From NCBI GenBank assembly GCA_018399495.1, contig JAGYOG010000029.1, positions 1 to 33,023 of the forward strand: a DNA stretch of 33,023 nucleotides, given 5' to 3'. The notes beneath the pieces are model-generated. The model saw nothing but the letters and a program-made list of their open reading frames with translations, was not told the DNA's origin and did no database searches. Shown one piece after another: positions 1-33,023 of this stretch (its first letter is position 1; each line of letters starts with the position of its first letter). The stretch comes from Sphaerochaeta sp. (lineage in GTDB: Bacteria; Spirochaetota; Spirochaetia; Sphaerochaetales; Sphaerochaetaceae). The position numbers were made by a program, and so were the translations under genes.

Positions 1-179
1 GACGGGGACTTCCCCTTGTTGCCATGCTCGAAGCATTCCTCGCCCCGTTCACGGTATTCCTTCATTTTCCTCTGCACGGTCCTGAGCGACACATTGAGTC
101 TCACCGAGGCCCTGAACCTGTTGATCTTGCCTTCTACCGCTTCCTGTACCACTTGCCTTGCATCAGCATCCCATACCAT
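1..179 (-). CDS. Transposase, N-terminal part (probably ISNCY/IS1202-like), cut by the window edge
   Basis: The minus strand is open from an ATG at 179 to the window edge, giving 59 residues that begin MVWDADARQVVQEAVEG. The piece reads as a helix-turn-helix DNA-binding head (RASVRLNVSLRTVQRKMKEY) followed by a basic stretch, as at the N-terminus of ISNCY/IS1202-type and related transposases. A purine-rich site (AGGTGG) sits about 7 bases before the ATG and fixes the start. The catalytic DDE core would lie outside the window, so the family is a guess from the HTH style. If correct, the upstream end of an insertion sequence lies between 180 and about 300. The call of a mobile-element HTH protein is fairly safe; the exact family is not. 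Confidence 0.6.
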   Translation of the reverse strand, partial: MVWDADARQVVQEAVEGKINRFRASVRLNVSLRTVQRKMKEYRERGEECFEHGNKGKSP

Positions 180-203
180 ACTGTAACCACCTGTAATTGG
201 GTG

Positions 204-245
204 GGGATTGGTTCACTAGTCGTCTAAAACAGAAGAACCAATCCC
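204..245. repeat. 11-bp perfect inverted repeat upstream of the transposase
   Basis: GGGATTGGTTC (204-214) and GAACCAATCCC (235-245) are exact inverted copies separated by 20 bases. It sits just upstream of the transposase start, so it may be an operator or transposase-binding site, or part of the insertion-sequence end. No run of T follows on either strand, so it is a poor terminator. Apart from this and the promoter at 388-416, I see nothing in the gene-free stretch 180-485. Confidence 0.5.
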
Positions 246-387
246 TCTTGTTTTCTTGTAGCCTGGACTATACCACAAAGACAGGTAAGAAATCCCCTTC
301 CTGTGCTAATGTGACAAAATCCCTTCCGTTACCTCAAGACATTATCACTTCCCAATGAGATGATATTCGAAAGACAAATATTTCTTG

Positions 388-416
388 TTGTCTTTACTCT
401 TACTTTCACCTATAAT
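388..416 (+). promoter_or_regulatory. Sigma70-type promoter for the 486-1002 unit
   Basis: TTGTCT (388-393), a 17-base spacer and a perfect TATAAT (411-416). Transcription would start near 423, about 60 bases before the small ORF at 486. It points at the only plus-strand genes nearby. Confidence 0.6.
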
Positions 417-485
417 TAGTACAGAGACGTGATTTATACCCCAACTTGCAGCGTCTAAAAACAACTCGCTAAAAGGAGCCCTACA

Positions 486-599
486 ATGTTGCAATCACAG
501 AACCATGTTCCTTGCATAAGGCCTCCTGAAAAACAGGAGGCATTGTATGACTTGACGAGATTAGTGGCTGACGATCAATTCATTACACAAGGAGCATAA
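486..599 (+). CDS. Small 37-residue ORF, unknown function (possible leader peptide)
   Basis: ATG at 486 is preceded by a strong AAAGGAG ribosome site 7 bases upstream. The ORF runs 37 codons (starting MLQSQNHVPCIRPPEKQEAL) to TAA at 597-599, one base before the ATG of the next gene, and its last codons carry that gene's ribosome site (AAGGAG). This arrangement suggests translational coupling. The protein is polar with no membrane segment and no family I recognise. A perfect 8-bp hairpin lies inside it (521-541), so it could act as a leader whose translation controls the downstream gene. The ribosome site and promoter argue that it is real; a chance ORF in a leader is the alternative. Confidence 0.5.
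   Translation: MLQSQNHVPCIRPPEKQEALYDLTRLVADDQFITQGA
521..541 (+). other. Perfect 8-bp hairpin inside the small ORF
   Basis: GCCTCCTG (521-528), loop AAAAA, CAGGAGGC (534-541). The downstream arm contains a Shine-Dalgarno-like AGGAGG that the upstream arm would hide. No T run follows, so it is not an intrinsic terminator. Confidence 0.6.
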
Positions 600-600
600 A

Positions 601-1002
601 ATGCAATACACACCCGTGTACAAACTAACAGGCTATCAGATCACCGAAACCTATAGTGTTGAGGATGTAACCTATACTGCTGAGATCACCATAGGCAATC
701 TCGGTTTCTCTACCGGTATGGCAGGATATGATCCTTATTCTGCCACCATGAAACTTACCGAAATAGGGGGGAACCCTATTGGCACTATCCATTTCAGGTT
801 CCCCATGGTACAAGCAAAGGATGAGCATCATCCCAAGAGGATGTTAGCTATGGAGAATAAATGGCTTTCCCCGAGAAAACGTGAATTTTCTAAGTATGGA
901 GAGAGAATGATGAAAGCCGGGGTTTTGGCATTGCTGGAAGAGCAGAAGCTCTTTCAGACAATCAACAGGAGTTGTACTCATTTCTCTTTCAACTGCTCGT
1001 AA
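601..1002 (+). CDS. Hypothetical protein, 133 residues
   Basis: The ORF follows the small gene at 486 by one base and has an AAGGAG site in that gene's last codons, so the start is secure. No signal peptide, membrane helix or family motif is recognised. The N-terminal half (to about residue 70) alternates hydrophobic and polar residues, as in a beta-rich domain. The C-terminal half is basic and helical, with lysine- and arginine-rich segments around 80-105. The 3' end overlaps the convergent diguanylate cyclase gene by 14 bases, a common tail-to-tail arrangement. Function unknown; the promoter at 388 and the ribosome site support it as a gene. Confidence 0.6.
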   Translation: MQYTPVYKLTGYQITETYSVEDVTYTAEITIGNLGFSTGMAGYDPYSATMKLTEIGGNPIGTIHFRFPMVQAKDEHHPKRMLAMENKWLSPRKREFSKYGERMMKAGVLALLEEQKLFQTINRSCTHFSFNCS

Positions 1003-2050
1003 ACACTTCAACGCGGTTTCTCCCAAGTTCCTTGGCCCGGTAGAGTGCTTTATCGACCTGACGGAAAATCTTGACCTCGGAATCATCAGGGAGTACGGGA
1101 GAAACCCCGAAACTTGCAGTCACCTTTCCAACCTGCTCAAATTGTTTGTTCTCTATTTCTCTACGCAACAATTCTGCCAGTGCTTTCCCTTCGCGCTGGG
1201 TAAGGATAAGGAACTCCTCCCCTCCCCAGCGAGCAAGGGACTCCCCTTCCTCTAATGTATCTTGGACCAATTTTGAAATTTCCTTCAGCAAGATGTCGCC
1301 TCGTTGATGTCCATAGGTATCGTTTACCATCTTGAATCGGTCTAGGTCGAAAAGGATGACAGCGGTAATCGTAACACCTCCCATCTTATTCTGTAAGATC
1401 TCTGAAATAATGCTGTCAATCTTACGTCGGTTGAGCAATCCAGTGAGAGCGTCATGCTCACTGAACATGCGTAGTTGCTGGTTCTGTTCCTCAATGAGAT
1501 TAATATTCTTTTGTTCCTGTATATAATAGCGATAGTTAAGTGCTGAGATGGTCCAAGCAATCAGATTGTTGACGATAAAATCAATTTGAAATGGTACATT
1601 TGAAGCAATCAAGGCATGTGAATTCAGCATGACAATTGAAACAATGGCAAACGTTGCGTAGAGGATCCCCGACTGAACATAGTCAAAGAGAAACACCACA
1701 GCGCCTCCATAGATGAATGCCAGGTAGAGCGTTGGGATATTCAAGATGATTCCCTTATTTGCAAACATCCTGTTGAGCGCGATGACCATACCAAGAGCAA
1801 GAGGCAGCATCTCGAAAAATGGATAGCCCAATCCAGAAATGTTTTTTTTCGGTTTACTTATCAAAAAACTGATGAAACAGAGAAACGCAATCAGAAAGGC
1901 ACTCAAGAAATACTGGACTCGCACCGGAGCTCCTGGTTGCACCAGAAACAAGCCATAGAGCAACTGTTCTACTGCAAGTAATGCTGAGATTATTCTGGTA
2001 GCTTTCAAGTTCCTGATGAACCGTTTGGTTTTCTGGTCGAGGGGAGTCAT
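989..2050 (-). CDS. Membrane diguanylate cyclase (GGDEF domain)
   Basis: This 353-residue protein should make cyclic di-GMP from two GTP. Residues about 18-175 hold five or six hydrophobic segments forming an integral membrane sensor. A short coiled linker (about 177-195) leads into the GGDEF domain (about 197-350), with the opening DALTGLLNRR, the metal-site FDLDRFKMVND and the active-site GGEEF at 276-280. The feedback-inhibition I-site (RxxD five residues before the motif) is absent; the equivalent residues are EEGE, so product inhibition through that site is unlikely. The ATG at 2050 has an AGGAAATAGGG stretch about 10-20 bases upstream, so the ribosome site is only fair. No neighbour is obviously co-transcribed. 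The sensory ligand is unknown. Confidence 0.93.
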   Translation of the reverse strand: MTPLDQKTKRFIRNLKATRIISALLAVEQLLYGLFLVQPGAPVRVQYFLSAFLIAFLCFISFLISKPKKNISGLGYPFFEMLPLALGMVIALNRMFANKGIILNIPTLYLAFIYGGAVVFLFDYVQSGILYATFAIVSIVMLNSHALIASNVPFQIDFIVNNLIAWTISALNYRYYIQEQKNINLIEEQNQQLRMFSEHDALTGLLNRRKIDSIISEILQNKMGGVTITAVILFDLDRFKMVNDTYGHQRGDILLKEISKLVQDTLEEGESLARWGGEEFLILTQREGKALAELLRREIENKQFEQVGKVTASFGVSPVLPDDSEVKIFRQVDKALYRAKELGRNRVEVFTSS

Positions 2051-2135
2051 ACCCCATATATACCCTATTTCCTCAGCAACGTCAGCAAAAAAAATGTACC
2101 TATTGCAGTAATGTCTGCAGGATATGAATATTGAG

Positions 2136-2163
2136 AGGGAAGAAACGGTATCGCTTCTCCCCT
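2136..2163 (-). other. Stem-loop between the 2182-2454 ORF and the diguanylate cyclase gene
   Basis: On the minus strand AGGGGAGAA pairs with TTCTTCCCT across a 10-base loop: nine pairs including one G-U. No T run follows directly, so it is at best a weak terminator or an mRNA processing structure in the leader of the cyclase gene. Confidence 0.35.
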
Positions 2164-2181
2164 GTTTGAAAATCGTAATGC

Positions 2182-2454
2182 TTACTTGTTGATCAGACGA
2201 ACCAGCAAGTCACGAATCTGCTTGCCATCCTCGGCAGCTGTGATTCCACCAAAAGCAACTCTCTGATAAATCAGAAAGAGCGTGTTATTGAACTCAGTAT
2301 CGTTGGGTACATGGTCAGTCTCTGCTGAGGAGTGAGAACCAGCAAACTGCCTGTAGTTCAAAACCTTCTGATCTACAGGAGAGGCTGCCCCAGCTGCACG
2401 AGCAGTTGCTGAAGCTGGGGAATCACGGTCACTTTTCAGAATGAAAGGTATCAA
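2182..2454 (-). pseudogene. Short ORF, probable gene remnant next to the palindrome island
   Basis: This 90-codon ORF has no ATG at its front; the first start codon is a TTG at 2454, right at the edge of the palindrome-rich island. A GAGG lies only three bases from it, too close for a normal ribosome site. The first 25 residues are low-complexity (alanine, serine, arginine). The last 60 (from about KVLNYRQF to LVRLINK) look like ordinary folded protein, which suggests the tail of a longer protein whose front was lost or displaced by the island. I recognise no family. It could instead be a genuine small protein; the evidence is thin. Confidence 0.3.
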
Positions 2455-2458
2455 TACC

Positions 2459-2654
2459 TCAGGGCAAGCCCTGAACCCAGGAGGCGTTGCTTCCTTTTCC
2501 GTCCCAAGGGACGGGGTATCTCACCTTGCTTTCCCTGCACTCGCTCGGGAGAAGAACCATCATGATGGTTCCTTTCCTCTCGCTCCGTTGGGGAATCAAA
2601 ACAGCTTCCGGGTCATTGACCAAGGAATCTATGACCCTGAACACATACGTATGT
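2459..2654. repeat. Island of at least four short palindromes, possible dispersed repeat or MITE-like element
   Basis: Palindromes follow one another closely: TCAGGGC/GCCCTGA with a 2-base AA centre (2459-2474), CCGTCCC/GGGACGG also with an AA centre (2499-2514), an 18-bp perfect palindrome centred on CATCATGATG (2554-2571), and ACATACGTATGT (2643-2654). A GGTCA-T-TGACC centre lies near 2611-2621. The minus strand is open for 61 codons through the island, but the translation is unlike a folded protein. The density is far above that of the neighbouring intergenic DNA, which points to a repeat-family element lying between the remnant ORF and the 951-residue sensor gene. Its identity is not established. 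Confidence 0.5.
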
Positions 2655-2680
2655 TCATAATTTTCGGAATATTGTCCCTA

Positions 2681-5536
2681 CTATGAGAAGAGTACACTTT
2701 CTTCTTGGGATTCCCCATCCCCTACAGAAAAATGCTTGATGGTGGAAAGAAAAACAGAAACTACTGAAGGGTCGTACATGGTACCACTACAGCGCTTGAT
2801 TTCTTCAATAGCCACTTTCTGAGGCAACGGATTCTTGTAAGACCGTTCGCTGGTCATCGCATCATAGCTGTCTGCGACACTGATAATCCGCGCAGGCAGG
2901 CTAATAGCATCCCCCCTCAATCCTCTGGGATATCCGGTTCCGTTCCACATCTCATGGTGTTCCAATATAAAGAGTGAGAGGTCACTGTACTCAGCAGAAG
3001 CTGAGAGGATTCGATACCCAATCTCAGGGTGTCGTTTTACTGCTTCCCATTCACTGTTCTCAAGTCCAGTTGGTTTATTGAGAATGGACTCATTGATCCC
3101 AATCTTTCCAATATCATGCAACAAGGCCGCTATCCGGATACGCTTGACCTCACTCTCTGGAAGATGCAACTGCTGAGCAAGGAAAACGGAAAGTGCACTT
3201 ACCCGTCTGGAATGTTGCAACTCTCGGGGACTTTTTGCAAACAGTGAATTAATAACCAATCCTATGGATTTATTCTTTGCACTCGCACTCTCGTAGATCT
3301 TGTTCCGTTGCAGGTTATCTTCAGCACGCTTGAGTGTCTCCTGCAAGCTTTCATCCCCTACTTCTCTGACAGCATACCCAGAAGAGAGAGACAACCTAAA
3401 ACTCTCGATACGAATATCCTTGGATCGTTTTTCTATACAAGCCAGCAGTGCTTCCGTTGCCTGGACAGAATTACCGTGAAGAAGGAAGACAAACTCGTCA
3501 CCACCATAGCGTGCAATGGTTGTTTTTTCATTGCTGCACATCCTGAGTATCTGTGCCGTAGCCTTGAGCATGGAGTCCCCCACCTCATGCCCAAAACTGT
3601 CATTGATGAGTTTCAGTCCATTGATATCCACCAAGACAAGGGTGAACGGTCCAGCATGTTCAAGTCTTTTCAACTTGCTCTCGAAATAGACTCTACTGTA
3701 CAAACCAGTGAGGTAATCATGGTTTCTCTGATAGATCAATTTTTTTTGGTTCTCACGGATTTCTGTTACATCACGACAAACAACAACAGCCCCAAGCAAC
3801 ACATCATGTTCATCCCGGATCGGTGAGAAACTGTAGCTACCTATCCATTGTTCTCCTGTCTGTTTCTTTACTACTGTATATTCTGTGTCCCCTGCTTTCC
3901 CAGAGAGTGCTTGGAAACCCGCCCACATCTGTTGCTCCAACAGGTTACCCTGACTGTCATAGGCTTCAAACTGAGAAGAGAAAGCCTTAAGGGTATTAGG
4001 ACAGTCTAAACGCTTTGGAAATCGGTAGTAGTGTAGAAAAGATTGGTTTACCAGTATGAAACGACTTTCAGGGTCAATGATGAATACAGAATCGAGCATA
4101 CTGTTGATTGCTGCATCAAGTGTGGCCTTGCTTTGTGCAAGTGATCGCTGTGCAATTTTCTGGTCCTCAAGCGCATTGAGGATGATTTTTCTCCCCTGTT
4201 CGGTCTGTCTTTGCAATGCTTGGAGTGAACGCATGGAGGAAATTCTCTCAGTGATATCAAAGAAGGTTATAAGAAGAAACCGATCCAGAAACGCTCCACT
4301 AATTTCCATCTCCAACACAGTACCGGTTGCCGTAACCAAGGAAAATTCTTGTGAATCGATATGTCGAGACTGCTTTTCCATGGACTGTTCGACAGCCTGT
4401 TCCCAATCTTCCCTTGCTTTTTTCCGGTACGTTGGATCTGGATACACTTTCTCATACCAAGTGTCGACATCTTCAATTTCACCAAGCTTGAATTCAAATG
4501 TTGCATGCCAGGCTTCATTTACAGAGACCACCGTCCCTTCCTGGGTAAGGAGTACCATGGGTACAGGGGCATTGGAGAATAGTTGCTTGAATTTCATTTC
4601 ACTGTCTGCCAATTCATTTTCCGCATCTTTTCTTCTCCTTACCTCCTTGCTGAGCTTTACGATCCAGAACACTAAGGAAAAAGCAACAAACAGAGCCACG
4701 CCAACGATCAGGTAAATAGTTGTGCTCTGTACAGTCCTTTCATACTGCAGGGGGAGATATGCCCGATATAATTGCTCTCTAGTCTCGTTGTCTATTGCTT
4801 GGAGAGCTTTGTTGATAATGGGAAGAATCGATGCATAGTCCTCGTGCACAGCAATGGAAAGTGAATTCATGTATGCAGTAGTGCCTACTACCTTGACCTT
4901 TCTTGTAAGTCCCAGCTTTGCCCGATAGTGGTTCGCAACCAGGAGGTTTTCAACCAATGCAAAACACTCTCCCCGTGAGACCATCAGCAGTCCTTCTGAA
5001 ACAGAAGAAACCTCAACCAAGGAGAGATTCGGGTAATCCCTGGAAAGCCATTCCTGGGCTGCATAATTCGAAACCACCGCAGTCTTCTTCCCTTCCAGCT
5101 CAGCCAGGCTGCCGATATACCCCACCTGTTCTCCTGCAATGATTGCAAGAGGCACCGTCAGGTACGGTTCACTGAAACGCAGTGTTGCCTCTCGCTCTTC
5201 AGTCTTGCTGATGCTCCCTGTCATTGCAATCTCACCGGAGAGCAATTTGTCATAGGCTTCCTGCCACGAAAATCCTTCAACAGGAATGAAGGTTAATCCA
5301 CTGAGAACACTGATACTCTGTAAGTATGCAAAGCTCAGTCCCGTTGGCTTACCCTGGTTATCGAGATATTCCAGAGGTTCCCATGCAGGATCGACCAATA
5401 CAGAAAGAGGTTCCTGTTGAGTGAGCAAGATGCGCTCATTTTCACTCAAAGATGCGAAGAAAGAGGCATCAGAGGCAAAGAGTAGGGATGAAAGAAACAG
5501 AAGAATCATGAGTATTCTTGGGCGCCTAGTGTTCAT
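2681..5536 (-). CDS. Transmembrane sensor with substrate-binding, PAS, GGDEF and HD-GYP domains
   Basis: This 951-residue protein can in principle both make and degrade cyclic di-GMP. Signal peptide 1-22; periplasmic SBP_bac_3 amino-acid-type binding domain about 40-265; membrane helix about 272-295; first PAS region about 310-435; coiled linker; second PAS about 470-595; GGDEF domain about 605-755 with GGDEF intact at 678-682; HD-GYP phosphodiesterase domain about 765-940. The HD-GYP motifs are complete: HDIGKIGI at 807-814 and HHE at 860-862, followed by NGTGYP. No RxxD inhibition site precedes GGDEF (the residues are NEKT). Its ATG overlaps the stop of the upstream PAS gene (ATGA), so the two are translationally coupled. 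A periplasmic amino acid or similar small solute is the likely input, by analogy with the binding-protein family. Confidence 0.93.
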   Translation of the reverse strand: MNTRRPRILMILLFLSSLLFASDASFFASLSENERILLTQQEPLSVLVDPAWEPLEYLDNQGKPTGLSFAYLQSISVLSGLTFIPVEGFSWQEAYDKLLSGEIAMTGSISKTEEREATLRFSEPYLTVPLAIIAGEQVGYIGSLAELEGKKTAVVSNYAAQEWLSRDYPNLSLVEVSSVSEGLLMVSRGECFALVENLLVANHYRAKLGLTRKVKVVGTTAYMNSLSIAVHEDYASILPIINKALQAIDNETREQLYRAYLPLQYERTVQSTTIYLIVGVALFVAFSLVFWIVKLSKEVRRRKDAENELADSEMKFKQLFSNAPVPMVLLTQEGTVVSVNEAWHATFEFKLGEIEDVDTWYEKVYPDPTYRKKAREDWEQAVEQSMEKQSRHIDSQEFSLVTATGTVLEMEISGAFLDRFLLITFFDITERISSMRSLQALQRQTEQGRKIILNALEDQKIAQRSLAQSKATLDAAINSMLDSVFIIDPESRFILVNQSFLHYYRFPKRLDCPNTLKAFSSQFEAYDSQGNLLEQQMWAGFQALSGKAGDTEYTVVKKQTGEQWIGSYSFSPIRDEHDVLLGAVVVCRDVTEIRENQKKLIYQRNHDYLTGLYSRVYFESKLKRLEHAGPFTLVLVDINGLKLINDSFGHEVGDSMLKATAQILRMCSNEKTTIARYGGDEFVFLLHGNSVQATEALLACIEKRSKDIRIESFRLSLSSGYAVREVGDESLQETLKRAEDNLQRNKIYESASAKNKSIGLVINSLFAKSPRELQHSRRVSALSVFLAQQLHLPESEVKRIRIAALLHDIGKIGINESILNKPTGLENSEWEAVKRHPEIGYRILSASAEYSDLSLFILEHHEMWNGTGYPRGLRGDAISLPARIISVADSYDAMTSERSYKNPLPQKVAIEEIKRCSGTMYDPSVVSVFLSTIKHFSVGDGESQEESVLFS

Positions 5537-6597
5537 GTATTCTCCTCTTCTTCTACCGATGAGTAACGGGACGTTCTTCCGAGTTCCTTGAGGAGTTCAT
5601 TTACCTCTCCCTTCAGTTCCATGATCCGCTCTTCCCTCTGGCTCATAACTGCATACCAGCGCTTCAGCTCATCAAGTTGTTCCTTGTTCTGTTGCTCAAT
5701 TGCCTTGCGTTCGGTAATATCCAGACCTTGGGCGATGGTGGCCACAAGTGAGCCGTCGATCGGGTCAAAAATAGGTCCTGCATTCCAAAGTATGGTTCGA
5801 ACTTCTCCTTTAATGGTTTGAATATGAATTTCTGCATTGGAGAGACTGCGTTCAGTTTCCAGACGATTTTGCAGTCGCTCGAGTTCCCCTTCTCCCAGTG
5901 AAGAAAATACAGTTCCTACATTTTTCCCTACAATCTCCTGCATTGGGAGCCCCAGCAGAGAGGAAAAAGAGTGATTGGTCCTGGTAATGCCATAGGAGGA
6001 GTCCCAGACAAGGATTGGACTGTTTGATTGCATGAGCAGTGCATCAAGATAATCATGCGTTTCTTTCAGCTCCAATGCCATACGCTTCTGCTGGGTAAGC
6101 AATTCGGTGTAGACAATGATCCCCCCGATCTGGCCATCCTCCCTATACCAGGGCCGGCACTCCCAACGGGTGTAGTCCACACTCCCGTCATCATGTACAA
6201 ATGCATCATCATCCCCGGTAACAATTTCACCATGGAGGCAACGCTGGTGAACAACTCTCCACTTCTCGGGAAGACCCGGAATTACTTCGTAATGATGTTT
6301 TCCAATAATTGCGTTCCCATCGGGGATATGGTACTCCTCACAATATTTCTGGCTGACATAGAGATAATGCAGGTCTGTATCATGTACAGCTATGGCATAC
6401 CGTGAATGCTCTATGACATAGCGAAGTAGCTTCGAAGTATACTGAAGCGATGTTTCCTGTGTTTTGAGGGTTCTGGTCTTACGTTTCTGTATGATTGTTA
6501 TGACCGTGAGAAGGATAAGCAGTCCTAAAAGAAATACTGCCACACCAGAAATGGTGAGGGCAAAATGCCCTTGGGGTGTACTGAAAGGCAAGTTCAA
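5533..6597 (-). CDS. Membrane-anchored double-PAS protein without an output domain
   Basis: This 354-residue protein has one membrane helix (about 12-36), a PAS domain (about 50-165), a second PAS with a PAC-like end (about 180-300, ending in GLDITERKAI) and a charged coiled coil (about 297-340). No kinase, GGDEF, EAL or methyl-accepting domain follows. The start is a TTG at 6597 with an AGGGAG site eight bases upstream. Its stop overlaps the ATG of the 951-residue sensor by the ATGA arrangement, so the two are made together. I infer that it is a sensory partner pairing with the downstream protein through PAS or coiled-coil contacts. A truncated histidine kinase is the alternative, but the clean coupled stop argues against decay. 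Confidence 0.85.
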   Translation of the reverse strand: MNLPFSTPQGHFALTISGVAVFLLGLLILLTVITIIQKRKTRTLKTQETSLQYTSKLLRYVIEHSRYAIAVHDTDLHYLYVSQKYCEEYHIPDGNAIIGKHHYEVIPGLPEKWRVVHQRCLHGEIVTGDDDAFVHDDGSVDYTRWECRPWYREDGQIGGIIVYTELLTQQKRMALELKETHDYLDALLMQSNSPILVWDSSYGITRTNHSFSSLLGLPMQEIVGKNVGTVFSSLGEGELERLQNRLETERSLSNAEIHIQTIKGEVRTILWNAGPIFDPIDGSLVATIAQGLDITERKAIEQQNKEQLDELKRWYAVMSQREERIMELKGEVNELLKELGRTSRYSSVEEEENT

Positions 6598-6678
6598 ATG
6601 TGTTACTCCCTGTCCTCCAAAACAACGTATGACAATACCCTAGCATACCCGCCACTCATCCTGCTAGCTCTTCTTGAC

Positions 6679-7458
6679 TTACTTTGCAAATATTTTCCTG
6701 ATCGTTCCGATCAAATCATGGCAGTGCTCAAACTCCCTGTCCCTCACTCCTTGGTGCGCATTTCCCATGATATAACCTTTGCCTGCCGCCTCAAGCATGG
6801 GAATGTCATTCTCGTCATCCCCAAAAGCATAGGTGTGGGCTATGGGAACAGAGAAGTGTTTACTGATTGCCTTCAGCGAGGTTCCCTTCGACGTGGGACA
6901 TATGTCAAACATCTCTTTTCCTGTGGTAACCACATGAAAAGATGGACTCCATGCCTCACGGCTTTTTGCCAGGACCGTAGGCAGATTGCCCTCGCAAACT
7001 GCTGTGATCTGCAGCACGTCACCGGGAACTTCGTTGAATGTCTCAAAAAACCTCGTATACCCTTTTGCCAGATAACTCTTTGCCTTCAGCTGTTCGCGGG
7101 AGGAAGTGGGCAGGAAGATTGCCTCTGTCGTTGAGATAAGCGCAGTGGCTCCCCAGTCATGCAGTGAAGAGGTTATATGCTCCGCCAAGGAGTAATCTAT
7201 GCCGTGATTGGGAAACAACTCTGTTCCCTGGTACAACACCCTGCACCCATTGGAAGCTGAAAAGACCACCTTAGAAGAGACAGGTGAAAAGAGGGGAAGG
7301 AGTGCCTCATGGAACCGCCCGCTGGATATACAGACCAAGAAATCGGCCTGTCTTGCTTCTTCTACCAAGGCAAAGAACTCCGATGAGACGGTTCTCTCCC
7401 CATGGGGAAGAATCGTTCCATCCACATCACAGAAAACTATACCGGCATATGTGTGCAC
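6679..7458 (-). CDS. HAD-superfamily sugar-phosphatase-like hydrolase (Cof type)
   Basis: This is a cytoplasmic phosphatase of the Cof/YidA-like HAD group, probably acting on small phosphorylated metabolites. Motif I is FCDVDGTIL (nucleophile Asp at about residue 11, second Asp at 13), motif II is the serine in CISSGR, and motif IV is GDDENDIPML near residue 220. The frame stays open upstream to 7632, but that would run into the divergent gene. I choose GTG at 7458 because a GGAGG site ends five bases before it and the catalytic motif then lies near the N-terminus as usual. Length 259 residues, normal for the family. It diverges from the DUF72 gene, leaving about 100 bases of shared promoter region. 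Substrate unknown. Confidence 0.85.
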   Translation of the reverse strand: MHTYAGIVFCDVDGTILPHGERTVSSEFFALVEEARQADFLVCISSGRFHEALLPLFSPVSSKVVFSASNGCRVLYQGTELFPNHGIDYSLAEHITSSLHDWGATALISTTEAIFLPTSSREQLKAKSYLAKGYTRFFETFNEVPGDVLQITAVCEGNLPTVLAKSREAWSPSFHVVTTGKEMFDICPTSKGTSLKAISKHFSVPIAHTYAFGDDENDIPMLEAAGKGYIMGNAHQGVRDREFEHCHDLIGTIRKIFAK

Positions 7459-7556
7459 ATCCACCTCCAAAAAGTTGTTCACCAGTATGGCTGATATCCC
7501 TCCCGGAGGCAAGACAAGTGAGTTTTCCTCTTGATTACTTAACAAATATATAGTAT

Positions 7557-8390
7557 ATGAAGAGTATGAGTACCGTTTTGATTGGAACTTCAGGCTACAG
7601 CTATACCGAGTGGATAGGACCAGTGTATGCACAGGGGACCAAGCGTGAGGATTTCCTCGCCCAATATGCCCAACTGTTTCCCACAGTGGAGCTGAACTTC
7701 AGCTACTATCGCATGCCTGATGCCACGCAACTTGCAGCAATGCACAAGAGCGCTTCGTCCCTCCAATTTTCCATCAAGGCTCACCAGAGTCTTACCCATA
7801 CCATTGATCCAGCTTCCTGGAGGGAACAGGCACTCTCGTTCTCCCATGCCATTGAACCACTGGCTGAAAGCCAAGTGCTCAGTGCTGTCCTCCTGCAATT
7901 CCCCTACTCGTTTCACTATGAAGTGGCAGAGCGCAAATATCTGGATTCGCTCATTAAGACCCTTGCCCCCTTCCCGCTTGCCATCGAATTCAGGAACAGC
8001 AGCTGGTACAACAACCGTACCCTCGACTCACTACGAGAGAGGAATATAGCCATTGCTTCTCTTGACCTGCCCTCGGTGAAAGGCAATCCTCCCATGATGG
8101 ATGTAAAAACCAGCAGCTCACTTGCCTACATCAGGCTCCACGGGAGAAATGAGGAGACTTGGTGGGGATCTGATAGTGCAAGCCGTTATGATTATCTGTA
8201 CAGTGCGAAGGAACTTACCAATCTACTTGGTAGGATTCAATCGTTTACCACCCATACACAGAAGGTACTCATCTACTTCAACAACCATTGCAGAGGTCAG
8301 GCAGTAGCCAATGCGCTGACGCTGTACCAGTTGGCAGTGGGAGGCAAAGCATGCAACCAACAGGTGCAAGCATTATCCATATCAATGTAA
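7557..8390 (+). CDS. DUF72 (YecE-like) TIM-barrel protein
   Basis: The family signature is clear: IGTSGYSYTEWIGPVY near the N-terminus, then the VELNFSYYRMP segment, AIEFRNSSWYN, YIRLHGR and the C-terminal YFNNHCRGQAVANAL. DUF72 proteins fold as TIM barrels with a probable metal or nucleic-acid-related role; their reaction is not established. ATG at 7557 is used here, but the second ATG at 7566 is also possible, and neither has a strong ribosome site. The 3' end overlaps the next gene by 40 bases, so DUF72 is translationally tied to an ImuB-like and a DnaE2-like polymerase. That placement suggests a role in damage tolerance, possibly in the position usually held by ImuA (inference). Length about 275 residues, somewhat over the usual 240-260. 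Confidence 0.88.
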   Translation: MKSMSTVLIGTSGYSYTEWIGPVYAQGTKREDFLAQYAQLFPTVELNFSYYRMPDATQLAAMHKSASSLQFSIKAHQSLTHTIDPASWREQALSFSHAIEPLAESQVLSAVLLQFPYSFHYEVAERKYLDSLIKTLAPFPLAIEFRNSSWYNNRTLDSLRERNIAIASLDLPSVKGNPPMMDVKTSSSLAYIRLHGRNEETWWGSDSASRYDYLYSAKELTNLLGRIQSFTTHTQKVLIYFNNHCRGQAVANALTLYQLAVGGKACNQQVQALSISM

Positions 8391-9526
8391 CCGATTTTGC
8401 AGCGGCGGTAGCGGTTGCAAAGAATCCAAGTCTCTCTGAAACTCCATTTGTAGTCGCCTTGGAGGAATCAGCAAGGACTGTCGTACTCACCCCATCCCGC
8501 CGAGCGTGGGAGGAGGGGGTACGGACCGGCATGCCCCTCCGCCTTGCAAAGCAGATGATTCCCTCCCTGCAGGTACTCCCTTGGGACAGTCAAAGCACGG
8601 GGGAAGCCGATGCAGCAATCGCCACCATCGCACAAGCATATTCCCCCAGCATCCAGTGTGATCGGGGCGGTCATATCTATCTGGACATGCAGGGAACCAC
8701 ACGTCTCTTCGGCCCGGTAGTGGATAGCGCAGTACAGATTCGGGGAGAGATCCGGAAGAAGCTGAACCTTGAAGCTTCCGTGGCCGTAGCCTCCAACAAA
8801 CTGGTTGCAAAGGTGGGTACCCGTACCACTCGCCCTGCCGGATTGATTCAGGTAAGGGAGGGAGATGAGGCCTCATTCCTTGCTTGGCAGGATGTTTCCT
8901 TGCTGAGCGGTGTGGGTTCTGCCACGGCCCGGCTGCTCTCTGTGGCTGGGATTACGACAATTGGCCAGATTGCCGCCCTTGAGAATGATCAGGTACTAGC
9001 CTTTCTGGGAAAACGAGGCATTGCCCTCCGTAACGCCGCCCGCGGACTGGATAGCAGCCCACTACAAAACGGATTGTCAGAGAAGCGGATTGTGCAGAGA
9101 AAAATCAGCTTTGCTGAGCCAATCCTCGAGATGGATTCTCTCAAGGCCGCTGTGGTTGTTGCTGGGGAAGATGCTGCCTTGGCTATGCGATCTGCAGGAC
9201 TTGGTTCGGCAAAGATTCACATAGCGTTGCTTTACAGCGACGGAAGAAGAAGCGAGGCTTCCCATCGCACCAAGGGACAGTGGGTCTATGACCATGAAAT
9301 CACCCTTGTCGCATGGAAGGTTGCACAGTTGGCAGCAAGCCGTAGGGTACGTATCCTCTCTTGTTCTCTCTCCCTCGCCGAACTCTCCCCACTCGCACCG
9401 ACACTGGACCTCATCCTTCCCGATGCACAGCATCGCTCTGATTCCCTACAGCAATCAGTTGACCGAATGCGCCATAAGTTTGGTCCTGGTATCCTGACCC
9501 ATGGGGCAGCACTTGCCCATGCGTAG
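8351..9526 (+). CDS. imuB: ImuB-like inactive Y-family DNA polymerase
   Basis: This 391-residue protein has a Y-family core, a helix-hairpin-helix region (SLLSGVGSATARLL, about 183-200) and a little-finger domain. The catalytic acids are gone: where Pol IV has HVDMD this reads HINVT (Asp to Asn at 12), and where Pol IV has DEAYLD this reads GHIYLD (Asp-Glu to Gly-His at 107-108). That is the hallmark of ImuB, which serves as a clamp-binding adaptor for DnaE2. PTLDLILPD (350-358) sits where relatives carry a QLxLF clamp motif, but with Thr instead of Gln. The frame extends upstream to 8288; I choose ATG 8351 because GGAGG lies six bases before it. It overlaps DUF72 by 40 bases and the DnaE2 gene by 26 or fewer. 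Confidence 0.85.
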   Translation: MQPTGASIIHINVTDFAAAVAVAKNPSLSETPFVVALEESARTVVLTPSRRAWEEGVRTGMPLRLAKQMIPSLQVLPWDSQSTGEADAAIATIAQAYSPSIQCDRGGHIYLDMQGTTRLFGPVVDSAVQIRGEIRKKLNLEASVAVASNKLVAKVGTRTTRPAGLIQVREGDEASFLAWQDVSLLSGVGSATARLLSVAGITTIGQIAALENDQVLAFLGKRGIALRNAARGLDSSPLQNGLSEKRIVQRKISFAEPILEMDSLKAAVVVAGEDAALAMRSAGLGSAKIHIALLYSDGRRSEASHRTKGQWVYDHEITLVAWKVAQLAASRRVRILSCSLSLAELSPLAPTLDLILPDAQHRSDSLQQSVDRMRHKFGPGILTHGAALAHA

Positions 9527-12446
9527 CCGCCTAGCCCTGAGCACAGCCTACTCCCTTCTCTTCTCCCCGGTGGCAGTGGATGAACTCTTCGACCGACTAG
9601 ATTCCATGCAGGTAAAACAGGTTGCCATCACAGACCGTGACAACCTCTATGGCTATCCTGTCTACCGGGAAGCAGCAAAAGAGAGAGGGATTTCCCTTGT
9701 CTGTGCGTGTCTGCTTACCGAGAAGACGGGAGACCTCTTTGCCTTTGTCCAGGATCAGAGGGGCTATGAGCTGCTCTGCAAGCTCATCAGCAAGAGGAAT
9801 CTTGACCCTACCTTCTCATACAGCCCTACACTCAAGCAAACATCAGAAGGACTTGTGCTGGCAACCACAAGCAGTGCAATCCTTACCCAGCTTGCCGGTG
9901 CAGGAGCAGAGCTGTATGGTGCAGTCAGCCCTGACTCCCTGCAGATCGTAACCACCGCGAAGAAACTTGCCGTCCCCCTTCTCGCCATCGATGGGGCATT
10001 TCTCCTTGCAGAGAATCAGCGTGAGGTTCACCAGGTACTTCGAGCCATTGCCCTTCATAAAAGTGTGGGTAGCCTTACAGATGATGAGTATTTCCAAAAG
10101 GGTGGCATCTTGCTTGAACAGAAGGAGTGGGAGCAGGTCTTTGCCCCCTGGCCAGAGTCCATGGAGAACGCACAGCGTCTCAGGCCGTATGACCCGTTTT
10201 CCTCCTCCCTGATCTTTCCCACGTATCCGGTCACTGAAGAGGACAACGCAGAAGAGGAACTGAAAAGTAGGGTCTACCGGGGCGCAGAGAATCGCTATGG
10301 GGAGATCAATGACGCCATCATGGAACGCATCGAATATGAGCTAGGCATCATCAACGAGAAGGGGTTCGCTCCCTATTTCCTCGTGATGCACGATATCGTG
10401 CTGATGAGTAACAGGACCTGCGGCAGGGGATCAGGAGCTGCATCCATCGTCTCCTACAGTCTATTCATCACCAATGTGGACCCCATTGCCCATCATCTGT
10501 ACTTTGAACGATTTCTCTCCCTTTCCCGCCAGGATCCACCGGACATCGATGTTGACTTTGCATGGGATGAACGAGACGGGATTTTTGCTGCAGTATTTGA
10601 ACGCTTTGGCATTGAGCATTGTGCAAGGGTTGCAAACCACAACCGGTTCCGACTCCGCTCCGCCATTCGCGAAACAGCCCGATGCTATGGACTGAGTGAC
10701 GCACAGATTACCAAAGCGATAGAGACATTGTTCATGAAGGGGGTTGATGCCCTGCTTGATCCACTTTGGCAGATCATCGTCCGTATTGCCACCGCGCTTG
10801 ACCGACTTCCCAAAGAGATATCCATGCACTGCGGGGGGTTAGTCATCACACCCAAGCCGGTAACCTGTTATACCCCGATCCTTCGCTCAGCCGATGGGTA
10901 TCCCTTGCTGAGTTGGGAGAAGGATGGGACAGAACAGGCAGGCTTTGTAAAGATTGACCTCCTGGGTAACCGATCCCTTGCAGTCATCCGTGACACCCTG
11001 CAAAACCTCCGGGAAGAAGGGCTGTTCATCGATGAGCAAACCTGGCAGCCTGCAGAAGATGCTGAAACAGTCGAAGCACTCGCCTGCGGGAACTCAATGG
11101 GTGTCTTCTACATTGAATCCCCTGCAATGAGGCAGTTGCAGAAGAAAACAGGGCGAGGAGACTTTGCCCATATCGTCATTCACTCTTCCATCATCAGACC
11201 TGCAGCAAACAAGTACATTAATGAGTACGTCCAACGATTGAAAGGCAAACGGTGGGAACCCCTGCATCCCCGGCTTGCCTATATCCTAAATGAAACATAC
11301 GGAATTCTCTGTTATCAGGAAGATGTCTCCAAGACAGCCGTTGCCTTGGCCGGCTTCAATCAAGCTGATGCTGATCAGCTTCGCAAGGTCATCGCAAAGA
11401 AAGCAGCCGGAAAACGGTTGCAGGCATTCAGGGACCAGTTTTTTGCAGGCTGCCATAAGAATGGGGTAACCTCTGCTGTCACAGAACAGATCTGGCTGAT
11501 GATGCTCTCCTTCGATGGATACTCTTTTTGCAAGCCCCACTCAGCAAGCTATGCCATGGTCTCCTTCCAAAGTGCATATCTCAGGGTCCATCACCCGGCC
11601 CATTTCATGGCTGCCGTATTGACCAACCAAGGTGGATATTACCGACCCCAGGCGTACATCAGTGAAGCAAGAAGAATGGGGCTTACCATAGCCGGTCCCG
11701 ATATCAATACCAGCAGGATCGCATATTGGGCTGAAGGGAACACCCTCATCATCGGCCTAATGGCTATCGCTGAACTCAGCAGAAATGCCATGAAACGAAT
11801 TATTGAAGAGAGAAAACAAGGTGGACGGTTCGCCTCCCTGGAAGAGACTTCCGGCCGGATCTCTCTGGATAGGGAAGATATGGTTGCCCTAGTAGCCTCA
11901 GGCGCGTTTGACTCATTGGCACCCGAGAGAAGACGAAGTGACCAGCTCAGGATCCTGCTTACCACCACACGTGCCGCCCAAGCCTATGGACAGGCCGACC
12001 TCTTTGCCACCCCTCGGTCCTACAGCAAACAAGAGCAACTTCCTGTTGCCGTACAACGACCATTCAGTAAAGAAGAGCTCCACAGTGAGTTTGCTTCCTT
12101 GGGTTTCCTCAGGGATTATCATCCCTTGGTCCTCTATGCACACCTCCTACGTTCGGTCCACCGTATCAAAGCCTGTGAGATCGATCAGAATGTAGAGCGG
12201 TATGTCACGCTTATCGGTTACCAGATCACCCAGAAGCAGGTATTGACCAAAACTGGAGAAAGTATGAGCTTTGTCTCCTTTGAGGATGAGACGGCACTCT
12301 ATGAGACTGTGCTGTTCCCTGACCTTTATAAGCGTCTCTACCCTTTGCTGGCAGGTCGCTGGCCGCTGTTGGTCTTCGGCTTGGTAAAGAGTGATGAGGG
12401 TGCCTTGATCGTAGAGGTCCAGAACCTGAGAAAACTGGGCTCCTAG
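9501..12446 (+). CDS. dnaE2: DnaE2/ImuC-type error-prone DNA polymerase III alpha subunit
   Basis: This C-family polymerase of 981 residues is shorter than replicative DnaE (about 1160) and near DnaE2 length. Order: PHP domain about 8-75, polymerase core about 290-700 with the Gly-Ser motif CGRGSGAASIVSY, helix-hairpin-helix about 725-805, OB fold about 895-980. The polymerase triad is intact: Asp350 and Asp352 in PDIDVDF, and Asp486 in VKIDLLG. The PHP metal site is degraded: the usual LHVHS is LALST, so PHP proofreading is unlikely. QADLF at 831-835 is a textbook beta-clamp motif. ATG 9501 overlaps imuB by 26 bases and lacks a clear ribosome site; ATG 9519 is an alternative. With the dead ImuB upstream, translesion synthesis is the likely role. 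Confidence 0.9.
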   Translation: MGQHLPMRSRLALSTAYSLLFSPVAVDELFDRLDSMQVKQVAITDRDNLYGYPVYREAAKERGISLVCACLLTEKTGDLFAFVQDQRGYELLCKLISKRNLDPTFSYSPTLKQTSEGLVLATTSSAILTQLAGAGAELYGAVSPDSLQIVTTAKKLAVPLLAIDGAFLLAENQREVHQVLRAIALHKSVGSLTDDEYFQKGGILLEQKEWEQVFAPWPESMENAQRLRPYDPFSSSLIFPTYPVTEEDNAEEELKSRVYRGAENRYGEINDAIMERIEYELGIINEKGFAPYFLVMHDIVLMSNRTCGRGSGAASIVSYSLFITNVDPIAHHLYFERFLSLSRQDPPDIDVDFAWDERDGIFAAVFERFGIEHCARVANHNRFRLRSAIRETARCYGLSDAQITKAIETLFMKGVDALLDPLWQIIVRIATALDRLPKEISMHCGGLVITPKPVTCYTPILRSADGYPLLSWEKDGTEQAGFVKIDLLGNRSLAVIRDTLQNLREEGLFIDEQTWQPAEDAETVEALACGNSMGVFYIESPAMRQLQKKTGRGDFAHIVIHSSIIRPAANKYINEYVQRLKGKRWEPLHPRLAYILNETYGILCYQEDVSKTAVALAGFNQADADQLRKVIAKKAAGKRLQAFRDQFFAGCHKNGVTSAVTEQIWLMMLSFDGYSFCKPHSASYAMVSFQSAYLRVHHPAHFMAAVLTNQGGYYRPQAYISEARRMGLTIAGPDINTSRIAYWAEGNTLIIGLMAIAELSRNAMKRIIEERKQGGRFASLEETSGRISLDREDMVALVASGAFDSLAPERRRSDQLRILLTTTRAAQAYGQADLFATPRSYSKQEQLPVAVQRPFSKEELHSEFASLGFLRDYHPLVLYAHLLRSVHRIKACEIDQNVERYVTLIGYQITQKQVLTKTGESMSFVSFEDETALYETVLFPDLYKRLYPLLAGRWPLLVFGLVKSDEGALIVEVQNLRKLGS

Positions 12447-13825
12447 GTGGATGTCTCTGCCTCAATTCGCTTGAGATAGGCTTTCATGTTGAACTTTCGC
12501 TCCAGACCTCGGTCATTCATATAGCGGATGTTCCCAAATATGGGTCTCTCCACCCAAGGACGATCATGCTTGCCGAAACACCAGGCAACCCCGGCATATC
12601 CATTTGGATCGCGTCCATCTGCCTGGTAGGTATTGTTCAACCTCAGAGCCCATGAAAACCCCTGTTTGGGAGTAGGACTCCACTCCAGGATCTTCTTTCC
12701 CCAATACATCCGCAGATAGTTGTGCATTCCACCCAATACAACCAACTCCTTCTGTGCAGCATTCCAGTAGGGGTCATGGGTCTCTCCATTTTCAAGCTCT
12801 TCATAGCTGTAGGTAACTGGACGAGGATCTTCCTCATGTGTCTGTAGCGTACGCCTCGCCCAAGCCGGCAAACCTTCCCAAATATCATAGAAGGGGTTGA
12901 AAGCTACAAAGTTATAGGCAAGTTCACGTCTTACGATCAACTGTTCCAAGAACGCAGGCACATCACTTATATCCAGATCTTTTACCGCGTGGTAGATGGT
13001 AACTGGACTGATCTGCCCAAAGTGAAGATATGGACTAAGACCACTACTGTGATTCAATGCTGGATCATTTCGTTTTGTATCGTACCCGACCAGTTTTCGT
13101 TCGATGAAGTCATCCAGCTTGGAGAAGGCTTCTGTACTTCCCCCCCTCAAATGCAAGGCAAAGCCACCCTTTTGCTCAATTCCCAAGGATTCAACAAGCA
13201 ATGGAATGTTCCCAAGATCAGCTGATTCAAAGGGAAATTCCAAGGAGAAACTCTTCGTAGTGACCTCAGGCAGCAGAATTTCTTGTGCAAAGTAGGAGAT
13301 CATAGGTTCTATCTTTCTTCTCAGGGTTGCAGCAGAGTATTCCTCCTTGTCACTCACCGCCTCAACGGGCACCACCACATTTGCTTCCACCTCATAGAAG
13401 GAACACGCAAGGAAAGCGGAAACCTCTTTTCTCCAGGATCGTTCAATGTGGGTATATGCCCGGTCGACTATAAGACAGGCAATTTGTGATTGCAGTTTTT
13501 TCAATCCTTCCACCACTCCGAAAGAAGAAATAATCATGGGAATGGAGCGTTCCAAGAGCTCCTGTTGTACTTCTTTGATGCCTTCCAACATAAATCTATA
13601 GTGCCGTGCTGTGGCTTCTGCAAAATGTGGGTTGATTCCAAAATATACAGCCAATGGCTTTCTGAGAGCATTTGCATTCTCTATGGCGAAGGCGAGTGCT
13701 TCATTCTGCTGAACACGCCCGGAAGCTTGCATCCAGTACACTACATACTGCTTCTCATGCAATGTCGGCTTGTTATTGATTTTTCTGATTCTCTGTTCAT
13801 CTACCATTATGCCATAGCGTACCAT
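12443..13825 (-). CDS. phr: Class II CPD photolyase
   Basis: This 460-residue flavoenzyme splits UV-induced cyclobutane pyrimidine dimers using light. The class II signature is clear: SGLSPYLHFGQIS (261-273), the MHNYLRMYWGKKILEW segment (367-382) and DGRDPNGYAGVAWCFG (403-418), followed by a short C-terminal tail. The N-terminal half is the photolyase alpha/beta domain. The gene converges on dnaE2 and overlaps its stop by four bases (CTAG), so no terminator separates them. ATG 13825 is taken; ATG 13807 is possible and neither has a strong ribosome site. A terminator-like hairpin lies just upstream (13845-13877), so it is probably transcribed separately from the lipoprotein gene. Length is normal for the class. 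Confidence 0.95.
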   Translation of the reverse strand: MVRYGIMVDEQRIRKINNKPTLHEKQYVVYWMQASGRVQQNEALAFAIENANALRKPLAVYFGINPHFAEATARHYRFMLEGIKEVQQELLERSIPMIISSFGVVEGLKKLQSQIACLIVDRAYTHIERSWRKEVSAFLACSFYEVEANVVVPVEAVSDKEEYSAATLRRKIEPMISYFAQEILLPEVTTKSFSLEFPFESADLGNIPLLVESLGIEQKGGFALHLRGGSTEAFSKLDDFIERKLVGYDTKRNDPALNHSSGLSPYLHFGQISPVTIYHAVKDLDISDVPAFLEQLIVRRELAYNFVAFNPFYDIWEGLPAWARRTLQTHEEDPRPVTYSYEELENGETHDPYWNAAQKELVVLGGMHNYLRMYWGKKILEWSPTPKQGFSWALRLNNTYQADGRDPNGYAGVAWCFGKHDRPWVERPIFGNIRYMNDRGLERKFNMKAYLKRIEAETST

Positions 13826-13844
13826 AACTCAATGGACGTAAGGT

Positions 13845-13877
13845 GAAAAAATGCAGCATTCCCCAATTGAAGAATGC
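13845..13877 (-). terminator. Intrinsic terminator after the 13901-14611 lipoprotein gene
   Basis: On the minus strand GCATTC (13877-13872) pairs with GAATGC (13861-13856) around a 10-base loop and is followed, after TGCA, by a run of six T. It lies 24 bases past the lipoprotein stop and ahead of the photolyase start. Confidence 0.55.
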
Positions 13878-13900
13878 CACATTGGTAAGGTAACAATTAG

Positions 13901-14611
13901 TTATCGTAACACGCTTCTTATGTTCCAGAGTTGCCAAGGCTCATAGGTCCATTTTTTCATCAGCTGAAGTGTCATCTTGTTCTCCGGTTCGGCTGACTCG
14001 ATACGGAATAATACTGCTTTGTTCTCATCATCCTCTACTGACATATTTGGATTTTTCTCATACTGGTCACTCATCAACTCGAAATAGGCCTTGTAACGCC
14101 CTATCGAGTCCGCACTTCCTGCTTTGAGTTCCATACTTACCGGTTCATCGAGCGCAAAGAACTGCCGTTCAACCCAGTCGGTCCTCTGCCCGTCAAATTC
14201 CATGTCCCTGATTGGGGAGTTCATGAATGCATAATCAGTCATCCAGAGATACCGGATTCCTTGCAAGGTATAAATACCAGGTTCCAAGTTTTCTTTATAG
14301 AATACCAAACCTGCTTCCGTCATTCCCTCAATCACTGAGAAGGGAACCTCCTTCCCACTCTCATCCACCACTACAGGGAAAAATCCACTGGTGAAATTCA
14401 CTTCAACAACATCATCATCCACAGTGCCTCGTTGTCCTTCGGTGTAGGCAACCAACTCAACGAACAACAAAGAGGAGTCACTTGTTGCCGGGGGAGCCAC
14501 ATCAAAACCGAGTAAACCTGCCATAAGCGAAGCGCAGGAACTGAACGTGAAGATAATCCAAACCAACAGCATTGCCAAAAGAACCTTCTGTACCATACTT
14601 CTTTTTTTCAT
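13901..14611 (-). CDS. Putative lipoprotein, unknown function
   Basis: The 236-residue product starts with a basic N-terminus, a hydrophobic stretch and a lipobox-like FSSC, so Cys26 is the probable lipidation site. The mature part is acidic and beta-rich with no motif I recognise; it contains a SGFFPVVVDESGKEVPF segment and a C-terminal basic end. An AGAGGT-type ribosome site precedes the ATG at 14611. It is the only intact secreted protein in a stretch where the next three genes are broken. A terminator-like hairpin follows. It may be a spirochaetal family of envelope lipoproteins; a search would decide. Confidence 0.75.
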   Translation of the reverse strand: MKKRSMVQKVLLAMLLVWIIFTFSSCASLMAGLLGFDVAPPATSDSSLLFVELVAYTEGQRGTVDDDVVEVNFTSGFFPVVVDESGKEVPFSVIEGMTEAGLVFYKENLEPGIYTLQGIRYLWMTDYAFMNSPIRDMEFDGQRTDWVERQFFALDEPVSMELKAGSADSIGRYKAYFELMSDQYEKNPNMSVEDDENKAVLFRIESAEPENKMTLQLMKKWTYEPWQLWNIRSVLR

Positions 14612-14787
14612 AACCTATACCTCTTGTAGTTTTTGTATATGAAGGCTACGTCCTGTTTATGCCAGACACAAGTTCTAATTATCACCTTTTGGACAATTTC
14701 CCAGATATTTTTCATTCACTTTCTCCCTTTGTCTTTTCAATGTGACGTATTAGCGACCAAAACAGAAAAAACATTACCCATGATTGT

Positions 14788-14815
14788 TTGACAGAATTGA
14801 TTGTATGTTTATTTT
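14788..14815 (+). promoter_or_regulatory. Probable promoter of the acetolactate-synthase-like pseudogene
   Basis: A consensus TTGACA (14788-14793), a 16-base spacer and TATTTT (14810-14815) lie 28 bases before the ATG at 14844, which also keeps an AAGGA site. The expression signals look intact although the gene is broken. Confidence 0.5.
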
Positions 14816-14843
14816 TCTTTAGCATGCAAAAAAGGAATCCACT

Positions 14844-16443
14844 ATGGCTAAACAACTCAAAACCGGTGCAGAGATTATCGCACGAAGCCTTGAGGATCTG
14901 GGTGTACAATATATTTTCGGTCACACAGGGGCCGCCATTCTGCCAGTCATGGATGATCTCGCCAAGAGCTCAATTGAAATTGTCGTAAATGCCAATGAAC
15001 AGTGCGCTACTTTCGGTGCCGCAGGGTACTCAAAAAGTAGTGAACAAGTCGGCGTTGCCATTGTTACCAGTGGACCAACCATCACGAATGCCCTTACAGC
15101 CGTCGCTGACAGTATTCCTCTTCTGGTAATAGCCAGTCAGGTTCCTGTGCATAAGCTTGGCACTGACTCTTTCCAGCATATTGATGTGACCTCTGTATTT
15201 GGACCCACAACAAAGAAGGTGTACTCAGTAAAAGCATTGAACAACCTTGAACATGTTATCAAGGATGCCTACTTCCTGGCATAGTCAGGGAAGCGTGGAC
15301 TGGTTGTGGTTGATCTTCCGATGAACTTGCAACAGAAAGCGGCTGGGTATGAAGCACTTCCCCTTGGACAGTTCAGCACCGTCTATGACCAGGATGTATA
15401 TCTCTCCTCCTCACAATGCAAACAGTTTTTTGACCTGCTCATGCAAGCAGAGCACCCACTCCTGTATTTGGGTGGTGAGCTTAACAGTACACGTGGCAGT
15501 GAGGTGATTCAATGTACGATTTGCAATTCCATCGGTAAATACCCTCTTTCTTGCGATTGGAGTCCGCTGGGATGACCGTGGAGCAGAAAAATTAGGTTTT
15601 GCCATTCAGGCGAAGATCGCGTTCATTGATATACATGCAGACAAGGTGCAGCAAATCCGAGGTGAACGACGGTCTGTATTCTCCTTTATTGGAAACGCCG
15701 CAACCATTCTCCATGACCTTTCTTATTGGGCAGATGCCCATGACCTACAGATCTCTATTGATGGGGGGGGGGTGAGACCATGCGGAGCATCTTAAACGTT
15801 ACTGGCTAATCAATATAAGAGTGATGCGAATATAATTCAGATGGCACAGGTTCTGAAGACCTTGGATTCACTGATCGACGATTCTACCATCATTACGACA
15901 GGGGTGGGTAATCATCAACTGTATGCTGCACAGTACATTCGATGTCAAAAGCCTCGATCATTCCTCACCTGTGGAGCTTTTGGAACCATTGGAAGTGGCA
16001 TGCCACTGGCGGTAGGCTCTTCCCAGGCAAACAAGAACAAACAAGTACTCGTGGTAGACGACGACGGAAGTTTCAGAATGAATATGGGAGAACTTTTCAC
16101 TATCGGAACTAATTGCCTCCCCATCAAGATCCTATTGCTCAACAACAATGCTGATGTCATGGTCTACAATCTTGAGGATGCTGCATACGAGAGCAGGTAC
16201 TCAGCCTCTTGTAGAAATGAGAATGTCATCTTTGTCAAGATGGCAGAACTGTGTAATTTCTCCTACAGCAGAAGGATTGAAAAGAAAGAGGAGATAGAAC
16301 CAGCACTCAAACAGTGGATGGAGAGTAAGGGACCAAGCTTGCTTGAAGTGATCACCGACCGAGGGGAAGTAGTAGTCTACCCGGTTGTACGGTCTGGTGC
16401 TTCTTATGTAAATATGGATCTTGGTCCCTATATCAAAGAATAG
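14844..16443 (+). pseudogene. ilvB: Broken acetolactate-synthase-like thiamine diphosphate enzyme
   Basis: Pieces of one TPP-enzyme gene can be read in succession. The N-terminal part has the catalytic-Glu region (ANEQCATFGAAGYS) and IVTSGPTITNALT. The central part is FLAIGVRWDDRGAEKLGF. The C-terminal part has GVGNHQLYAAQYI and a TPP-binding stretch (DDDGSFRMN to NNN). Lesions: an in-frame TAG at 15282-15284; a deletion of roughly 115 bases with a frame change near 15531-15537, between NSIG and NTLFLAIG; a G10 tract at 15763-15772 with a frame change; and a compensating shift near 15808. About four residues are also missing near the N-terminal ALTAVADS. The first Gly of the GDG motif is Asp. 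Ilv-type synthesis is the ancestral role; the product cannot be functional as read. Confidence 0.85.
15763..15772 (+). repeat. G10 homopolymer in the ilvB-like pseudogene
   Basis: Ten consecutive G lie between the central and C-terminal pieces, where the frame changes. Such tracts slip readily during replication and are also prone to sequencing error. Confidence 0.8.
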
Positions 16444-16451
16444 GAAACAAT

Positions 16452-16709
16452 ATGAGCAGTATTCTTATGATTTTCAACCATGCGCCCTATGATGAAAGCG
16501 ATGTCACATGGAATGTACTTCGCCTTGCAGGCCATACTATGAGAATCTTCTTGATGAATGATTAGGTTGATCTTGCCCGTGATTCAAACAAGAAACCTCT
16601 AGAGTATGATCAGGACCTATCAAAGATGCTTCGGAACCTGATTGCAAAAAATGTTCAGGCAAGGGTATGTGGAACCTGTATGGCGCGTTGTCGTATCCAT
16701 AATACATGA
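16452..16709 (+). pseudogene. DsrE-like protein, nonsense-disrupted and truncated
   Basis: ATG 16452 follows the ilvB-like pseudogene by eight bases with an AGGA site. The translation (MIFNHAPYDESDVTWNVLRL, then IFLMND, then VDLARDSNKKP and CGTCMARC) matches the front of DsrE/DsrF-family sulfur-relay-like proteins, including the conserved Cys pair. An in-frame TAG at 16563-16565 interrupts it after residue 37. The match stops at about residue 82, near 16690-16703, where the sequence becomes the tail of the antisense lipoprotein-like gene; family members run on for some 30 residues. Both faults make it a pseudogene. The original role may have been a small cysteine-based protein linked to redox or sulfur transfer. 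Confidence 0.75.
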
Positions 16710-17627
16710 TATCACCATCGCCTATTGGAATTTCATCGTAGGATGGCCCAAAATCGAGGATGTCGTTGTAATAGGTACTATTGGTGAACTCCTCCCAGAA
16801 ATTGAATGAATTTGTTACGTCAACTGTTATCAGAAGAGTCTTCGGCACTGATACAGTGAAGTTGTTTATTGTTGCATCCAGTCCACTCCCACTTTCTATG
16901 ATAATCTTGGGTTCTTCATCATCCAAGGTGCCATTTGCTCCCCAAAAATCCTCATCAGTAAAGAGGTCGATGCAACCTTGATAGGGATGGGTTTCCTGGT
17001 CAAGAAAAAACCGTCTGTTTCCCTCTGAGTTTTCTAGTTCATGTCTCATCCATACCCAATTGGGCGATTCATCAATCCCTTCATTCACAACTATATCCCA
17101 TTTCTGGAATTGTCCATCAACATTGAAGTACTGGCGAATGGTATAGCTTCCATGGAATGGGGCACATCCTGCATCATTGGTTGCAGTCACCAAGACATGA
17201 GAGGCGTCTGTTGACCAGGAAGGAACATTGAAGGACCACAGTACATTCATCTCCAAATAGGTGAAGCTCATCTCATAGGCCACATAGGTACCTGTTGGAA
17301 TCGTTTTCCTTGCAAGGATAAGTCTTTCTGCCCCAATAGAACCGGTGAAATCAAGAGTTCTGCGCTCTCATCATCCACCAAGGTAACTTTCAGTCCATCA
17401 TCACGTTCCAGAGCAAAATACGTTAGATGCATTTTATAGGAAGCAAGAGATATATTTGTCGATTCCCATGGGTCATCGTCAGCAGTTCTGATGGATCTAC
17501 CCTCACCTGCAACCACTGCATTAAGCATGATCTCTGCCGTTCCATCAGATCCAAAACTGCACTCAAGCCCAAGAGAAATGAAACTGATCAGGATACCAAG
17601 GCAAATAAAACGAACGAGGCTTTTCAT
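16537..17627 (-). pseudogene. Frameshifted and 3'-truncated secreted protein (possible lipoprotein)
   Basis: Start at ATG 17627 with a strong AGGAGGTG site upstream. The N-terminus is an export signal (MKSLVRFICLGILISF) followed by GLEC, a loose spirochaete-style lipobox. A first segment of about 95 residues reads well to ELLISPV; a one-base loss near 17350-17360 then moves the protein into the next frame, where it continues as DFTGSIGAERLILARKTIP and on through a beta-rich domain with ATNDAGCAPFHGSY. From about 16700 down to the stop at 16537 the frame only reads the antisense of the DsrE-like gene, so the true C-terminus is lost. No known family is identified; the beta-rich sequence suggests an envelope protein. 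Confidence 0.75.
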
Positions 17628-17778
17628 AAGCACCTCCTACGTCACCACCAAGATACTTTACGTATAATCTGAACCAATATTCTGACAATATCTGGATTAT
17701 GTATATTATCGAAAGTGGTGGCATTTTTTCACCCTAAGAAAAACCTCTTCCAGTATACTGAAACCAGGAGTCGCTCAT

Positions 17779-18225
17779 ATGCATATACCGTACAACGGAG
17801 CTGGAATCATTTTCTGGACCATCACCGAAACAGGTGAAGTATCTTTTCTGATGGGAAAACGTTCCATACCTCCACAGAACCATATGTGGTCCTTCCCAGG
17901 GGGAACGTGGGAAAAAGGAGAAGATGGATATAATCAAGAGGGAAAGATTTCCTATAGAGAGACAGCTATAAGGGAAAGTCATGAGGAAGTGGGACTGGAC
18001 GTCCCATCCCCAGAAAACCTGTTCCCACTCTGGTCTCTTGATGTGCCAGGTTTTCACTACGGAATCTATGTATATCGCCTCAAGTCTCAGATAAAACCAC
18101 CTTATATCTCTGAATTCTCTGAAACAGGATGGTTCACTTTCTCTACTGTTCCATCTCCTACGGTAACCTTTGTGCGGACTCAGATTCGTAGGTTAAAACG
18201 CTATGTTGAGCAATTATGGAACTAG
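17779..18225 (+). CDS. NUDIX hydrolase
   Basis: The 148-residue protein carries a NUDIX box, PGGTWEKGED followed by RETAIRESHEEVGLD, so it should hydrolyse a nucleoside diphosphate linked to another group. The Glu residues of REUxEExGU are intact. The spacing between GG and RE is about 10 residues longer than usual (a polar insert including DGYNQEGKISY), so it belongs to a variant subgroup. The N-terminal GAGIIFW strand is typical. ATG 17779 has an AGGAG site nine bases upstream. It diverges from the broken lipoprotein-like gene and converges on the ABC operon, whose terminator lies at 18295-18331. The substrate cannot be told from sequence. Confidence 0.9.
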   Translation: MHIPYNGAGIIFWTITETGEVSFLMGKRSIPPQNHMWSFPGGTWEKGEDGYNQEGKISYRETAIRESHEEVGLDVPSPENLFPLWSLDVPGFHYGIYVYRLKSQIKPPYISEFSETGWFTFSTVPSPTVTFVRTQIRRLKRYVEQLWN

Positions 18226-18294
18226 AGGGATCCAACGTATCGCACATGTTTTATGCTAATACTCATTATTGCATTATGTGAATTTGATCAAGAA

Positions 18295-18331
18295 AAAGGA
18301 ACCATTGACTAACTAGACCAATGATCCCTTT
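18295..18331 (-). terminator. Terminator of the peptide ABC operon
   Basis: Arms 18295-18307 and 18319-18331 pair over 13 positions with an 11-base loop. The two imperfect positions are A-C on the plus-strand RNA but G-U wobbles on the minus-strand RNA, and the minus-strand hairpin runs into a T-rich tail (CCTTTTTC). This marks it as a terminator for the minus-strand operon ending at 18354, though it may also slow the opposing NUDIX transcript. Confidence 0.65.
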
Positions 18332-18353
18332 CTCGACTGTTATTAATGTATAC

Positions 18354-20339
18354 CTACGGCTTGATATGGCAGAAGTAGTAGTGATCCTCTGAAAGGCGCA
18401 CCATGGGAGGATACTCCTTCTCACAGATTTCCCCTACCTGTTTATGACATCGACCGGCAAACGGACATCCCTTCACCTTTTTTGTAGGATCAGGAAGCAT
18501 TCCTTCCAACTCGATAATTTCCTTCTGCTTAGTCGGATCAACCTCAGGAACAGCAGAGAGTAGAGCTTCAGTATACGGGTGGTGCCAATTCTCCATCACT
18601 TCATCACGTTTTCCATACTCAACTATCTTTCCTGCATACATGACCATAATGTAATCACTCAGATAGTTGATGACATTCAGGTCATGGGAGATGAACAAGT
18701 AGGCAACATGAGTGTCCACCTGTAGATCATTGAGCAGGTTGAGTACCGATGCCTGGACAGAGACATCGAGTGCACTGGTGGGCTCATCGCATACGATCAA
18801 ATTAGGAGAAATGGAGAGCGAGCGGGCAATTGCAACACGCTGCTGTTCCCCTCCACTGAGCTGTGGCGGTTTCTTCTCCAAATACTCTTTACCCAAATCA
18901 ACTTTCCTGAGAATATCAATGATCTTCTTACGTCGTTCATTCTTATCATTGATGTTCGCAAGCTTCTGCATGGTTCGACCAATAATCTTCTCAACGGTAT
19001 GAGATGGATTGAGACTTCGCCCAGGATTCTGGAAGATGAGCTGAATATTCTTCAGCGTCTCTTTGTTTCGCTTGTTCCATGCAATGGAGATATCGGTATC
19101 CTCGAATATAACCCTACCCTTGGAAGGAGGGAATAATCCACTTACCATATGGCCGGTAGTGGATTTACCACATCCCGACTCACCAACAATACCCAAGATT
19201 GAATGAGGCTTTACTGCAAAATCAATTCCATTTACAGCATATACCTTGCGCCTTGTGCCATAAACCTTATGCACGTCCTCGAGCTTCAATAAATTGTGCT
19301 CGATATCAAAATCAGGATCATTCTTTCGCTTTTTTGGCGTTAGCCGTACCTTCAGTTTGTCAGGGATATCCTCAGCATACGCACGATTGCACGCAGCAAA
19401 ATGGGTCCCCTCAATCTTCTTGATCCCGTACTCACTTATACAGGTATCGTTCTTCTTGTCACAGCGGTCAGCAAACGGACAGCCACCTTCATCTGTTCCC
19501 CGTTTCTTCACATAGCCGGGGATGGTATTCAGTTTCGTCTTTTCCTTCACTACCCCCCCACGAGGCATACAGTTAATCAAGGCACGGGTATATGGGTGAA
19601 CAGGATTCTCAAAAATTTGCTGTTTAGGACCGCTTTCAACGATCTCTCCACTGTACATAACCACGATGTTCTCAGAAACTTTGTTGATAACCCCGATATC
19701 ATGTGAGATGTAAATCATGGACATACTCAACCTATCCCTGAGTTCTGCAATTGAGTCAAGGATAACAGCCTCTGTTGTAACATCCAAGGCTGTGGTTGGT
19801 TCATCGAGAATCATAAGGTCCGGCTTGCAGAGCAATGCCATCGCAATACAAATTCTCTGCTGGATACCACCACTGACCTGGTGAGGATATCGCCTCACAA
19901 TACCCTTGGGATCGCCGAGGTTCATCATTTCCAAGGCTTCAATCGTTGCTTTCCTTGCCTTTGCCTTGTTCAGTTTCTGGTGGTGCATACCTACTTCATC
20001 AAGCTGGAAACCAATGGTAAGAGAAGGATTGAGAGAGGAATAGGGATTCTGGAAAACCATGGCAATCCTATTACCACGAACGGATTCCATCTCCTTTTCC
20101 GAATTCTCAAGTAAGTTTTTATCCTTGAATCGAATGGCTCCCTCTACTTGAGCATTACTGGCAAGATAACGCATGATTGTAAAGGCAAGAGTACTCTTTC
20201 CACATCCAGACTCACCAATGATACCAATCGATTCATTATATCCAAGATTGAAGGATACATTGTTAACTGCAGAAAACAGTCCATCAAAGGTGCTGAATCG
20301 TACATGGAGGTTTTCAATTTCTAAAATGTTATCGTTCAT
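18354..20339 (-). CDS. Fused two-ATPase subunit of an oligopeptide/dipeptide ABC importer (DppD-DppF type)
   Basis: The 661-residue protein contains two full ATPase domains that are normally separate DppD and DppF subunits. Half one: Walker A GESGCGKST (42-50), signature VSGGIQQR (155-162), Walker B LMILDEP (175-181). Half two: Walker A GESGCGKST (386-394), signature LSGGEQQR (494-501), Walker B LIVCDEP (514-520). Each half ends in the oligopeptide-family C-terminal region with four cysteines (287, 293, 300, 317 and 625, 631, 639, 657); in DppD-type subunits this pattern can hold an iron-sulfur cluster. It overlaps the permease gene by 11 bases. It would couple ATP hydrolysis to peptide import through the two permeases upstream. 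Confidence 0.95.
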   Translation of the reverse strand: MNDNILEIENLHVRFSTFDGLFSAVNNVSFNLGYNESIGIIGESGCGKSTLAFTIMRYLASNAQVEGAIRFKDKNLLENSEKEMESVRGNRIAMVFQNPYSSLNPSLTIGFQLDEVGMHHQKLNKAKARKATIEALEMMNLGDPKGIVRRYPHQVSGGIQQRICIAMALLCKPDLMILDEPTTALDVTTEAVILDSIAELRDRLSMSMIYISHDIGVINKVSENIVVMYSGEIVESGPKQQIFENPVHPYTRALINCMPRGGVVKEKTKLNTIPGYVKKRGTDEGGCPFADRCDKKNDTCISEYGIKKIEGTHFAACNRAYAEDIPDKLKVRLTPKKRKNDPDFDIEHNLLKLEDVHKVYGTRRKVYAVNGIDFAVKPHSILGIVGESGCGKSTTGHMVSGLFPPSKGRVIFEDTDISIAWNKRNKETLKNIQLIFQNPGRSLNPSHTVEKIIGRTMQKLANINDKNERRKKIIDILRKVDLGKEYLEKKPPQLSGGEQQRVAIARSLSISPNLIVCDEPTSALDVSVQASVLNLLNDLQVDTHVAYLFISHDLNVINYLSDYIMVMYAGKIVEYGKRDEVMENWHHPYTEALLSAVPEVDPTKQKEIIELEGMLPDPTKKVKGCPFAGRCHKQVGEICEKEYPPMVRLSEDHYYFCHIKP

Positions 20340-21159
20340 GTATCAATACCTTACTGACAAAGTCAGAGAAAATTGAGATGGCAATCACCAAGGAAGCGAT
20401 AGCCAAGGCTGGAAACAGAACCGTCCAAGGCGCTTGTGCAATGACCGGCTTGTTCTCGATAACCATCATACCCCAGTCAGGTGTGGGAGGTTGCAAGCCA
20501 ACTCCCAAAAATCCAAGAGATGCAACCATCATAATCGAATAGGCAAACCTAGCAGTAGCTTCAACGATGATAGGCCCCGTAGTATTGGGAAGAATCTCTA
20601 CAAACATGATGTACAGATGATTCTCTCCACGTATACGTGCCGCAGAGACATATTCCTGACTCTTTTCGGTCAACAGCACACCGCGGGATACACGGGCAGT
20701 AGCTGGAATGAACGCAATAGATACAATAATCGTCAGACTCACAATGCTTGAGTTTCCAAGAATACCTAAAATAACCATGGACAATACCAAAGGAGGAATC
20801 GCCATCAAAATATCCATAGTACGAAGGAAAGCTGTGTCAACTTTCCCTCCAAAATATCCTGCTGAAAATCCAAGCAATATTCCCAATAGCGTTGAGACCA
20901 TAGAAGTTAACAACGCAACCGTGAGAATGGAACGACTTCCATATACAATTCTTGCAAGGATATCGCGGCCAAGACTATCGGTTCCAAGCAAATGACCATA
21001 CTCACCAGGAGCTACCATTTGATTCATAGAATCCATTTGGGTATATGTATATGAAATCATGGAAGGTCCGACAGCGGCAGCTATCAGCCAGAATACGATA
21101 ATAGCAATACCAATGATGGCCAATGGACTTTTTTTCAATTGATAGAAGAAATACTTCAC
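20329..21159 (-). CDS. Peptide ABC importer permease (DppC-like)
   Basis: This 276-residue inner-membrane protein of the BPD_transp_1 family has about six helices. The N-terminus carries the OppC/DppC_N hydrophobic segment (PLAIIGIAIIVFWLIAA), then the LLGTDSLGRDILARIVYG signature and, near residues 160-180, the EAA-type loop that contacts the ATPases (SAARIRGENHLYIMFVEILP). The start is GTG 21159, which overlaps the preceding stop as GTGA, with GGAGG six bases upstream. It pairs with the 322-residue permease to form the channel. The overlaps at both ends imply coupled, stoichiometric translation. Confidence 0.94.
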   Translation of the reverse strand: MKYFFYQLKKSPLAIIGIAIIVFWLIAAAVGPSMISYTYTQMDSMNQMVAPGEYGHLLGTDSLGRDILARIVYGSRSILTVALLTSMVSTLLGILLGFSAGYFGGKVDTAFLRTMDILMAIPPLVLSMVILGILGNSSIVSLTIIVSIAFIPATARVSRGVLLTEKSQEYVSAARIRGENHLYIMFVEILPNTTGPIIVEATARFAYSIMMVASLGFLGVGLQPPTPDWGMMVIENKPVIAQAPWTVLFPALAIASLVIAISIFSDFVSKVLIHER

Positions 21160-22124
21160 TTCTGGCCTCCTTGGAATCTGATTCTCGGGTTGAGATAGCT
21201 ATACATGATGTCGGTGATCATCGTAGAGACTGAGTAAATAATGGTTATCAAGAGTACACAAGCCTCAATAAGCGGCACATCGCGCGTCTTGATTCCAGTC
21301 ATTAGAAGGGACCCCATGCCGGGGAATCCAAACAGGGTCTCAACTACGACAAGTCCGCCAAACAGCCAGCCCATGTTCATGCCAATAATGGTAATGGTTG
21401 GAAGCATTGCGTTCTTCAACGCATGTCTGAAAATAACATACTTGCGAGGCATACCCTTCAAGGTTGCTGCCCTAATGTAGTCAGAATTCATGACTGAAAT
21501 CATTGAAGAGCGTTGCATTCTCGAGATGTATCCAAACATTACAAGGGTAATGGAAAGCGCAGGGAGAATCACAATGTTAAGATTCTGCCAGATGCTTTCC
21601 CCGATTGGAAGTACACTGACAATAGGGAACCATTTTAACTGAACAGCAAAAACAGTAATAAGAATTACACCGGAAACAAACTCAGGAAGTGCCATCGTGG
21701 CCAAACCGAAAAATGAAATAATTGAGTCAATCGGTTTTTTTTCCTTTACCCCTGCCAATACCCCAAAGAAAATTGAGAGCGGAACGAATATAATGAAGGC
21801 GGTCATGGCAAGTATTACTGAGTGTCCTACCTTTCTCCATAATATGGAGTTAATCGAAACACCTTTCATATACACAGATTCACCTAAATCACCGACTACT
21901 ACGCCGCTGATCCATCTTCCATAGCGTTCTAGCAAGGGATCATTGAGCCCCCTTGCCTCTCTGAGGGCAGCAACGGACTCCTCAGTGGCGCTCTGGCCCA
22001 AAATCATTTGTGCGACATCACCTGGCATGATTTCAACAAGCAAAAAGATGATGAACGACATGACGACCAGGGTCGCAAGAAGCGACCCCAGACGACGAAG
22101 AAATATTTCCACTAATCTCTTCAT
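21156..22124 (-). CDS. Peptide ABC importer permease (DppB-like)
   Basis: The 322-residue protein is a typical DppB/OppB: an N-terminal helix (about 12-32), the periplasmic loop signature (ARGLNDPLLERYGRWISG and GDLGESVYM), then five more helices with the EAA loop (AATLKGMPRKYVIFRHALKN). ATG 22124 overlaps the binding-protein stop as ATGA. Together with the 276-residue permease it forms the membrane pore. Length and topology match the family with no oddities. Confidence 0.95.
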   Translation of the reverse strand: MKRLVEIFLRRLGSLLATLVVMSFIIFLLVEIMPGDVAQMILGQSATEESVAALREARGLNDPLLERYGRWISGVVVGDLGESVYMKGVSINSILWRKVGHSVILAMTAFIIFVPLSIFFGVLAGVKEKKPIDSIISFFGLATMALPEFVSGVILITVFAVQLKWFPIVSVLPIGESIWQNLNIVILPALSITLVMFGYISRMQRSSMISVMNSDYIRAATLKGMPRKYVIFRHALKNAMLPTITIIGMNMGWLFGGLVVVETLFGFPGMGSLLMTGIKTRDVPLIEACVLLITIIYSVSTMITDIMYSYLNPRIRFQGGQK

Positions 22125-23626
22125 AGAATATCCATGTACTTATACTGCGGAAGCTGAGAAAGAGGATGCTTGTAATCAACAACGCGATCACTGATTGCCA
22201 CCAAAAGTGGAACCTGTACGTTGATCAGAGGACCATTCTCAAAGAACCATTCCTGCATCTCATGATAGTAAACCATACGTTGATCGGGATCTGCCTCTCT
22301 GGAGACCTTTTCAATAAGATCATTGAGGACCGGATCATCCAAGTGGGACTCATTCCAGGGACCATCACCCTTGAAGGCAAGTGCGAGCAACATGGAGGGG
22401 TCAATACGACCACCCCAACCGGTGAGGGTAATTGGAACATTCAACCAGTACTGGGAAAGGTAGATGTCACGGGTATAACCCTTCAGCACGATATCAAATC
22501 CAGCTTCAGCGGCCAACTCCTTAATAGTCTGGCTCAGCTCTTTACCAAATGGATGGTCAGAAGCGTAGTAAAGCTCAGTACTCAAGCCATTGGGGTATCC
22601 AGCTTCTTTAAGCAGTTCCTTTGCTTTCTCAACATCTCTTCCACGTAGTGGTATGTTTTTATATTCTGCCAAGGAAGCCATGATCGGGCTTTCATCATAG
22701 AAAACACCATCATTCAATTCCATCTTGGCAACATTACGTGCGATAATTTTAGGATCCATGGCATATTTGAATGCTAAACGAACCCTGTTGTCATTAAACG
22801 GAGCCTCATCCACACGCATGGAAATGAATCTCATTTCCTGATAGGGGGAGATGATTTTAATACCATCAACACCATCAAGACGCTGTTTAATTTCCGGTGA
22901 TACGAAAGGTACTACATCTACACGATCGGATTCAAGCATTGAGATGCTCGCATCAATATCGCTTACGAAATAGATAGCAATCTGGTCAATCTTGGGAAGC
23001 CCTTCTACCCAGTAATTTGGATTCTTCTTAAGCAGTGCAGATTCCTTGGGAACCAACTGGCTCATGGTGTAGGGACCAGTTCCCATTGGCTTGGACTCAC
23101 CCAAGGAAGCATAGTCATAGTCGCTGGAAAGGATTGCCATACTATAATCAGTCAACTGATACACAAAGGTTGGTCGAGCTTCTTTGAGCGTTATCTCGAC
23201 AGTGTAATCATCAACGGCACGTACAGATTCCATGACTTCAAAGTCAGCCTTCTTCAAGTGACCAATACTAGGATCCTGAGTTCTCTCAAGGGTGTATTTC
23301 ACATCTTCAGCGTTAAAAACAGAGCCATCATGAAACGTTACTCCCTGACGGAGTTTAAAGGTCCATACTTTACCAGCATCAGTTTCCCAGCTGGTAGCTA
23401 GCAAAGGTTCAAGTGCACCTGTTTCGGCATTGATTTCAACCAGATACTCATAAATAGATGAGTTCATGGAAAATGCCTGACCATCCCAGACACCTGGGGT
23501 AATTAATCCAGGGACCTGTTCTGCCACACGAATCTGTTTGACAGGAGCCGCTTTTTCGGCATCCCCTCCTGCAAATACCATCATCGGTATTGCAAGCAAA
23601 AGTACTACTAATAATGTACGTCGCAT
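22121..23626 (-). CDS. Extracytoplasmic peptide-binding protein (SBP_bac_5)
   Basis: This 501-residue protein captures the substrate for the importer encoded just downstream. The signal peptide (MRRTLLVVLLLAIPMMVFAGG) has no cysteine lipobox, so signal peptidase I processing is likely, a feature also of the BMP protein in this window. Family motifs include LATSWETDAGKVWTFKLRQG, FHDGSVFNAEDVKYTLER and ATYFLSD-like strands near residue 200. The frame extends to 23692, but an AGGAGGAATT site before the ATG at 23626 settles the start. It heads the operon; its stop overlaps the DppB start by four bases. The family binds peptides, nickel or sugars-linked ligands, so peptide is likely, not proven. 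Confidence 0.93.
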   Translation of the reverse strand: MRRTLLVVLLLAIPMMVFAGGDAEKAAPVKQIRVAEQVPGLITPGVWDGQAFSMNSSIYEYLVEINAETGALEPLLATSWETDAGKVWTFKLRQGVTFHDGSVFNAEDVKYTLERTQDPSIGHLKKADFEVMESVRAVDDYTVEITLKEARPTFVYQLTDYSMAILSSDYDYASLGESKPMGTGPYTMSQLVPKESALLKKNPNYWVEGLPKIDQIAIYFVSDIDASISMLESDRVDVVPFVSPEIKQRLDGVDGIKIISPYQEMRFISMRVDEAPFNDNRVRLAFKYAMDPKIIARNVAKMELNDGVFYDESPIMASLAEYKNIPLRGRDVEKAKELLKEAGYPNGLSTELYYASDHPFGKELSQTIKELAAEAGFDIVLKGYTRDIYLSQYWLNVPITLTGWGGRIDPSMLLALAFKGDGPWNESHLDDPVLNDLIEKVSREADPDQRMVYYHEMQEWFFENGPLINVQVPLLVAISDRVVDYKHPLSQLPQYKYMDIL

Positions 23627-23703
23627 AATTCCTCCTAAAAGTTGTTTGAATCTTGACGTTCTCTTGTCGGAAGCTCCCCCATTAGGAACCATTTTACCAA
23701 ATC

Positions 23704-23747
23704 ATACAAACCATCCGTGCAACCATTGCACGTTTTATGGTTTGTGT
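23704..23747. promoter_or_regulatory. Nested inverted repeat in the peptide-operon leader
   Basis: Outer arms ACAAACCAT (23706-23714) and ATGGTTTGT (23737-23745), inner arms CGTGCAA (23716-23722) and TTGCACG (23726-23732) around CCA: 16 perfect pairs in two blocks. It lies about 80 bases before the binding-protein start and just downstream of its predicted promoter, so an operator or a leader hairpin is likely. Confidence 0.6.
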
Positions 23748-23769
23748 AATTCCTGTATCCGACAACCCT

Positions 23770-23799
23770 ATTAAACAATTAAAGTTGGCACTTTGTCAA
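23770..23799 (-). promoter_or_regulatory. Sigma70-type promoter of the peptide ABC operon
   Basis: Minus strand: consensus TTGACA (23799-23794), 18-base spacer, TTTAAT (23775-23770). The start site would fall near 23763, so the nested inverted repeat would lie at about +16 to +60 of the transcript. Confidence 0.55.
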
Positions 23800-23814
23800 G
23801 AAACACATTATAAT
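23785..23814 (+). promoter_or_regulatory. Plus-strand promoter candidate overlapping the peptide-operon promoter
   Basis: TTGGCA (23785-23790), 18-base spacer, perfect TATAAT (23809-23814). It overlaps the divergent minus-strand promoter. The only downstream gene is at 24059, about 240 bases away, so the leader would be long. It could also be incidental in this AT-rich region. Confidence 0.4.
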
Positions 23815-23888
23815 TGTTTGCTATTAGCAATATTTTACAATAAAATCTCTTAGCTCAATCCCTCTCTCTTAAACAGCTTATCATGATT

Positions 23889-23904
23889 TTTCTTATATAA
23901 GAAA
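23889..23904. repeat. 16-bp AT-rich palindrome in the 23627-24058 gap
   Basis: TTTCTTATATAAGAAA is a perfect palindrome, followed on the plus strand by a T7 run two bases later. It could be an operator or a weak terminator for a transcript from the 23785 promoter. The remainder of this 430-base gap is AT-rich and shows no ORF with a ribosome site. Confidence 0.35.
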
Positions 23905-24058
23905 TATTTTTTTCCTACTGCATTTTTAGAGATTGTCATGGTACTGCAAGAAATTTCATATAAAATCATTTTTTGAATTTTCTCGATATAAAATTCTGAT
24001 TCGATGTTACTCTTTCACTATTCAATAGGCCCATTAAAACATAACAAAGGGAGTCAAT

Positions 24059-25291
24059 ATGAAAAAAATTACCATGTTTGTTAGTATCCTGTGTTTAGCA
24101 ACTCTGCTTTTTGGTGCAGGAATCAGTGAAGGACAGTTTACCGATCAAAGCAATCCTGAATACCTCGAGCACTATTTTCAAATCATACTTCCCAACGATT
24201 CAGTTGAAATCGCATCCTTTGAGAAGGCACTCAACCAACTAAGCGAAGCAGTGATAGAAATCAAGGAGCAGAATGACATTTTCAAAGCACTTGTCGCTAC
24301 TGCTGACCTCACTGAGCTGGCCTTGACCTATAGTACAGAGAAGGCATCGAGCAGGCTGGCCTTCCATGGTATCAAAAGCGAAATACCCCAGGATACAAAA
24401 CCCTATCTGGCATGTGCACTTGATGCGTCACTGCTTCCCCCGTCTGTTGCAGAGGAAATTTTGGGTACATCACCTCTGGCCAGCTCCACTGCTTCAAATC
24501 TACTGATGAGCATCGCCAACGCAAATGGAGTAAGCAGAAACTACATCGGCAGTGTACAGGATAGAGACATCCTTATGCGTATTTCAAATGCATTCGATAG
24601 CTACACTCTCTTCTCCGATAACAATCTGGATGCAATAGGGGCAGAGGCAGTCCAGAGAAAAGCTTCCACCGGTTATAATTTAAAAAAAGACGTAGATGAC
24701 GCACAGTTCCTTCCCTCTCGAACCATTCAGTATGGACATAGTGATGAAACCCATCTCAAACAACTTGTTGTTCTCCTTGCGAGTGAAGGGATGAATGCAA
24801 AACTGCAGATTGAACCGAAAGTCTCAATCTATGAATACTTACTCGACTGGGGTCCGGTACCTGAGCCAAGTCCCTATTATATGGTGCTTGAGAACAGTAA
24901 AGACTTCTATCTTGCCTATGCAGTTGAGTATGATGCGAAATTTGAGTTTGAGAAGGAAGAAGATCTTTTGAGATTCGACCAAATCATCAATACCTATGCA
25001 AAAAAGAATGATGGGAATCAGGCCAAAGATAGCAATGTAGCACTGCTGAAAGGTTCCTGGTGGCAACCCTTGTACAGCACCACATTCAATGCGGACACAG
25101 AAGCATATCAGGAAATTCTGGACTGTATCCTTATGGAAGAGGGATATTCCATCCATCCCTTCTCTTTACTTGAGAACAAAATCAATCTCATTACTACGTT
25201 GGAAAACCTTAGTGGATTGGAAGTACAGGAAAAAACCTTGTACGTAAATAATGCCTTTTACCGGTATCTCACTGGTTCAGATTATCAATAA
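24059..25291 (+). CDS. Exported protein of unknown function, 410 residues
   Basis: ATG 24059 has an AAGGGAG site six bases upstream. The N-terminus is a signal peptide (MKKITMFVSILCLATLLFGA) without a clear lipobox. The mature protein is acidic and helical, with one hydrophobic patch near 140-155 (SSTASNLLMSIANANGV) but no strong membrane helix. No family is recognised. The aromatic end is VNNAFYRYLTGSDYQ. It lies directly before the hairpin and DeoR-type regulator of the nucleoside operon and may belong to the same regulon, but no promoter links them. It could be a spirochaete-specific envelope protein. Confidence 0.75.
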   Translation: MKKITMFVSILCLATLLFGAGISEGQFTDQSNPEYLEHYFQIILPNDSVEIASFEKALNQLSEAVIEIKEQNDIFKALVATADLTELALTYSTEKASSRLAFHGIKSEIPQDTKPYLACALDASLLPPSVAEEILGTSPLASSTASNLLMSIANANGVSRNYIGSVQDRDILMRISNAFDSYTLFSDNNLDAIGAEAVQRKASTGYNLKKDVDDAQFLPSRTIQYGHSDETHLKQLVVLLASEGMNAKLQIEPKVSIYEYLLDWGPVPEPSPYYMVLENSKDFYLAYAVEYDAKFEFEKEEDLLRFDQIINTYAKKNDGNQAKDSNVALLKGSWWQPLYSTTFNADTEAYQEILDCILMEEGYSIHPFSLLENKINLITTLENLSGLEVQEKTLYVNNAFYRYLTGSDYQ

Positions 25292-25300
25292 GATTGTGTC

Positions 25301-25341
25301 TGTATGGATAGGCAGCCGATAAACAGCTGCCTATCCATACA
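25301..25341. repeat. 16-bp perfect inverted repeat ahead of the DeoR-type gene
   Basis: TGTATGGATAGGCAGC (25301-25316) and its exact inverted copy (25326-25341) flank a 9-base loop. It starts ten bases after the stop of the exported-protein gene and ends 38 bases before the regulator start. No T run follows on either strand, so it is not a standard terminator; an operator or RNA-stability element is likely. Confidence 0.7.
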
Positions 25342-25378
25342 CAGGTACTCATTACATTTCAAAAACGGAGCTCGCCCT

Positions 25379-26128
25379 ATGATTCCATACGTTCGTCAGA
25401 ATCAGATCTATTCCTATATTAAAATGAAGCAGATTGCCTACATTGAAGATATTCTGGAAATGACTAAAGTTTCACTTCCTACAGTTCGTCGTGATCTCAA
25501 GAAACTAGAGGAAGAGGGAAAGATTATTCTCCTGAACGGTGGTGGAGTGAGGCCTAATGAAGAAGCTGACCACTCGGTTGTTGCCAGATTAGAAGTTAAT
25601 TCTGAAGAGAAGTATCTGATTTGCAGCAAAGCTGCAAAATCACTTGAAAATAATGAATTCTTGTACCTTGGACCAGGGACCACGGAAAATTTCTTAATCG
25701 GGTTTCTTGCAGCCAAGCATATAACAGTGGTTACAAACGGTATATTCCATCTTCCGAAATTATTGGAATACAAGATCAAGACGATTGTTATTGGAGGAGC
25801 TCTGGATCATAGCTATGGGATCACCCAAGGTCCTGATGTATATAAGAAAATTGAGAAAATGAATTTCAGCACCTGCATCATCGGGGCTAGTGCTGTCTCG
25901 AACCAAGGAATATCCTCATTTGACCATGATGTCTCGATTATCAATCAGCTGGTGCTGCGTAGGGCAAAGAAGCGCATACTCATTGCCGATTCTACCAAGT
26001 TTTCTGCTTTCAGCCATCATGAATTTGCCAAGGTTGAAGATTTTGACTGTATTTTTACCACAGAGAAGGCTGGGATCGATGTAACAGAAATGAAAAATCT
26101 TGTCATCGCACAACCCTCAGACTTATAA
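25379..26128 (+). CDS. DeoR-family transcriptional regulator
   Basis: This 249-residue protein has a winged HTH (about residues 20-56: YIEDILEMTKVSLPTVRRDL) and the DeoR C-terminal sensor domain with GPGTTENF (98-105), GGAL and ADSTKFS. Such proteins usually repress operons of sugar or nucleoside catabolism and respond to a sugar phosphate. The frame extends to 25304, but that start lies inside the hairpin; ATG 25379 has GGAG about nine bases upstream and gives normal length. It is the first gene of the unit leading to mtnP, mtnA and the importer (about 10 bases to mtnP). The hairpin at 25301-25341 could be its operator. Confidence 0.9.
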   Translation: MIPYVRQNQIYSYIKMKQIAYIEDILEMTKVSLPTVRRDLKKLEEEGKIILLNGGGVRPNEEADHSVVARLEVNSEEKYLICSKAAKSLENNEFLYLGPGTTENFLIGFLAAKHITVVTNGIFHLPKLLEYKIKTIVIGGALDHSYGITQGPDVYKKIEKMNFSTCIIGASAVSNQGISSFDHDVSIINQLVLRRAKKRILIADSTKFSAFSHHEFAKVEDFDCIFTTEKAGIDVTEMKNLVIAQPSDL

Positions 26129-26138
26129 AGGAATTGCC

Positions 26139-26921
26139 ATGCATCATTGTACCAAAGCCATAATCGGAGGAACGGGAGTTGAGTCTTTGTCCAATCTAAT
26201 GGGACCTTTTCCTGTTAAAACAATGTATGGAGACGTGCAAACGTACCGTTTCACACTTGCCGGGGAAGAGATTCTTTTCCTTCCCCGACATGGAAGAGAA
26301 CACAACACCCCACCGCATGCCATCAACTACCTGGCACAGATGAAAGCTCTTTAACAAGAAGGTGTTTCCCATGTCTATGCCCTGCTCACAAGTGGATCAA
26401 TGGATGAATCGGTCCAAGAAGGTTCCGTTGTCATAATTGAAGACTTCCTCGATTTCACTACTGGTCGTATCAAGACGTTCTTCGATGGTGATGACAACGA
26501 GGTCGCTCATGTGGATATGAGTGACCCGTACTGCAAGGATCTGCGATCATTGTTCACACAGGCCGCAGAAGAAGCAGGCATACCCATTCATGCCAATGGG
26601 GTGTACGTGTGTACCGAGGGTCCTCGATTCGAAGGCAAAACTGAAATTGCCATGTTCCAAAAATGTGGAGGTACCCTCGTTGGCATGACAGGTCTCACTG
26701 AAATGTTTTTAGCCAAAGAGCTAGGTATGTGCTATGCAGCAATCGGGCTCATCTCAAATATGGCATGTGGATTGAGAGGGGAAAATCTTGCCCAGATCGA
26801 CCACGACCAGAGGATTGCCCAGGCAAAGGAGTCTGTGTTGCAGATCATCAGCAACATTTTTACAACAAAACCATTGACCCAAGACCATTGCGACTGTTCC
26901 AATACAGTCCTCCATCTATAA
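26139..26921 (+). pseudogene. mtnP: Methylthioadenosine phosphorylase (MtnP-like), interrupted by a stop codon
   Basis: The intact frame would give 260 residues of a purine-nucleoside-phosphorylase family enzyme that splits 5'-methylthioadenosine into adenine and methylthioribose-1-phosphate. Motifs: IGGTGVES (phosphate site, near residue 9), LPRHGREHNTPPHAINY, TEGPRFEGKTEIAMF and the GMTGLTEMFLAKELG segment. ATG 26139 has an AAAGGAA site. A TAA at 26352-26354 interrupts the frame after 71 codons (KAL-stop-QEG); relatives have a sense codon here. The remainder is open to 26921 in the same frame. Neighbouring mtnA is also broken. Either the pathway has decayed, or these are sequence errors in an otherwise functional gene. 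Confidence 0.85.
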
Positions 26922-26935
26922 ATCAGGAGTACTCT

Positions 26936-28002
26936 ATGCCAACCATCGTTCCCGTTCGCTTGCAGCATCACCCAGAAAAGCTGGTACTACTCGACCAAAC
27001 AAGACTTCCCATTGCTGAAGAGTTCTTATATCTCGATACACGTGAATCCGTATATGAGGCTATAAAGAAACTGCGCGTCAGAGGAGCTCCTGCCATCGGT
27101 ATTGCTGCTGCATATGGTATCTATGTCTGTTTGTCTCAGAAGAAGTACCAAAGTCTTGAGGCAATGGAACAGGACATGAAGGAACTTACAGCGTATTTTG
27201 CCTCCAGTCGTCCCACTGCAGTCAACCTGTTCTGGGCTTTGGACCGAATGAAAAAGACTTTCACTGAATTCCGTAACAAGCAAGGTATCAGTCAAGCGGA
27301 TATACTTGCATCGTTATTGCAGGAAAGCAATACCATTTTCAATGAAGATCAGGAAATGGGCAAGGCAATTGGAATGCATGGGTTGTCCCTCTTTGATAAG
27401 AGGAAACAGTGGGGTGTCATGACTCACTGTAATGCAGGAGGATTGGCCACCAGTGGATATGGAACCGCGCTCGCCCCACTCTATCTTGGTTTTGAACAAG
27501 GATACCACTTCAGTGTCTTCTATGATTCCCGTCAAGACCTTTATTGCAAGGAAGCAGACTTACTGCCTATGAACTTGCAAAAGGAGGCCTTGATGTCACT
27601 GTTCTTTGTGATAGTATGGTATCATTGGTTATGAAGGAGAGAAAAATAGATGCTGTGATTGTCGGTGCTGATCGAATAGCCGCTAATGGTGATACAGCAA
27701 ACAAGATAGGCACCAGTGGTGTTGCGATACTTGCACGCTATTACAACATTCCTTTTTATGTGGCTGCTCCAAGTTCTACGTTTGATGTATCGACTGCAAC
27801 CGGCAGTGACATTATTATCGAGATGCGTGATGGAGAAGAAGTAGTCAACGGTTTTGGAAAACGTACAGGGCCGAAGGATGTGAAAGTATACAATCCTGCT
27901 TTTGATGTCACTGATGCAACTTTGATTACGTGCATTATTACAGAGAAGGGAATAATTGAAGCTCCGAATGCTGAGAAAATCAGAAACCATATGGGCATCT
28001 GA
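26936..28002 (+). pseudogene. mtnA: Methylthioribose-1-phosphate isomerase (MtnA-like), frameshifted
   Basis: Start ATG 26936 with an AGGAG site. MtnA converts methylthioribose-1-phosphate to methylthioribulose-1-phosphate, following MtnP directly. Motifs: LRVRGAPAIGIAAAYG, the catalytic-Cys MTHCNAGGLATSGYG, and (second part) [20 protein letters not shown] with the catalytic Asp. The first frame reads to YDSRQ near 27534, then derails and stops at 27634; the rest ([18 protein letters not shown] to 28002) lies in the next frame. Restoring one base at the AA of CGTCAAGACC (about 27534-27535) gives YDSRQRPLLQG, matching the family. The loss sits in an A run, which is typical of either a natural slip or a sequencing indel. 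Confidence 0.85.
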
Positions 28003-28071
28003 GTAGACGAATGAAGAGATGAATCATCATAAAAATGATGGATATCACAAAATAGTCAGAAGGAGATAGAA

Positions 28072-29193
28072 ATGAAGAAATTTGTTGGTTTTATTGCAAT
28101 GGTTCTTATTGCAGGAATGCTGTTCGCAGCAGGTTCCACAGAACAGGCATCCCAGGAAGCAGGCCTGAATATTGCCATTATCACTACACCTAGTGGAGTA
28201 GACGATGGTTCATTCAACCAGGATAACTACAACGGCATCCTGGCATTCATTGATGAGTATCCAGAAGCACAGGTGACAGCAATTCGTGAGCCAAGTGGGG
28301 ATGTTGCAGCGGCTTTGAAGACTGCCGCCGATGTTGTCGCAGAGTACGATGTACTTGTGTGTACAGGATTCCAGTTTGCAGGTATTGGTGAATTGGCAAA
28401 GGAAAATCCTGAGACCAAATTCATCCTGGTAGACACCTACCCCACTGATGCTGCAGGTAATACCGTTGAACTTCCTAATGTGTATGCAATGACGTTCGCA
28501 GAACAAGAAAGCGGATTCTTTGCAGGTGTGGCAGCTGCTCTTGAGACCAAAACAAACAAGATTGCAGTGGTCAATGGCGTAGCCTACCCCTCAAATGTTA
28601 ACTATCAGTATGGTTTTGAGTGTGGTGTCATCTATGCCAATGAGAAACTCGGTACCAATGCAAAACTGGTTGAACTTGCTTCACAGGCTGGAACCGATGT
28701 AACTGGTGCTAATGTGGGCGGTAACTATGTAGGCTCCTTCGCAGATGAAGCAACCGGTAAAGTCATCGGGCAGCAACTGCTCGGCCAAGGCGTAGACATC
28801 ATCTTCGTTGCAGCTGGAGCAAGTGGAAACGGAGTCTTCACCGCAGCAAAAGAGAGTGATGGAAAACTACACGTCATTGGATGCGATGTTGACCAATGGG
28901 ACGACGGGAAGGTCGGTAGCGAAAACATCATCCTCACCAGTGTACTGAAGGTTATGAGCCTGAATGTGCACCGCACCCTCTCCAGAATCCAGGAAGGGAC
29001 CTTTGAAGGTGCAAATGTGTTGCTTAAGGCAGATACTGATTCAACAGGGTTTGTGAAGGAAAATGGTCGTCACCAGCTTGCATCATCTACTATCGAAAAA
29101 CTCGATGTGGCTTACAAACTGGTCCAGGACGGAACAATTGTTCCTGCATCTAACTTTGGTGGATTCACCCCTGAGGGATTCAAGGTAAACTAA
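28072..29193 (+). CDS. BMP-family nucleoside-binding protein of the ABC importer
   Basis: This 373-residue protein is a BMP/PnrA-type extracytoplasmic solute-binding protein (PF02608 style). The signal peptide (MKKFVGFIAMVLIAGMLFAA) ends in GSTEQ and lacks a cysteine, so it is not a classic lipoprotein. Family landmarks: VDDGSFNQDNYNGI, VLVCTGFQFAG, FAEQESGFFAGVAAAL, KIAVVNGVAYPSNVNYQYGFE and GCDVDQWD near residue 275. ATG 28072 has an AAGGAGATAG site. Upstream are mtnP and mtnA, so methylthioadenosine or another purine nucleoside is a reasonable cargo (inference). A terminator-like hairpin follows (29207-29242), probably lowering expression of the ATPase and permeases relative to this abundant protein. 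Confidence 0.95.
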   Translation: MKKFVGFIAMVLIAGMLFAAGSTEQASQEAGLNIAIITTPSGVDDGSFNQDNYNGILAFIDEYPEAQVTAIREPSGDVAAALKTAADVVAEYDVLVCTGFQFAGIGELAKENPETKFILVDTYPTDAAGNTVELPNVYAMTFAEQESGFFAGVAAALETKTNKIAVVNGVAYPSNVNYQYGFECGVIYANEKLGTNAKLVELASQAGTDVTGANVGGNYVGSFADEATGKVIGQQLLGQGVDIIFVAAGASGNGVFTAAKESDGKLHVIGCDVDQWDDGKVGSENIILTSVLKVMSLNVHRTLSRIQEGTFEGANVLLKADTDSTGFVKENGRHQLASSTIEKLDVAYKLVQDGTIVPASNFGGFTPEGFKVN

Positions 29194-29206
29194 TTCGGTG
29201 AACAAT

Positions 29207-29242
29207 GGTACTGGTATCTTCATGGTACCAGTACCTCTTTTT
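29207..29242 (+). terminator. Attenuator-like terminator between BMP protein and ATPase genes
   Basis: GGTACTGGTA (29207-29216), nine-base loop, TACCAGTACC (29226-29235), then TCTTTTT. The 10-bp perfect stem with a T tail looks like an intrinsic terminator. Because the downstream importer genes must still be expressed, partial termination is likely, giving more binding protein than ATPase. Confidence 0.7.
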
Positions 29243-29259
29243 GTAGGGGGCGAAACAAC

Positions 29260-30798
29260 GTGGACACCTTGGTTGAATTCCAGCACATCACCAAACGATT
29301 TCCCGGGATAATTGCAAACAATGACATCTCCCTTTCTATCAAGAAAGGAGAAATCTTGGCCATTCTCGGTGAGAATGGTGCAGGCAAGTCGACTTTGATG
29401 AGCATGCTCTTCGGTATGCAGACCCCTGATGAGGGGGACATACTCATTCGGGGAAAGAAGGAGTACATCTCCAGCCCCCTTGTTGCAAATGACCTTAATA
29501 TCGGAATGGTACACCAGCACTTTATGTTGGTGGAGAATCAAAGCATTACCGAGAACATCATCATGGGAATAGAACCAAGGAAACGATACCTTGGGCTCTT
29601 TCCGTATGTAGATGTACAATCCTCGAATGAAAAAGTACGACAACTATCCAAGCATTATCAGCTGGAAGTGAATCCTGAGGATAGTATCGAGGACCTTCCA
29701 GTCTCAACACGCCAACGGGTAGAAATACTGAAAATGCTCTACAGAAATGCAGAGATCCTTATTTTTGATGAACCCACCGCAGTGTTGACCCCACAAGAAA
29801 TCGAATCGTTGTTGGGTATCATCAAAAACCTTCGGGAAAGTGGAAAGACCATCATTCTCATTACCCACAAGCTGGATGAGATCAAGAAGATTGCTGACCG
29901 TTGTGCTATTCTCTGTAAAGGAAAAATGGTGGGGGTATATGATGCAGCCACCACCAGTACGCAGGAAATGAGTGCTTTGATGGTGGGACGAGATGTCTCC
30001 CTCACCCTCTCATCAACTGAACATACCCAGGGTGTTGAAGTTTTAAGAGTCGAAGAACTATCTGTTGAGACAAATGACCATATACGAAAAGTTGATAAGG
30101 TGAGTTTCTCTCTTCATGAAGGAGAGGTCTTGGCCATAGCTGGCGTTTCCGGGAACGGCCAAGTTGAGATTGCAGACGCTATAGCAGGGCTGCTCCCAGT
30201 CAAAGAAGGAACAATATTCCTTCAGGGGCAGGACATCAGCGGAAGTACTGTACGCGAACGTATTGAATCTGGTGTGGCCTACATTCCAGAAGACAGGCAC
30301 TCGATGGGATTAATCCTTGACTTCCCCCTTAGGGAGAACCTGTGCCTAAAGCAGTACTACCAGGAGCCGTACAGCAACTCCCGAGGAGTACTACAGGAAC
30401 AGGAGATGGATTCTCTTGCAACAGAGCTTATCTCCTCTTTTGATATCAGAACTGGTTCAGGGGCTACCACACTGGCAAGAAGTATGAGCGGGGGCAACCA
30501 GCAGAAAGCCATCATCGCCAGGGAAATCAATCTACAGGCGAACCTGTTGATGTTTGTACAACCCACCCGAGGTTTGGATGTAGGAGCTATCGAGACTATC
30601 CATAAGAAGATTGATGAGCTCAGGGCACAGGGGAAAGCAATTCTGCTCATCTCATTGGAATTGGATGAGATCATGGAACTCGCTGACACAATCCTGGTCC
30701 TCTACAATGGAAAGGTGCAGACCATAAAGGAAGCATCCGCAATGACCAAACTTGAGGTTGGAGAGTATATGATGGGGGTGCATGTTGAAAAAGCCTAA
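29260..30798 (+). CDS. Double-ATPase subunit of the nucleoside ABC importer (NupA/RbsA type)
   Basis: This 512-residue protein carries two fused ATPase domains. Half one is catalytically complete in Walker A (GENGAGKST, 37-45) and Walker B (ILIFDEP, 166-172) but has a degenerate signature (PVSTRQRVEI). Half two has a degenerate Walker A (GVSGNGQ), a good signature (MSGGNQQK, 409-416) and a Walker B-like MFVQPTRGLD without the catalytic Glu. This division is usual for the sugar and nucleoside RbsA-like group. The start is GTG 29260 with GGGGG about ten bases upstream. It overlaps the next permease by 17 bases. It powers uptake of the nucleoside bound by the BMP protein. Confidence 0.94.
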   Translation: MDTLVEFQHITKRFPGIIANNDISLSIKKGEILAILGENGAGKSTLMSMLFGMQTPDEGDILIRGKKEYISSPLVANDLNIGMVHQHFMLVENQSITENIIMGIEPRKRYLGLFPYVDVQSSNEKVRQLSKHYQLEVNPEDSIEDLPVSTRQRVEILKMLYRNAEILIFDEPTAVLTPQEIESLLGIIKNLRESGKTIILITHKLDEIKKIADRCAILCKGKMVGVYDAATTSTQEMSALMVGRDVSLTLSSTEHTQGVEVLRVEELSVETNDHIRKVDKVSFSLHEGEVLAIAGVSGNGQVEIADAIAGLLPVKEGTIFLQGQDISGSTVRERIESGVAYIPEDRHSMGLILDFPLRENLCLKQYYQEPYSNSRGVLQEQEMDSLATELISSFDIRTGSGATTLARSMSGGNQQKAIIAREINLQANLLMFVQPTRGLDVGAIETIHKKIDELRAQGKAILLISLELDEIMELADTILVLYNGKVQTIKEASAMTKLEVGEYMMGVHVEKA

Positions 30799-31912
30799 TC
30801 TTGTCAAACGATTGTTCATGTTCTGCTGTGGTCCAGGCAAACATCAGTTACTTAGAGTGAGTCTGTTCTGTATCTTTCTCAGCCTGCTTGCGGGTATTGT
30901 GTTATTGCTGCTTCTTGGAAAGAATCCTTTTGAGGCTTATCGCAGCATCCTCCAAGGTGCAGGCATTCTTCCTAAGACTCGATATGCTGGAAGAAAGAGC
31001 CAACTCACTGATTTTATGAGTCTGCTCAATTACACTACCCCCATGATTTTTGCTGCTCTTTCTGTTGCGGTAGCCTTGAAATGTGGAATCTTTAATATTT
31101 GCGTTTCTGGCATCATGGTATTCTCCGGATTCATTGCAACCGTCTTGGTTGGATATTCATCACTTTCCCCGCTTATTGCAAAACCCTTGGTTATCTTAAT
31201 AGGGGTTGTCGCTGGTGGATTGATCGGTGTGTTGATTGGGTATCTCAGACACCGTTTCAATATGAATGAGGTGGTTGTGGCAATTATGCTCAACTACATC
31301 ATAAGCTATGTGGTCAGTTTCTTTATACAAACCAGGTTTGTAGACCCGATCACCCGTCAGTCGGTTGAGGTCGGACAGAATGCACGTTTGACACTCTTCG
31401 ACTACCCGATCATGAATTTGAAGATGGAAATCAACTTGGTATTCCCACTTGCCCTACTCACTGTGTTCTTGATTCGTTACTTCATCAACCGTACCCGTTT
31501 TGGGTTTGAACTGAAAGCAGTAGGACTGAACAGCAAAGCCAGCAACTACGCAGGAATCAATGTAGGAAAAACCATGGTGACGACAATGTTGATCAGTGGT
31601 GCACTTGCTGGTTTGGCCGGTGTTACCTACTACCTTGGGAGCAATGCATCAATCCAGCCAAGGGTGCTTCCTTCTCTGGGTTTCGACTCTATAGCGGTCG
31701 CTCTCCTTGGCAATACAACAGCAATTGGAAGCTTTTTCGCTTCCCTACTGGTCATGGCATTCGACTCTGGTACAACCTACATGTCTTCACGGATGCAGGT
31801 TCTCCGTGAAATCGCCGCCCTGATTACCAGTATTCTATTGTTGTTTAGTGCAATTGGGATTTTCTTCAGGGCACTGGCAAACCGGTATGCCCGTGAAGCT
31901 GAGGAGGTTTGA
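30782..31912 (+). CDS. Nucleoside ABC importer permease (NupB type, BPD_transp_2)
   Basis: This inner-membrane permease of 376 residues has about eight to ten hydrophobic segments and belongs to the branched-chain/nucleoside family. Landmarks: NYTTPMIFAALSVAVALKCG, FNICVSGIMVFSGF, NEVVVAIMLNYI and FGFELKAVGLNSKASNYAGI, a cytoplasmic loop that contacts the ATPase. The ATG is inside the ATPase gene, preceded by a GGGGG site, and the stop TGA overlaps no start but ends two bases before the next ATG. It pairs with the 315-residue permease. Confidence 0.94.
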   Translation: MLKKPNLVKRLFMFCCGPGKHQLLRVSLFCIFLSLLAGIVLLLLLGKNPFEAYRSILQGAGILPKTRYAGRKSQLTDFMSLLNYTTPMIFAALSVAVALKCGIFNICVSGIMVFSGFIATVLVGYSSLSPLIAKPLVILIGVVAGGLIGVLIGYLRHRFNMNEVVVAIMLNYIISYVVSFFIQTRFVDPITRQSVEVGQNARLTLFDYPIMNLKMEINLVFPLALLTVFLIRYFINRTRFGFELKAVGLNSKASNYAGINVGKTMVTTMLISGALAGLAGVTYYLGSNASIQPRVLPSLGFDSIAVALLGNTTAIGSFFASLLVMAFDSGTTYMSSRMQVLREIAALITSILLLFSAIGIFFRALANRYAREAEEV

Positions 31913-31914
31913 GT

Positions 31915-32862
31915 ATGGACAGCATCATCATCGAGGGAATTGCATTCTCCATCCCGCTCTTCATCATCGCAATCGGAGGCATCTACAGTGAAGGCAGTGG
32001 CGTCATCAACCTGGCTCTTGAAGGATTGCTTGGTTTTGGGGCATTTGCAGGGGGCCTGAGCTATGCATTGCTAAGCAGTGTGATCACGGGGAATCCTCTT
32101 CTGCTTATCTATGCCTCCCTGGCATTTGCCATGGTTGGTGGAGCGTTGCTTGCTTCACTCCATGCACTGATGTGTATCAAGTTCAAGGCTAATCAGGTTA
32201 TCAGTGGTGTGGTGATCAACATGCTCAGTGTTGCCTTGACTGCCTTTCTTGCAAACCAGATCAATGCATCAGTGTTCGGACAACCATCGAACAAGTTCCT
32301 CTTGGAGATATTTCCCAAGGTCACCGTTCCCCTTCTTTCAAGGATTCCAATCCTTGGATTTATGTTTACCGATTTGTACACCTTTGTCCCGATCATTATT
32401 GTAGTTGCACTCTTTATGACGTATCTTTTTTATAAAACACCATTTGGGATGCACATCCGTGCCTGTGGGGACAATCCAAATGCAGTAGCAGCTGCAGGGG
32501 GAAATGTATCGAAGATTCGATTTGCCTCTGTCCTGGTCAGCGGTGCGCTGGCAGGGCTTGGGGGCATGTGCTTCGCCTACTCCATCTCAACCACTTTTTC
32601 GCCCAATATCTACATGGGCTTTGGCTATCTTGCCATTGCAGCCTACATTTTCGGTTCTTGGAAGATCAGCCGTACATTCCTCGCATGTATTCTCTTCGGG
32701 TTTGCCAGAAGTGCCGGCTACGTCCTTGTACAAAAATTAGAACTGCCATCTTCCTATGGGGATCTTGTCCTCACCCTGCCCTATATTGTTACCTTGGTTT
32801 TGCTACTCTTCTTCTCTTCCAAGACCAAAGCTCCGAGGGCTCTTGGAGATGTATATGAATAA
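31915..32862 (+). CDS. Nucleoside ABC importer permease (NupC type, BPD_transp_2)
   Basis: This 315-residue membrane protein has about eight to nine helices. Landmarks: GIYSEGSGVINLALEGLLGF, KFKANQVISGVVINM and FGMHIRACGDNPNAVAAAG, the ATPase-contact loop. A longer frame begins with TTG at 31909, but the ATG at 31915 has a perfect AGGAGG eight bases upstream and is chosen. Together with the 376-residue permease it makes the channel for the BMP-bound nucleoside. Last gene of the operon; a short hairpin follows. Confidence 0.94.
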   Translation: MDSIIIEGIAFSIPLFIIAIGGIYSEGSGVINLALEGLLGFGAFAGGLSYALLSSVITGNPLLLIYASLAFAMVGGALLASLHALMCIKFKANQVISGVVINMLSVALTAFLANQINASVFGQPSNKFLLEIFPKVTVPLLSRIPILGFMFTDLYTFVPIIIVVALFMTYLFYKTPFGMHIRACGDNPNAVAAAGGNVSKIRFASVLVSGALAGLGGMCFAYSISTTFSPNIYMGFGYLAIAAYIFGSWKISRTFLACILFGFARSAGYVLVQKLELPSSYGDLVLTLPYIVTLVLLLFFSSKTKAPRALGDVYE

Positions 32863-32868
32863 CTAGTG

Positions 32869-32888
32869 CGGGAGTCGTCAGGCTCCCG
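32869..32888 (+). terminator. Weak hairpin after the importer operon
   Basis: CGGGAG (32869-32874) pairs with CTCCCG (32883-32888) around an eight-base loop, seven bases past the stop. The T tail is poor (TTCG). The remaining 135 bases to the window end hold only an 8-bp inverted repeat, TAACGTAA/TTACGTTA (32934-32941 and 32961-32968), and no gene. Confidence 0.4.
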
Positions 32889-33023
32889 TTCGTAAGTATC
32901 GATTTGGTGAGTATATTGCAGACAAAATGCTTTTAACGTAATAAACTTCTTCCTAACCTCTTACGTTATTCTTGCTAACATATCCTATAGCCCCTATGCT
33001 TCAAGAAGTATAAATGATTACGC

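Follow-up and report, generated by a model that had tools for sequence, protein, structure and literature searches.

What does a DUF72 protein do at the head of a gene cluster for a catalytically dead Y-family protein and a DnaE2-like polymerase? The DUF72 family is described in the available text of PMC11791011 as having no assigned function. The question is raised by a locus in Sphaerochaeta sp. (contig JAGYOG010000029.1), of which a stretch of 33,023 nucleotides, here called the window, was analyzed.

Three overlapping genes and their proteins

The genes for DUF72, the dead Y-family protein (iPolY) and the C-family polymerase lie head to tail on the same (+) strand at 7557-12446. All three matched their Pfam families, and the overlapping arrangement proposed in the initial annotation of this DNA was confirmed. 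The features within the genes are as follows.

7566..8390, + strand: DUF72 protein (the ORF list begins it at 7557, but 7566 is the preferred start)
8351..9526, + strand: iPolY, a DinB-length, catalytically dead Y-family protein (the "ImuB" of the initial annotation)
8384..8386, + strand: codon of iPolY N12, replacing the first catalytic Asp (from alignments)
8669..8674, + strand: codons of iPolY G107-H108, replacing the catalytic Asp-Glu (from alignments)
9407..9415, + strand: position of a beta-clamp-type motif, DLI in the window and DLF in its nearest relatives; literature on Y-family tails suggests a clamp role
9434..9502, + strand: RecA-N-terminus-like stretch, iPolY tail residues 362-384 (hhalign)
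9501..12446, + strand: DnaE2-like C-family polymerase (start 9501 or 9519)
10539..10559, + strand: PDIDVDF, first two catalytic Asp of DnaE (all 62 aligned rows have the triad DDD)
10950..10970, + strand: KIDLLGN, third catalytic Asp (same 62-row alignment)
11991..12005, + strand: QADLF, clamp-type motif of DnaE, variable in relatives, often xxxLF, and blank in 8 of 62 rows

DUF72 and iPolY overlap by 40 nt (8351-8390), the length originally noted, and iPolY and DnaE by 26 nt (9501-9526), or by 8 nt if DnaE starts at ATG 9519. The genes also overlap in close relatives of the window; they are tightly spaced in other Spirochaetes and have wider gaps in some Desulfobacterota. A photolyase gene lies convergent in the window and is near full length in five near relatives and fragmentary in S. 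halotolerans.

The DUF72 domain (PF01904, E 1.3e-56, over the cut-off in a Pfam search) spans residues 24-258 and is a TM1631-like TIM barrel. Structures have been solved for two DUF72 members; TM1631 (1vpq) and EF0366 (1vpy/1ztv) have the same fold as the window protein, with most barrel-mouth residues common to all. Residues E45, E144, D170, R193, H195 and R197 were invariant in 60 aligned rows, and the mouth of the barrel is conserved and enzyme-like. The fold class is that of UVDE and Endo IV, but the fold leaves an endonuclease assignment undecided, because isomerases score equally. DUF72 was present in nine of 14 well-known control genomes, including E. coli, B. subtilis and two archaea. 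Stand-alone copies were also observed, one of them (C42) in the window's own genome and one on a plasmid beside sufB. On one Mesorhizobium plasmid, an SOS response-associated peptidase is the nearest upstream gene with an annotation; it lies on the opposite strand, at a distance of 1.3 kb.

iPolY (PF00817, E 8.3e-27) is 391 aa long from ATG 8351, and is one of two Y-family genes in its genome, the other being of DinB type. In alignment its N12, G107 and H108 stand opposite the catalytic residues D, D and E in E. coli DinB. N with GH was found in 95 of 137 aligned rows and D with DE in only nine, every one a DinB-type comparator. The catalytic acids are missing from the window's protein, as had been claimed for these three residues. 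The RecA-N-terminus-like stretch in the tail, which reads as a helix, gave an hhalign score of 25.7 versus a maximum of 11.3 in 50 column shuffles. That comparison kept 91 tails and left out duplicates, odd lengths and 15 cut, extended or comparator rows (our loci L027, L060, L093, L095, L096, L100, L105, L115-L117, L138, L141, L149, L150 and L152). iPolY ends 7 residues past this stretch, leaving, as judged by length only, no room for an ImuB-C domain. Canonical ImuB is too specific a name for this dead Y-family protein, which is of DinB size.

The polymerase (PF07733, E 3.2e-57) has finger, HhH and PHP domains, and its catalytic triad is intact, as was first reported. Its PHP histidines are lost, and a second DnaE, in a 1161-aa frame, is present in the genome; the window copy thus has the features that mark DnaE2 in general, a second DnaE and a disrupted PHP site. 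In a quick tree with few outgroups and long outgroup branches, the cassette DnaEs grouped together (SH-aLRT 100), with two plasmid ImuCs falling outside the group. The protein is DnaE2-like and lies outside the ImuC/DnaE2A clade in this tree; its original name, DnaE2, is likewise too specific if taken canonically.

Promoter and operator upstream of DUF72

In Spirochaetes the cassette is preceded by a sigma70-like promoter whose spacer holds a palindromic operator, usually 6 nt ahead of the DUF72 start. The elements in the window are listed below.

7531..7536, + strand: -35 element TTGATT (among the 46 distinct Spirochaete upstreams scoring at least 10/14, 44 have TTG next to the operator)
7537..7554, + strand: imperfect palindrome resembling an operator, which occupies the promoter spacer (11/14 in the window against the consensus ACTATACNNNNGTATAGT)
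7554..7559, + strand: -10 element TATATG (commonest form TATATC among the distinct operator-bearing Spirochaete upstreams compared)

Of 49 distinct Spirochaete upstreams, 46 reached an operator score of at least 10/14. ATG 7566 is the probable start of DUF72, in preference to the initially annotated 7557: the codon at 7557 falls within the -10 element, and the window's upstream is the only one of the 46 with an operator in which a start occupies that place. A leaderless DUF72 mRNA beginning at about 7566 would be predicted.

The cassette was the sole site of an exact match to the operator pattern in 10 of the 13 genomes searched. In one of the others (G008) no exact match was found, the cassette site having one mismatch; in another (G293) a single exact match outside the cassette lies in an apparent CRISPR-like repeat region. 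The third (G276) has two outside the cassette, 26 and 44 nt before frames that, from their translations, appear to encode an acetyltransferase and an AraC-type regulator, so other genes in that lineage may share the operator. Compared with a reversed control, the pattern was rarer in 10 genomes, equal in G276 and commoner in G293 and G390. One-mismatch loci elsewhere were sampled, with eight of many inspected, beside two cassette sites. At one mismatch or fewer the window's genome yielded the cassette site only, versus 10 matches of the reversed control, which does not support the operator as a genome-wide LexA box there. That genome carries a LexA-type gene, and no obvious operator copy was seen upstream of its own recA. 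A LexA-type repressor may hold the promoter.

Distribution and co-inheritance

The cassette is present in 25 of 100 genomes of the window's order. In 24 of these loci DUF72 immediately precedes iPolY on the same strand, and in the remaining genome a contig break lies between them. Culturable carriers of the cassette include Sphaerochaeta halotolerans 4-11 (L039) and Desulfospira joergensenii DSM 10085 (L066). The three genes were located by profiles built from these same loci, and Pfam served as an independent check for DUF72: it was found in 25/25 genomes with iPolY versus 3/75 without (Fisher p 1.4e-20, although species are not independent). In other Spirochaetota families DUF72 was present in all 19 loci (L125-L143; L118-L124, repeats of family loci, were left out). 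These 19 have no iPolY in common with our set of named Spirochaete loci, a set that overlaps with the order loci, as 15 of its 25 have an iPolY identical to one of them. A locus titled Burkholderiaceae (L040) encodes an iPolY 61% identical to that of the window and is probably misbinned.

Among the Desulfobacterota/delta loci, 35 had at least 900 nt of 5' flank from iPolY, and 33 of these carry DUF72; 35 had at least 600 nt of 3' flank, and 31 of these carry DnaE. In 32 of 37 loci lexA lay within 3 kb upstream. In the 31 loci having both, the end of lexA lies 21-797 nt from DUF72. In most Desulfobacterota loci the operon is lexA-DUF72-iPolY-DnaE2, and an annotated plasmid copy has the order lexA, DUF72, "hypothetical", DNA polymerase III alpha. 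A lexA match was also found in one of 16 Nitrospira-type loci (L093). Some related iPolY-DnaE loci are without DUF72. Three loci from the phylum search (L144-L146) were omitted from the cassette counts; they encode active DinBs, which have D with DE, and no DUF72 or DnaE gene adjoins them.

The gene order and strand are kept and the three proteins are co-inherited: their tree distances correlate within each phylum (r 0.77-0.88), with none of 999 permutations as high. Conservation of the cassette is far beyond chance, and the adjacency of DUF72 extends well past a few close strains. Confinement to such strains, or an ImuA elsewhere in the genome, had been named as findings that would undo the initial proposal; neither was observed, the latter within the ImuA searches given below. 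The trees do not establish that cassette DUF72 arose separately in each phylum: in the DUF72 tree all cassette copies fall on one side of a branch, with support of only 59/93. A single gain of DUF72 is compatible with the DnaE tree; the iPolY tree instead groups Nitrospira with Desulfobacterota (88).

ImuA, known mutasomes and the role of DUF72

The initial annotation described the cassette as lacking ImuA. There is none in the operon, and in the window's genome the best match to NF033429 reached 50 bits against a cut-off of 150, at the RecA gene. None of 100 order genomes exceeded that cut-off, though neither did any of 14 controls, so this result is weak alone. A profile of two plasmid ImuAs gave nothing at E<=1 in 13 Spirochaete genomes and, in six of seven Desulfobacterota/delta genomes, only matches of E at least 1.7e-4, mostly to frames of 350-391 aa. 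Since the iPolY tail resembles the RecA N-terminus and no ImuA was found by these searches, RecA, not DUF72, probably fills the place of ImuA. iPolY-DnaE2 modules without ImuA, presumably using RecA, have already been described (PMC6511836; PMC12926913, in the text available of each). Therefore, the missing ImuA is expected for the class, and the novelty is DUF72.

By description, the cassette would seem to resemble the DnaE2B-iPolY-RecA modules (gbDinB2-type iPolY) of PMC12926913. Both have a dead Y-family protein with a RecA-NT-like motif, a DnaE2-like partner outside the ImuC clade and a wide phyletic spread, and in the window's genome, as in those modules, neither ImuA nor ImuB was found (the ImuA searches to be read as above). 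The difference is DUF72, apparently an added, near-constant component in cassettes of the window's type and unmentioned in the main text of that paper, from which "DUF" and "Spirochaet" are absent. No paper joining DUF72 with ImuB, DnaE2 or iPolY was found in the open-licence PMC literature, supplements being outside the search, and within that scope PMC11791011 was the only one with both DUF72 and a mutasome. In its available text a DUF72 gene is enriched, "to some degree" only, beside the damage-linked PolB2 operon, where lexA is enriched in bacteria; that mutasome has a B-family polymerase and other partners. ImuA-ImuB-DnaE2 (ImuABC) cassettes, LexA-regulated in many cases, likewise pair a dead Y-family protein with a live DnaE2-like polymerase. 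The window's cassette differs from them in that ImuA was not found, iPolY, at 391 aa, is shorter than two plasmid ImuBs (492 and 504 aa), and its DnaE lies outside the ImuC clade.

We hypothesize, with a probability of about two in three, that DNA damage induces DUF72-iPolY-DnaE2 as an operon for translesion synthesis, with DUF72 acting on the lesion or template. A LexA-type repressor would hold the promoter until RecA filaments lift repression. iPolY would then serve as a scaffold holding the primer-template, the beta clamp (by its xDLF/QxxLF motif) and RecA (by its RecA-NT-like tail, replacing ImuA), and would recruit DnaE2 for error-prone synthesis without PHP proofreading. The least certain step is that of DUF72, which, with its conserved barrel mouth, would serve this pathway by acting on the damaged strand. 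It might bind the lesion, flipped out or abasic, while bypass proceeds, or incise it after bypass, when it is double-stranded again. More tentative, and in our view rather doubtful, is the bolder proposal of an undescribed mutasome type, LexA-DUF72-iPolY-DnaE2-RecA, with DUF72 as its dedicated lesion-processing subunit, catalytically active on an abasic or damaged template held by iPolY.

The fold class shared with UVDE and Endo IV, and the modeling of TM1631 as an endonuclease in the available text of PMC3828134, could also point to an excision and gap-filling unit. DUF72 would incise, DnaE would fill and iPolY would be a clamp/RecA adaptor, with bypass and mutagenesis secondary. The convergent photolyase, near full length in relatives, would fit such a unit, but S. 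halotolerans has only a fragmentary copy, isomerases score as well for the DUF72 fold, and the window DnaE has lost its PHP histidines. In addition, sets of a dead Y-family protein and DnaE2 are mutagenic where studied (PMC3919608 and PMC12926913, available text), and we consider this explanation unlikely. That DUF72 is a mere passenger of unrelated function in a stable operon seems less likely still: copies do stand alone and some modules do without it, yet across two phyla it stays in front of iPolY and behind lexA or the operator. The 25/25 versus 3/75 co-occurrence, the DUF72 gene near PolB2 (PMC11791011, available text) and the peptidase on the Mesorhizobium plasmid also argue against a passenger.

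The initial annotation had placed DUF72 in ImuA's position, implying a physical iPolY-DnaE adaptor. DUF72 does occupy the position of imuA in imuA-imuB-dnaE2 cassettes, and ImuA was not found. We nevertheless disfavor this role as very improbable, as DUF72 is a TIM barrel with an enzyme-like mouth, iPolY carries the RecA-like tail, related iPolY-DnaE loci lack DUF72, and the published modules of this kind list neither protein in the main text of PMC12926913.

On the translesion-synthesis reading, membership of a tight operon that includes a damage-type polymerase, as seen in two phyla, would offer widespread DUF72 proteins a concrete pathway and simple deletion tests, and ImuA-less DnaE2 modules a new component. 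If DUF72 chemistry does occur on a template held by iPolY, it would be the first function for the family.

A comparable lexA-led Y-family/DnaE cluster was observed on Deinococcus deserti plasmid 1 (L152), with the order LexA-family regulator, PolY, DUF6504 and dnaE. It differs in having a small DUF6504 protein instead of DUF72, and its DnaE is outside the cassette clade. We read the DUF6504 protein as ImuB-C-like.

Gene content and class of the cassette

The cluster in the window is a real and widespread polymerase set, in which DUF72 is the near-constant first gene; in the Desulfobacterota version DUF72 is second, behind lexA. The set is of the damage type, with both damage induction and a chemistry for DUF72 putative. 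The three overlapping genes described in the initial annotation were borne out as same-strand ORFs by their coordinates and Pfam matches:

7557-8390, + strand, DUF72 ORF (PF01904, E 1.3e-56)
8351-9526, + strand, Y-family protein (iPolY), 391 aa (PF00817, E 8.3e-27)
9501-12446, + strand, DnaE, 981 aa (PF07733, E 3.2e-57)

The finger, HhH and PHP domains of the DnaE were also matched in Pfam, with E-values weaker than that of PF07733 yet clear. The annotation had further described a Y-family protein without its three catalytic acids and a DnaE with an intact triad, and both descriptions held. In alignment to E. coli DinB, N12, G107 and H108 of iPolY occupy the three catalytic places. The triad DDD was present in 62/62 aligned DnaE rows. 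Of these, 57 are separate cassette-type rows, since the window is entered twice and the set also holds three comparators from plasmids and the replicative DnaE of the window's genome. The PHP motif reads LHNHTDFSLL in the own replicative DnaE, whereas it is LALSTAYSLL in the window DnaE.

The cluster looks set to work in the manner of the ImuABC mutasome, but by three tested features it is not a member of that class. It fits the published DnaE2B-iPolY-RecA kind, with the assignment of its iPolY and DnaE to sequence groups being provisional. No ImuA was found. With the NF033429 model, the best score in the window's genome was 50 bits, at the RecA gene (cut-off 150), and 0 of the 100 Sphaerochaetales genomes exceeded the cut-off; as 0 of 14 controls did so either, this result is weak alone. 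A profile of two plasmid ImuAs had no hit at E ≤1 in 13 Spirochaete genomes, and in 6 of 7 Desulfobacterota/delta genomes its only hits were at E ≥1.7e-4, mostly in frames of 350-391 aa. Absence is expected for ImuA-less modules. The new element is the presence of DUF72.

Downstream, a DNA photolyase gene (12443-13825, - strand) is convergent with the cassette and overlaps it by 4 nt; five close relatives carry an almost complete copy, and in S. halotolerans the gene is fragmentary. Further along (14844-16443, + strand), the gene for a TPP-dependent enzyme looks broken, with one ORF (14844-15284) covering the N-terminal domain and another (15841-16443) the C-terminal domain.

Distribution and co-inheritance of DUF72, iPolY and DnaE

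With the Y-family protein as query, 25 strong matches (≥208 bits; next best 107.5) were found in the 100 order genomes. DUF72 was directly upstream in 24/25 loci, the exception (G097) having a contig break, with DUF72 and 33 matched N-terminal iPolY residues on another contig. DnaE was downstream in 24/25, the remaining locus (L027) being cut short by the end of its contig. When the 100 genomes were searched independently with Pfam, DUF72 was present in 28, 25/25 with iPolY versus 3/75 without (Fisher p 1.4e-20, a guide only, as species are not independent). Extending the search to 392 genomes of the phylum brought in 19 loci from other families, with DUF72 upstream in 19/19 and DnaE in 17/19 within the available flanking DNA. 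Two Spirochaete genomes (G311, G394) each had two strong iPolY matches.

A scan of a public genome collection gave at least 80 named loci, 15 of the 25 Spirochaete ones repeating order loci, so that the two sets overlap. Among the matches listed with enough flank, DUF72 was upstream in 23/24 Spirochaete loci (all but L057, whose iPolY is the same as that of G097), 33/35 Desulfobacterota/delta, 0/13 Nitrospira-type and 0/2 Gemmatimonad loci; DnaE was downstream in 23/23, 31/35, 13/14 and 1/2, respectively. One Nitrospira locus, where DUF72 is absent, has a uracil-DNA glycosylase superfamily gene after iPolY-DnaE (L102:10197-10838).

Tree distances of the three proteins were correlated across 11 Spirochaete loci (r 0.77-0.88) and 16 Desulfobacterota loci (r 0.79-0.85), with 0/999 permutations as high in either set. 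This fits transmission of DUF72-iPolY-DnaE as a unit, and does not thereby prove contact.

In a quick tree, cassette DnaEs formed a single clade (SH-aLRT 100), from which two plasmid ImuCs and the DnaEs of Deinococcus and Rubrobacter were separate. Inside this clade, Spirochaete and Desulfobacterota copies grouped together (97), with those of Nitrospira and Gemmatimonad outside that pair. This tree is most simply explained by a single DUF72 gain before the Spirochaete/Desulfobacterota split or by an exchange across the phyla. The iPolY tree does not agree, as two Nitrospira rows there group next to Desulfobacterota (88). A single origin of the cassette DUF72s is weakly compatible with the DUF72 tree (support 59/93). 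L073 and L108, two loci without DUF72, nest among Desulfobacterota in the DnaE tree and look like cases of loss.

Outside the cassette, the window's genome has a distant second DUF72 paralogue standing apart (G000:C42:11670-12428), and most cassette-bearing order genomes show a second DUF72 match. In G073, a genome without iPolY, a DUF72 scoring like the cassette copies adjoins a frame reading as tRNA-synthetase.

Putative operator and lexA neighborhood

A palindrome, ACTATACNNNNGTATAGT, lies upstream of Spirochaete DUF72 genes, scoring ≥10/14 in 46/49 distinct upstreams; among 1340 letter-shuffled regions (60 empty), 101 scored ≥10 and 14 scored ≥11. TTG abuts its 5' side in 44/46, a TATAAT-like hexamer starts at its last base, and the start codon is exactly 6 nt past that hexamer in 36/46. 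Because of these elements and spacings, we read the palindrome as a putative operator forming the spacer of a sigma70-like promoter. The DUF72 mRNA is probably leaderless, and this, with the promoter layout, leads us to prefer start 7566 over 7557.

When palindromic sites were counted on both strands, 10 of 13 genomes had a single zero-mismatch site, the one at the cassette; the genome-wide search gave zero exact matches in G008, and only exact sites elsewhere in G276 and G293. Those in G276 are shortly before AraC-like and acetyltransferase-like frames, which the same repressor may also control in that lineage. The G293 match is probably chance; the sequence around it resembles a CRISPR-like repeat region.

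Among the matches listed, a same-strand lexA was ≤3 kb upstream of iPolY in 32/37 Desulfobacterota/delta loci and 0/25 Spirochaete named loci; in the window's genome, a LexA-type gene lies away from the cassette. The end of lexA was 21-797 nt upstream of DUF72 in the 31 listed Desulfobacterota/delta loci having both, and L073 has lexA and no DUF72. On a Desulfosarcina ovata mobilizable plasmid the annotated order is lexA, DUF72, "hypothetical protein" (iPolY) and DNA polymerase III alpha; transposase genes lie a few kb from the cluster on both sides. By eye, repeated TTTACATT/TTGACATT units precede lexA in many Desulfobacterota loci (e.g., L066, L079, L089), and may be the operator of the cassette lexA itself.
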